In this document: one piece after another, positions 1 to 42,162 of the stretch | Layout: the number at the start of each line of letters is the position of its first letter | How positions within the stretch are numbered: the stretch's first letter is position 1 | From: a virus | Direction: 5' to 3' (one strand) | Virus record (IMG/VR): IMGVR_UViG_3300044823_000057 | Span: 1-42,162 of that record | Length of the DNA: 42,162 nt | Position numbers and translations under genes: made by a program | The notes under the pieces: model-generated | Seen by the model: only the letters and a program-made list of their open reading frames with translations | The model's database searches: none | What the model was told of the DNA's origin: nothing

Positions 1-10
1 CAGCCACAAA
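1..10. repeat. Left terminal 10-bp direct repeat (contig closure)
   Basis: The bases CAGCCACAAA open the window and also close it at 42153-42162. Collapsing the two copies keeps the fibre reading frame open across the junction (40940-42162 joined to 11-581, 598 codons including stop). This suggests a circular or circularly permuted molecule. The Thr/Asn-rich coding makes short matches commoner than chance, so it is suggestive rather than proven. Confidence 0.6.
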
Positions 11-581
11 CAACCTTGGGAATACGGCTTCGGTGCTAATGACCAATGCGGCCAATCAATTCATGGGCATTTTCACGAATGGCACTTTCTATGGAAATGG
101 AAGTGGTCTGTCGGGTTTGTCTGCAACGGCGACCAACGCTATTGGGAGTCTTAATGGCAACGGAACGAACGTGACAATCTACGGAACGCTGACCTCGACG
201 AATTTGACTGCAACCGTTTTCATTACCAACTTCTTTATCCCGAATTACAGGACGAACTTCACGGTTACGCTTCCTGTAACGGCAGATTATTTGATAAGCG
301 AGGGGCTATCCCTTGTCTCAATAATCAATAATCCTTACGGGCTATTGATGGTTTCAAACACTGTTATCCCCACGAAATATGTTGGTGGTCAAAGCTATGC
401 TGGATGCCCGCCATTCTCCCAGACATCTTTAACCAACGGCATTACTTGGTCTATCATTTACACCGGAGATAACAGCATATCTTTTGCTGACACCAATGGT
501 TCGCCAACGACATTCACAGCTATTCAGTTAACAAATGCCTTCAAACTTCAAGCTCGTTACTCATGGGTAAAACATCAATAG
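3..581 (+). CDS. Thr/Asn-rich tail/fibre-like protein, C-terminal part
   Basis: The frame is open from the window edge and reads ATNNLGNTASVLMTNAAN, so this is the 3' part of a longer gene. If the molecule is circular it joins the gene at 40940-42162 to give a protein of 597 residues. It carries a GNGSGLSGL motif, related to the GNGxGLTNL repeats frequent in Verrucomicrobial exported proteins, and a TNVTIYGTLTSTN motif that recurs in the next gene. The last ~110 residues look globular and end in SWVKHQ, much like the WVAVHQ end of the next protein, so the tail modules appear to be shared. A tail-fibre or receptor-binding role is inferred from composition and position. The stop overlaps the next start by 19 bp. 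Confidence 0.7.
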   Translation, partial: ATNNLGNTASVLMTNAANQFMGIFTNGTFYGNGSGLSGLSATATNAIGSLNGNGTNVTIYGTLTSTNLTATVFITNFFIPNYRTNFTVTLPVTADYLISEGLSLVSIINNPYGLLMVSNTVIPTKYVGGQSYAGCPPFSQTSLTNGITWSIIYTGDNSISFADTNGSPTTFTAIQLTNAFKLQARYSWVKHQ

Positions 582-3178
582 CATTAGCGGGCTTACTGTT
601 TCTGGCTGTTAATGGAGTGGCACAAGCAATCCCTTCACCCGCCACAACTAGCCAAGCGACGAACTTGGTGGTTCAGGATGTTTATATGTCTCCGGCGAGG
701 GTTGGGGACTTTTGGTATGATGTTGTAATACCATTTGTTCTTTCCAATAGCGGAAGCGGCATACCAAACACTAATGGTTCTGGGACTAACATTACTGTCT
801 ATGGGATTTTAACCTCCACAAACATAGATGCAAAAATCAAATCCGCTACCAATGGAGTTTTGGTAACGGCATCAAACATTTTTTCCGTCAAAGGAAGTGC
901 GGGTGGAGTTGTCCCTGCTCCAGCTACGACGAGCCAAGCGACGAACTTGGTAACACAGGACGCATATATGTCACCGGCCAGAGTGGGTGATTTCTGGTAT
1001 GATGTTGTAATACCTTACATTGCAGCCAATGGCGGTGGCGGTTCAGGAACGGCAACAAACCTATCTGGTAATGCGCTGGTTCAAGTAACAAACATCTCAC
1101 AATCTGTTGGGGGAGGAGGCGGCGGAACAACACTCTCTAACGGCCTACCAACCATAGACCTTTCCTTTGTCAGTTCACCAGCATTTATTCAAAACACAAA
1201 TCCCTATGCAGTAAATTGTGTTTGGGGTGGGAATGGGATTGTAGTGACGAATGTAGTCTATAATGGTGGGACTACGTTGGTGACAATGGACGGGTTTATC
1301 TTTGGTGGAGCAACAACCAATGCCACGAATAATTTGACGGTGTATTTTAGTGGAACACCACTTCATGTGCAGATGTACCCAGTGGGGATGTTGGGGTTAA
1401 GTGGAACAAATGGATTGCAAGGCATACAGGGAATAGCTGGAAATAATGGAACTAACGGGCTTAATGCTCCAACAGATTTGAACTGGAATAACATCACAAA
1501 TCAACCTGTCATTCCTTCGACGAATGGGTTTGTTGATGCTTCCATTACAAATGCCTTTGTAATAAATAACTCCGGTGTGGCAACAAATTTGACGGTGTTT
1601 GGTAGTGAAACAATCACCAACGCTTCACTTACTATAACCAATGGAAGCCTTACGATCACAGGCACGAATGGAGTGGCAACGAACGCTCCCAATGCTTTAA
1701 CTTTGAAAGGCGGAACAGGTTCGATTGGTTCTTCTGGTCATGGAAATGGATATTTGGGTGGGGGAATTTCAATAACCCTTGGCACTGGTGGTGACGCTTA
1801 CGGCTCATCTCCATTTGGAAACGGCGGTAAAGGTGGTGGTTATATTGTTCAAGCTGGAACAGGCGGTTCTGGAACAGACGGATTAAACGGTGGAGCAGGT
1901 GGAGATTATGTTGTGTATGGAGCTACTGGTGGGTCTGGTAATGCCGGAGGTAAGGGTGGTGGTATAACAAACATTGCTGGCAATGGAGCGAATGGAACGG
2001 GCGCATCTGGAGGTAATGGTGGCGACATAGGGATTCTAGCCGGAACAGGTGGTTCGGCTACTGGAAGTGGTGCTACTGGTGGGACAATAGCAATTCAATC
2101 TGGCACAGGTGGCGTGTCCTCTGGTGGCGGAACTGGTAGTGGTGGAACTATGACTCTTTCGTCTGGAACGGGAGGCGGTTCTCCTGTTAGCGCAAGTCCG
2201 GGCGGAACATTTACATTAAACGGAGGGACTGGCGGCAATACAGCAGGGGTAAATGCGACAGCAGGAAAAGGGGGTTCAGCTTCTTTTAATGGTGGTGCTG
2301 GTGGAATATCTACCAATGGAACTGGAGGTGCAGGTGGAGACTTCTCTTTAACAGGTGGAACTGGTGCGGCTGCTTCAACAAGTGGTAAAACAAGTGGTGC
2401 TGGAGGCTCTTTAACCATAGCAGGAGGCCTCGCTGGTGCATCTACTTCCGGTGCGGCGGCTGATGGTGGTAGTGCAACAATAGCTGCTGGCGACGGCGGC
2501 GCGACTGTGATTGCTGGTTATGCCAGTGGGAAAGGCGGGTCATTGACAATTCGTTCTGGTGTTGGGGGTATAAGTGACCAAGCGAATGGAGGAACAGACA
2601 CGGCTGGTGCAGCAGGTAATTTGGTTATTTATGGAGCTAATGGTGGCTTACACCATGATGGAGCTGGCGGTAACGGATACGGTGGGGCTGGTGGTAGTGT
2701 GTATATCTATGGCGGAACAGGTGGAGCAGGATTGGCTGGTGCTGGTGTGAATGGAAACGCTTTTCTTGCAGTAAAAACAAATAATGTTGTTAGTGGAAGT
2801 GTTGGTGTTGGCACAACAAACCTTACCAGTGGATATGTTTTAGATATTCAAGGCAGCGTGATGATAAGAACCAATTTGGTTGTGACCAATAACATCACAG
2901 CCTACGGCACAAACACAGCGACTTATTTTGTCGGTAATGGTGGTGGGTTGACGAACCTAACGTCTGTAATCCAACAAGGTTCAACGAACGCTGTGGCGTT
3001 GACGGCTTTCACGGCGACATTTGCTCAACCATTTGTAGACACAAACTACACAGCGGTTGCGATTGGGAACGGATTTGCTTTGGCGAGTAGTTATGTTTCA
3101 GCCAAGACAATCAATAGTTGTGTGTTTAATATGACGATTGCAACTGGAGCGATAGACTGGGTGGCTGTTCATCAATAA
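563..3178 (+). CDS. Large glycine-rich secreted adhesin / fibre-like protein
   Basis: 871 residues. Residues 1-22 look like a Sec signal peptide (K-T-S start, hydrophobic core, VAQA cleavage site). A ~35-residue block containing SPARVGDFWYDVVIP occurs twice, 94 residues apart. A short collagen-like Gly-X-Y stretch lies near residues 277-303. Residues ~380-731 are a glycine-rich array of GGTGG/GGAGG units, reminiscent of the polyglycine-II sandwich of phage S16 gp38 adhesin, though homology is not claimed. The C-terminus has the FVGNGGGLTNL motif followed by a small domain ending WVAVHQ. The likely role is host binding or a surface fibre. The signal peptide is odd for a virion protein, because tail proteins normally assemble in the cytoplasm. 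The start ATG lies inside the end of the preceding gene. Confidence 0.75.
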   Translation: MGKTSIALAGLLFLAVNGVAQAIPSPATTSQATNLVVQDVYMSPARVGDFWYDVVIPFVLSNSGSGIPNTNGSGTNITVYGILTSTNIDAKIKSATNGVLVTASNIFSVKGSAGGVVPAPATTSQATNLVTQDAYMSPARVGDFWYDVVIPYIAANGGGGSGTATNLSGNALVQVTNISQSVGGGGGGTTLSNGLPTIDLSFVSSPAFIQNTNPYAVNCVWGGNGIVVTNVVYNGGTTLVTMDGFIFGGATTNATNNLTVYFSGTPLHVQMYPVGMLGLSGTNGLQGIQGIAGNNGTNGLNAPTDLNWNNITNQPVIPSTNGFVDASITNAFVINNSGVATNLTVFGSETITNASLTITNGSLTITGTNGVATNAPNALTLKGGTGSIGSSGHGNGYLGGGISITLGTGGDAYGSSPFGNGGKGGGYIVQAGTGGSGTDGLNGGAGGDYVVYGATGGSGNAGGKGGGITNIAGNGANGTGASGGNGGDIGILAGTGGSATGSGATGGTIAIQSGTGGVSSGGGTGSGGTMTLSSGTGGGSPVSASPGGTFTLNGGTGGNTAGVNATAGKGGSASFNGGAGGISTNGTGGAGGDFSLTGGTGAAASTSGKTSGAGGSLTIAGGLAGASTSGAAADGGSATIAAGDGGATVIAGYASGKGGSLTIRSGVGGISDQANGGTDTAGAAGNLVIYGANGGLHHDGAGGNGYGGAGGSVYIYGGTGGAGLAGAGVNGNAFLAVKTNNVVSGSVGVGTTNLTSGYVLDIQGSVMIRTNLVVTNNITAYGTNTATYFVGNGGGLTNLTSVIQQGSTNAVALTAFTATFAQPFVDTNYTAVAIGNGFALASSYVSAKTINSCVFNMTIATGAIDWVAVHQ
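632..735 (+). repeat. Internal duplication, copy 1
   Basis: Encodes the SPATTSQATNLV...SPARVGDFWYDVVIP block. The second copy lies exactly 282 bp downstream, in the same frame. Third-position differences show it is an old duplication kept for its protein sequence. Confidence 0.85.
914..1017 (+). repeat. Internal duplication, copy 2
   Basis: Second copy of the block at 632-735. It keeps SPARVGDFWYDVVIP exactly and changes flanking residues (VVQDVYM becomes VTQDAYM). Confidence 0.85.
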
Positions 3179-3185
3179 CTATACC

Positions 3186-4349
3186 ATGAAACATCTATTC
3201 ACCATCGCAACCTTGTTGATGACCTTGCAAATGGCAAGGGCAGTTTACACAGAAGATGTTGCCACGAACTTTGTCAATCAAGGGCAGTTGGTGAGTGCGA
3301 CTAATGGATTTGTCACTTCCTCGATTACGAATGGGTTGGCCTCGACGAATTATGTCAGTTCAATAACTAATGGACTCGCCACAACTAGTGTGACGAATGG
3401 CTTGGCTACTACTAACTACGTCAGCAACTATGTCTATTCTGCAACTAATGGCTTTTCTGGGATTTTAACTTCAAATGGATTTGGGACGAATACAACGCTC
3501 ATCACAATTTTCAGTGGCTCAACGAATATCGTAGCAACGACGAATTATACATTTGGAGGTAATGGATTTACTGTCACCAATGCCGGTTCAACTGCTGTCA
3601 ATGGAACATACACCTCTAATAGAACAGGCGGTTATTATTGGGAATATACAAATACATTAGGAATACACTTAAATTGGAACACTTGTGATAATCGTGCATA
3701 TTTTATTTCCAATTACAATTCAGTATTGTATTCGACGACCTCTTTCCCAAATAACTTTACAAATGGTATTCCTCCGATGCCAACAGTAACTAACAGCCCA
3801 TCATCCACAAACATCACCTATGTAACCAATGTTATTGCGGCAGCCACAACCACAAATTTCAGTCCAGCTAGTGGCGGAACATTCATTGGTAATTTCCCTC
3901 AATTATCCACAGGGAACACGAATGATTATTTGCCAGGTAATAATGTAACCTTTGAAACAAATTATCCGAATCAGATTGTTATTGATGCAACCAGTGACAT
4001 CAGTTATTCAACCGTCACAAACAACTGGAACATGGGTCAATTTGTTTATGCTCACTTTGACATAACACCGCCTCAAGTAATTTGCCCGCAGATAATGTTG
4101 CTTTGCATATCCAACAACGCTAACGGAACAACTGCTGGCAGGATGATTTCGCCGACTTTATTCTTTGACGATGCTGATTTTATGCCAATCGGCATTACTT
4201 GGACTCCGACAAATGTTGATGTTTATGGTGACCGACAACTACAAGGGGGAACTGGTTTTCTAACCTCGTCCACTAACGGAGGAAGGGCTTACTCTTATAC
4301 TGAAATGACAAACTATTTCAAGATTCTATGCACTTACAGAAACCAATGA
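3186..4349 (+). CDS. Secreted Thr/Asn-rich fibre-like protein
   Basis: 387 residues. The N-terminus (MKHLFTIATLLMTLQMARA) is a good Sec signal peptide. Residues ~38-100 hold degenerate repeats of the form TNGLA/F-(S/T)TNYVSS, very like repeats in the gene at the right end of the window. The C-terminal ~150 residues look like a globular beta domain. It starts 7 bp after the preceding stop, in the same operon. A surface or receptor-binding function is inferred from context; no named family is recognised. Confidence 0.7.
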   Translation: MKHLFTIATLLMTLQMARAVYTEDVATNFVNQGQLVSATNGFVTSSITNGLASTNYVSSITNGLATTSVTNGLATTNYVSNYVYSATNGFSGILTSNGFGTNTTLITIFSGSTNIVATTNYTFGGNGFTVTNAGSTAVNGTYTSNRTGGYYWEYTNTLGIHLNWNTCDNRAYFISNYNSVLYSTTSFPNNFTNGIPPMPTVTNSPSSTNITYVTNVIAAATTTNFSPASGGTFIGNFPQLSTGNTNDYLPGNNVTFETNYPNQIVIDATSDISYSTVTNNWNMGQFVYAHFDITPPQVICPQIMLLCISNNANGTTAGRMISPTLFFDDADFMPIGITWTPTNVDVYGDRQLQGGTGFLTSSTNGGRAYSYTEMTNYFKILCTYRNQ

Positions 4350-4383
4350 CCACATTAACCAAAATGAACGGGAGGAGGGCATT

Positions 4384-4776
4384 ATGAAGAAACTTTTATT
4401 ACCAATCATTGCCGGACTATCCGGTATGGGCGCGAGCGTGGAGGCTGGCATTCCGTCTGAACCCAATACATGGGCTGAATTATTTCGTCTGCCAGTTACG
4501 GGGTTGCTTGGCTTTGTCTGCATCGCGTGCGTGTATTTCATGTATAAACAGTCGAAGGATAATGCGGAAAGAGTGCTGTCACTGATTGAGGGTGAACGTG
4601 CCGCAACGGAAAAGCGTGTATCCAGCAACGCGCTCATCACAAAAGAATTGGCTGAAAATAACGCACGAGTGGTTAAAGACCTTGCGACGAGTAACGCGCT
4701 GGTGATGAAGGAATCGGCAGAACTCCACGCCGCTGAAATCAGGGTTTTACTGGATGAACTAAAAGGCAGGAAATAA
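4384..4776 (+). CDS. Membrane protein with coiled coil, holin- or i-spanin-like
   Basis: 130 residues. A hydrophobic N-terminus (MKKLLLPIIAGLSGMGASVEAG) is followed by a second hydrophobic segment at ~39-54 (VTGLLGFVCIACVYFMY) and a charged heptad-like helix to the end. A strong Shine-Dalgarno (GGGAGGAGGGC) precedes the ATG. It is first in a cluster of membrane and envelope proteins right after the fibre genes, the usual place for lysis genes. It could be a holin-like protein or an inner-membrane spanin subunit; the sequence does not decide between them. Confidence 0.6.
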   Translation: MKKLLLPIIAGLSGMGASVEAGIPSEPNTWAELFRLPVTGLLGFVCIACVYFMYKQSKDNAERVLSLIEGERAATEKRVSSNALITKELAENNARVVKDLATSNALVMKESAELHAAEIRVLLDELKGRK

Positions 4777-4780
4777 AATT

Positions 4781-5137
4781 ATGACAGCAACAACTGAAAA
4801 GTGGTTTTACGGTCTTGGCAGCGCGACGATTGGCGGTGGTAGTGCTGCAGTCGTGAGCGGCTTTACCGCAATGGGATTTGACCCCGCAAAGTTCAACCTG
4901 ACCAATTCCAGCGGCATCATGCACCTGCTCGGTCTTACTGCAGTCAATTTTGTGTTCAGTGGAATTTTGTCGGCGTTTTTCTACTTGCGGCAATCTCCTT
5001 TACCGCCGGAATCAATCACGGAAACGACAACGACAACAAGTATGGCTAGTGATTCTCAAGGTGGAGTGACCACTGGCATCAGCAAAACAGTCACCACAAC
5101 TCCAGTCAGTCAACCAACAGAAACAACGAAAGAATAA
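4781..5137 (+). CDS. Putative holin-like protein with two membrane segments
   Basis: 118 residues with a glycine-rich hydrophobic segment at ~10-32 (LGSATIGGGSAAVVSGFTAMG), a second at ~47-67 (MHLLGLTAVNFVFSGILSAFF), and a long polar Thr/Ser-rich tail. Size, topology and position, 4 bp after the previous membrane gene, fit a class II-like holin. No family-specific motif is visible. Confidence 0.6.
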   Translation: MTATTEKWFYGLGSATIGGGSAAVVSGFTAMGFDPAKFNLTNSSGIMHLLGLTAVNFVFSGILSAFFYLRQSPLPPESITETTTTTSMASDSQGGVTTGISKTVTTTPVSQPTETTKE

Positions 5138-5140
5138 ATT

Positions 5141-5272
5141 ATGACATCCAACATTCACATCATCCTTCCAGTTATCGCATTGATTCTAGCAGTAGTCGGT
5201 ATTATTAAACCAACATGGCCGTTAGTATCTGTAGCGGTGATACTCTTGGCTGTTAACGCACTTGTAAAATAA
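5141..5272 (+). CDS. 43-residue two-helix membrane peptide
   Basis: ATG at 5141 to TAA at 5270-5272. Two hydrophobic stretches (ILPVIALILAVVGII and LVSVAVILLAVNALV) are separated by a KPTWP turn, giving a helical hairpin. Its stop overlaps the next start (TAATG), and it begins three bases after the previous stop, so it fits tightly in the operon. Possibly a holin partner or antiholin; function unknown. Confidence 0.6.
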   Translation: MTSNIHIILPVIALILAVVGIIKPTWPLVSVAVILLAVNALVK

Positions 5273-5781
5273 TGAACACAATCACAAAACTACTCTTGGC
5301 CGCAATCGTGTGTTGCGGGATAACAACGGCACAGGCAGACGAAACCAACTATCTGTCCTTCACCAACGTCACCGTTGAGGGTTGGACGGGTTATCGTTAT
5401 GCCGGTGACTCTGGCGATTCAACAGCCACACTTGGCGCAATGGCAAAGTTGTATGACTTCAACCTTGGCAAGTTGCAACAGGTAACTCTTGGTGCAGGCG
5501 TTGACCTTGACGTTGCAACTACCAAGACAACCATCAACGATTTGTCTGGTCGCATCTATCTGGTCAAAGACGTTGGCCTGACAGAATTTGATGCATTTGT
5601 TGGTCTTGGCTATCTGTTCAGTGAGACTAGAACCTTTACTGACTTTGGTGCAGGGGTGAAATACAACCTTTACCAGACGAAGAACTGGTCTGCGTTCATT
5701 GGCACGGACATAACATTCCAGCTACGGAGCAAGACTTTGCTTGAGTATCTGCCCGGAATACAAACTGGGATTGCGTTCTGA
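5272..5781 (+). CDS. Small outer-membrane beta-barrel-like protein
   Basis: 169 residues. A Sec signal peptide (MNTITKLLLAAIVCCGITTAQA) precedes a chain of alternating hydrophobic/polar strands such as GVDLDVATTKT, FDAFVGLGYLF and FTDFGAGVKYNLY. The protein ends in phenylalanine (TGIAF), the usual outer-membrane insertion signal recognised by the BAM complex. It resembles small eight-stranded barrels in general design. Phage-encoded outer-membrane proteins such as lambda Lom are known, so receptor masking or superinfection exclusion is a reasonable guess. It sits between putative lysis genes. Confidence 0.65.
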   Translation: MNTITKLLLAAIVCCGITTAQADETNYLSFTNVTVEGWTGYRYAGDSGDSTATLGAMAKLYDFNLGKLQQVTLGAGVDLDVATTKTTINDLSGRIYLVKDVGLTEFDAFVGLGYLFSETRTFTDFGAGVKYNLYQTKNWSAFIGTDITFQLRSKTLLEYLPGIQTGIAF

Positions 5782-5783
5782 TT

Positions 5784-5960
5784 ATGTGGGGCTGGCTAAA
5801 AGCAATCATGAGCGCATTTTTTGATGCGCTATTCAGCCTATTTTGGAAAGAAGTAAATAAGCCTGACACTATCGAAGATGAGAAAACTCCTACTAATGTT
5901 AAGCGCGATTGGAATAGGTATGTTGCTGACCAGTTGCGCGACAAGAACGGTGGTCATTGA
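5784..5960 (+). CDS. 58-residue amphipathic/hydrophobic protein
   Basis: Starts MWGWLKAIMSAFFDALFSLFW, a hydrophobic or amphipathic N-terminal helix, then a charged C-terminus. It begins two bases after the barrel gene. The last 83 bp overlap the start of the lipoprotein gene in another frame, an arrangement that recalls overlapping Rz/Rz1 spanin pairs, although 58 residues is very short for an i-spanin. Function unproven. Confidence 0.5.
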   Translation: MWGWLKAIMSAFFDALFSLFWKEVNKPDTIEDEKTPTNVKRDWNRYVADQLRDKNGGH

Positions 5961-6099
5961 TTCGCAATCCAGCATCGTGAGGCTAGGTTCGGATGTGCGC
6001 GGTCATGTCTATATCTGGCAGGATGGTCAATGGCAATTAAGCGGGGACAAAGTGACGTTGCCGGAAGGGTGGTTCGCAGGTGCAATGAAGGTAAAATGA
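5878..6099 (+). CDS. Small lipoprotein, possible o-spanin-like
   Basis: 73 residues with a type II signal sequence and lipobox LLTSC (cleavage before Cys20). The mature part carries VIDSQSSIVRLGSDVRG and VTLPEGWFAGA, a compact motif set I recall from other small phage lipoproteins (memory, not a search). The start lies inside the preceding gene. Membrane anchoring through the lipid is certain if the lipobox is used. A spanin role is suggested by nesting and position in a lysis-like cluster; superinfection exclusion is the alternative. Confidence 0.65.
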   Translation: MRKLLLMLSAIGIGMLLTSCATRTVVIDSQSSIVRLGSDVRGHVYIWQDGQWQLSGDKVTLPEGWFAGAMKVK

Positions 6100-6245
6100 T
6101 GTGCGACGAAGCAAGCCATTCTGTATGTGGTGTGGAGGAAGTCACCAAACAAACTCCTGCCGCGCCCTTGCCCGCGCCATCAAAAGAAACAAAGCCAGAC
6201 TTGCCAGAAGTAATACCAGACCTGCCTAATGCGCCTATTTTGTAA
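6096..6245 (+). CDS. Pro-rich 49-residue protein
   Basis: ATG at 6096 overlaps the lipoprotein stop (ATGA). The second half is proline-rich (TPAAPLPAPSKETKPDLPEV). An upstream in-frame ATG at 6030 would lie inside the lipoprotein gene, so the coupled start is preferred. The 3' end overlaps the 3' end of the minus-strand nuclease gene by 11 bp, where the two transcription directions meet. Function unknown. Confidence 0.5.
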   Translation: MMCDEASHSVCGVEEVTKQTPAAPLPAPSKETKPDLPEVIPDLPNAPIL

Positions 6246-6513
6246 GTGCTGCAATAGCTTCTTCTGGGCTTCGGACAATGGCAACTTGTCCCTTCCATTC
6301 ATTGTGCCAGATGGCTTCTTCTGCCGTTAATGCTTGGGCAGACTTCGGCTGGTCTGGGTTCTTAATTTCCATGAAGTAATTACGGTGAAAAATGCCAGCA
6401 CAAATATCAGGACAACCTTGACCAACAGCAGATAATATCTGAACCGTAGCACCTACTTGGCGCAATGCCTCGACTATCTCGGTCTGGTTCTGGTCTATTT
6501 TACGCGCACGCAT
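6235..6513 (-). CDS. VRR-NUC-like small nuclease
   Basis: 92 residues. The core GQGCPDICAGIFHRNYFMEIK has the Asp (PD) and Glu-x-Lys spacing of PD-(D/E)XK nucleases of the VRR-NUC type. It is followed by the typical LTAEEAIWHNEWKGQVAIVRS ending, where a WH...W and a VVRS strand close the fold. Such stand-alone phage VRR-NUC proteins are thought to cut branched DNA or act in recombination. It is the last gene of the long minus-strand operon and overlaps the plus-strand gene tail-to-tail. Confidence 0.8.
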   Translation of the reverse strand: MRARKIDQNQTEIVEALRQVGATVQILSAVGQGCPDICAGIFHRNYFMEIKNPDQPKSAQALTAEEAIWHNEWKGQVAIVRSPEEAIAALTK

Positions 6514-6584
6514 TTTTTAGGCTTTCTAATAGGTATGTTATTGATTCCCCTTGAACGTAGTATCTCGTATGTTTTTCTGCTCAT
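6495..6584 (-). CDS. 29-residue basic micro-protein
   Basis: Reads MSRKTYEILRSRGINNIPI and then a Lys-rich tail. The start overlaps the upstream stop by ATGA, and the end runs 19 bp into the VRR-NUC gene. Coupling is the only support; it may be a leader for the nuclease gene. Confidence 0.35.
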   Translation of the reverse strand: MSRKTYEILRSRGINNIPIRKPKKCVRVK

Positions 6585-6751
6585 AATTTTGGTTTGATTT
6601 GTGGTGTGGTTGACTTGCAACCGTCAGTGGCGACTGCATCAAGTGTGGTGTAATGGAAATGAACCCCTAAATATCTGCCAGAGCGCAGATCCTCCACGAT
6701 GCCCTTGATTCTGCGCTTGCGTTGTTTGATGGTTTTTGTTGGCTTTTTCAT
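6581..6751 (-). CDS. 56-residue basic hypothetical protein
   Basis: Begins MKKPTKTIKQRKRRIKGIV and is strongly basic at the N-terminus. The start overlaps the stop of the zinc-ribbon gene upstream (ATGA) and its stop overlaps the next micro-gene. Not a family I recognise; nucleic-acid binding is possible from charge. Confidence 0.5.
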   Translation of the reverse strand: MKKPTKTIKQRKRRIKGIVEDLRSGRYLGVHFHYTTLDAVATDGCKSTTPQIKPKL

Positions 6752-6945
6752 ATTTTGTTCACTGGATTGGCATTGTTTTTCTCCCAGTAAACAATGTTTT
6801 TATCCGGTCTATGTAGCCCAAGAATATCTTTAGCCAGCATTTCCAATTCCTCTTTTGTGCGCTGTCGAGGATAGAACAAATAGCATCTTCGACAAACCAT
6901 GCCAGTTTTAATCTTCTTGAGCAATCCGCCGCATTGACATTTCAT
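6748..6945 (-). CDS. Zinc-ribbon micro-protein
   Basis: MKCQCGGLLKKIKTGMVCRRC starts a two-knuckle zinc ribbon (CxC...CxxC), followed by a charged helix. The ATG at 6945 is chosen because the longer TTG start at 6963 lacks a ribosome site. 65 residues. Its 5' end overlaps the frame-shifted gene upstream. Confidence 0.6.
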   Translation of the reverse strand: MKCQCGGLLKKIKTGMVCRRCYLFYPRQRTKEELEMLAKDILGLHRPDKNIVYWEKNNANPVNKI

Positions 6946-7070
6946 AATTATATTTCGGTTCAACTAATGGTGTTTCTTTACCACACTTCCAGCAAATGCA
7001 AATTCCATCTCCGATATAAAAGTTTTCACATTCATGGACGGGTTCTGGGGGGGGGGTATTGGCAGTTCAC
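6908..7070 (-). pseudogene. Zinc-finger gene frame-shifted at a C10 tract
   Basis: GTG at 7070 overlaps the previous stop (GTGA) and has a strong Shine-Dalgarno (AGGAGGAG) 5-6 nt upstream. The frame VNCQYPPP runs into ten Cs (G10 on the plus strand, 7047-7056) and then stops. With nine Cs the frame continues as PEPVHECENFYIGDGICIC and WKCGKETPLVEP to a stop at 6908, giving 53 residues with a Cys pattern typical of zinc ribbons. The cause is a real slipped-strand change, phase variation, or a homopolymer sequencing error. Confidence 0.6.
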
Positions 7071-7231
7071 AATATCTCCTCCTCATATTTTGACGCATCT
7101 CTTAATGTCCTGACATCGTAACAACGCTGGCAGAGTATGGCATATTCTCCATTATCTTCTTCATAAGAACGCGTGGCTGGCTTATCTTCGCAGTCCTCAC
7201 AAAGTGCATGGTTGGGTTTGGTTTTTTTCAT
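7067..7231 (-). CDS. 54-residue CxxC...CxxC zinc-binding protein
   Basis: Reads MKKTKPNHALCEDCEDKPAT, with a second knuckle CQRC near residues 34-37. The start overlaps the metallophosphoesterase stop by ATGA. This is a typical small zinc-binding phage protein; function unknown. Confidence 0.6.
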   Translation of the reverse strand: MKKTKPNHALCEDCEDKPATRSYEEDNGEYAILCQRCYDVRTLRDASKYEEEIL

Positions 7232-8097
7232 GCGAGGCAACGAATTTGCGTTTCGACTTCTCTTTCCTTATCTCCCCGATTGTGTAGTGTAATCAAAACC
7301 TCGACATGGCCTAGAGAAGACGGCATACGACAGGCGTCCACGTTATAGTTAGATTCTCCAGCCCTGAACGATGCTAGATATGAGCCGGAGCGGATAGCCC
7401 ATGATTCACGCTGTTTTACTTTCAAAGCCCCAGTCTTGTGGTCGCAATGCAGGAATAACCTAGGCGTAGTCGGCATAGCTCCGCGCTTGTGGTCGTGTCC
7501 CATGATGGCAATATCAGCTTCTACGCCTTCAAACATCTGTGCCACGCGGTTGATAGAGCCTCCTATAAGCCTTGAAGCCCCCATGCCGTGATGGGCGAAT
7601 ATGTCTAATGTCTGCGTTCTACCATAAGAAACCAACGAAAGCCGAATCAACGCGCACACACCAAGATATTTACAATCCAATTTATCAGCTAGTTTCTGGT
7701 CGCCATTGATGCCGCTTTGAAACTCGAAGTAATGGTTTCCGTTTAATAGGCCTATAAGCCTGCCCTTCATAAAGCTGATTTCGTCGGAAAACTTATCAAT
7801 CTTGGCTTGCTGTAATGCCTGTGTATCTCGCTTGAATGTTTCGTGCATCTGTTTTGAAATCTGCCCAAGACATTCTCGCTCGGTTGTGCTGGTCGAATCA
7901 AGATAATCTCCCATGCCTATAAAATAGGTACTATCCTTTGGCAACTTCCTGAAATACTCCAAATCTTCCTGCCAAACAGCATCGGCGTGGTTCGGTGAAT
8001 CCCAATGCACGTCACCGAAGCAAATTATCCTGACTTCCTTGCCATAAGAACAAGGAATGTTAAATGAGTGGGTTTCAAAGATACCGGACGTCTTCAT
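7228..8097 (-). CDS. Calcineurin-like metallophosphoesterase
   Basis: 289 residues with the full set of metal-binding motifs in order: GDVHW (Asp29, His31), GMGDYLD (Asp64), LNGNHY (Asn121, His122), AHHG (His169-170) and GHDH (His201, His203). These place a two-metal centre that hydrolyses phosphomono- or diesters. Phage members of the superfamily act on RNA ends, nucleotides or DNA; the substrate here is unknown. It lies in the minus-strand early operon just upstream of a run of zinc-binding micro-genes. Confidence 0.85.
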   Translation of the reverse strand: MKTSGIFETHSFNIPCSYGKEVRIICFGDVHWDSPNHADAVWQEDLEYFRKLPKDSTYFIGMGDYLDSTSTTERECLGQISKQMHETFKRDTQALQQAKIDKFSDEISFMKGRLIGLLNGNHYFEFQSGINGDQKLADKLDCKYLGVCALIRLSLVSYGRTQTLDIFAHHGMGASRLIGGSINRVAQMFEGVEADIAIMGHDHKRGAMPTTPRLFLHCDHKTGALKVKQRESWAIRSGSYLASFRAGESNYNVDACRMPSSLGHVEVLITLHNRGDKEREVETQIRCLA

Positions 8098-8100
8098 ACT

Positions 8101-8364
8101 TTAACCTTTCTGTTTTCTGGATTTGGACATCAACTTGATTATCTGTTCTAAAGACCTTGTTTTTCTAAAACACACTTCCCGCTTTCTGCCACGAGTCTCC
8201 CACTTCTTCATAGCTGCCGAACCGTGTAAGGGGCAATCAGCCTGAATCCAAAATAACTTACCCGAACCGTCAGCACCCTTGCCGTAAGCATTGTCACTGG
8301 TCGGACAAGAACAGTCAAGTTGTATGGCAGCATCAGAGCCGGGATTTGGCCTTTGTTTTTTCAT
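8101..8364 (-). CDS. Conserved phage hypothetical, Cys-rich
   Basis: The recognisable pattern NPGSDAAIQLDCSCPTSDNAYGKG...FWIQADCPLH places Cys and His in a probable zinc site. I recall this pattern from many phage and prophage hypothetical proteins. ATG at 8364 (MKKQRPNPGS) is preferred to the upstream 8373 start. The C-terminus is basic. Function unknown. Confidence 0.65.
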   Translation of the reverse strand: MKKQRPNPGSDAAIQLDCSCPTSDNAYGKGADGSGKLFWIQADCPLHGSAAMKKWETRGRKREVCFRKTRSLEQIIKLMSKSRKQKG

Positions 8365-8521
8365 AAGATTCAATTTTCTTCCTATTCGATTTTAGCATTT
8401 CTATGGCTGTGGTCAGTAACGCCTTGCATATCTGCAATTCCTCGCATAGCCCAGTCGCGCCAAGATGCTTTGTCCATGATACTCCACATGAAGAGCATCT
8501 ATTTCTTTTTATTATGTTCAT
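8333..8521 (-). CDS. 62-residue Cys-containing helical protein
   Basis: N-terminal CSSCGVSWTKHLGATGLC suggests a zinc-binding head, then a charged helix. It overlaps the next gene by 32 bp (41 bp if that gene's longer start is used) and the previous one by 23 bp. Unrecognised. Confidence 0.5.
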   Translation of the reverse strand: MNIIKRNRCSSCGVSWTKHLGATGLCEELQICKALLTTAIEMLKSNRKKIESYEKTKAKSRL

Positions 8522-8837
8522 AGAGATATTTTACGTTACGTTCCCATGATTTAGCATTAACGGGACAATAGACTTGAGATAATGCCTTAAAGTAGTCATT
8601 TTGCCGTCCTGCCGCGTCCCAGACGCGCCAGACACGCTTACAGGTCACAATGCACCTATTTCTGGCCTCCGACTCGCCCAGAGGCTTCTGGGAAGCGTGA
8701 TGCACCCCATATAGCCAATTTGGGTTATTCCCTTCTTCCACTCTAATAGACGAAGCGAGCCTATCAAAATCCATCGCCTGAACATTGAGGCAGAGCAGGA
8801 GTAAAACAGCACTACCAAATGTAAAGTATGGTTTCAT
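8499..8837 (-). CDS. Secreted protein, candidate lysozyme-like
   Basis: 112 residues with a Sec signal peptide (MKPYFTFGSAVLLLLCLNVQA). The mature protein has IRVEEGNNPNWLYGVHH, where a Glu sits where lysozyme-like folds often have their catalytic acid. It then has three Cys residues and a WERNVKYLYEH ending seen in some small phage proteins thought to degrade peptidoglycan. No other endolysin candidate is visible in the window, which makes this one worth noting, but the assignment is a guess from short motifs. Confidence 0.5.
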   Translation of the reverse strand: MKPYFTFGSAVLLLLCLNVQAMDFDRLASSIRVEEGNNPNWLYGVHHASQKPLGESEARNRCIVTCKRVWRVWDAAGRQNDYFKALSQVYCPVNAKSWERNVKYLYEHNKKK

Positions 8838-8849
8838 TTCAATATACGA

Positions 8850-9062
8850 CTAGCATTCGATACAGGCTTGGTCTGCCCATCCTGCCCCGCCGTCTTTTAC
8901 CCACACGAGATAGTGACCGTTCTCGGTTGGTGGTTCAGAGATTGGTTTCCAGTCCAGCGTTGCCATCGAACAACTCACTTGAGCCAACAGCGAGTGTTCC
9001 TGCTGGTTTCGAGCTTGGTTATTATTTTTACGGTTCATTTTGTTTCGGAGCGTTGCCGCCAC
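8850..9062 (-). CDS. Small protein with WKPISEPP..NGHYLVWV motif
   Basis: The C-terminal part WKPISEPPTENGHYLVWV resembles the short beta domain of DUF551-like phage proteins. The start is uncertain: GTG at 9062, or an internal ATG at 9038 or 8960. If the last is right the product is only ~36 residues and may be truncated. Confidence 0.4.
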   Translation of the reverse strand: MAATLRNKMNRKNNNQARNQQEHSLLAQVSCSMATLDWKPISEPPTENGHYLVWVKDGGAGWADQACIEC

Positions 9063-9094
9063 TCGCTGCGGCTTGGCTCAAATGTTAGCCTTAA

Positions 9095-9328
9095 TCATGG
9101 GTATTGATAGGTTGAGGGACGGCCTTTTGTTCTGTGCAATTCACCCCTCTTGGCCAACTGACTTAATGCCATAGTGGCCTGTTGCCAAGTTAAGGGAGGC
9201 ACAAGCGTTTTCCATGTAAGGCTTTTACGTTTCTTTGCCATGAGCCTGACAAAATTCCATATTGTACCACGCTTCCTAGCTGTTTTATGTCCAGCAGGAA
9301 TATGGTCGTATGTGAGGAATAGGTTCAT
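9095..9328 (-). CDS. Winged-helix-like small protein
   Basis: 77 residues. The C-terminal half (LTWQQATMALSQLAKRGELHRTKGRPSTYQYP) reads as a recognition helix followed by a wing, as in small winged-helix DNA-binding proteins. It is coupled to the gene upstream by ATGA. Function unknown; a transcriptional or replication accessory role is plausible. Confidence 0.55.
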   Translation of the reverse strand: MNLFLTYDHIPAGHKTARKRGTIWNFVRLMAKKRKSLTWKTLVPPLTWQQATMALSQLAKRGELHRTKGRPSTYQYP

Positions 9329-9546
9329 GCTAATTTATAGCTGTAAACTCTCCTGCCATTATCAGAGAATCCTACCCAATGCTTTTCAATAGCCACACCA
9401 TTTTGACGTAGCTCTGAAATGTCGCTACTGGCGCGGGTGCTTTGGCAAACATTGTTTAACTCAATTGGTGTTATTCCGTTAGTGCCAGCAGCCCGTAACG
9501 CTCCCATCATCTTTTGCAGCCTATTACTTGTCATTGGTGATTTCAT
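9325..9546 (-). CDS. Helix-turn-helix domain phage protein
   Basis: 73 residues of the common small phage type LQKMMGALRAAGTNGITPIELN...ASSDISELRQNGVAIEK...GRRVYSYKLA. An initial helix is followed by a helix-turn-helix and a beta wing. Members are widespread in phage early operons and presumed DNA-binding. ATGA overlaps occur on both sides. Confidence 0.7.
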   Translation of the reverse strand: MKSPMTSNRLQKMMGALRAAGTNGITPIELNNVCQSTRASSDISELRQNGVAIEKHWVGFSDNGRRVYSYKLA

Positions 9547-9926
9547 GCTATTATCCTCGTTATTACCTTGTTTGCTTGGTTCGGTTTCTCAATCAAATCA
9601 TCTACCATTGTCGAATCAAATATGTTGTCCTTACACTTGAATATCTCCACAGCCTGACAGAGCTTACGAATGATATTCTCAAATCTCTGATGCGCTCGTT
9701 GCTTAATCTCCGCTCCGCCATCTCTGACGCTAATCCACCACCCACACACGCTATACAGAGCATGGATCAAGTCTCTCCTAGACCGTTCATAAATAGCGCA
9801 CCTATCACACGCAACATGTTTTAGCCAATAGTCAACTTGGTCTTGGCTCAATACACCGTTATCCTCGTATTGGACTACGCCTTCACGTTGGCAAAACTTA
9901 CAGTGATATTGAAGTTTAAGGGTCAT
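9543..9926 (-). CDS. Hypothetical protein with zinc knuckles
   Basis: 127 residues. Two CxxC pairs (CKFC at ~9-12, CDRC at ~40-43) flank a short insert and could bind zinc. The rest is helical and charged. It is directly downstream of, and coupled to, the DUF1376-like gene, so a role in replication is possible. Not recognised. Confidence 0.55.
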   Translation of the reverse strand: MTLKLQYHCKFCQREGVVQYEDNGVLSQDQVDYWLKHVACDRCAIYERSRRDLIHALYSVCGWWISVRDGGAEIKQRAHQRFENIIRKLCQAVEIFKCKDNIFDSTMVDDLIEKPNQANKVITRIIA

Positions 9927-10678
9927 GCTATTACGCCGAGCAATTCTCGGAGTTCTTTCTGCCTAGCCCTCAAATTCTCTAACCTAATCCTCGATGGTGA
10001 ATCCTTATCGTAATCGCTTAATCTGCTAGAGTAATTACCTAGCTCTTTTACTACACGATTTAACTCCTGCTCCATTGATATGCGATTGGGGGGTTGAAGG
10101 GAAGGCGCGGCAGTTGTTCCACTGGCTATTTGCCGGTCAACTTTATTCAGCCAGTTCACGAAGAATCTTTGACTCAAAACCCTGCCTTTATTTTGTGGCA
10201 ATCCTATCCAGACTTTAGCCTTTTCAAATTCTCGTTTTACATCAATTCCAATGTAGGCCGGTGACTTGGATAAGTCCTCCAGAAAGTCCTCTGATTTAGT
10301 GTTAGCTTTTGTGACTGATTGTGCGGTTCTTTCCGTTCTGGCTGTTGACGTTTGTGCTTGTCGCTTAATCAAATCTTCCTGTTTCTTTAGGTAGTTTGCT
10401 CGCGCCCTTTTCTGATGCCACTTGCCATCTTCTAGGCAGAAGAATTTGTCGTTGTCGAAAATCATACTCTTTAGACGCATCCAATTATGGAGTTCGCAGT
10501 TGCATAGCTCCCGAAGTCCCGCGTCATCGTCCGGCAAACCCTCGACATGAGAATGAGTCCAGTAGAAAGTAAGACAACGGATATACTTCCACTTTTCATC
10601 GTCGTTGAACATTCCGGTAGCATTGGCAAACGCCACTGGGTCAAAATCCATTACTGGAATTGGCAAGGGTTCACTCAT
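9923..10678 (-). CDS. DUF1376-like replication-associated protein
   Basis: 251 residues. The N-terminal ~95 residues match the DUF1376 style: a helix with YIRCLTFYWTHSHVEGLPDDD, then LRELCNCELHNWMRLKSMI and GKWHQKRARANY. In phages this domain heads replication-initiator-like proteins (analogous to lambda O). The C-terminal part has a second helical domain and a charged coiled-coil end. It is probably the phage's replication or loading factor; no helicase or polymerase is encoded nearby. Confidence 0.65.
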   Translation of the reverse strand: MSEPLPIPVMDFDPVAFANATGMFNDDEKWKYIRCLTFYWTHSHVEGLPDDDAGLRELCNCELHNWMRLKSMIFDNDKFFCLEDGKWHQKRARANYLKKQEDLIKRQAQTSTARTERTAQSVTKANTKSEDFLEDLSKSPAYIGIDVKREFEKAKVWIGLPQNKGRVLSQRFFVNWLNKVDRQIASGTTAAPSLQPPNRISMEQELNRVVKELGNYSSRLSDYDKDSPSRIRLENLRARQKELRELLGVIA

Positions 10679-11034
10679 AGCACCTTTGTTCTGTGGACAA
10701 GGTTAAGCGGTGGTTGGAACGCCTTAATGAACCATTTTTCCTTTTCGCGCAAATCAAACTCTGGACATGGAAGATAAAAAACCTTGTAGTAATTATACTC
10801 CATGAATTTTTCCGGAACTTCCCAATCGCGCAATGTTCTTTTAACTGGATGCCCACTAAGTCTGTGCCTTAGATTTGTGGACATTCCGACGTATAAAACC
10901 CTGTATTTTATTTTTCGTTTTAAGTTGCTAAAAAAGACGTGGACGAAAACATAAATGGCAGGAACTTCTGGAACTAGTAAATAAATTTCTTTCCAATTTT
11001 CGGGGTTAAATCTTTTTCTTCTGGTTGTTTTCAT
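10675..11034 (-). CDS. GIY-YIG domain nuclease
   Basis: 119 residues. AIYVFV and YRVLYVGMSTNLRHRLSGH carry the GIY and YIG strand motifs (here AIY and YVG) with the downstream Arg of the first helix. REKEKWFIKAFQPPLN supplies the catalytic Glu helix and the N-x-x-L-type ending. This is a stand-alone single-domain form, as in homing-type or structure-specific phage nucleases. It is coupled to the replication gene by ATGA. Confidence 0.75.
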   Translation of the reverse strand: MKTTRRKRFNPENWKEIYLLVPEVPAIYVFVHVFFSNLKRKIKYRVLYVGMSTNLRHRLSGHPVKRTLRDWEVPEKFMEYNYYKVFYLPCPEFDLREKEKWFIKAFQPPLNLVHRTKVL

Positions 11035-11150
11035 CGCTCAATCCTTAAATGAAAGCCGCCCGCTCCGTGTGTCACAGTGCGCGGAAAGCGCATAGACTCC
11101 GAAATGGAGTTCGGAGCGAACGGCAGATTGGTTGAACTGTGACACGACAT
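11031..11150 (-). CDS. 39-codon ORF over a structured element (uncertain)
   Basis: ATG at 11150 to TGA at 11031-11033, coupled to the GIY-YIG start by ATGA. A second frame, GTG 11145 to 11038, is also open (35 residues). Both span the palindromic element at 11055-11145. The DNA may therefore be constrained by structure rather than by protein, or it may be a leader peptide. Confidence 0.3.
   Translation of the reverse strand: MSCHSSTNLPFAPNSISESMRFPRTVTHGAGGFHLRIER
11055..11145. other. Compact multi-hairpin element (possible RNA switch)
   Basis: An outer inverted repeat GTGTCACAGT (11069-11078) / ACTGTGACAC (11136-11145) encloses two hairpins: GCGC-ggaaa-GCGC (11079-11091) and CTCCGAA-atggag-TTCGGAG (97-103 / 110-116 after 11000). 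A mutually exclusive pairing also exists: GCCG+CGCTCCG (11055-11067) with CGGAGCG+CGGC (11112-11124). Two alternative folds in under 100 bp look like a regulatory switch or attenuator, or a replication or recombination site. Confidence 0.55.
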
Positions 11151-11165
11151 AATCCTAATCATTTT

Positions 11166-11384
11166 TTACTCATTTGTCAAACTATTTCTCACTACCACAG
11201 GCACTTTTATCCACAACTGGTCTGGGAATTGCACCCTATCCACTTCAATACTTACGCATTGCCAAAGTTGATATAGCTCTGGTTTGATGTTGTCTATTGG
11301 GTCTGCAACAAACCAAGCAACCTGTGCGCTAGGCTCATAATCTTCACTTGGCAACTCGTCTAAAAGTGGAATCGTTTTTAACAC
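11166..11384 (-). CDS. 72-residue hypothetical protein
   Basis: Acidic N-terminus (LLDELPSEDYEP) then a beta-rich region (AQVAWFVADPI, VSIEVDRVQFPDQLWIKVPVVV). It starts 4 bp after the upstream gene. Its product ends just before the structured element. Unrecognised. Confidence 0.55.
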   Translation of the reverse strand: MLKTIPLLDELPSEDYEPSAQVAWFVADPIDNIKPELYQLWQCVSIEVDRVQFPDQLWIKVPVVVRNSLTNE

Positions 11385-11388
11385 ATTA

Positions 11389-11886
11389 TTATCCTATGGT
11401 TTGGGGTGAGGGCTGCATTGCGGAGTCTATGGTTTGGCGTAAACTAACGGTTTCATCTTCGAGGTTCAAACAGATATCCATGAATCTATCTCCGCCTGAT
11501 TTCTCACAAAGCCAATCCAACCTGTCCTTGTCTTTTTCCAACTCCGCAATCTGTTTCTTTAGGGTGTCGCGGTCTAGCTTGAAGTTATCTATTACTTCAC
11601 GACGGTGATTTAGTGCTTCTTTCAACTTCTCATTCTCGGCGCGGAGTTGGTCAACGTGTCTTGCAACTGATTCACTACAAGCCCAAGCTGCTCCATTAAA
11701 TACAATTGTTGCGTCGAGTTTTTCCAGTAATGGGTCGGCTACTTCGTGAAGGGAGCGGAGGATTGACTTAAATACTTGTGCTTTTCTTGTTTCAAAATCT
11801 GATACCTCTGGCATCATTAGCCATAAGCCAGCATACCTTTCAGCAACCTTTTCTAGTTCTGGTTTTGATGGTTTGTTAGTGGTCAT
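11389..11886 (-). CDS. Coiled-coil hypothetical protein
   Basis: 165 residues. Residues ~75-125 form a long charged coiled coil (VDQLRAENEKLKEAL, LKKQIAELEKDKDRLDWL). The motif DRLDWLCEKSGG...DICL is common near the C-termini of small phage early proteins. ATGA overlap with the gene upstream. Role unknown. Confidence 0.6.
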   Translation of the reverse strand: MTTNKPSKPELEKVAERYAGLWLMMPEVSDFETRKAQVFKSILRSLHEVADPLLEKLDATIVFNGAAWACSESVARHVDQLRAENEKLKEALNHRREVIDNFKLDRDTLKKQIAELEKDKDRLDWLCEKSGGDRFMDICLNLEDETVSLRQTIDSAMQPSPQTIG

Positions 11887-12170
11887 GGTGTTCCTTTCGG
11901 CTGTAATGTTTCCGAGGCAATAACTCGGTGCATTTCATTTCCGTCTTTATTGTATTGGTCGCCACGCAAGTGCCTAATCAGTTCGAGTCCGGCTTTGAAC
12001 ATATCGCGTTCCTTCTGGCACAGGATAAGTTCTCTTTCAAGTTGACGGGCGAAGTCGCGCATTTTTGAGAACGAATAAGCAGAACTTCCTTCTGGCAAGA
12101 CCGCATCAGAGCGAGGCGTCGCTATTGGTTCTTCTGTCGCACCATGACATTTTGATAATAGTTCGGGCAT
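11883..12170 (-). CDS. Hypothetical early protein next to the transposon
   Basis: 95 residues with a SFSKMRDFARQLERELILCQKERDMFKAGLELIRHLR helix, typical of short phage coiled-coil proteins. Its ATG begins at 12170, the first base of the target duplication, so the transposon has replaced everything upstream of the start codon, including its ribosome site and coupling to the previous gene. Expression may now be altered. Confidence 0.6.
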   Translation of the reverse strand: MPELLSKCHGATEEPIATPRSDAVLPEGSSAYSFSKMRDFARQLERELILCQKERDMFKAGLELIRHLRGDQYNKDGNEMHRVIASETLQPKGTP

Positions 12171-12177
12171 AAATTTA
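12170..12177. repeat. Target-site duplication, left copy
   Basis: TAAATTTA immediately outside the left inverted repeat. The identical octamer lies outside the right repeat at 15747-15754. Eight bases is the usual duplication length for IS1595-family elements. The octamer is itself palindromic. Confidence 0.85.
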
Positions 12178-12191
12178 GGTGATTATCCCTT
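12178..12191 (+). repeat. Left terminal inverted repeat
   Basis: GGTGATTATCCCTT, identical over 14 bp to the complement of 15733-15746; the sequences diverge inside that point. Confidence 0.9.
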
Positions 12192-12206
12192 CAAGCCACT
12201 TACCGC

Positions 12207-14579
12207 GTGGTTTCTGATTATGCTATTTTTATTGGCGTGAGTCAATACACCGCTAGAAAAGAAGCATCTGTTACGCAGTCAATCCTGACGCAACTAGGAA
12301 ATCTGGGTTGGATTGTTGACGAGCGAAGCCCTGATTGCGACGTGCTTCAGCAGCGGGTAAAAACTTCCGAGCAACGTAAAAAACTTGGCGGTAAAATTCC
12401 CGATTTCACACTTTACCAGCGCGGGACAAACAGACTTCTTGGTGTTATCGAGGCTAAAAGGCCGAATGAACCTTTGGCTAAAGCCCTCAAGGATGCAGAA
12501 GAAAAATATGCCAAGCCCCTGCAAATCCCACTCGTTTTTGCCTACAACGATACTTATGTCGAAACGCGCTATCTTGCCAATGGCCGACCGTTGAAATTGG
12601 ACGGTGAAGATATTCGCCAGTTTGTAGATCAATACACCGCGCTCCGGTTTGTAAATGAAGGCGCGGAAATTTTATCCGCGCCGACTCATGTTCAATACTC
12701 GCGCCAGCAACTCATCGCCATTTTTAGGCGTGCTGCAAATCTTTTGCGTGAAGCTGGATTGCAGGCCGGATTGGAACGGTTCGCGGCATTTTCGGACATT
12801 CTTTTTCTGAAATTGATGGATGAAGTTTGCGAATTAAAATTGCACGCACACAAAGAGCCGCCGATTGAAGAACATCTGCGCTGGTCGCACTTCAAAGACA
12901 TGGCCGCGCCCGCGCTTCATACCTATCTCAAGGATGTTGTGTGGAAGGAAATGAATAAAAAATATGGATCAATTTTTGGTGAGTCATTGCAAATCGGAAA
13001 ACCGGAGATAATAAAGGAAATTGTGGAAGGGCTTTCCGGGTTGAATTTGACCGCCGCCGACACAGATGTAAAAGGGGATGCGTTTGAATACTTTTTGAAG
13101 AACGCCTATCAGGGATTAAGCATCAAGGATTTGGGTGAGTATTTCACGCCGCGCAACATTGTTCGCACGATGGTCAGCATGGTTAATCCGCAAATCGGTG
13201 AAAAGATTTACGACCCATTTTGCGGCACGGGCGGATTTTTAATTGAATCTTTCAAGTTCATCCAAAACCGAATTAAGCCGACTCCAAAATTGATGGAGAC
13301 ACTTGAAAACGACACCGTTTGGGGTTCGGAAATTACCGTCAATGCCCGCGTTGCCAAGATGAACATGATTTTATTTGGCGACGGGCACAGTAACATTGAA
13401 AAATGGGACAGCTTGGAACATCCGCGCAAGGGACAATTTGATATTGTATTGACCAATCCCCCTTATTCAGTCCCAACGCGCTATGGGAATCTTTACCCAG
13501 TTGACAGTTCAAACGGTGACGCGGTATGCGCCATACATTGCTTTGACAGTTTGAACGCCACCGGACGCGCCGCGATTCTGGTCAAGGAAGATTTTTTAAG
13601 CAAGGGCGGCACGATTGGAAAAGTGCGCGATTACATTTTGAAAAATTCTAAAAATTTTACCGTCACTTCCCTGCCGAGAAATTTATTTGCTCCTTACACG
13701 CCGACAAAAACCAGCATCATCTATTTTGAAAAGGCCGGGAAAAGGCCGACCGTTTTCTTTTTTGTCGTGAAGCATGTCGGGCATACGCTTGGCACTCGAA
13801 AAAGGAGCATCAAATCAAATGACCTGCCATTGATGCTGGACGCTTTTAACGAGCAAAAAACATCGCCGGAAATTACTTCCTGCATTGTGCCGCGCCCGAT
13901 TGTGGAAAAGACGGAAAATTCATTGTGGGTTTATGATTACATAGAAGTCATTCCGCCGTCACCATATCCGATGGAATACATGGGCGGTTTGATTGAAAGA
14001 AGCGGCGAACGAATTTTGTTATCAGAAAATTCCAATGATGATGTGAAGATGTTAGGCGTAAGCAATCAATTCGGAATTTTTGAAAATGAAGAATTTTCTG
14101 GCGACGAAAATACACCATGCCAAAAGGTTCGCACTGGCGATTTAGTCTATAACCCTCACCGCGTCAATGTTGGTTCTGTCGGATTGGTAACGGATGAATT
14201 TGATGGCGGCTTGGTGAGCGGTGTTTATGTTATTTTCCGTTCCAAAGACACACGCACTCCATCGCCTTATTTGCTGGCCTTGATGAAATGCGGGGCTTAC
14301 AAAAAAGTCATTGAAGCCTATGACACTAAAAGCGGCGCGGTGAGACCAAACTTGACCTATGATCAATTATGCCGGATAAAAATTCCAATTCTACCAGAGG
14401 ACACCATGAAAATTTTCATCAAAAAACAAAAAACGATTGATACGGCAAAAGGCGATTTAGCCAGACAGATTGACGATGCTTCAGATTATTTGGACAGCAT
14501 CACGCGGGAAGAAAAAAATCCGAATCACCGGAAAGATTTTGACAGCTTGCTTTCACTGGCCGCGCCTAAAGCTACCTAG
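12207..14579 (+). CDS. Single-chain restriction-modification enzyme (R-M-S fusion)
   Basis: 790 residues. N-terminal PD-(D/E)XK nuclease of the HsdR-N type: Asp66 in KIPDFTLY, Glu82-Ala-Lys84 in GVIEAKRP. A helical connector (~165-300) leads to a gamma-class N6-adenine methylase with motif I DPFCGTGG (336-343) and motif IV NPPY (417-420), preceded by LGEYFTPRNIV. A type I HsdS-like target-recognition region (~560-790) ends in a helix. No helicase motor is present, so this is type IIG-like rather than classical type I. One protein could methylate and cut. The GTG start at 12207 is uncertain; GTG 12237 is an alternative. It is the cargo of the IS1595-type transposon and runs against the phage operon. 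Confidence 0.85.
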   Translation: MVSDYAIFIGVSQYTARKEASVTQSILTQLGNLGWIVDERSPDCDVLQQRVKTSEQRKKLGGKIPDFTLYQRGTNRLLGVIEAKRPNEPLAKALKDAEEKYAKPLQIPLVFAYNDTYVETRYLANGRPLKLDGEDIRQFVDQYTALRFVNEGAEILSAPTHVQYSRQQLIAIFRRAANLLREAGLQAGLERFAAFSDILFLKLMDEVCELKLHAHKEPPIEEHLRWSHFKDMAAPALHTYLKDVVWKEMNKKYGSIFGESLQIGKPEIIKEIVEGLSGLNLTAADTDVKGDAFEYFLKNAYQGLSIKDLGEYFTPRNIVRTMVSMVNPQIGEKIYDPFCGTGGFLIESFKFIQNRIKPTPKLMETLENDTVWGSEITVNARVAKMNMILFGDGHSNIEKWDSLEHPRKGQFDIVLTNPPYSVPTRYGNLYPVDSSNGDAVCAIHCFDSLNATGRAAILVKEDFLSKGGTIGKVRDYILKNSKNFTVTSLPRNLFAPYTPTKTSIIYFEKAGKRPTVFFFVVKHVGHTLGTRKRSIKSNDLPLMLDAFNEQKTSPEITSCIVPRPIVEKTENSLWVYDYIEVIPPSPYPMEYMGGLIERSGERILLSENSNDDVKMLGVSNQFGIFENEEFSGDENTPCQKVRTGDLVYNPHRVNVGSVGLVTDEFDGGLVSGVYVIFRSKDTRTPSPYLLALMKCGAYKKVIEAYDTKSGAVRPNLTYDQLCRIKIPILPEDTMKIFIKKQKTIDTAKGDLARQIDDASDYLDSITREEKNPNHRKDFDSLLSLAAPKAT

Positions 14580-14587
14580 ACCAACCG

Positions 14588-14857
14588 CTATCCCCTGCAA
14601 ATTTTGACAATTCTGTTTATGTCTTTCGGGTCATGCAGGGCATCGCGCAACATCACGGCAAACCCGTCGTTTCCCGCGTCGCCAGTTTCCAGCATATCAG
14701 CAATGAATTGAATTGCATCGGGTTCGTGCCGGTGATTTGAGATAAGCGCGACCAACTGCTTTTTGTTGTAATAACCAGCCTTGATTCCGAAACGCGGAGC
14801 ATCGCCTTCGTGTTCGAGTTCGGGAATCAGCAACACAGCATCGCTTGGAATTTTCAT
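14588..14857 (-). CDS. 89-residue transposon-associated protein
   Basis: Reads MKIPSDAVLLIPELEHEGDA then a helical region with LISNHRHEPDAIQFIADML and DPKDINRIVKICRG. It overlaps the transposase stop by ATGA, so it is translated with the transposase. It lies inside the element's ends and converges with the R-M gene 8 bp away. It could be a transposition accessory, a regulator or part of the R-M cargo. I do not recognise the family. Confidence 0.55.
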   Translation of the reverse strand: MKIPSDAVLLIPELEHEGDAPRFGIKAGYYNKKQLVALISNHRHEPDAIQFIADMLETGDAGNDGFAVMLRDALHDPKDINRIVKICRG

Positions 14858-15699
14858 ACTTTTGCCAGCATAGTATCAAACATCGCATTGTCACTGTTTC
14901 GCTCATTATATCTAAAGGCAAATTCATCAACATATTTTTGAAGATGCTTTTTTGAGACCCAAACGTGCGTTCCCCTGATGCTATTTTTCAACCGAGACCA
15001 AAATCCTTCAATCGAATTTGTGTGGGCATTACCGCGAACATATTCCCGCGCCGCGTGACCAACGCGAAGGTGTTTGTATCCTTCGCGGCGGAGCGGGTTG
15101 TAGCTCCACAGTTCATCTGTGCAAACTGTCGCGCCCTTTTCGACGTTCGCCAGAATGTTTGGCATGACTGTTACGGTTTTAACATTCTCCGCAACTTTCG
15201 CTTGCACGTTACCGCCGCGCTCTAAAATACCAATAACCGGCGTTTTGCCTTCCGCTCCGCGCCCGCGCTTGCCGCGCCGAACACCGCCGACATAAGTTTC
15301 ATCGGCTTCAATAACGCCTTTCAGCTTTTCCCCATTTCCAGCCATGAGCAACCGGATTTGATGCGCCATGCGCCAAGCGGTTTTGTAAGTCACTCCAAGT
15401 TGACGCTCCAATTCTTTTGCCGATACGCCGGAGCGCGTAGCCGTCATTAGATACATGGCATAGAACCAATGTTTGAGCGGCGTGGTCGTTTTCTCAAACG
15501 GTGTTCCTTGCATCGGATAGATTTGATACCCGCACCATTGGCAGACATAACAGGCGCGAGTCGAAACGCGGTGAAATTTTGTTTGGTGTTCGCAAGACGG
15601 GCAGGATTTTAGATGCCCAAACCGGCGTTGGAAAAGGGCTTCCAAACAAGCTTCATTATCAGGGTATTGCTCGTGAAACTCTTTAATTGTAAATTTCAT
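14854..15699 (-). CDS. IS1595-family (ISXO2-like) transposase
   Basis: 281 residues. The N-terminal zinc ribbon has CPSC (33-36) and CQWC (53-56), as in ISXO2-type transposases. HTH-like residues follow (SAKELERQLGVTYKTAWRM). The DDE core shows Asp133 in EADETYVGG, Asp195 in VCTDELWSY and Glu231 in TNSIEGFWSRLK. The length matches the family (~280-310). The start is 34 bp inside the right inverted repeat. It appears intact. Confidence 0.9.
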   Translation of the reverse strand: MKFTIKEFHEQYPDNEACLEALFQRRFGHLKSCPSCEHQTKFHRVSTRACYVCQWCGYQIYPMQGTPFEKTTTPLKHWFYAMYLMTATRSGVSAKELERQLGVTYKTAWRMAHQIRLLMAGNGEKLKGVIEADETYVGGVRRGKRGRGAEGKTPVIGILERGGNVQAKVAENVKTVTVMPNILANVEKGATVCTDELWSYNPLRREGYKHLRVGHAAREYVRGNAHTNSIEGFWSRLKNSIRGTHVWVSKKHLQKYVDEFAFRYNERNSDNAMFDTMLAKV

Positions 15700-15732
15700 G
15701 CCCCAAATATACCATTTCGACTAAATGTTGTC

Positions 15733-15746
15733 AAGGGATAATCACC
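15733..15746 (-). repeat. Right terminal inverted repeat
   Basis: AAGGGATAATCACC, the complement of the left repeat at 12178-12191. Confidence 0.9.
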
Positions 15747-15754
15747 TAAATTTA
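15747..15754. repeat. Target-site duplication, right copy
   Basis: TAAATTTA, identical to 12170-12177. Its last three bases (TTA) form the stop codon of the lipoprotein gene at 15752, so the insertion did not remove any of that gene. Confidence 0.85.
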
Positions 15755-16102
15755 TTTAATATAATTGGTTATTTTGTATTCTTGAACCAAAGTTATTTGC
15801 GTGCGTAAATCCTCTCTTTTAAGGAAGGAAATTCTTTCTGTTACTATACGCTTTGCCGATTCAAGGTTTGGTATATTGTTTGACAATACCAACCACTCAT
15901 TGCCGTGGCCACCCCACCAATAAAGATATTGTTCTACAAAATAAGTTCCGTCGCCCCTACTTGAAATCCTCATATCACCAAGTGTGGGTAAATTTGTCGT
16001 GGTAGTCGCTGCGCTATTTGTTTTAGTTGGTATGTTAAGTTGGGTTTGTTCGCTGCACCCGACTAACACCAGCGACAGGGATAGAATTAGTAATGGTTTC
16101 AT
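15752..16102 (-). CDS. Lipoprotein, unknown function
   Basis: 116 residues. A type II signal sequence ends in the lipobox LVGC (Cys16), followed by a Thr/Asn-rich linker and a compact domain with GDGTYFVEQYLYWW and a charged C-terminal helix. The stop codon is supplied by the target duplication of the transposon. ATGA overlaps the secreted-protein gene upstream. An exported envelope protein in an early operon suggests a role in host-surface modification or exclusion. Confidence 0.65.
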   Translation of the reverse strand: MKPLLILSLSLVLVGCSEQTQLNIPTKTNSAATTTTNLPTLGDMRISSRGDGTYFVEQYLYWWGGHGNEWLVLSNNIPNLESAKRIVTERISFLKREDLRTQITLVQEYKITNYIK

Positions 16103-16491
16103 TTGTCAAAAGTAATTCTCCACTTACCATCTATCATTTTTGTGACAGTTGGTTCGTGGTCAAATTCAATGATTATGTTTGTGGCAGACATATCAAACCA
16201 TTGAGCCTTTTCCAAAGTTGCTCTAATGTCTTTCACATATATGGGCGTTTTATTCCATGCACTAAAACTCAGATACAGGTTTTTGTTTGGTAAACCATCA
16301 CCGTAGTCTGTTGAAATTGTTCTGGGTGGGACTTCAAGAATAGTATTACGACTATCGTAATAGAAAACATCGGTAGCTGGTCTGCAGTTGGTGATGAATG
16401 TGTTGTTAGTGACGGAGCGTTTGCTAAAAACTTGCGCCTGCACAGACGCGCACGCCAAAGAAATAGACAGGATAAGTAGTGATTTTTTCAT
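16099..16491 (-). CDS. Secreted hypothetical protein
   Basis: 130 residues from ATG 16491 (MKKSLLILSISLACASVQAQ), a clear Sec signal peptide; the longer 16512 start is unlikely. The mature domain is beta-rich and ends IIIEFDHEPTVTKMIDGKWRITFDK. A decayed copy of this ending lies directly upstream at 16488-16571. Coupled to the lipoprotein downstream. Function unknown. Confidence 0.6.
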   Translation of the reverse strand: MKKSLLILSISLACASVQAQVFSKRSVTNNTFITNCRPATDVFYYDSRNTILEVPPRTISTDYGDGLPNKNLYLSFSAWNKTPIYVKDIRATLEKAQWFDMSATNIIIEFDHEPTVTKMIDGKWRITFDK

Positions 16492-16571
16492 GGTTTGAAT
16501 GTGATTAGCCAAATTCCGTTTGTTGATTTTGTGACTATAGGTTCGTGGTTGAGTTCAATGCAAATGTCTGT
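16488..16571 (-). pseudogene. C-terminal remnant of a paralogue
   Basis: The frame reads TDICIELNHEPIVTKSTNGI then WLITFKP and stop. It aligns end to end with the IIIEFDHEPTVTKMIDGKWRITFDK ending of the gene just downstream. An in-frame stop lies directly upstream, so only ~27 codons remain. Its stop overlaps the next ATG (ATGA), as expected if a tandem duplicate gene once stood here. Confidence 0.6.
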
Positions 16572-16595
16572 TCATTGACTAAATTGGTCATACAC

Positions 16596-17213
16596 TTAAT
16601 CCCATGAGCGGCAACCACAGTAAAACTTGTCGAACGGTTGTGCGCCGATTGCTTCAAACTTTTTGCACTTCAAAGGATTTTGAACCGGCTTGACGCTTTT
16701 AACTTCAACACCAAAAACGGGGGTGTCTTTGTTGTATTCATTTCCAATTCTATCACGCCAAAAAGACGCTTCCTGTTCCGCATATTCTTGTTGTTTTCCT
16801 TCTGGGGAATGAAATTCTCTCTTGTTGATTTGCTTTTCGCGTGGACACTTAAACCATTTCTGGTCAACCTCAATTTCTGCCATCCACCTCGGCTGGTGTG
16901 CAATCCACATATACCCGCACTTACAACGCTCTGTGGAGTCTGGAGAACCTTCACCAAGAAACTCAAAAAACGGAAGTTCGAGAGATGATGGCTGCTCGCA
17001 GGTGCAAACACTGTCTCTGTCTTGGCCGTAATTGCACTCGTTTTTATATGTTGATTTTCCATAATACGCACATCGAGCCTTGCGCCCTTTGAGATTTGGC
17101 GGTTCGCAAACTTCAATGCAACTATGCGTGATACAACATGGAACTTTTAAGCCGTCATCCATGTGCCTTAATCCTTGTGCCGCACAACCACATTTCATCA
17201 TTACTTTTTCCAT
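16596..17213 (-). CDS. Cys-rich zinc-binding conserved phage protein
   Basis: 205 residues with many Cys/His pairs: MKCGCAAQGLRHMDDGLKVP, CCITHSCIEV, GRKARCAYYGK, ERCKCGYMWIAHQ and the end KFYCGCRSWD. I recall the GRxARCxYC and FDxYYCGCRGWD pattern from many phage hypothetical proteins. It probably binds several zinc ions; function unknown. The large overlapping ORFs in other frames here are shadows. Confidence 0.65.
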   Translation of the reverse strand: MEKVMMKCGCAAQGLRHMDDGLKVPCCITHSCIEVCEPPNLKGRKARCAYYGKSTYKNECNYGQDRDSVCTCEQPSSLELPFFEFLGEGSPDSTERCKCGYMWIAHQPRWMAEIEVDQKWFKCPREKQINKREFHSPEGKQQEYAEQEASFWRDRIGNEYNKDTPVFGVEVKSVKPVQNPLKCKKFEAIGAQPFDKFYCGCRSWD

Positions 17214-17248
17214 AAATTCTCACGCTGCCATATTGGTTTGGTCGAGGG

Positions 17249-17479
17249 TCATTCTGTCCTCACTCCATCGTCCACACTTCCATGCTGTTTATATTTTGGC
17301 TCGCATTGGGTGCAACCAAGCAATCTCCCGCCCATAGCTAAAACCCAATTCTCAAAGGTGTATGGCCTGTGATACTTGGCTTCAAATCGTTTGACATATT
17401 CAGCGTGTGCCACGGCCTGTTCTTCCTCTGTGGAAAAATCATGCCAGCAGCCATCTTCCATTAAACATTGTGTGGTCAT
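17249..17479 (-). CDS. Hypothetical protein with Cys pair
   Basis: 76 residues from ATG 17479 (MTTQCLMEDGCWHDFSTEEE), coupled by ATGA to the membrane peptide upstream. CTQCEPKYK near the C-terminus suggests metal binding with the N-terminal Cys residues. Unrecognised. Confidence 0.5.
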   Translation of the reverse strand: MTTQCLMEDGCWHDFSTEEEQAVAHAEYVKRFEAKYHRPYTFENWVLAMGGRLLGCTQCEPKYKQHGSVDDGVRTE

Positions 17480-17601
17480 AAATTCACACACACTAAACAC
17501 ACCAGCATTGTAGCAAATATCGCCACGAATATAGATAGAGCCAGAATCACTTCGTGTTGTTCCTCTATCTTGGCGCGTAGCTGCTGCTCGGTGGTTGTCA
17601 T
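17476..17601 (-). CDS. 41-residue single-span membrane peptide
   Basis: Charged N-terminus (MTTTEQQLRAKIEEQHEV) followed by one hydrophobic helix (ILALSIFVAIFATMLVCLVCV). ATGA overlaps at both ends tie it into the operon. A small inner-membrane protein of unknown role. Confidence 0.55.
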   Translation of the reverse strand: MTTTEQQLRAKIEEQHEVILALSIFVAIFATMLVCLVCVNL

Positions 17602-17855
17602 GGCTTTATTTTTTGTGCGGCTGTTTCGATGGCTTTTCGTCTTTTCAGGAGTAGGTCTTTACTGAAATCAACAATATCACTGTTTTTCCAAGCTGGTGTA
17701 ACTATATCTGCCGATTCCATCATCCCCTCATACTTTCCTTGAGCGATAGCCGCCTCAAAACTGGGGTCTAATGTTTTGAAATGATTTTCTGTAACTACGG
17801 CACTAGGAAACTCAGACCTAACCCATGCCAGCCTAAATTCTCTCGCTGTTTTCAT
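17598..17855 (-). CDS. 85-residue hypothetical protein
   Basis: Starts MKTAREFRLAWVRSEFPSAV and is mainly helical with a basic C-terminus (LLLKRRKAIETAAQKIKP). It sits 5 bp after the HNH gene and is coupled to the membrane peptide downstream. Unrecognised. Confidence 0.5.
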   Translation of the reverse strand: MKTAREFRLAWVRSEFPSAVVTENHFKTLDPSFEAAIAQGKYEGMMESADIVTPAWKNSDIVDFSKDLLLKRRKAIETAAQKIKP

Positions 17856-17860
17856 ATCAT

Positions 17861-18103
17861 CTATCCTTTATTCCTCTTTATCATCCAGCCTTGTTCGTAA
17901 GACCACGCGGGATTGTCATGGATTCGCCTATGCCCCTCAAAACTTACCGGCAACCAAAATCGTTCATCCAGTAAAAGACTGCCAATTTTTCCTTTGGTAT
18001 GATGGATCTGTGTTGACGGAAGATAAGGGTAAACCACGCAATAGCGACGCCGCGATAGAAACTCCACCTTCTGTTTGTTGTATTGCCGCATCAGCTTTGC
18101 CAT
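17861..18103 (-). CDS. HNH-like small endonuclease domain
   Basis: 80 residues from MAKLMRQYNKQKVEF. FLSRRRYCVV, TQIHHTKGKIGSLLLDERFW and SFEGHRRIHDNP supply the paired His residues of an HNH-type fold, in a pattern (IHHxxGRxGxLLLDxRFWxPVxxxxHxxIH) I recall from phage proteins. The frame is open back to ATG 18241, but residues upstream of 18103 look like a shadow of the overlapping gene at 17964-18251. A fused product through frameshifting is an alternative. Confidence 0.6.
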   Translation of the reverse strand: MAKLMRQYNKQKVEFLSRRRYCVVYPYLPSTQIHHTKGKIGSLLLDERFWLPVSFEGHRRIHDNPAWSYEQGWMIKRNKG

Positions 18104-18251
18104 GCGAGTAGAACGCTTCCTGACGGGCTTTTGCCGCTTCTGCGAGTAGTTCAATGGGGTGCAGCACTTCGAGGGCTTGGCTGGCTTCTTGCGGCGTAAT
18201 ACCGCAGAAGGTGGAGATAGCCATAATGCGGGCTTTTTCATCGTAATTCAA
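17964..18251 (-). CDS. Small helical protein overlapping the HNH gene
   Basis: TTG at 18251 lies 5-6 nt after AGGAG and reads NYDEKARIMAISTFCGITPQ, then EASQALEVLHPIELLAEAAK. The first ~55 residues look like real protein. The last ~45 run in a different frame over the HNH gene and look like noise. Either two genes overlap by ~140 bp or a frameshift joins them. Confidence 0.45.
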   Translation of the reverse strand: MNYDEKARIMAISTFCGITPQEASQALEVLHPIELLAEAAKARQEAFYSHGKADAAIQQTEGGVSIAASLLRGLPLSSVNTDPSYQRKNWQSFTG

Positions 18252-18597
18252 GCAAGCTCCTTTCTGCACTTAAAAGTGAACGCGCACATTCAAACTTCGT
18301 TTTTGCTATTTCCCACGCCTTGACCAGCTTTTCCGCTTCGCCGGTCTGCTTCATTATAGTTTGCATCTCTGCTTTGAACCTTGCGTCAGCGCGAGCCTGA
18401 TGCTCTGCCGCGCCTATGGGCATATCCTGTTTCAGATATTCCACCACAAGCACGGACAGAGCCGATTTACGCCTGTCGCCACAAAACTCGACTATCTGCC
18501 GCGCCATAGCTACTCTGTCCCGTAACTGGTCTAGCTCGGTGATAGCATCAGCCATGCCCCTTTGGGCTGCTTCTAGGTGTTCAAATTGCGCGTTCAT
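18238..18597 (-). CDS. Coiled-coil hypothetical early protein
   Basis: 119 residues, almost all helical, with heptad-like runs (FEHLEAAQRGMADAITELDQLRDRVAMA). It lies directly downstream of the SSB-like and mini zinc-ribbon genes, so a DNA-transaction role is plausible. ATGA couples it to the mini zinc ribbon. Confidence 0.55.
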   Translation of the reverse strand: MNAQFEHLEAAQRGMADAITELDQLRDRVAMARQIVEFCGDRRKSALSVLVVEYLKQDMPIGAAEHQARADARFKAEMQTIMKQTGEAEKLVKAWEIAKTKFECARSLLSAERSLLELR

Positions 18598-18683
18598 TTT
18601 GTCATTTGACAGTTAAAACAAACATGGGCTTTCCATCTATTTGACCAGTGTAATTTGTTAAACTTGCCACATCGCTCGCACAT
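18594..18683 (-). CDS. 29-residue zinc ribbon
   Basis: MCERCGKFNKLHW followed by AHVCFNCQMTK gives a complete CxxC-x(18)-CxxC zinc knuckle in 29 residues. The start overlaps the SSB-like gene stop (TGATG) and the stop overlaps the next gene (ATGA). Tight coupling and the intact motif make it believable despite its size. Confidence 0.6.
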   Translation of the reverse strand: MCERCGKFNKLHWSNRWKAHVCFNCQMTK

Positions 18684-19078
18684 CAAAAAGGGACATCATC
18701 GCTCTCCACTGGTGCGGCTGGTGCTGGTGCGCCTTGCTTGGCATCGGCCACAATTTGATTCTTTGGCGCACGGCAACGGATTCCGCCTGTAAGTTTTCCG
18801 CCAAAGCTGATGTTCGGGTCGTTATACAGCACAACTTTTTTGCCAACCCATCCATCAGATTCGGGGCTACCCGTAATGGCTGCAATAATCTGGCCGTTGG
18901 TGCTGTTCAAAACTAGGGGTTTGTCCAGCTCGTCGAAGTGCAAGGCAAACTTCATGTCTGCTTCTGCGCCCTCTTTGGCTACATTGACCGGCGTAACTTC
19001 ACGCATGGTCACAAGGACTGGCGTTAGAACGTCATTCTTGGTTAGGAATTTCGATTGTTTCAGTTCGTTTATGTTCAT
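18683..19078 (-). CDS. SSB-like / OB-fold protein with DDVPF tail
   Basis: 131 residues. The body has beta-strand texture with VLVTMREVTPVNV, ADMKFALHFDELDKPLVLN, WVGKKVVLYNDPNISFGGKLTGGIRCRAPK. The extreme C-terminus ESDDVPF matches the acidic tip of bacterial SSB proteins (DDDIPF), which docks replication and repair partners. Similar proteins stand in phage recombination clusters. It probably binds ssDNA and recruits host enzymes; the OB fold is inferred. Confidence 0.65.
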   Translation of the reverse strand: MNINELKQSKFLTKNDVLTPVLVTMREVTPVNVAKEGAEADMKFALHFDELDKPLVLNSTNGQIIAAITGSPESDGWVGKKVVLYNDPNISFGGKLTGGIRCRAPKNQIVADAKQGAPAPAAPVESDDVPF

Positions 19079-19119
19079 GGTTTTAGTTTTTGTTTGTTAA
19101 ACTGCTTGGTTTTCGCTGG

Positions 19120-19728
19120 TTAGTGGTTGAAAATGCTTCGACCATTCCATGTCCCACTGGGGACATCCTGTTTGTAAAGTTTCTTTAATGGTTTAGCTGC
19201 GGTCTGGCAAACCTTCTCGTATTCTGCCCAAGCGGTCTGGCAAACCTTCTCGTATTCTGCCAAAGCGGTCTGGCAAACCTTCTCGTATTCTGCCAAAGCG
19301 GGCTGGCAAACCTTCTCGTATTCTGCCAAAGCGGGCTGGCAAACCTTCTCGTATTCTGCCAAAGCGGTCTGGCGAACCTTCTCGTATTCTGCCCAAGCGG
19401 TCTGGCAAACCTTCTCGTATTCTGCCCAAGCGGTCTGGCAAACCTTCTCGTATTCTGCCAAAGTGGTCTGGCGAACCTTCTCGTATTCTGCCAAAGCGGG
19501 CTGGAATTTTTTATAATCCCGAACAGGCCGAAAATTATTTAGCCTTTTTACTCTTTCCGAACTCGCCTTGTTTTTGAGTATAAACTGAATCCTGTTTTCT
19601 GCCGGTTCAGTCAATGGCTCACAAAATTCTTCATGGTGACAGCACCAAGCGAATTTAGCTTCGGGATATTTTGCGAAAGCAGCGCGGCAACGCTTGGCCG
19701 CGGCTTCAATTTGTTTTTCTGTGTTCAT
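19120..19728 (-). CDS. Protein with nine 11-residue repeats
   Basis: 202 residues. Residues 1-75 form a globular part with FAWCCHHEEFCEPLTEP. Residues 76-174 are nine uninterrupted copies of QxALAEYEKVC/R (alternating T/P and L/W). The tail is short and basic. An 11-residue period with hydrophobics at fixed points fits a right-handed (hendecad) coiled coil or helical rod. The Cys at each repeat end is unusual. Function unknown; the repeat number is probably variable between relatives. Confidence 0.75.
   Translation of the reverse strand: MNTEKQIEAAAKRCRAAFAKYPEAKFAWCCHHEEFCEPLTEPAENRIQFILKNKASSERVKRLNNFRPVRDYKKFQPALAEYEKVRQTTLAEYEKVCQTAWAEYEKVCQTAWAEYEKVRQTALAEYEKVCQPALAEYEKVCQPALAEYEKVCQTALAEYEKVCQTAWAEYEKVCQTAAKPLKKLYKQDVPSGTWNGRSIFNH
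19207..19503 (-). repeat. 33-bp tandem repeat, nine copies
   Basis: Nine in-phase 33-bp units, each coding for QxxxAEYEKVx. Copies differ by one to three bases, mostly at the L/W, T/P and C/R codons. No spacers, so it is not a CRISPR array. Confidence 0.9.
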
Positions 19729-19729
19729 G

Positions 19730-19900
19730 TTAGTTAGGTTTTATCTCGCTCACTTTGCTTCTCCATACTTGGCGCGTTTTCTTCTCTGTAGGAAATTGGA
19801 CTATTGCCCTCATGCCAGTTATTGAAATCAGCCTTGCCACAACTTGCACCCCTTCATAATCTACAATAACCCGTTGGCCTATTAGCTGTTCAAGTTTCAT
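19730..19900 (-). CDS. 56-residue beta-rich protein
   Basis: Reads MKLEQLIGQRVIVDYEGVQV, then VVARLISITGMRAIVQF and a charged end. Alternating strands suggest a small SH3-like barrel. ATGA overlaps the gene upstream. Unrecognised. Confidence 0.5.
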   Translation of the reverse strand: MKLEQLIGQRVIVDYEGVQVVARLISITGMRAIVQFPTEKKTRQVWRSKVSEIKPN

Positions 19901-20061
19901 AATGCCTCCAGCCCCCTGTCATCTCTCAATGGCTGTTGCTTTGTAACAGGCCGACCGCCAAGCCTCCCATTTCTCCTAGCCGCATCTGATTTGGCTTTGC
20001 TCTTGCGCTGGCCAAGGTAAGACATCACGGCCTTGATTTGTGTTGGTGTGGGCTGTTTCAT
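19897..20061 (-). CDS. 54-residue basic protein with NGRLGGRP motif
   Basis: MKQPTPTQIKAVMSYLGQ followed by KSDAARRNGRLGGRPVTK. The R/K-rich GRLGGRP ending is common among tiny phage proteins and recalls an AT-hook. A similar ending (GKRLGRPPTK) is seen in the gene at 22001. Coupled on both sides by ATGA. Confidence 0.55.
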   Translation of the reverse strand: MKQPTPTQIKAVMSYLGQRKSKAKSDAARRNGRLGGRPVTKQQPLRDDRGLEAL

Positions 20062-20546
20062 GGCTTTCTATTGTCTGAAATGATTTTTGCTGCTTTACTA
20101 ATTTTACCGATTGTGCCGTTAAAGTGTTCCCAAATCTCGGAGACTGTACCACCACAAATCGCGTTAATCATCATTGTGTGAGCGAAAGACACTTTTGCTC
20201 CCGGAGCAATGATAAATTGACCACCCATCAAAAGAGCAATATCGCCGGAAACAATGGTGGTTTTGATGTAGTCCTTCATCTGTTCAGCAACAGATTTTTG
20301 CATTTCAACATCAAACCAATCTGGTGTGCGCTTTTGGTCAATGGAGAATTTATATTTGTCCGGCAGATAAGCCTCGGCCATATCAGAGGGTGAAAATTCC
20401 ACTTTAGCCAAGTTGTCGCCTTTATCGCGCAAGTTAAACAGAGTTTCAATTTCTCCATGCGACTCTGTCCACGGAGACATATAAAGTTTGAATCCGCCTT
20501 TTTCGCGTTCATCACGCACCACGATTCCCGATTTGAATTTACACAT
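20058..20546 (-). CDS. Conserved phage hypothetical (MCKFKS family)
   Basis: 162 residues. The N-terminus MCKFKSGIVVRDE, with SHGEIETLFNLRDKGD and later VEFSPSDMAE, matches a frequent phage protein whose members begin MCKFKSAIV. Function unknown. A clear ribosome site (GGAAAAT context) and a 56-bp gap upstream suggest it opens a sub-cluster. Confidence 0.65.
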   Translation of the reverse strand: MCKFKSGIVVRDEREKGGFKLYMSPWTESHGEIETLFNLRDKGDNLAKVEFSPSDMAEAYLPDKYKFSIDQKRTPDWFDVEMQKSVAEQMKDYIKTTIVSGDIALLMGGQFIIAPGAKVSFAHTMMINAICGGTVSEIWEHFNGTIGKISKAAKIISDNRKP

Positions 20547-20602
20547 GATATTTTCCTTTCATCTTTAGTTGAATATGGGCTAACGGTTGAGTTTGTAAAG
20601 AA

Positions 20603-20800
20603 CTATTTTAATAAATCTTTTTCTGGAATCCTTCCGTCTAAAAAGGATTGAAACTCAGAGCAGGGAATCTCGTTAACATGGATTTGTTCAATTCCATTTA
20701 AGGTGTCGGCCTGTTCAATGAACAGATTGACCTTGCCGTTAGCTGTCGCGCCCACAATTTTACCGCCTTGAATTGTCAGAAGTATTGATGGTGTGTTCAC
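20603..20800 (-). CDS. 65-residue hypothetical protein
   Basis: Beta-strand-rich (SILLTIQGGKIVGATANGKV) with an acidic C-terminal helix. ATGA overlap with the zinc-ribbon gene upstream. Unrecognised. Confidence 0.5.
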   Translation of the reverse strand: MNTPSILLTIQGGKIVGATANGKVNLFIEQADTLNGIEQIHVNEIPCSEFQSFLDGRIPEKDLLK

Positions 20801-21027
20801 GATTTTCCTTTGGTTAATGCGTTGAGTTTTGCCATTGCTTCGCGTATTGATTTTGACCCGCCTGATGGCTTTCCTAATTGCGGCCTGAAAAATACCATCG
20901 CTGCCTTGGCAATGGATTGAATCGCCTCGAATCTCTGATTGCAGCGTTCATCGTGGCGCGGCATAAATTCACCACATAGGCCACAATAATGTTCCTCGCT
21001 TGAACCGTAGAAGCGTTTAGGTTTCAT
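20797..21027 (-). CDS. Zinc-binding hypothetical protein
   Basis: 76 residues. YCGLCGEFMPRHDERC gives a CxxC...H/C zinc site at the N-terminus, followed by a basic helical tail. Coupled on both sides by ATGA. Confidence 0.55.
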   Translation of the reverse strand: MKPKRFYGSSEEHYCGLCGEFMPRHDERCNQRFEAIQSIAKAAMVFFRPQLGKPSGGSKSIREAMAKLNALTKGKS

Positions 21028-21254
21028 GGTGTGAGTTGTATTTTTACGGTGTAAGGATAAATTTTACCGCCTTGAACATGGTGAATTTCATTTAGGACTT
21101 TTAATTCTCCGGCGTCCTCCAGCCGATAAAGAGAATGAAGTTCGATTCCCTCAAAGCCAAGATTGCCAATGCGTTTGTTTTTGCGCCTTGATAGCTCAAT
21201 GAAAATGTCTCGCAACATCGCCCTGTCGCTCCTGCTTAATTTGTGTTTAGTCAT
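21024..21254 (-). CDS. 76-residue basic hypothetical protein
   Basis: Helical N-terminus (KLSRSDRAMLRDIFIELSRRKNK) then a beta wing-like part (GKIYPYTVKIQLTP), which could be a winged-helix fold. Unrecognised. Confidence 0.5.
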   Translation of the reverse strand: MTKHKLSRSDRAMLRDIFIELSRRKNKRIGNLGFEGIELHSLYRLEDAGELKVLNEIHHVQGGKIYPYTVKIQLTP

Positions 21255-21291
21255 ATCATTTTCCTTTCAATCACCCATTCCCGCACCACCG

Positions 21292-21501
21292 CTAAAGCTG
21301 TTCCCACACAGGAACAGAGAAAGGATAGTGATGGCACGGGATGGGGTTAAGTGGTTCACGATTATTCTGTAGCAACGAAAGTTCCCACGACTTGCCGTTT
21401 TCGGTTTTCTCCCATTGCTGGCCGTCCTGTGCAAAATGATGTTTACAATCGCCCGTGATGAGCGTTGTGGCCGTTCGTAGCTTGCTGGTTATCGTTATCA
21501 T
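21292..21501 (-). CDS. 69-residue hypothetical protein
   Basis: ATG at 21501 gives MITITSKLRTATTLITGDCK; the longer 21528 start overlaps the upstream gene. Trp/Pro-rich C-terminus. The only support is position and open length. Confidence 0.4.
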   Translation of the reverse strand: MITITSKLRTATTLITGDCKHHFAQDGQQWEKTENGKSWELSLLQNNREPLNPIPCHHYPFSVPVWEQL

Positions 21502-21505
21502 AAAT

Positions 21506-21886
21506 TTACTTTGAATATCCCATGACATTGACGGTCTTGTGGAGGGCAGTGGAAGCGGTGGACATTGATTCTTCGTCTGTCCCTAACGCTATCGCCAGCA
21601 ATGCCTCCCGATAGATTTCGCGCTCGCGCAACCCGCGCACGATTGCATGAGCTTCCTGCTTGCGTAAATCCGTGGCAATAGTGATTTCGAGCTGCTCCGT
21701 AGGATGCAGAGCGTGAATGTCAATCTGCCCCCCATTGTTCACCACAATCAGATTGCTATAATCAAACTCTAATTTCGGTTGACGTTCAAAAATGCCTTGA
21801 ACGCAATCCTGTTCCTCACCATCATCGGGCAGTTGACGATATGTTTTGCCGTATCTTTCCTGCGATATTTCATTAAGTGTTTTCAT
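21506..21886 (-). CDS. Hypothetical protein behind the second leader copy
   Basis: 126 residues from ATG 21886 (MKTLNEISQERYGKTYRQLP), placed 7 nt after AAGGGGA; the ATG at 21910 lies inside the repeated leader. The body is acidic, with a C-terminal helix. It stands directly behind a copy of the 72-bp leader also found before the first gene of the operon, so it probably has its own promoter. Confidence 0.55.
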   Translation of the reverse strand: MKTLNEISQERYGKTYRQLPDDGEEQDCVQGIFERQPKLEFDYSNLIVVNNGGQIDIHALHPTEQLEITIATDLRKQEAHAIVRGLREREIYREALLAIALGTDEESMSTASTALHKTVNVMGYSK

Positions 21887-21890
21887 TTTC

Positions 21891-21962
21891 ATTTCCCCTT
21901 CGTGTTTCATGTTTACCGTGAGATAAATATGACAGAGTCCATCCAGCTTGCAAGACTTATTC
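21891..21962 (-). repeat. Duplicated 72-bp leader, copy 2
   Basis: 71 of 72 bases identical to 22450-22521 (difference at 21898/22457). It ends at the ribosome site of the following gene. Confidence 0.9.
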
Positions 21963-22000
21963 CTTTACATTTCTTGCACACCTAAAAGTGCAATAAATGT

Positions 22001-22165
22001 TTAGTGCTTGGTTGGCGGTCTGCCCAGTCTCTTGCCACTGGCTTTGGCTGCTGCTGCTCCCATCCGGCCAATTTCGCTCTTACGCTTGGCCGTGAGCTTC
22101 TTGGCTCTGGCTATGCCGCCCATGCTGGCAAACTGGCTAACCGTCATTGTGTTGGGGTGTTTCAT
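22001..22165 (-). CDS. 54-residue Ala/Lys-rich basic protein
   Basis: MKHPNTMTVSQFASMGGIAR then AKKLTAKRKSEIGRMGAAAA and GKRLGRPPTK. A small nucleoid- or AT-hook-like phage protein type. ATGA overlap with the upstream gene. Confidence 0.55.
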   Translation of the reverse strand: MKHPNTMTVSQFASMGGIARAKKLTAKRKSEIGRMGAAAAKASGKRLGRPPTKH

Positions 22166-22446
22166 GGTAAAGTCCATCCGCCCGTGTCAAGCGCGGTTTT
22201 GTCGCCCATAGCCGAAATCGGCTTGTAAGTGTTCGGCTCTGGGAACATAAACGCGGGATAGCGACTCGTGTGCTTTTCCACGACTACAGCTCTTGCGCTG
22301 GCCAGAGATAGCTGTGCCGCAGCCAACGCCTCGCGCTTGGTGTCATAGTGGGCAACATCTTGCGAATCTCCAAACTCATCAATGGTTCGCACTTCGTATT
22401 CGACTACGCGCACCCTGCACTTGTCTTTGAATATCTTTTCTGGCAT
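22162..22446 (-). CDS. First gene of the leftward operon, hypothetical
   Basis: 94 residues from ATG 22446 (MPEKIFKDKCRVRVVEYEVR), with an AAAGGGAAA ribosome site supplied by leader copy 1. It is beta-rich at first and then has YDTKREALAAAQLSLASARAVVVEK, as in small phage proteins with a per-residue repeated-strand layout. Being first behind the leader it should be among the earliest products. Unrecognised. Confidence 0.55.
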   Translation of the reverse strand: MPEKIFKDKCRVRVVEYEVRTIDEFGDSQDVAHYDTKREALAAAQLSLASARAVVVEKHTSRYPAFMFPEPNTYKPISAMGDKTALDTGGWTLP

Positions 22447-22449
22447 ATC

Positions 22450-22521
22450 ATTTCCCTTTCGTGTTTCATGTTTACCGTGAGATAAATATGACAGAGTCCA
22501 TCCAGCTTGCAAGACTTATTC
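22450..22521 (-). promoter_or_regulatory. Duplicated 72-bp leader, copy 1 (probable leftward promoter)
   Basis: This stretch precedes the first minus-strand gene and is repeated at 21891-21962. On the minus strand it holds TTGCAA (22507-22512) and, 18 nt on, TATTTA, a weak sigma70-like pair, then a ribosome site at its downstream end. Conservation of both copies supports a promoter-plus-leader function. Confidence 0.55.
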
Positions 22522-23134
22522 ATCACTATCTTTCATTGATGGACAACGACTTATGATTATTCAGCATAAGACGGAAGCACAAGCTCCCTAATTGGTGGAA
22601 GATTGCCCCGCCGCCGCAACAATCGCGCTACGTTTGATTATGGGAAGCAATTCGGATCGATTTTGAATGTCATCATGCACAAAGCATGGGCAAGCGCAAC
22701 ACGGGCACGTATACAGCGCATTGCATAGCAAAGCACTGATTTAATCACACTACGTTCATCCATGACGCGTTTTAAACGTGTTCACCTTGTCAGGATATGG
22801 CGGGGAATGAACGTAACCAGTGGACACTCTAGCACACTCAAACTAAATCCATGCTTATACTATCATTATGCAATCTTATTGTTTGACACGCTGAGAATAG
22901 GACACCCGTCCTGAACATGGACACTGAGCAAAAGTAAACACTGTCATCAAATGGGACACCCCAAAAGGAATCTTTTTTCTATTGCACCAAAACAGGTTAC
23001 CAATCTTGCGTGTTTGTCCTATGAAAATATCAGAATCATGGCTTTAACTTTCTTGTTGACAGGATGGCAAGAAATGTTGTAATCTAATTTTGTCATAGTT
23101 GATTGCAAAAAATGGTTAGTCTGAATTTACTACA
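22522..23134. other. Divergent control region, no convincing gene
   Basis: 613 bp between the leftward and rightward operons. It holds four copies of GGACAC (22822, 22900, 22919, 22954) plus TGACAC (22884), a small hairpin AGGAC-accc-GTCCT (22899-22912), AT-rich stretches and the rightward promoter. The GGACAC copies could be operators or origin iterons. A 41-codon minus-strand ORF (22638-22763) is present but unsupported. Confidence 0.5.
23056..23083 (+). promoter_or_regulatory. Sigma70-type rightward promoter
   Basis: TTGACA (23056-23061), 16-bp spacer, TGTAAT (23078-23083), close to consensus. Predicted start near 23090, 45 nt before the first rightward ATG. It would drive the terminase and head genes. 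Confidence 0.7.
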
Positions 23135-23584
23135 ATGAACGAGCTAATTGAGGGTGAATCTGGAATAGGGGATAGTCGTTACACGGATTCGGTTGATTTT
23201 GATTATGAGGCTGCCGACAGGGGCAATCCATTAACGGCAGAGATTGAGGGCGGACATAGTGGAGACCAGATAAAGGACTTGGCATCGGCTTTGAGCAGGA
23301 TACTTCAATGGTGTTGGATGAACGGGTATAACAACAACAGACCAAACAAATCCAGCTATGTTCATTTCGTGGCAATGACGGCGGCGTTGAGGCCGGACTT
23401 GGTTGGGGATTCGAGCTATCAGAAGTTGGGGAAGGATTTGGGGGTAACGAGGGCGTGGATGAGCCGGTTAGCTTTGAGTTTTCAAGATGAATTCGGGTGT
23501 CATTTCAGAAGGAGTAGGCGGCAGGGTTCGAGGGCTGCTATGAGCAAAGGACAACTACACAAGAAACATGACAAAGCCATCTGA
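23135..23584 (+). CDS. HTH protein at the head of the late operon
   Basis: 149 residues. QKLGKDLGVTRAWMSRLALSF is a good helix-turn-helix (residues ~95-118), and the C-terminus is basic (RRSRRQGSRAAMSKG). It precedes and overlaps the small-terminase gene by 17 bp. It may be a DNA-binding packaging partner or a late regulator acting on the region just upstream. Confidence 0.6.
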   Translation: MNELIEGESGIGDSRYTDSVDFDYEAADRGNPLTAEIEGGHSGDQIKDLASALSRILQWCWMNGYNNNRPNKSSYVHFVAMTAALRPDLVGDSSYQKLGKDLGVTRAWMSRLALSFQDEFGCHFRRSRRQGSRAAMSKGQLHKKHDKAI

Positions 23585-24041
23585 ACTTCCTCCAATTTTG
23601 GTTGATACCGACACGGCTAGCCGGTGGTTAAGCGTGACCGGGCAAACACTTCGCACCATAGCCAAGACAGGCAAGTATTTCCCGATACCCGACAAGGGAG
23701 AATGGGACTTGGAAAAGACCGTCAAGGGCTTCATCCAATACCTACGCGAACAAAGCGAACGCGACAAGGACAAGAAAAAGGAATTTGATGTTGAACGTGT
23801 CAGGAAACTAAAGCTGGCTAATGACGAAACCGAGGGAGAGTTGGTTCGGATAGACAAGTTGATGGAAACTGCCGCGCCTACCATCCAGAAAATCAAGGAG
23901 GTCACCTACGGCAAGTTGGAAGGCGAGATGCCCATTGCTGTGGCGGGGATGGACGTTCCACAAAGCAGGATTTACGGGACTCGGCTGGCTGGTGAGCTAA
24001 TAAAAATATGGTCAGAGCTTGTAAAGAAATGGGGAATATGA
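23568..24041 (+). CDS. Terminase small subunit, Nu1-like
   Basis: 157 residues. The N-terminal winged-helix region TDTASRWLSVTGQTLRTIAKTGKYFPIP...WDLEKTVKGFIQYLRE matches the Nu1/gpNu1 DNA-recognition domain. A charged coiled coil follows (~65-105) and a C-terminal segment presumably contacts the large subunit. It recognises the packaging site and delivers DNA to the large subunit encoded next. Confidence 0.8.
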   Translation: MTKPSELPPILVDTDTASRWLSVTGQTLRTIAKTGKYFPIPDKGEWDLEKTVKGFIQYLREQSERDKDKKKEFDVERVRKLKLANDETEGELVRIDKLMETAAPTIQKIKEVTYGKLEGEMPIAVAGMDVPQSRIYGTRLAGELIKIWSELVKKWGI

Positions 24042-24042
24042 A

Positions 24043-25869
24043 ATGGGCAATCTCGGTGATAAAATCTCGTCCCTGTTACAGCCTAAAGACACCCGGCCAA
24101 CACACGAATGGGCTGCGGAGAATGTAGGGTTACTCCCACCCCTGACTCGCGTGGGGTTATTTGACCCGACTGTATCCCGCCATTTCAATCCTATCTTCGA
24201 TGCTCTGGACGACGAGCGGACAAGGGAAGTTAATATCCTGAAACCTTTACGCTCCGGCGGTTCGCTGGTAGGGGATATTCACCTTTGCTCTGTTATGGCT
24301 AGGAATCCAGGCGGTTATCTTGGTGTGTATCAAACCGAACCGGAAGCCAAGAATTACTTCTTTGATCGTATTGAGAAGATGATGAAGGCTTGTCCGCAGG
24401 TTTCAATTCAGATGCCGTATAAATATGAGTGGAGTGAAGTCAGGCTTTCCAGTGGGGTAACGCTTTACAGTGGTGGGCCAGCATTGAGTAATCTTCAAAG
24501 CAAAGGTGTTCGGTATCTTCGACTGGATGAATGTTGGATGTATCCGGCTGGACGAATTGTAGAAGCCGAAGGTCGAGTAGGAGATTATCTCAAGATGGAG
24601 ATGTCGAAGATAATCCGAATCTCACAAGCCGGGCCTTACGAACATCGGACGTTAGACGAGTGTGAATGGTATCGGGCATATCAAAGAGGAACAAGGCACG
24701 AATGGGAAGTTCAATGCGAACATTGTCAGCAATACTTTGAGCCGGTGTTTTCCGGTCAAAGAGAAGATGGTTCGTTTTGGGGAATCACATGGGAACACCA
24801 CAAGAAACAGAATGGGGATTGGGATTTGGGTAAGTGTTGTGCTACCGTTCGTTTTGAATGTCCCCACTGTGGTAAGCCGTTACTGGACTGTCCGAAAACC
24901 AAGTCTGAATGGAACAGGACTGGCCGGTATAAAATCATAGGAGAGAACAACCGCCGGCGGGTATCATTCCATTTCGAGTGTGTGATAGATTTTCCGTGGT
25001 CTGACCTAGTTGAGTTATGGCTGGACGCTTGCAACGCTTTCAATCGAGGTGATATAAAACCGAAACTGCAATTCTACCAGAAACGCCGGGCAATCTTCAA
25101 AGATGAATCCAGCTTACTCCGAAGCGGACTCCACTTGAAACGGATTCCCTACGAAATCAATACTTCGTGGCCGGAAGAAAAGTCACGGTTTATGACCTGT
25201 GACCGGCAAGAAGAAGATGCCTACTGGTGGACAATCAGAATGTGGGGTGAAGAAAAATCTCGTAGAATAGCTTTTGGAAAATGCTTTGGTGAAGGCGACA
25301 TAAAAGAGATTGCTTTGAAATATAAAGTTGACCCGAACCATGTTGGAATTGATTCTGGGTATCTGCCAAAGGGCGACCGCGGCGTTTATTCCATGTGCTG
25401 CCGTCAAGGATGGATAGCCATGAAAGGCGATAAAGGCTATGAATATGTCCACATCGTTAAGAATGGCCGACGCATACGAAAGAGCTATGCTCCGTTGACA
25501 TATGGCGACCCTGAAATCGGCACAAAAGGCGAAGGCCGCCGCTATGCTCCACTCGTTCTCTATTCAAAGTCACAGATGAATCAGATTGTGCAGACCTTGA
25601 TTGATTCTGGACGCTGGGAAGAACCTGAAATTGGCGAGAATAAAGACATGGAAGAGGAATACTCGGCGCAAATGTCCAGTCGCAGGAAGGTTGAGGACTT
25701 TGATTTACGCACCGGCGAATCCAAGATATACTGGAAAGAATCAAAGAACGACCATGCAAGAGACTTGGCTAACGAACAGGTGTTATTTGCTATCCTTTCA
25801 GATTTACTAGCTGACCCTGTGATTGAGAAGTTGAGCCGGAAAGAGGAACAGGCGGTTGAATCAAAATAA
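24043..25869 (+). CDS. Terminase large subunit, GpA family
   Basis: 608 residues, typical for lambda gpA-type terminases. An N-terminal adaptor box (THEWAAENVGLLPP) is followed by the ATPase with a deviant Walker A (KPLRSGGS, 67-74) and Walker B YLRLDE (158-163). A zinc-binding insert has CEHC and CPHCGKP. The C-terminal nuclease domain has VGIDSGY and RDLANEQVLF. It translocates DNA into the prohead and cuts it. A ribosome site (GGGGAATATGAA) precedes the ATG. Confidence 0.9.
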   Translation: MGNLGDKISSLLQPKDTRPTHEWAAENVGLLPPLTRVGLFDPTVSRHFNPIFDALDDERTREVNILKPLRSGGSLVGDIHLCSVMARNPGGYLGVYQTEPEAKNYFFDRIEKMMKACPQVSIQMPYKYEWSEVRLSSGVTLYSGGPALSNLQSKGVRYLRLDECWMYPAGRIVEAEGRVGDYLKMEMSKIIRISQAGPYEHRTLDECEWYRAYQRGTRHEWEVQCEHCQQYFEPVFSGQREDGSFWGITWEHHKKQNGDWDLGKCCATVRFECPHCGKPLLDCPKTKSEWNRTGRYKIIGENNRRRVSFHFECVIDFPWSDLVELWLDACNAFNRGDIKPKLQFYQKRRAIFKDESSLLRSGLHLKRIPYEINTSWPEEKSRFMTCDRQEEDAYWWTIRMWGEEKSRRIAFGKCFGEGDIKEIALKYKVDPNHVGIDSGYLPKGDRGVYSMCCRQGWIAMKGDKGYEYVHIVKNGRRIRKSYAPLTYGDPEIGTKGEGRRYAPLVLYSKSQMNQIVQTLIDSGRWEEPEIGENKDMEEEYSAQMSSRRKVEDFDLRTGESKIYWKESKNDHARDLANEQVLFAILSDLLADPVIEKLSRKEEQAVESK

Positions 25870-25870
25870 T

Positions 25871-26308
25871 TCAGTGCCCAAATCTAGCAACATTTGACCA
25901 ACGGCTTTCCCAAGTTGCATCAAACGATTTGAATCGGATTAAATACTCTAAACATTTTGCCGCGCATTGCTTCATCCTGATTTGAGCTTCCTTTTTGTCT
26001 TTGCCCTTTTTATTTCCAAGCAGCCTATTGATAACAATTCTTGAATCTGAAAATAATTCCACCGAAAATACTGACGGAGAATTACCCGAATCTTTTATTG
26101 CGTCAACTGTCCACGCCAATGCTCTTTCGAGAATTTGAAATTCTGCTTCATTGCTTGTTCCAAGTCCAAGTTCCAATCTCGAAACAAAAGCAACTTGTCT
26201 GCCGTTAAACAGGACAACGTAAGACCCGTATTTGTTTCCCGGATTCGTTGGTCTGCAACCTCCATCAAATTGTATTGTTATTCTGTTTATTTTCTTCTCT
26301 TCCTCCAC
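25871..26308 (-). CDS. Ribonuclease H-like protein
   Basis: 145 residues. The fold is signalled by ITIQFDGGCRPTNPG (Asp15), SNEAEFQILERAL (Glu56) and VELFSDSRIVINRL (Asp88). The expected fourth acidic residue near the C-terminus is replaced (NVARFGH), and the protein ends early, so activity is not assured. It would cut RNA in RNA-DNA hybrids, e.g. primers. It starts at GTG 26308 and is transcribed against the surrounding late genes, ending 2 bp from the terminase stop. Confidence 0.8.
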   Translation of the reverse strand: MEEEKKINRITIQFDGGCRPTNPGNKYGSYVVLFNGRQVAFVSRLELGLGTSNEAEFQILERALAWTVDAIKDSGNSPSVFSVELFSDSRIVINRLLGNKKGKDKKEAQIRMKQCAAKCLEYLIRFKSFDATWESRWSNVARFGH

Positions 26309-26309
26309 T

Positions 26310-26590
26310 GTCTTGTTACTGATTACGGACGGGAGGAGGAAGCGAGCGAAGGCATAGCACCCCTAAGGATGCCGTGCAATTCGCTCAAGTTACGGCTCGG
26401 TTATCGTCGCTTCACTTGGCTCTTGGTTGCCACAATGCCTCGCTCCAAGATTGGCCAGACTATTTCGACAGAGGTTGCTGTCGCTCGACTCGCGCTCTAG
26501 CCTTTCGCACCCACGCGTCAATCTTCGTCGTCCCGGCTTATTGATTACGATTCACCCGCCGCGTCTAGTTGTTACCGCTTCCTGTGAATC
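26310..26590. other. GC-rich structured spacer, candidate ncRNA or inserted element
   Basis: No convincing gene. GAGCGAAGGCAT (26344-26355) pairs with ATGCC (26369-26373) and TTCGCTC (26380-26386). TCTTGG (26421) pairs with CCAAGA (26445), and CGACAG (26466) with CTGTCG (26478). Twelve-base imperfect direct repeats TTA(C/T)TGATTACG flank it at 26316 and 26538. This suggests a folded RNA or a small insertion. It must also carry the promoter for the RNase H gene. Confidence 0.45.
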
Positions 26591-26593
26591 GGG

Positions 26594-26633
26594 ATAAAAA
26601 TAAAAAGGCCGTCAGATTTTTAGTCCGACGGCC
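26594..26633 (-). terminator. Rho-independent terminator
   Basis: On the minus strand GGCCGTC...GACGGCC (26607-26633) is followed by TTTTTATTTTTAT (26606-26594). It ends the transcript of the two genes at 26761-27314 and insulates the RNase H gene. Confidence 0.85.
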
Positions 26634-26760
26634 AACAGCAATGCGAGTTGCAATTTCTGTTTGATGACTGAATACGCTAATAAACAGCCAACAAACATAT
26701 TCAAAAAGAGAATCAATCATAACTCGCATTTTCATAAATCTACTCAACCTAGCAGAGAAG

Positions 26761-26979
26761 TCAACAATCTTTTTGTGAAAGTTTTGATTTAAGCTCCATC
26801 AAGTCAGAAACCATGCACTTATCAGCGATTGCTGCGCCCTGCGCCAATCCAGCACAGTAATCCATTTTACTGTTACCGCGATGCTTCAATGCTTCGATTT
26901 CGTTTTCAAATCTGCTTATCGTAAGTCTTTGGATTTTGTCATCAATCCACTGGCAGAATAGCATTTCTGTGTTTGTCAT
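26761..26979 (-). CDS. 72-residue hypothetical protein
   Basis: Helical, with a Cys-containing middle (MDYCAGLAQGAAIADKCMV). ATGA overlap with the secreted-protein gene upstream; a terminator follows. Part of a two-gene minus-strand unit inside the late region. Unrecognised. Confidence 0.55.
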   Translation of the reverse strand: MTNTEMLFCQWIDDKIQRLTISRFENEIEALKHRGNSKMDYCAGLAQGAAIADKCMVSDLMELKSKLSQKDC

Positions 26980-27314
26980 ACTCTGTATCTCTGATGGATA
27001 TTGAGGATTTGGAGTTTGACTAAAGCGATTTGGCTGGTAACAGTCCTGACTCTTGGCATGGTTTGGTTATAAAACCGATTCCAAGCGGCCTGTTTTTGCT
27101 CATTGGTTATTTGCCCCGATTGTTCTTGAAGAATAAGGGCTGATGTAAATTCTATGGATTGTTTTTCGCTGGCCTTCTGTTCGGCTTCCAGCGTGGCTAG
27201 TTCATTGGATAAAACTGCTAGTCCGGCGCGAACCTGTTCAACGGTAACGCCGTTGTCGAATGTTTGTGCTGATACGGCCAATGCACAAAACAGAATCAGA
27301 ATTATTGCTTTCAT
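26976..27314 (-). CDS. Secreted coiled-coil protein
   Basis: 112 residues from ATG 27314 (MKAIILILFCALAVSAQ), a Sec signal peptide; the 27359 start adds an unlikely prefix. The mature part is a long helix (VLSNELATLEAEQKASEKQSI). A periplasmic rod-like protein; in a moron position, it may alter the host envelope. Coupled to the gene downstream. Confidence 0.55.
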   Translation of the reverse strand: MKAIILILFCALAVSAQTFDNGVTVEQVRAGLAVLSNELATLEAEQKASEKQSIEFTSALILQEQSGQITNEQKQAAWNRFYNQTMPRVRTVTSQIALVKLQILNIHQRYRV

Positions 27315-27443
27315 TATCTGACTGTGACGGCCATTCTTGGTTACGGACGAAAACTTCACAAGTTGCTCCGCGAATCGTCGCCGCAGTCAAAGAACACCGC
27401 AATCCTATCATGTAATAAAACCAAGTCAACTACTTTCTTTCCA

Positions 27444-27467
27444 TTGACTTCCCGCCATTTATGAATG
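27444..27467 (+). promoter_or_regulatory. TTGACTT start-proximal box 1
   Basis: TTGACTT, 8 nt, then TTATGAATG containing the start codon. CCATT-tatg-AATGG forms a small stem over the ATG. No Shine-Dalgarno is present. The same layout stands before 30245, 34393 and 40940, and a looser form before 34915. Confidence 0.5.
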
Positions 27468-27752
27468 GCTTACAATCCTTTCATTGGGCGTGATTTAGCG
27501 TGGCTGGAACTAAATATCCAACAGGCACAGGACGATTTGGCAGCCGGTAAGAACATTATGTCAGTCAGTTCTGGTGATGTTCACAAGGGCGAACGCATTG
27601 AGAAATCCATTGAGTCTCGGTTGCGGCTGTTGCTGGCGGCGGCTTCACTGAAAGACCCAGATAAGTATCCGCCCGATTCTTGCTATCCAATTACCGAGGC
27701 GCGAATAGCTTTTGCACCGCAACAAAACATTTCAGACCCGAATCAGGCATGA
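27465..27752 (+). CDS. Head-tail connector, gpW-like
   Basis: 95 residues. MAYNPFIGRDLAWLELNIQQAQDDLAAGKN and a central VSSGD segment with the helix IEKSIESRLRLLLAAASLKDP match small gpW-like proteins found directly upstream of lambda-type portals. It stabilises DNA-filled heads and joins the tail. The stop overlaps the portal start (ATGA). Confidence 0.7.
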   Translation: MAYNPFIGRDLAWLELNIQQAQDDLAAGKNIMSVSSGDVHKGERIEKSIESRLRLLLAAASLKDPDKYPPDSCYPITEARIAFAPQQNISDPNQA

Positions 27753-29413
27753 GCAAAAGAATTTCATCTTCAAGGGAAATCGTGGGGCGAAACCTGAAAG
27801 CTGGTCAGCTTCCGTTCCGTCAGGTTGACACTGGAAACACCTACGGCTTCAACAACACACTGATTCAGGCGGCAGTCCAGACCACTGACCGACAGACGGT
27901 AACGCTGGTTGACTATGATATTCACCGCACGGTAAGTGTCATAGGCCGACGTACGTTGTTGAGCCTTGCGCGGACAATGTTTTGGAGAATCCCCGCGTTA
28001 CAGGCTGCGATTCTTGAACAAGCTAACCTAGCCGCAAATCCTTTTACTCCGCGTTACGCTGGTAAAAACAAGGCGTGGGGCGAAACGGCTGCGCTATGGT
28101 TAAACGACTGGCACAAGGTATTTGATTTAGCAGGATGGCCGTATGATTATGAGTCTTATGTTGAGCTGTTAATTGTCACTTCGATAGTGGACGGTGAGAT
28201 TTTCACGCTACTCACAGAAGATGCTAGTGGAAATCCTCGCATACAAATTATTCCGTCGCATCGTGTGGGTAGCCGTTACCAGACCGGAGGCTCGGCAAAG
28301 GTTAGCTACACCGGAAACCAACTTTGGATTAACGATATTCTTGTGGACGGAAACTTGCCGTGGACTTATTCGACTCCGTTACAATGGGAAGCCCCGATTA
28401 TTGATGGAGTGATTGTTGACGGACAGACAAGGCCGATTGCTTACAGGGTATTTGACGACCCCGTTGTGTCCTCAAAATATACGGACATTGGAGCGCGAAG
28501 CATATTCCCCACATTTATTCCGATGTTCCCCGGACAACTACGCGGAATATCACTACTCGCGTCAAGTGTATTCGACTGGCAGGACGTAAAGGAGTTCCGT
28601 GACTTTGAAAAGCTGGCGCAAAAGACATTTTCGTCTCGGACAATCATGGAGTCCAACGAAGAGGGCGAAATTGACCCCGCGAAACGGTTGGTTACTTCCG
28701 CAACTCGCAACCCAGACAATTCCCTACTCACTCCGGCCTCAATGCAGGTTAATGGCGGTCAATATACCGTGTTCAAGGCTAATTCCGGCTCGAAACTTGA
28801 AGCATTTGACTGGAATCGTCCTGCACAAAACGCGCAAGGGTTCATGGACACGATTGTTCGGGATGCTTTTCGCGGGACGGAATGGGATACGTTCTTTTCA
28901 CTCGACCCGAAGCACGTTGGTGGTGCGCCGATGCGGGTTGTGGTGGATAAAATATGTCGTGTCTTGAAGAAACGCCGCCGGATGCTGGCTAAAACAACCT
29001 TACGAGTGGACACATACGGTCTTGCGAAGGGTGCATTACGCGACGGTTCACTTCCAATGGACAATGACTGGTATCGGTGGACATATCAAGGCCCGCCCGA
29101 CCCGACGGCCGACAGACGATATGACGCACAGACTGACCAGATGGAATATGAACTCGGCTGGTCAACGCTTGCAGACATTGAAGCTCGGCGCAACGGCGAT
29201 TGGCTGCTCAAGCGCGAGCAAAGGGAACTTGAAGTGGATGATTTATTCACACGCGCACAGAAACTTGCTGATAAATTCCACATTTCCATACAGGAGGCTG
29301 CATCACAAATATCGCTTATGGGAACGGCAACATTGTCTCGTCGGGAGATGGAGACAGAGCCAACTCAAACACAAGAAACAGGCAAAGTCGCCCCACAGGG
29401 GAATCAACCATGA
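27749..29413 (+). CDS. Portal protein, lambda gpB-like
   Basis: 554 residues from ATG 27749 (MSKRISSSREIVGRN), coupled to the connector. Typical features are TLSLARTMFWRIPALQAAI-type helices (here LLSLARTMFWRIPALQAAI), a large central region with IQIIPSHRVG and RGISLLASSVFDWQDVKEF, and a C-terminal Gln/Thr-rich tail. It forms the dodecameric DNA gate at the head vertex and interacts with terminase and connector. Length and gene order (connector, portal, S49 protease) match lambda-like heads. Confidence 0.85.
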   Translation: MSKRISSSREIVGRNLKAGQLPFRQVDTGNTYGFNNTLIQAAVQTTDRQTVTLVDYDIHRTVSVIGRRTLLSLARTMFWRIPALQAAILEQANLAANPFTPRYAGKNKAWGETAALWLNDWHKVFDLAGWPYDYESYVELLIVTSIVDGEIFTLLTEDASGNPRIQIIPSHRVGSRYQTGGSAKVSYTGNQLWINDILVDGNLPWTYSTPLQWEAPIIDGVIVDGQTRPIAYRVFDDPVVSSKYTDIGARSIFPTFIPMFPGQLRGISLLASSVFDWQDVKEFRDFEKLAQKTFSSRTIMESNEEGEIDPAKRLVTSATRNPDNSLLTPASMQVNGGQYTVFKANSGSKLEAFDWNRPAQNAQGFMDTIVRDAFRGTEWDTFFSLDPKHVGGAPMRVVVDKICRVLKKRRRMLAKTTLRVDTYGLAKGALRDGSLPMDNDWYRWTYQGPPDPTADRRYDAQTDQMEYELGWSTLADIEARRNGDWLLKREQRELEVDDLFTRAQKLADKFHISIQEAASQISLMGTATLSRREMETEPTQTQETGKVAPQGNQP

Positions 29414-30210
29414 AATCATTTCCGCACATATTGAGCAAATTACTTTACGAGCCGCTTTTGATAACGCAAGCGAAGTATTTTGCCATCTGCCGAATCGTTG
29501 AAGCGCGAATGACAATGCCGATGCCCATGCCCGACATGGACGACGAGCCAGATGAGGACGAGGAATATCAAGAGTATCAAAACACAGCAGTTATTCCTGT
29601 GCATGGAATTTTAGGCAAGCACATGGACAAAATGGAGATGATGAGCGGCGGGTGTGATTTGGACAGCGTGAGAGCCGACATTGATTCTGCTCTAGCTGAT
29701 TCATCCATTGAAAAGATTGTGTTTGATTTCAGAAGTCCGGGCGGTTCGGTGACTGGTATTCCTGAACTAGCTCGGCGCATATCGTCAATTAAAGATAAAC
29801 AGACGATAGCCTTTACGGATTCGGAATGTTGCTCCGGCGCACTTTGGTTGGCGGCACAATGCGATTATTTTTACGCAACAGAATCGGCTAACGTGGGTTC
29901 AATCGGGGTTTGGTGCGCGTATTTGGACGTTTCAAGGCAGATGCAGAATGAAGGCGAGAATATGCAAGCCATTAGCGCGGGGAAATACAAGCTCATGGGC
30001 GCATATTGGAAACCATTGTCTGACGAAGAAAAGAAGATGTTGCAAAGTGAGGTTGACCAGATTCATGCGGACTTCAAATCTGCCGTGAACCTAAACCGCG
30101 AAGTTTCCGACGAATTTATGCAGGGGCAAATCTTCGACGGCAAACAAGCGCAAGAAATTGGGCTTGTAGATGGAATTGTTGAGGACTTGGGCGATGTGCT
30201 TGAAATGTAA
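29410..30210 (+). CDS. Capsid maturation protease, S49 family (gpC-like)
   Basis: 266 residues. VIPVHGILGKHMDKM, VFDFRSPGGSVTG and CCSGALWLAAQCDYFYATESANVGSIGV are the S49 core with the catalytic Ser in SGALWLA. SAGKYKLMG supplies the Lys. LLxxQIFDGKQAQEIGLVD-like sequence closes the fold. It cuts scaffold and portal during head maturation. It overlaps the portal gene by ATGA; the scaffold is a separate gene downstream rather than a nested one as in lambda C/Nu3. Confidence 0.85.
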   Translation: MKSFPHILSKLLYEPLLITQAKYFAICRIVEARMTMPMPMPDMDDEPDEDEEYQEYQNTAVIPVHGILGKHMDKMEMMSGGCDLDSVRADIDSALADSSIEKIVFDFRSPGGSVTGIPELARRISSIKDKQTIAFTDSECCSGALWLAAQCDYFYATESANVGSIGVWCAYLDVSRQMQNEGENMQAISAGKYKLMGAYWKPLSDEEKKMLQSEVDQIHADFKSAVNLNREVSDEFMQGQIFDGKQAQEIGLVDGIVEDLGDVLEM

Positions 30211-30222
30211 ATTCTCGGTTGG

Positions 30223-30247
30223 TTGACTTTCTAACCGTTATAGAATG
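30223..30247 (+). promoter_or_regulatory. TTGACTT start-proximal box 2
   Basis: TTGACTT then TTATAGAATG, 22 nt from box to ATG 30245. CCGTT/AATGG can pair with one G-U. Confidence 0.5.
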
Positions 30248-30700
30248 GCATTCAAATTTTTCCGCATGAAGGAAGCCGACGCTAGAATCGTCGAGCTTGA
30301 GGCTTCTGTGGCCTCTCTAACCAAAGAGCGCGATGCGGCAGTTGCCGCAGTTGGCGAAAACCAAAGTGAAATCACGGTGCAAGCCGAGGATTTGCAAAAG
30401 AAACTCACCGCTTCCGTGGCTGATTTAACCGCAGCAAACCAAACCATTAGTTCACTCGAAACCAAACTTAATTCTCTCGAATCTATGAACGCTGACCTGA
30501 CAAAATCCATTGAAGCAAAAGGCAAGGAAGTTGACGTAAAGGTTGCCGCGCAAGTTGCGACCGTGCAAGCCGCGCTTGGTTCTCCCGCCGCGCCGTCTGC
30601 TCCCGTAACCGCTTCTGCTCCGTCACACTTAACAGGCATGGACAGGGTTCGCGCCGCCGCGAGGGCTGACTTGGAAAAAGCCGGTTACGTTCAAAAGTAA
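30245..30700 (+). CDS. Scaffold-like coiled-coil protein
   Basis: 151 residues. Residues ~8-100 are a long coiled coil (VELEASVASLTKERDAAVAA), then a Pro/Ala linker and a basic C-terminal helix (LTGMDRVRAAARADLEKAGY) of the kind that binds capsid. It stands between protease and capsid genes, the normal scaffold slot. Degraded by the S49 protease in relatives. Confidence 0.7.
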   Translation: MAFKFFRMKEADARIVELEASVASLTKERDAAVAAVGENQSEITVQAEDLQKKLTASVADLTAANQTISSLETKLNSLESMNADLTKSIEAKGKEVDVKVAAQVATVQAALGSPAAPSAPVTASAPSHLTGMDRVRAAARADLEKAGYVQK

Positions 30701-30732
30701 TTTCAACATAAACAAATCAAACTCATAACATT

Positions 30733-31725
30733 ATGGCAGATAAATTTCTAACCCTGTTGGACATGACCAAGATGAATGGTTCCGACCAAGCGGTCGGCAT
30801 TGTTGAGGAAGTCCGCACTTACGCTCCCGAAGTCAATGTGATTTCTGGTCGCCCCATCAAAGGCACGACTTACAGGGCTTTGGTTCGCACAGCTTTGCCG
30901 GGCGGCCCAGTATTCCGTCGGGCTAATGAAGGCACGGCGGTTGTGGTCAGCCGTTGGGACCAGCGCGTGAACCAGACCTTCTTCCTTGACGCACAGATGC
31001 GCGTGGATGAAGCTGTGTTGGACGCTTCTGAATTTGGTGCTGATTGGGTTTTAGGCAACGAAGCTCTTGGCGTTACCAAACAGAAATTGATTGCGCTCGG
31101 CAATCAGTTCTATTATGGCAATCCTTCAACTACGGATTTCGGTTTCCCCGGCCTGAACGCTCTGTATGACCCCGCCGCGATGGAAGTTACAGCCAATGCG
31201 GTTGGCGGTCTTGCCGCGACGACTTCGAGCGCGTGGCTGGTTGTTAATCAACCGGATTGTTGCGAATTCATTTACGGCAATAACCAAGGTTTGATGCTCA
31301 AACAATGGGTTCCGCAATATGTGACTGCGACTGACGCGCAATATCGTGCGTTCGTGAACAACCTGTCGGGTTATGTGGGGTTGAGTTTCAACTACACGAA
31401 ATCGGCTTGCCGCATCAAAAACCTTGTGGTTGCTGGCACGGCTAGCAACATGGGTTTGAATGACGCTCTGGTAGCTCAAGCGTTGGCTTTGTTCCCTGTC
31501 GGGACTGTGCCGACTCACTTGTTCTGCAACCGCGCACAACGTCGGCAGTTGCAAATCAGCCGCGCACCAGTGTATTCCTCGACGACCGGCACAACGGCGA
31601 TTACGGCGGCAAGTGCGCTACAATTCCCGCCACTTCCGGTGGAATCCAACGGCATCCCGCTGTTTGTGACGGATAGCTTGGTTCAAACCGAAACCGCTTC
31701 TGCGGCTGGCACAGCAACGTATTAA
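30733..31725 (+). CDS. Major capsid protein
   Basis: 330 residues with no signal or membrane segment. It has the structural texture of HK97-type coat proteins, including FFLDAQMRVDEAVLDASEFGADWVLGNEALGVTKQKLIALGNQ (long helix), AQRRQLQISRAP and a C-terminal GIPLFVTDSL strand, as in phage coats whose ends read (R)IxxVDxI/L. Position after protease and scaffold supports the call; exact family unknown. The ribosome site is weak. Confidence 0.75.
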   Translation: MADKFLTLLDMTKMNGSDQAVGIVEEVRTYAPEVNVISGRPIKGTTYRALVRTALPGGPVFRRANEGTAVVVSRWDQRVNQTFFLDAQMRVDEAVLDASEFGADWVLGNEALGVTKQKLIALGNQFYYGNPSTTDFGFPGLNALYDPAAMEVTANAVGGLAATTSSAWLVVNQPDCCEFIYGNNQGLMLKQWVPQYVTATDAQYRAFVNNLSGYVGLSFNYTKSACRIKNLVVAGTASNMGLNDALVAQALALFPVGTVPTHLFCNRAQRRQLQISRAPVYSSTTGTTAITAASALQFPPLPVESNGIPLFVTDSLVQTETASAAGTATY

Positions 31726-31753
31726 CACTTTAACCATTAAAAACTAAAAATAT

Positions 31754-32158
31754 ATGGCAACTCAAGTTCCTAGCTCGCGGTTAATGCGGGATTACAAGTT
31801 GATTGTAACCCAAGCCGCGCCGAACAACACGAATAACACAACCACTTATCTCGACCTCGGCGACGGCCCGTTCAATCCCGAAGAAATCGAAGTGGAAATT
31901 TCCGTCCCGGCGATTACGGCACACACCACGGCCAACAACCTGCAAATCCAGTTGTATTCAAGCGCAACCTCGTCTGGCGCGGCAGTTGTAAGTCCACTCA
32001 TTGAGTGTGATGTATTGGGTGTTAATGGCACAGGCAGCGTGGCAACGGTGTTCCGCTACAAACTCCCCCCGGGGACTCAACGGTATATCGCGTGGCACAT
32101 GATTGCCACAACCGATAATTGCTCTGCGGCAACCGTGACGTTTAGCATTTTGACGTAA
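31754..32158 (+). CDS. Capsid decoration or minor head protein
   Basis: 134 residues, all beta (YLDLGDGPFNPEEIEVEISVPA, LQIQLYSSATSSG, FRYKLPPGTQRYIAWHMIA). It follows the capsid gene by 28 bp and precedes a strong terminator, so it is likely made in similar amounts to capsid protein. Decoration or head-stabilising role is inferred. Confidence 0.65.
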   Translation: MATQVPSSRLMRDYKLIVTQAAPNNTNNTTTYLDLGDGPFNPEEIEVEISVPAITAHTTANNLQIQLYSSATSSGAAVVSPLIECDVLGVNGTGSVATVFRYKLPPGTQRYIAWHMIATTDNCSAATVTFSILT

Positions 32159-32177
32159 TTTTGGTGGTTCATGTTTC

Positions 32178-32212
32178 AAGGCCAGTTCAGCCAAAAGCTG
32201 GCTGGCCTTTTT
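32178..32212 (+). terminator. Rho-independent terminator after the capsid genes
   Basis: AAGGCCAG (32178-32185) pairs with CTGGCCTT (32202-32209), with an inner CAGC/GCTG pair, followed by TTTTT. It probably makes capsid mRNA more abundant than downstream tail mRNA. Confidence 0.85.
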
Positions 32213-32225
32213 GATTAAAAAGATT

Positions 32226-32457
32226 ATGAAAAAACTTATTCTAGGACTTTTACTGGCGGCTACGTCGGCAATGGCAACGGAGTTTCCATTGGCGTGGAGT
32301 GCCAACACCATCAACGCGACGCTACTCTCGGCGACCCGGTCATTGGGACTATGACGCAATTCAGTTAACCAACGGGAGTTTTTCAGCCACCTATACGGTC
32401 TCGAATGTAACTACGAATCACGCGCTGGTTTTAAGCTGGTGGGATGTGAGTCATTGA
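32226..32457 (+). pseudogene. Frame-shifted secreted protein gene
   Basis: ATG 32226 opens a clean signal peptide (MKKLILGLLLAATSAMA) but stops after 42 codons at 32354. The +1 frame from about 32335 reads GHWDYDAIQLTNGSFSATYT and then VSNVTTNHALVLSWWDVSH, a good C-terminus in the style of this phage's Thr/Asn-rich proteins. A single base change in the 32310-32340 region would explain it. Confidence 0.45.
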
Positions 32458-32491
32458 ATATGGAAAACAACTATGTTAAAGAATAAAATTT

Positions 32492-32824
32492 ATGAACCGA
32501 TTATCAAACGAGATAGTGAGGGGGTTGAAAGACCTAGAGGGGAATCGCGGGTTGGGAAACCTTGCGATAACGTGGAACTCAAACTCTTACGTTACAATTC
32601 CCCATTCATCCGAGAGCTTGCGACTCATGGGCGAAGGCGGATTCAGTTTAAGCAATCATTCAGCGTTTTGTATTAGGACTTCACTGTTTGGTGGAACGCT
32701 GCCAAAATCACGCGAGGCCATCATTGACCCCACTGGACAGGCATTAAAGATTGTCTCTGTAAATGTCTCATCTGACGGTAGTTTTGTTATATTAACCTGT
32801 GAGCATCCGGCACAGATGATTTAG
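32492..32824 (+). CDS. Head-tail joining / neck-like protein
   Basis: 110 residues. The pattern LAITWNSNSYVTIPHSSESLRLMGEGGFSLSN...CIRTSLFGG...IIDPTGQALKIVSVNVSSDGSFVILTCEHPAQ matches small head-completion proteins that follow capsid genes. Predicted to close or connect the head vertex. A larger overlapping ORF from 32473 is a shadow. Confidence 0.6.
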   Translation: MNRLSNEIVRGLKDLEGNRGLGNLAITWNSNSYVTIPHSSESLRLMGEGGFSLSNHSAFCIRTSLFGGTLPKSREAIIDPTGQALKIVSVNVSSDGSFVILTCEHPAQMI

Positions 32825-32864
32825 CAGTTGACAATATCGGGTGATATGTTAATTTCATATTGCT

Positions 32865-33593
32865 TTGAGTGACAACCGAACAAATCAATCTTTGCCGTCC
32901 GCGCCGATGGAAACTTCGCTGTTCGGAGAATCCTCAAAGCAGTCGGTGTTGGGCGGCATAATTTACAGGCCGCAATACTCCATCCTGCCATTAAAAGACG
33001 CGCTGAACGCATCGTGGCGCGGTTATCACCTATCCGAGAAGATGGACGGTGTCTATGCCGTGCGTCGGTTTAATGGATGCACCGTAACAGGTGAGTCCAT
33101 GAAGGACGGAAGATTCTTTGCGTGGGACATTCCGATTGCGTTTGGCGAGGACATTCGAGGCGGGGCATGGCGCGAGCGCGAGCAAGCGTTGACTCAATTA
33201 TTCTCAAGGTTGAACCCTAAACTTAATTGGTTTCGTTGTGTTACCGGAAGCAGCTCGGAATTTATAGAGGCGGTGCTGGCGAACGGCGGCGAGGGTGTAG
33301 TCGCAAAGCCATTTGACTCTCCATTCGGTTACGATTGGCAGAAAATAAAGCGCAGCGAAACACACGATTGTATCGTTACAGAAAAGCATCCGTCTAAACT
33401 GTCTGTGCATCTTTTAGAGAATGGGACGGATAGGGGATGGTGCGCCGTGCTTGGCGGCGATTACTTTAATGGATTTGAGTTGGACAAAATCAGCATTGGT
33501 GATGTCATTGAAATTGAATGTTACGGAATCACGGCGAATGACAAATTTCGAGAACCCCGCTATTGTCGTCAGAGATTGGATAAAAATGGCTAA
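32865..33593 (+). CDS. ATP-dependent DNA ligase-like nucleotidyltransferase
   Basis: 242 residues. Motif I is SEKMDGVYAVRRF (Lys59, the AMP site). Motif III-like FFAWDIP is near 84-90, motif IV EGVVAKPF at 143-150 and motif V WQKIKR at 158-163. A C-terminal OB-like part follows. Size and motifs fit a minimal ATP- or NAD-independent ligase adenylation unit. The position inside the head module is unusual. The start is TTG 32865 or ATG 32907. Confidence 0.7.
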   Translation: MSDNRTNQSLPSAPMETSLFGESSKQSVLGGIIYRPQYSILPLKDALNASWRGYHLSEKMDGVYAVRRFNGCTVTGESMKDGRFFAWDIPIAFGEDIRGGAWREREQALTQLFSRLNPKLNWFRCVTGSSSEFIEAVLANGGEGVVAKPFDSPFGYDWQKIKRSETHDCIVTEKHPSKLSVHLLENGTDRGWCAVLGGDYFNGFELDKISIGDVIEIECYGITANDKFREPRYCRQRLDKNG

Positions 33594-34368
33594 CAACTTT
33601 ACATTTACGGTGAACGATAGGGAGTTCAAGGATGCGTTGCGAAGGCTTGCGAATGTTTCCCCCAAAAGTCTTGCCGAATTGTGTAACCAAAAGGCGTATT
33701 ATATAAATCGCAGGGCTGTTTGGTATGCTCCGCAGGTATCAAAAGAAACAATTTCAACGGAATTAAATCAGGCCATTCCGTTGACGCTGATTAAATCCGG
33801 TAAGAGATTTTCCAGAAGTAAATCTTTGAAGTCAGTCTTTGGTGCTGTTGGTAATCTGGCAAAGGTTGAGGCATATAGTAGTGTCCCATTGCTTGCTTTA
33901 ATAATTCAGGCGCGAGCGAAAAAGGGTCACGCAAGTCCGTGGGCAGGAAAAACGCGGGCTGCTGGTGCTGCGGCTATGTTGGCCGCGATGCAAAGGGTTT
34001 ATGGGGCGCGTCAGAAATCCCGCGCCTATTTCAAGGCGGCATTTGCCACTTGTCGGGATGTTTTTAGAAATGCAACCAAGAAACCACTTCCCTCTGCGGA
34101 TTCTGGAAGTCGCGGAAGCGGGACAACAAAGAGTCTTTCGAGAGACAAGGGCAGAATTGGGGATGCAAAACCCGCCACGCAAGGGCAGAAACCCATTGCA
34201 ACATTTTGGATTGTGTCGCCGAGGCATGATTTGAAGGCGGCGATTGACAAATATGCCACCCCCGCATTGCAGCGGGCATTTGATGAGGAGGCTGGTGATA
34301 CATGGCGCAAGGCAATAGAATTGGAATACAAAGAGCAATGCGCGTTTCTGGGTATTAAAACCTCATAG
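33586..34368 (+). CDS. Neck / HK97 gp10-like protein with basic insert
   Basis: 260 residues from ATG 33586 (MANNFTFTVNDREFKDAL), overlapping the ligase stop by 8 bp; the longer frame back to 33421 lies inside the ligase. REFKDALRRLANVSPKSLAEL...RAVWYAP is the gp10-like beginning and LKAAIDKYATPALQRAFDEEAGDTWRKAIELEY the usual end. A basic Ser/Gly/Lys-rich middle (~150-210) is extra. Joins head to tail. Confidence 0.65.
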   Translation: MANNFTFTVNDREFKDALRRLANVSPKSLAELCNQKAYYINRRAVWYAPQVSKETISTELNQAIPLTLIKSGKRFSRSKSLKSVFGAVGNLAKVEAYSSVPLLALIIQARAKKGHASPWAGKTRAAGAAAMLAAMQRVYGARQKSRAYFKAAFATCRDVFRNATKKPLPSADSGSRGSGTTKSLSRDKGRIGDAKPATQGQKPIATFWIVSPRHDLKAAIDKYATPALQRAFDEEAGDTWRKAIELEYKEQCAFLGIKTS

Positions 34369-34371
34369 CCG

Positions 34372-34395
34372 TTGACTTCGTTCCATTTATGAATG
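34372..34395 (+). promoter_or_regulatory. TTGACTT start-proximal box 3
   Basis: TTGACTT then TTATGAATG, 21 nt from box to ATG 34393, with CCATT-tatg-AATGG as in box 1. Confidence 0.5.
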
Positions 34396-34866
34396 GAACT
34401 CGCTGTCAAGATAGAATCTTCCCTAGCCCTTTATCTGGCTTCGTTTAGCACTTGGCCGGACTCGTTACTAGCAGGAACTGCCCCACCCACTTACAGTATT
34501 TTCGCCGGTGAAGCAGAAACAGAGAAAACAGGTCAATCTATCATCTGCTATGTCAACGGCGATTTAGCGGAAGAACCAGCTAGGTCGGGCAATTTCTGGG
34601 CTGATGTTCAAATTGAGCTTAAAACTCCCGTTATAGCCGATACACCAGACGCTACAACGGCTCTGGACAGTCACCAGCAAGCCGCCACGGTGCTTGAACC
34701 GCTTATCCTAGCATCTGACCTATCCAGCCAATTAGAATCGCTTGTAGTCGATTATACGATATTCGGGCTACTGGACAGACAGCCAATTAGGGAAAGAACA
34801 CCCGAATACTGGCTGACGGGCTGGAAATTCAGGCTTTATTGCTGTTCGTCTGCGTTGACACCGTGA
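34393..34866 (+). CDS. Tail terminator-like protein
   Basis: 157 residues. Texture and order match gpU/tail-completion proteins: an N-terminal helix (KIESSLALYLAS), central IICYVNGDL and ADVQIELKTPVIAD strands, and the end VVDYTIFGLLDRQPIRE...WKFRLYCC. It caps the tube after the neck protein. Confidence 0.6.
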   Translation: MELAVKIESSLALYLASFSTWPDSLLAGTAPPTYSIFAGEAETEKTGQSIICYVNGDLAEEPARSGNFWADVQIELKTPVIADTPDATTALDSHQQAATVLEPLILASDLSSQLESLVVDYTIFGLLDRQPIRERTPEYWLTGWKFRLYCCSSALTP

Positions 34867-34871
34867 GGTTG

Positions 34872-34878
34872 TTGACTT
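34872..34878 (+). promoter_or_regulatory. TTGACTT start-proximal box 4 (distant form)
   Basis: TTGACTT followed by CTATAGAAAG as in box 2, but 43 nt from the ATG at 34915. Confidence 0.4.
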
Positions 34879-34914
34879 TTCACCACCTATAGAAAGACAT
34901 AACCAAACAATTTT

Positions 34915-35340
34915 ATGCCAACACAAAACGGTATTCCGGTCAATTTTTCATTCACGACAACTGGCGGCGACAAGGGTTTGACCGCCACAGGGCTTACTGG
35001 GTTTCTCTTGCAAAGTGTGGACTATGAGGATGGCGCGGAGAAAGAGGAAGTCCGCTCATTGGGTGGAGATATTGTTTCCCGTAATTGGTATGATGCCCAT
35101 GTAAAGACCTCGTTAAAGTTTTTCATTTCTGCCGCGTCAAAGAGCGCGGCCATTGCCGCAACTGCGCTGCAAACATCTGGGACTTTCATTAACATTACAG
35201 CGTGTGCAAATCATCCGGCACTTGTGGCTTCAAACTGGGAAGTGCAAAACGGGACAAAGATTACCGGCGACGTAACAAAGTCTGCTGAAATCACGATTCC
35301 ATTAGAAAGCCGATCCGGAATCACGGCAGTTCAAGCATAA
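34915..35340 (+). CDS. Tail tube-like protein
   Basis: 141 residues, beta-rich (IPVNFSFTTTGGDKGLTATG, VKTSLKFFISAASKSAAIAA, SAEITIPLESRSGITAVQA). The GDVTKSAEITIPLE type of strand occurs in tube proteins. It lies between the terminator and chaperone genes, the tube slot. Likely the major tail tube. Confidence 0.55.
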   Translation: MPTQNGIPVNFSFTTTGGDKGLTATGLTGFLLQSVDYEDGAEKEEVRSLGGDIVSRNWYDAHVKTSLKFFISAASKSAAIAATALQTSGTFINITACANHPALVASNWEVQNGTKITGDVTKSAEITIPLESRSGITAVQA

Positions 35341-35352
35341 TTTGAGTGATGA

Positions 35353-36042
35353 ATGACGGAAGCTGCAACATTGGATGGTGCGCTTGACTTGGGACAGTCC
35401 GAGTCTCGTCATTCTTTTGATTCGTTTCGTTCAGCCATACCAGAACCGTTTCAGGTTCTTGGTTTGGAATTAAAGCCACTTTCCATTGGTCGCTATCGCA
35501 GGATGGCGCGTCATGGGGTGGCTTTTGTGTCTGAAACAGCTACAACCGCTTCCATCGCAGATTTACTTCTTGGTGTGGTTATTTGTTCAATGCGTTGTGA
35601 TGAATTTGACACAGCAGTTCTCACGAAGAAATTCTGGAAAGATTTACACCGATGGTCGAAGCATCTTAATCCCCACGCATGGATTGGCATATTTCCCATA
35701 CTAGGAAAATGGTGGCGCAAGAATCACAGCTTCAATTTCGTCGAGAAAATGATGCTGTTTAAGAGGTATATTGACGAGGCTCAAATTTGTCCTGAATACA
35801 TCGTCAAGAACGAATCAAATAGTGGCGGGTCGGCGGCACATTGGTCACATTCAGTCGAGATTGTTTTACGAAGCGAGTTGGGTTGGACGAAAGAAGAAAT
35901 TGATGAAGCCCCGTTGAGCAAGGCTCTATCTGATTATTTCAAGCACATGGAAAATCAGGGCATGATTACCATTTTAACCGAGGAAGATATTAAGATGGCA
36001 AAAGCCAACGCGGATATTATTTCAAACATGGAGGCCGCATAA
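35353..36042 (+). CDS. Tail assembly chaperone-like protein
   Basis: 229 residues, largely helical, ending in an acidic helix (DIKMAKANADIISNMEAA). It sits between tube and tape measure genes, the normal chaperone position. No programmed frameshift to a longer product is apparent. Identity is by position. Confidence 0.5.
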   Translation: MTEAATLDGALDLGQSESRHSFDSFRSAIPEPFQVLGLELKPLSIGRYRRMARHGVAFVSETATTASIADLLLGVVICSMRCDEFDTAVLTKKFWKDLHRWSKHLNPHAWIGIFPILGKWWRKNHSFNFVEKMMLFKRYIDEAQICPEYIVKNESNSGGSAAHWSHSVEIVLRSELGWTKEEIDEAPLSKALSDYFKHMENQGMITILTEEDIKMAKANADIISNMEAA

Positions 36043-36043
36043 T

Positions 36044-37198
36044 ATGGCATTAAAACTTTGGGGCGAAGTTGGATTGGATGGAAGCGGATTTGAGCGCGGA
36101 CTAGCTCGGCTCGGTGCTACTGCCGCTTCCAATCTAAAGAACTTTGTCATTGGTGCTTTCGGTATTTATGGCGTTCAACAGGCCATAATGAAAACCGTTG
36201 AATCAGCCGACGAACTTGTTGTGGCGAGTAAACGACTGGACATGACAGTTGAACAACTTCAAGTCATGCGACAGGCGGCTATGAGGACAAGGACGGATTT
36301 TGCTTATCTCGAAAAGGCATTTGAGGGGTTTAATATCGCAAAGGAAAAGGCATTGTCGGGCGGGAAAGAGGGGGCAGGATTCATGGCCGCGTTTGGCAGG
36401 TTGGGCATGACAAAGGAAATGTTACAATCCCAAACCAGCGCAACAGCGTTCATGGGACAGTTACATCAAACAGCATTAAGCGCAAACTCGGCTGATTTGG
36501 ATGCTTCATTGAGGAAGATTCTGCCGGGGTTCAGAAACTTTGGAGAGATTTTACCGTTCTTAAAAACAGATTTTGCTGCACTCGAAAAGGAGATGAGTTC
36601 GATGGGCGCAATAATGTCTGGAACAACCGCCAATGAATTGAAGGTATTCAAAGATGAGATGGGGCTTGTTGGGACAATCATAACAACACAACTAGCTCCG
36701 TGGCTGGTGAAATTGGGTGAAGCGGCTTATTGGTTGATGGAAAAGTTTCAAGGGGCTGGGGCTTTTTATGGCACTCTTTTGGCGGATTGGGCGCATGGTA
36801 TTTTCAGGGGGTCTGGACAAGATGCCGCCACAGAACGCGACAAAGTAACTGGAGTAATGGATGCGGCGTGGGCTGCCTTTCAAAAGCGTATTGCCGATTT
36901 AACAAATGCCGCAAAGAACCCCATACCACCAAATGCAATAGAAGAAAAAGAAGGCAAGGCTGCTAAATTAAAAGCCTTCCACGAAAAGTCAGGCGATTCA
37001 TTAGTTTCAGTAGGAAACTTTCTTGGGACATCAAGGGGCGGAATTAGCGGACTACAGGAACGGCTTGTGCGACACACAGAGCAGACAGCAAAGAATACAT
37101 CTGCAATGCTTATTGAACTGCGGAAGCGTAATCCCGGCCATAGTGTTACCGGTTCTGCTTTTGGATTGCCGGGCACAACAATTTGGCCATCAACTTGA
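36044..37198 (+). CDS. Tape measure protein (short)
   Basis: 384 residues. An N-terminal helix and glycine-rich membrane-like segment (NFVIGAFGIYGVQQAIMKTV), helical repeats (LVVASKRLDMTVEQLQVMRQAAM), a second hydrophobic stretch, and a C-terminal VSVGNFLGTSRGGISGLQERLVRHTEQTAKNTSAMLIEL helix common at tape-measure ends. At ~1.5 angstrom per residue it predicts a tail of only ~58 nm. Confidence 0.75.
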   Translation: MALKLWGEVGLDGSGFERGLARLGATAASNLKNFVIGAFGIYGVQQAIMKTVESADELVVASKRLDMTVEQLQVMRQAAMRTRTDFAYLEKAFEGFNIAKEKALSGGKEGAGFMAAFGRLGMTKEMLQSQTSATAFMGQLHQTALSANSADLDASLRKILPGFRNFGEILPFLKTDFAALEKEMSSMGAIMSGTTANELKVFKDEMGLVGTIITTQLAPWLVKLGEAAYWLMEKFQGAGAFYGTLLADWAHGIFRGSGQDAATERDKVTGVMDAAWAAFQKRIADLTNAAKNPIPPNAIEEKEGKAAKLKAFHEKSGDSLVSVGNFLGTSRGGISGLQERLVRHTEQTAKNTSAMLIELRKRNPGHSVTGSAFGLPGTTIWPST

Positions 37199-37201
37199 CC
37201 T

Positions 37202-38083
37202 ATGAGCAAAATTACAGGTAATACAGGGGCATTTCAGCAACCGTATGAGGTTCACAAGAACGAATCTGGTGTGCGAACGGTTGTGCCGTATGAAAGCACA
37301 GACCCAAACCAGATTTTAGCATGGCAACTGTCTGCGTCGTTGGCCGGACTACCGTATGACGTAAAATTTTCCTATGGCAAGGGACATATTGACGTTCATT
37401 ATCCGTATGACTTCACAAAAGACCCGAAAACGGAAGTAATAAATCTGTGGGAACTATTTGCACAAAAGGTTGAGAAGGATGTTCTGGATGCAGATTTATC
37501 CAATGGCGGGATTGGACAAATATCTGCAGCAGATGCTTTTCTGATTAAGACCGCTCTTGGTTATTGTGAATCTGGAATACCAGTGGCGGCGAGTTGGTTT
37601 GATACGCCAGTCAATCCCACTGATTTAGTGGATAGCGAAGGCAGTCCAGACCCAAACAGAACGCCGGGAGCATTAACCGACGCTTCCGGACAACCCGTTG
37701 CTCCTGCGGCAAATCCTAGTGGTTGTTATTCTGTGCTTTGCTTGATGTTGCGCGGCGTGAGGTCACACCCAGTTCTTGCCCCATGTTTGCGACACACACA
37801 AACCGCAAACTCTCAATATGCAATTCAGGCATCGTTAACGAATGTAAGTAAAGTATTAAGCACAGCAACATTACAGTCTAATGAGGGAGTTCCTAGTGGG
37901 CTTTTGTTTAATCTGCCAACATTTTCTGCGCCGCCGCAATATGTCGAATCAGCCGGAGATTTGCAATATGGTTGGTATAAGGATTTCCCTACTGTGCGCC
38001 AGATTGCGGGGATGAAATGGAACATTGAGCAGGAATGGCAGTATGGACTTTATTCAGTAAAACTTTATGGTTATCCATTATGA
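37202..38083 (+). CDS. Distal tail protein, hypothetical
   Basis: 293 residues. No family recognised. It begins with a soluble beta domain (EVHKNESGVRTVVPYESTD, FSYGKGHIDVHYPYDF) and has Cys residues late. It is 4 bp after the tape measure, so likely a distal tail or baseplate protein. Coupled to the next gene by ATGA. Confidence 0.55.
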   Translation: MSKITGNTGAFQQPYEVHKNESGVRTVVPYESTDPNQILAWQLSASLAGLPYDVKFSYGKGHIDVHYPYDFTKDPKTEVINLWELFAQKVEKDVLDADLSNGGIGQISAADAFLIKTALGYCESGIPVAASWFDTPVNPTDLVDSEGSPDPNRTPGALTDASGQPVAPAANPSGCYSVLCLMLRGVRSHPVLAPCLRHTQTANSQYAIQASLTNVSKVLSTATLQSNEGVPSGLLFNLPTFSAPPQYVESAGDLQYGWYKDFPTVRQIAGMKWNIEQEWQYGLYSVKLYGYPL

Positions 38084-38568
38084 TAGCCGAACCAAAACCA
38101 CCAAGCGGAATAAGCGCAGAAGCATCGTGGCATCGTCAGTTGTTACGATGGGTTAAGGGATGGTTCGTGATTTCGATTGAAGGGTATCGGATAACAGAAA
38201 CTTCAAACGGAAGGGTGTTCAAAAAAGAATCTATTCAACCGCCACAGATTACAACAAAGGGCGCGGGAAGTTCGGTTGTTAACGGTCAATATGCTGGCAA
38301 CTGGAATCCGGGACAAGTTTATGCTCCGGGCGCAATCGTTAGAAACCTGAATCCAACAGTTGTTCTTAACACGGTGACTTACAACATTACTCCGGGAATC
38401 TTTGGTTGTGTGCTGGAAACTTCTGCGGGTGGCATCGGAGTCAACTTGCCAGTCTATCCAGAAATAACAGGGGCTTGCTGGCAGTTGATAGCATTTGCCC
38501 CAATGTCGGTGAATGTTTGTAGTAGCGGCAGTAAAGTAATTTACATCCAATCGTCGGAGGCGTTCTAA
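38080..38568 (+). CDS. Distal tail protein, hypothetical
   Basis: 162 residues from ATG 38080 (MIAEPKPPSGISAEASWHRQ). The longer 38035 start is inside the previous gene. The middle has GNWNPGQVYAPGAIVRN, like a carbohydrate-binding WxxxxxYxxGxxVxxxG motif, so it may touch surface glycans. The stop overlaps the next start (TAATG). Confidence 0.55.
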   Translation: MIAEPKPPSGISAEASWHRQLLRWVKGWFVISIEGYRITETSNGRVFKKESIQPPQITTKGAGSSVVNGQYAGNWNPGQVYAPGAIVRNLNPTVVLNTVTYNITPGIFGCVLETSAGGIGVNLPVYPEITGACWQLIAFAPMSVNVCSSGSKVIYIQSSEAF

Positions 38569-40508
38569 TGAGCAACTTCGCCGGAGCAACAGTGATTTCT
38601 GGTGCGAGCGGCGGCACGACAGGCTCAAATATGGGCGGCGGTGTCGAAACTGGCGAGCCGTTGGAATGGTCGCCGTTCGGTTATGATGCAACTCCCGGTA
38701 GTCCCACAGTATCACCGATTGCAACTGTGTGGTGGAAGTGGACTTGTCCTGCTAGTAATTCATATTTTTTCAACACATCTGGCAGTTCATTCCCGACAAT
38801 GATTCAAGTGTTTAATTATTCGGGAGTTTATCCGCCAACAGTAGCCCATCCTCTGGATTTTACATTGATGACAGAAGTCACATATCTTCAAAACCAATCT
38901 TCTGGTATGGGCGGCGGATTTCATTACGCAAGCCAAGTGGCGTTTGATGCAGGGCGCACGACAGTTTATTATATTAGAGTTGATGGCAGGGCAGGAATTT
39001 CTATTGGCGTAAATCCACCAGCGGGAACGGGCGAGGTGGCCGTTGACCCACATGGAAATATCACGCTGAATTGGGGGACATATTATCCCGAACGATTAGG
39101 GAGTTGTACCGGCTGTGTTTTGGATTTGCAGAGTGAACAATGTTTAGGAACAGCAGCTATTGGAAATATCTATCAGGCATTGCCAGACCCTTACAAACTC
39201 ACTTATATCTACATAAATTGTACTAACCAAGTTGGAGACGTTTATCTTAACTGGGTTACAGGAAGTTCCGCATTGAGAATAGTTAGTGGTTCTGGGAATC
39301 ACAAAATAAGATGTTGCAATGTGGAGGCTATGGGTGCTCGTAGTATATTTATATTATCTGGAGATGCGATAAACAATTACAAGGGTGTATTTTGGGGCGG
39401 CAGTTATGTTTTTCTTAATGGTAATCGCACTGATGAAAGCTATATTCCATATACTGCTGGGGATGTTTATTGGTATAATGGCAGCCTTTATACTTGTATC
39501 CAGTCATTTGTTGGTGATATAGGTGGAGTTCCGGGAAGCAAACAACCCCCATGTTCAGATTATTGGACTGCTGGAGTTCTTAATGGCGCAGCTTATGGTG
39601 TCGAACCAAGCTCTCCATGTTGGGAGCTTGACTTACCATGTAACTTGGGAGACATAACATTAAATTGGGTTCAAACTAGCGCAGAAGATTACGGTATTCC
39701 AAATTTATTACCCAAACTTGCCTACCAACTCATCTACAATCCGCTTTTGATTTCGATGCTTGCGCCTATTCGTGATTGTGGCGGGGCTTTAATAGGAACT
39801 TGTGCTGTCGGTGGGAGCGGCGGCCATTGGTCTAATGCTTTTGGCATACAAAATCTGACGAACATCGAGTGGCCAGTAACTTTGACGTTGTTGAATACGG
39901 GTGGAATTTCAAATGCCAGCGCACCGCAAAATGCGACGCTGCCAGCGAACAGCACAATCGGGCCGGGGTATGGTTCGTCGGATGGGACTTCGCCAGTATT
40001 TACATTTGATGCCGACCCAAGCAGTCAGCTAATCACCGCTACGCTTCAAATAAGCATTTGCGGGATTGTGGTTGGGAATTTAACTTATCCAATGTATCCG
40101 GCTGTGTCTATTACTGATTTGCCAAGTTATGCGGGTGAATACACTTATACGCCTAATAAATTTTGGGGGTTTTGTGTTCAAAGTATCATAACATACGAAG
40201 GACATTGTAAATTTTGGGGGTCAAACATAATTTATACTGTAACGGCATCTGATGTTTTAACAGGAAGCCCGCTGTTGTTATATGCCATGAGGAACAATCG
40301 CGCACCGGCATATACATTAACCGATTGTGGGGGCCCCACCCCAACGCCGTGTTATATTTCCCAATACTGCAACCTAAGCTATTTCGCTATTCAAGCGCAA
40401 TCCACGGCGAGGCAGGTTTTGGTAATGGTTCAACTAATGTATGTCTATGGATCGGGGTCTATAAATCTTCCGGCCTATCAACAAGTCATCACGGTTCCTG
40501 CCGCATGA
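38568..40508 (+). CDS. Large tail-tip / receptor-associated protein
   Basis: 646 residues, beta-rich and Cys-rich for a phage protein (over 15 Cys, including CTGC and RCCN). Blocks DVYWYNGSLYTCIQ and CSDYWTAG resemble carbohydrate-binding-module strands; the two DIxLNW segments (GDVYLNWV, GDITLNWV) suggest internal repeats. An immunoglobulin-like domain (PVTLTLLNTGG) appears near residues 445-490. Likely tail tip or spike. Confidence 0.6.
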   Translation: MSNFAGATVISGASGGTTGSNMGGGVETGEPLEWSPFGYDATPGSPTVSPIATVWWKWTCPASNSYFFNTSGSSFPTMIQVFNYSGVYPPTVAHPLDFTLMTEVTYLQNQSSGMGGGFHYASQVAFDAGRTTVYYIRVDGRAGISIGVNPPAGTGEVAVDPHGNITLNWGTYYPERLGSCTGCVLDLQSEQCLGTAAIGNIYQALPDPYKLTYIYINCTNQVGDVYLNWVTGSSALRIVSGSGNHKIRCCNVEAMGARSIFILSGDAINNYKGVFWGGSYVFLNGNRTDESYIPYTAGDVYWYNGSLYTCIQSFVGDIGGVPGSKQPPCSDYWTAGVLNGAAYGVEPSSPCWELDLPCNLGDITLNWVQTSAEDYGIPNLLPKLAYQLIYNPLLISMLAPIRDCGGALIGTCAVGGSGGHWSNAFGIQNLTNIEWPVTLTLLNTGGISNASAPQNATLPANSTIGPGYGSSDGTSPVFTFDADPSSQLITATLQISICGIVVGNLTYPMYPAVSITDLPSYAGEYTYTPNKFWGFCVQSIITYEGHCKFWGSNIIYTVTASDVLTGSPLLLYAMRNNRAPAYTLTDCGGPTPTPCYISQYCNLSYFAIQAQSTARQVLVMVQLMYVYGSGSINLPAYQQVITVPAA

Positions 40509-40936
40509 AGCTGATTGCCTTGCAAGATTTGATGCGCTGTCCGAAAGCGTGGCACACGCTGATTCCGCTCGGCACTTTACGCGGCGGGGAATTGATTATT
40601 GAAGATTCGCTGGCGGATTCATTAAAGAATTGCCCAGAAACCGTTCCGGTTCAAAATTGGGACGTGAAGTTCGCGCCATCGCAAAGTCAAATTGCCGCAA
40701 AACACCAAGAACCGCTTCCTCAAGAGCAGTGGCCGCTTTGGATTAAAACCGCCGCCCTGGAGAAGAATGACTCTGATAAAGGGGTGGGCGATACGCTCGC
40801 CCGCTGTATTGGTGCTATTGGCGGGAATCTTTACAAAGCGTGGTATGAGAAGATTACAGGCCAGAAGTGCGGCTGTTCGGAACGACAGGAACTTTTGAAT
40901 CTGAAATATCCCTTTGCGTTGACTTCCTCGCATTGA
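40505..40936 (+). CDS. Conserved tail protein with DKGVGDT motif
   Basis: 143 residues from ATG 40505 (MKLIALQDLMRCPKAWHTL), coupled to the previous gene by ATGA; the 40325 start is a shadow. The C-terminus DKGVGDTLARCIGAIGGNLYKAWYEKITGQKCGCSERQ is a pattern I recall from other phage tail-region proteins, with a Cys pair likely binding metal. Function unknown. Confidence 0.6.
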   Translation: MKLIALQDLMRCPKAWHTLIPLGTLRGGELIIEDSLADSLKNCPETVPVQNWDVKFAPSQSQIAAKHQEPLPQEQWPLWIKTAALEKNDSDKGVGDTLARCIGAIGGNLYKAWYEKITGQKCGCSERQELLNLKYPFALTSSH

Positions 40937-40942
40937 TGGATG
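40919..40942 (+). promoter_or_regulatory. TTGACTT start-proximal box 5
   Basis: TTGACTT lies in the end of the previous gene, 21 nt from ATG 40940, followed by TGATGGATG. No pairing like boxes 1 and 3. Confidence 0.4.
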
Positions 40943-42162
40943 AACACGACTAAATTTCATCGCGCCATTTTCGCGGCATTTGCCTTGTTTTTATTGCCTA
41001 TTGTCGCGGTCGCACAAACTACCAATTTCAGTCCGACATGGAACGTGACTGATTTTGCGGGCAATTCCATCGTTCAGCAGGTTCAAATTGACCCCCTTCT
41101 ATCCTACACGGTTAATGGGACGAATATCGTTACAGGCGATTCTCATGTTTATTCAATGGTCAATTTCCCGTATGCACAAACGAACTCTCTTTATTATGTA
41201 ACCAACCAATCAATTACGGTGTCCAATATGTCGCCGGGTTCTTTTCGTGTAACGCTTCGCGGACAATCCAAAGACACTATAATTACAAACATATTTCCCT
41301 ACGGCACAAGTGGAAATCCAATGGCATCGCAAACGAACTATTTAGGAACTGGCGGGCAATTTATTCAAGGCGGGGTTTTTACTGTGCCCTATTTGAAATA
41401 CACCGGATTTGTTAGCGGAAGCAATTTGCCAAGCGCAAGCGTTGACCTAGAACTTACCGCAACAGGGACAAACACGGTTGCGGCGATAGCTTCAACCGTC
41501 ATACAATCTTCAAACGGGATAACGGCTTTGGGTGTGTCAAACATAGTCAATCCGATTGTTTTGTCGGCGACAAATGCAATAGGTAAAACCTCCGGTCTGT
41601 CAGCATTTCAAAACACAAATTTCTTTGACTTGGCCGGTGCTGGTTCGGTTGCGGCAACGGCCTCGACGAATGGGCTTCCGTCAATGGCCTTTGCTTCCAC
41701 TAATCAATTTATCCGAACCAATGCGCTGCCAGCATTGACGAACGGTTTTGTGGTTGCGTCTGTCACAAACGGACTAGCCACTGTGACCCTTTTAACCACG
41801 ACAAGCAACGCACTCCAATCGGCTATTGTTGGCACTACAAATGGAATTACGGCGGTCACGGCTACTAACATAGCAAATGCTTTGGTAAATTCATCTTCCA
41901 ATTCGGTTTACGGGATAGTGACCAACTACTCCAACACAAACACCATTACAAGGGTTTTGACTCAAGGAACGGCAGGTTCAAATTTTGTAATGACGGCGAG
42001 CAATCTGGTTTATGTCAACGCGACAAATTCAGCAGGAACGATTGCGGCCAATGTTTCCCTTAATGCAACAAACAATTTTGTTAGCGTGATGAACTCGGCA
42101 ATTCTGGCAGCAACAAACGCTTTCACGAACAAGGTTAATTCGCTGATTTTAACAGCCACAAA
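40940..42162 (+). CDS. Secreted Thr/Asn-rich fibre-like protein, N-terminal part
   Basis: The frame runs off the window edge after 407 codons. MNTTKFHRAIFAAFALFLLPIVAVAQ is a Sec signal peptide. A globular ~150-residue beta domain is followed by repeats of ALTNGFVVASVTNGLATV and ATNxxxA type, like those at 3186-4349. Joined through the 10-bp overlap it continues at position 11 as one ORF of 597 residues. No ribosome site; TTGACTT box 5 precedes it. Fibre or adhesin role inferred. Confidence 0.7.
   Translation, partial: MNTTKFHRAIFAAFALFLLPIVAVAQTTNFSPTWNVTDFAGNSIVQQVQIDPLLSYTVNGTNIVTGDSHVYSMVNFPYAQTNSLYYVTNQSITVSNMSPGSFRVTLRGQSKDTIITNIFPYGTSGNPMASQTNYLGTGGQFIQGGVFTVPYLKYTGFVSGSNLPSASVDLELTATGTNTVAAIASTVIQSSNGITALGVSNIVNPIVLSATNAIGKTSGLSAFQNTNFFDLAGAGSVAATASTNGLPSMAFASTNQFIRTNALPALTNGFVVASVTNGLATVTLLTTTSNALQSAIVGTTNGITAVTATNIANALVNSSSNSVYGIVTNYSNTNTITRVLTQGTAGSNFVMTASNLVYVNATNSAGTIAANVSLNATNNFVSVMNSAILAATNAFTNKVNSLILTAT
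42153..42162. repeat. Right terminal 10-bp direct repeat
   Basis: CAGCCACAAA, identical to positions 1-10; see the left copy for the meaning. Confidence 0.6.

What the first reader, a model, noticed from the sequence alone, without database searches (positions are those of the whole stretch)
12178..15746. IS1595-type transposon carrying a single-chain restriction-modification enzyme inside a phage
Seen: perfect 14-bp inverted repeats, a perfect 8-bp target duplication, an intact zinc-ribbon DDE transposase, and a 790-residue nuclease-methylase-specificity fusion between the same ends. Known: IS1595-family elements make 8-bp duplications, and some carry passenger genes. Inference: a mobile, self-sufficient R-M enzyme hops between replicons. 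On a phage it could protect the lysogen-like or infected cell from rivals, or pre-methylate phage DNA. This would be a route by which defence genes move onto viruses.
Basis: partly seen in the sequence, partly recalled or inferred. Interest (0 to 1): 0.85.

Follow-up and report, generated by a model that had tools for sequence, protein, structure and literature searches.

The report
Jumping gene carrying a one-protein restriction system
A small mobile DNA element sitting in a bacterial virus carries, next to its own jumping enzyme, a gene for a single protein that should both mark and cut DNA; related elements in many bacteria carry such bacterial defence enzymes again and again, so these elements look like a delivery vehicle for them, which has also reached viruses.

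Summary
Window 12178-15746 (3,569 bp) is a complete IS1595-family transposon: perfect 14-bp inverted ends, a perfect 8-bp duplication (TAAATTTA), an intact zinc-ribbon DDE transposase, and an intact single-chain nuclease + N6-adenine methylase + half-specificity enzyme. The virus is a tailed phage; the insertion lies exactly between two phage genes; a syntenic relative lacks it. The 89-aa gene is not a conserved part.

It is not a one-off. R-M homologues lie with an IS1595 transposase inside shared ends in Spirochaetia, Gammaproteobacteria, Burkholderiales and Rhodothermaceae, and in a second phage contig. In surveys by transposase alone, 15 of 41 elements with ends and duplications carried DNA methylase/R-M genes, mostly compact nuclease-methylase fusions, and 14 of 21 in one clade. 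One genome holds three near-identical copies of such an element with three different duplications: recent transposition as a unit. Transposase tree and cargo disagree (at least 7 forced changes), so cargo is exchanged. In the window's own clade R-M cargo is rare.

Known: IS1595 'transporter ISs' with passengers. Apparently undescribed in the library held here: R-M enzymes as their recurrent cargo, and on phages. Cleavage, methylation and benefit to the phage are inferred.

The parts
12170..12177 (.). left copy of the 8-bp target duplication TAAATTTA; its outermost base is the first base of the start codon of the 95-aa phage gene 11883-12170 (-)
   Evidence: sequence; frames
12178..12191 (.). 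left terminal inverted repeat GGTGATTATCCCTT (cargo side)
12207..14579 (+). single-chain restriction-modification enzyme, 790-aa frame; homologous start GTG 12237 (780 aa): PD-(D/E)XK nuclease (about residues 9-120 of the 780-aa form), helical linker and N6-adenine methylase (about 155-540), one target-recognition domain plus long C-terminal helices (about 575-775)
14588..14857 (-). 89-aa gene overlapping the transposase stop codon (ATGA); extra passenger without known function, not conserved in relatives
14854..15699 (-). IS1595-family DDE transposase, 281 aa, intact
15706..15734 (-). transposase promoter-like site TTGACA-17-TATATT (11 of 12, TG before -10); the -35 begins inside the right end
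   Evidence: one good, well-placed site; the total number of sites in the region is near chance
15733..15746 (.). right terminal inverted repeat (transposase side), perfect complement of the left one
15747..15754 (.). right copy of TAAATTTA; contains the stop codon of the phage gene 15752-16102 (-)
   Evidence: frames

Best explanation
This is an IS1595-family transporter insertion sequence (an IS with a passenger gene) whose passenger is a self-sufficient single-chain restriction-modification enzyme of Type IIG/IIC architecture. The transposase recognises the 14-bp ends, moves everything between them as one unit into AT-rich 8-bp targets and duplicates the target (shown by ends and duplications here and by three near-identical copies of a sister R-M element in one genome). 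Here it landed between two genes of a phage early operon. The passenger should methylate adenine at a site chosen by its single recognition domain, probably as a dimer through its C-terminal helices, and cut unmethylated DNA with its N-terminal nuclease (inferred from intact motifs and fold). Because both activities sit on one polypeptide, one gene of 2.3 kb moves a whole R-M system, which fits the small cargo slot of an IS. Such elements recur across phyla and exchange R-M cargo. On a phage the likely effects are exclusion of competing phages, methylation of the phage's own DNA, or simply persistence of the element (inferred, not tested).
For: Ends, duplication and intact genes. Same layout inside own ends and perfect 8-bp duplications: L008 309-5137 (AAAATTTA; transposase interrupted by an IS110-type element), L030, L040, L042, L164 1660-5208 (AAAATAAA; 787-aa N6_Mtase + Methylase_S enzyme convergent to a transposase of the same clade). 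Three copies of a 2,530-bp IS1595 + methylase-HNH element in genome G323, 0 mismatches between two and one C-run indel in the third, duplications AAATTAAA, AAAATTTA, TTATTTTA. 41 elements picked by transposase only: 15 with DNA methylase/R-M cargo. Cargo exchange: transposases 73-85% identical (L113, L118, L119, L120) carry different R-M types; the transposase tree needs 10 changes of the R-M label, at least 7 forced by well-supported branches; window and L003 R-M are 58% identical but their transposases 33%. Predicted structure mean pLDDT 82, pTM 0.72; nearest solved structures Type I M subunits, then BsaXI, BpuSI, DrdV. Related phage G021, 81-84% in terminase, portal and capsid, lacks both genes.
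Against: No base-exact empty site was found (the flanking accessory genes are not conserved in relatives). No second copy of this very element was found, so its own present activity is not shown. The nuclease domain scores below Pfam's cut-off by sequence and rests on the invariant PD...EAK motif and the fold. Enzyme activity is unproven. The survey was partly in genomes and one family chosen because they hold such elements, and in the window's own transposase clade only 1 of 19 transposase-selected elements carries R-M.
Confidence: 0.86

Rival explanations
1. The R-M gene is an ordinary phage accessory gene, and an IS1595 element with ends on both sides flanks it only by coincidence; the R-M did not arrive by transposition.
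For: The same R-M family sits on at least 34 sequenced phage records, mostly of Acinetobacter, beside the repressor in the one examined and without any transposase, and on Rickettsia chromosomes without IS1595.
Against: One pair of ends and one perfect duplication enclose both genes here and in L008, L030, L040, L042, L164; a sister R-M element has copies at three sites; the syntenic relative phage has neither gene.
Confidence: 0.04
2. The passenger no longer restricts: it is a solitary methylase (or a dead enzyme) kept to shield the element or phage from restriction in new hosts.
For: Nuclease domain weak by HMM. Phages carry many solitary methylases and very few complete R-M systems (PMC4176335). 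No clear ribosome-binding site in front of GTG 12237 (sequence).
Against: The nuclease motif P55-D56...E72-x-K74 is invariant in 28 homologues including the window, and the N-terminal domain is modelled with confidence. Other IS1595 R-M elements with quite different nucleases (HNH, Mrr-like, NgoFVII-like) keep both halves, which points to selection for the pair.
Confidence: 0.25
3. The element acts as an addiction module: the R-M gene serves the transposon or phage by harming cells that lose it, not by defence.
For: Known behaviour of R-M systems on mobile elements (PMC4176335, PMC3031569); R-M cargo recurs on elements with no other visible benefit for the host.
Against: Post-segregational killing depends on separate decay of methylase and nuclease; a single chain makes this less likely. 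Not tested.
Confidence: 0.2
4. Chimeric assembly: the transposon belongs to a bacterium and was joined to the phage contig by the assembler.
For: The window is an IMG/VR record with no second copy to compare.
Against: Perfect duplication on both sides with phage genes on either side, G+C like the surroundings (0.43-0.49 against 0.41-0.50), and a second phage with the sister element L002 (duplication AATCCTTT).
Confidence: 0.04

Closest known systems
IS1595-family transporter insertion sequences (tIS; Siguier, Gagnevin and Chandler 2009; MTnSag1 and tISCpe8)
   Same: IS1595 transposase, terminal inverted repeats, 8-bp duplications, passenger gene inside the ends (PMC5704250; PMC3129680; PMC8496243)
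   Different: Passenger is a complete one-protein R-M system; the passengers named in the papers read are lincomycin resistance and transcription regulators for IS1595 and methyltransferases for another family (PMC5704250, PMC11891212). The 2009 paper itself is not in the library held, so its own list could not be checked.
Type IIG / IIC single-chain restriction-modification enzymes (BpuSI, DrdV; also Type IIB BsaXI)
   Same: N-terminal PD-(D/E)XK nuclease, adenine methylase, recognition domain; BsaXI, BpuSI and DrdV are among the fold matches
   Different: Methylase and recognition part are closest to Type I M and S subunits; one half-S fused to the same chain, no separate S subunit as in BsaXI; 780 aa, shorter than these
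R-M homologues of Acinetobacter siphophages (phage 5W, YMC/09/02/B1251 and others)
   Same: Full-length homologue, 33% identical over 93%, on phages
   Different: Beside the repressor in phage 5W, no IS1595 transposase or shared ends
Composite IS-flanked R-M systems and IS-linked movement of PaeR7I
   Same: R-M genes moved by insertion sequences (PMC3031569)
   Different: There the R-M lies between two separate ISs or is carried by cointegration; here it lies within one IS between its own ends

Membership tests
IS1595 insertion-sequence family | DDE transposase of the IS1595/ISXO2 type | tested here: met
   Pfam 2.8e-43, NCBIfam 227 bits against cut-off 75
IS1595 insertion-sequence family | N-terminal zinc ribbon | tested here: met
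   Zn_ribbon_IS1595 6e-07, 29.8 bits against 25.4
IS1595 insertion-sequence family | 8-bp target duplication and terminal inverted repeats | tested here: met
IS1595 insertion-sequence family | match of the ends to a named ISfinder subgroup | not testable with these tools
   ISfinder is not held; ends match L002, L008, L079 and plasmid elements with related transposases
Transporter IS (tIS) | passenger gene unrelated to transposition inside the same ends | tested here: met
   R-M gene at 12207-14579 within 12178-15746
Type IIG/IIC R-M enzyme | nuclease, methylase and specificity domains on one chain | tested here: met
Type IIG/IIC R-M enzyme | intact nuclease and methylase catalytic residues | tested here: met
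   PD...EAK, DPFCGTGGF and NPPY present; key residues invariant in 28 homologues
Type IIG/IIC R-M enzyme | methylates and cleaves at a defined site | not testable with these tools
   needs enzyme assay or long-read methylome
Type I R-M system | HsdR translocase (helicase) subunit | tested here: not met
   no helicase domain in the protein and no room for another gene in the element
Type IIB R-M (BcgI/BsaXI) | separate S subunit | tested here: not met
   half-S is fused; no second S gene in the element
MADS defence system | MAD2 methylase above curated cut-off, with partner genes | tested here: not met
   116.8 bits against a cut-off of 720; no partner genes in the element

The most novel reading that the evidence does not exclude
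IS1595-family transposons are a general vehicle for compact R-M enzymes: several transposase lineages have a cargo slot into which single-chain nuclease-methylase fusions of unrelated design (HsdR-N/HsdM/half-S, methylase-HNH, methylase-Mrr) and short two-gene Type II systems are repeatedly loaded and exchanged, in Pseudomonadota, Rhodothermaceae, Spirochaetia, Flavobacteriaceae and phages. The phage copies show this traffic crossing from bacterial genomes onto viruses.
Probability: 0.65. Interest if true: 0.75.

Novelty: new variant of a known kind. Interest (0 to 1): 0.62.

Why it matters
Complete R-M systems move between genomes by routes that are mostly unclear, and phages encode very few of them (PMC4176335). 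Simple insertion sequences that carry a whole R-M system as one gene give a concrete, testable route for their spread between chromosomes, plasmids and phages, and would help explain why single-chain systems are over-represented on mobile elements. The multi-copy element in G323 makes transposition and the resulting methylome change directly measurable.

Tried and rejected
Exact empty-site 20-mer in IMG/VR: none. Relatives of the flanking 95-aa gene: none. Relatives of the 89-aa gene: none in plasmid or phage records, three partial ones in viral contigs away from IS1595. A duplication for the L003 element: not found although its ends are a 25-bp perfect repeat. L005 is split over two contigs, so its ends could not be closed. 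Two 'elements' in L126 and the weak hits in L095, L172, L174, L188 were discarded as chance pairings. Rickettsia R-M loci L006 and L007 have no IS1595 and no shared ends. The first transposase tree used a wrong frame for L176 and was replaced. Papers: no description of R-M as IS1595 cargo found in ten searches, but subscription papers, the 2009 IS1595 paper among them, are not held.
Full report
What is there. The window is a whole virus record of 42,162 bases with terminase, portal, major head and tape-measure genes, so a tailed phage. At 12178-15746 lies a 3,569-bp element with 14 perfectly matching terminal bases, GGTGATTATCCCTT, and the 8-bp duplication TAAATTTA on both sides. In 200 shuffles of the flanks no such pairing of ends and duplication arose. 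Joining the flanks shows that the insertion fell exactly between the stop codon of one gene (15752-16102, -) and the start codon of the next (11883-12170, -) in a leftward operon.

The transposase. The leftward gene 14854-15699 is an intact IS1595-family transposase with its zinc ribbon. A good promoter-like site, TTGACA-17-TATATT, starts inside the right end, and TTGAC(A) is part of the transposase-side end in sister elements as well (L002, L008, L079).

The passenger. The rightward gene 12207-14579 encodes 790 residues; homologues begin at GTG 12237. It has an HsdR-type N-terminal nuclease motif PD...EAK, a Type I-like N6-adenine methylase and a half specificity subunit. In an alignment of 28 homologues P55, D56, E72, K74, the methylase motif around D326 and N407 are invariant. 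The AlphaFold2 model has mean pLDDT 82 and pTM 0.72; nearest solved folds are Type I M subunits, then the Type II enzymes BsaXI, BpuSI and DrdV. There is no translocase domain. It is a single-chain R-M enzyme by sequence and fold; activity is not shown.

Not a coincidence: sister elements. A scan of one genome each for 84,980 species with the R-M protein gave 38 loci; a transposase of the IS1595 family lies beside the R-M gene in nine of them and in one further phage contig, L003. Ends and perfect duplications enclose both genes in L008 (Spirochaetia, 309-5137, AAAATTTA), L030 (Gammaproteobacteria, 8939-12278, CTTAGGTT), L040 (Rhodothermaceae, 8986-12251, CTTCCCAT) and L042 (Burkholderiales, 8446-11853, AAGCGAAT). 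L038 has matching ends at 6345 and at its contig end; L003 has 25-bp perfect ends but no duplication. L008 has the window's layout, with the transposase interrupted by an IS110-type element.

A class of elements. I then collected IS1595 elements by transposase alone and asked what lies between ends with perfect duplications. In the clade whose ends mostly read GGGAATTATA, 14 of 21 elements carry DNA methylase or R-M genes: methylase-HNH fusions (L083, frameshifted; L111; L119; L182), methylases with a Mrr-like or similar C-terminal nuclease (L113, L118; L183 and L186 judged by sequence only), nuclease-methylase plus S gene (L084; L190), two-gene Type II systems (L097 with a C5 methylase and an NgoFVII-like nuclease; L120 with a nuclease matching a PADLOC Type II model at 4e-86), and methylase-like genes with an unassigned partner (L105, L128). 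In the window's own clade only L164 of 19 elements selected this way carries R-M (a 787-aa enzyme with N6_Mtase and Methylase_S domains, convergent to the transposase, duplication AAAATAAA); the others carry single genes of other kinds, such as trypsin-like proteases, membrane proteins and, on another phage, a PAPS-reductase-like protein (L002), or none (L180). With one element outside both clades (L159), that is 15 of 41. Part of this sample comes from genomes and a family chosen for holding such elements, so the share is not a population estimate; the L164, L182, L183, L186 and L190 elements come from class-wide samples chosen by transposase similarity only.

Movement as a unit. Genome G323 holds three copies of a 2,530-bp element (transposase + methylase-HNH fusion): two without a mismatch, the third with one extra C in a C run, at three sites with different perfect duplications AAATTAAA, AAAATTTA and TTATTTTA. 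This shows recent transposition of an R-M-bearing IS1595 element. The duplications resemble that of the window (TAAATTTA), suggesting a preference for AT-rich targets.

Exchange of cargo. Transposases of L113, L118, L119 and L120 are 73-85% identical but carry three kinds of R-M cargo. The window and L003 R-M enzymes are 58% identical while their transposases are 33% identical and lie in different orientation. A tree of 46 transposases needs ten changes of the R-M label, at least seven forced by well-supported branches. The L003 R-M gene is 82% identical in DNA to Rickettsia chromosomal genes over the R-M gene alone.

On phages. Of 50,697 phage records only two, unannotated, hold a relative of the transposase, so IS1595 elements of this kind on phages are rare. 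The R-M family itself is on at least 34 phage records by another route, beside the repressor in the Acinetobacter phage examined. A relative of the window phage, G021, with 81-84% identity in terminase, portal and capsid, lacks both R-M and transposase; the flanking small genes differ, so no base-exact empty site is available.

How it likely works. Shown by sequence: unit, ends, duplication, intact genes; shown in a sister element: movement as a unit. Inferred: the transposase moves the element by the replicative, circle-forming route proposed for the family (PMC5704250); the passenger methylates one adenine site and cleaves unmodified DNA; on the phage it excludes competitors, marks phage DNA, or only persists. 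The R-M gene is transcribed against its phage neighbours, so it must rely on a promoter of its own.

What is known. IS1595 elements with passengers are the origin of the 'transporter IS' concept, with regulators and antibiotic resistance as named passengers, and methyltransferases for another family. R-M genes on transposons in general, flanked by ISs, and single-chain systems being over-represented on mobile elements, are known. R-M enzymes as recurrent IS1595 cargo, and such elements on phages, were not found in the papers held; the 2009 paper on the family could not be read.

Noticed in passing
L002 7953-9725 (phage contig IMGVR_UViG_3300049070_000060): A second phage carries an element with nearly the same ends and a 57% identical transposase, duplication AATCCTTT; its convergent cargo is a PAPS-reductase-like protein matching the PADLOC SspD model (7e-15), possibly another DNA-modification gene.
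   Followed up: partly
L182 3586-6115, L191 3830-6359 (reverse strand), L192 3495-6025 (genome G323): Three near-identical copies of a transposase + methylase-HNH element at three sites with three different duplications.
   Followed up: yes
L113, L118, L119, L120, L111, L105, L128 (Rhodothermaceae): IS1595 elements with perfect or near-perfect 20-bp ends whose cargo is methylase-nuclease fusions or short Type II systems of several unrelated kinds.
   Followed up: yes
window 14588-14857: 89-aa gene overlapping the transposase stop codon; it shares the motif AIQFIADML with small proteins in viral contigs L153-L155; function unknown.
   Followed up: partly
window 15699-15734: The -10 of the transposase promoter ends about 7 bases before its ATG, which would give a leaderless transcript.
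   Followed up: no
window 12217-12245: Promoter-like site (TTGACT-17-CATAAT) pointing out of the left end towards the phage genes cut off by the insertion; it could restore their transcription, but the number of such sites in the region is near chance.
   Followed up: no
L003 9036-12316: Second phage contig with a transposase directly upstream of an R-M gene that is 82% identical in DNA to chromosomal Rickettsia genes; 25-bp perfect ends, no duplication.
   Followed up: partly
window 19120-19728: 202-aa early protein with about ten tandem copies of an 11-residue repeat (AEYEKVCQTAL/W).
   Followed up: no
window 563-3178: 871-aa tail-region protein with a long glycine-rich stretch.
   Followed up: no
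L166 3106-4134, L176 3915-5075: Elements of the window's transposase clade in Alphaproteobacteria carry trypsin-like peptidases as single convergent cargo.
   Followed up: no
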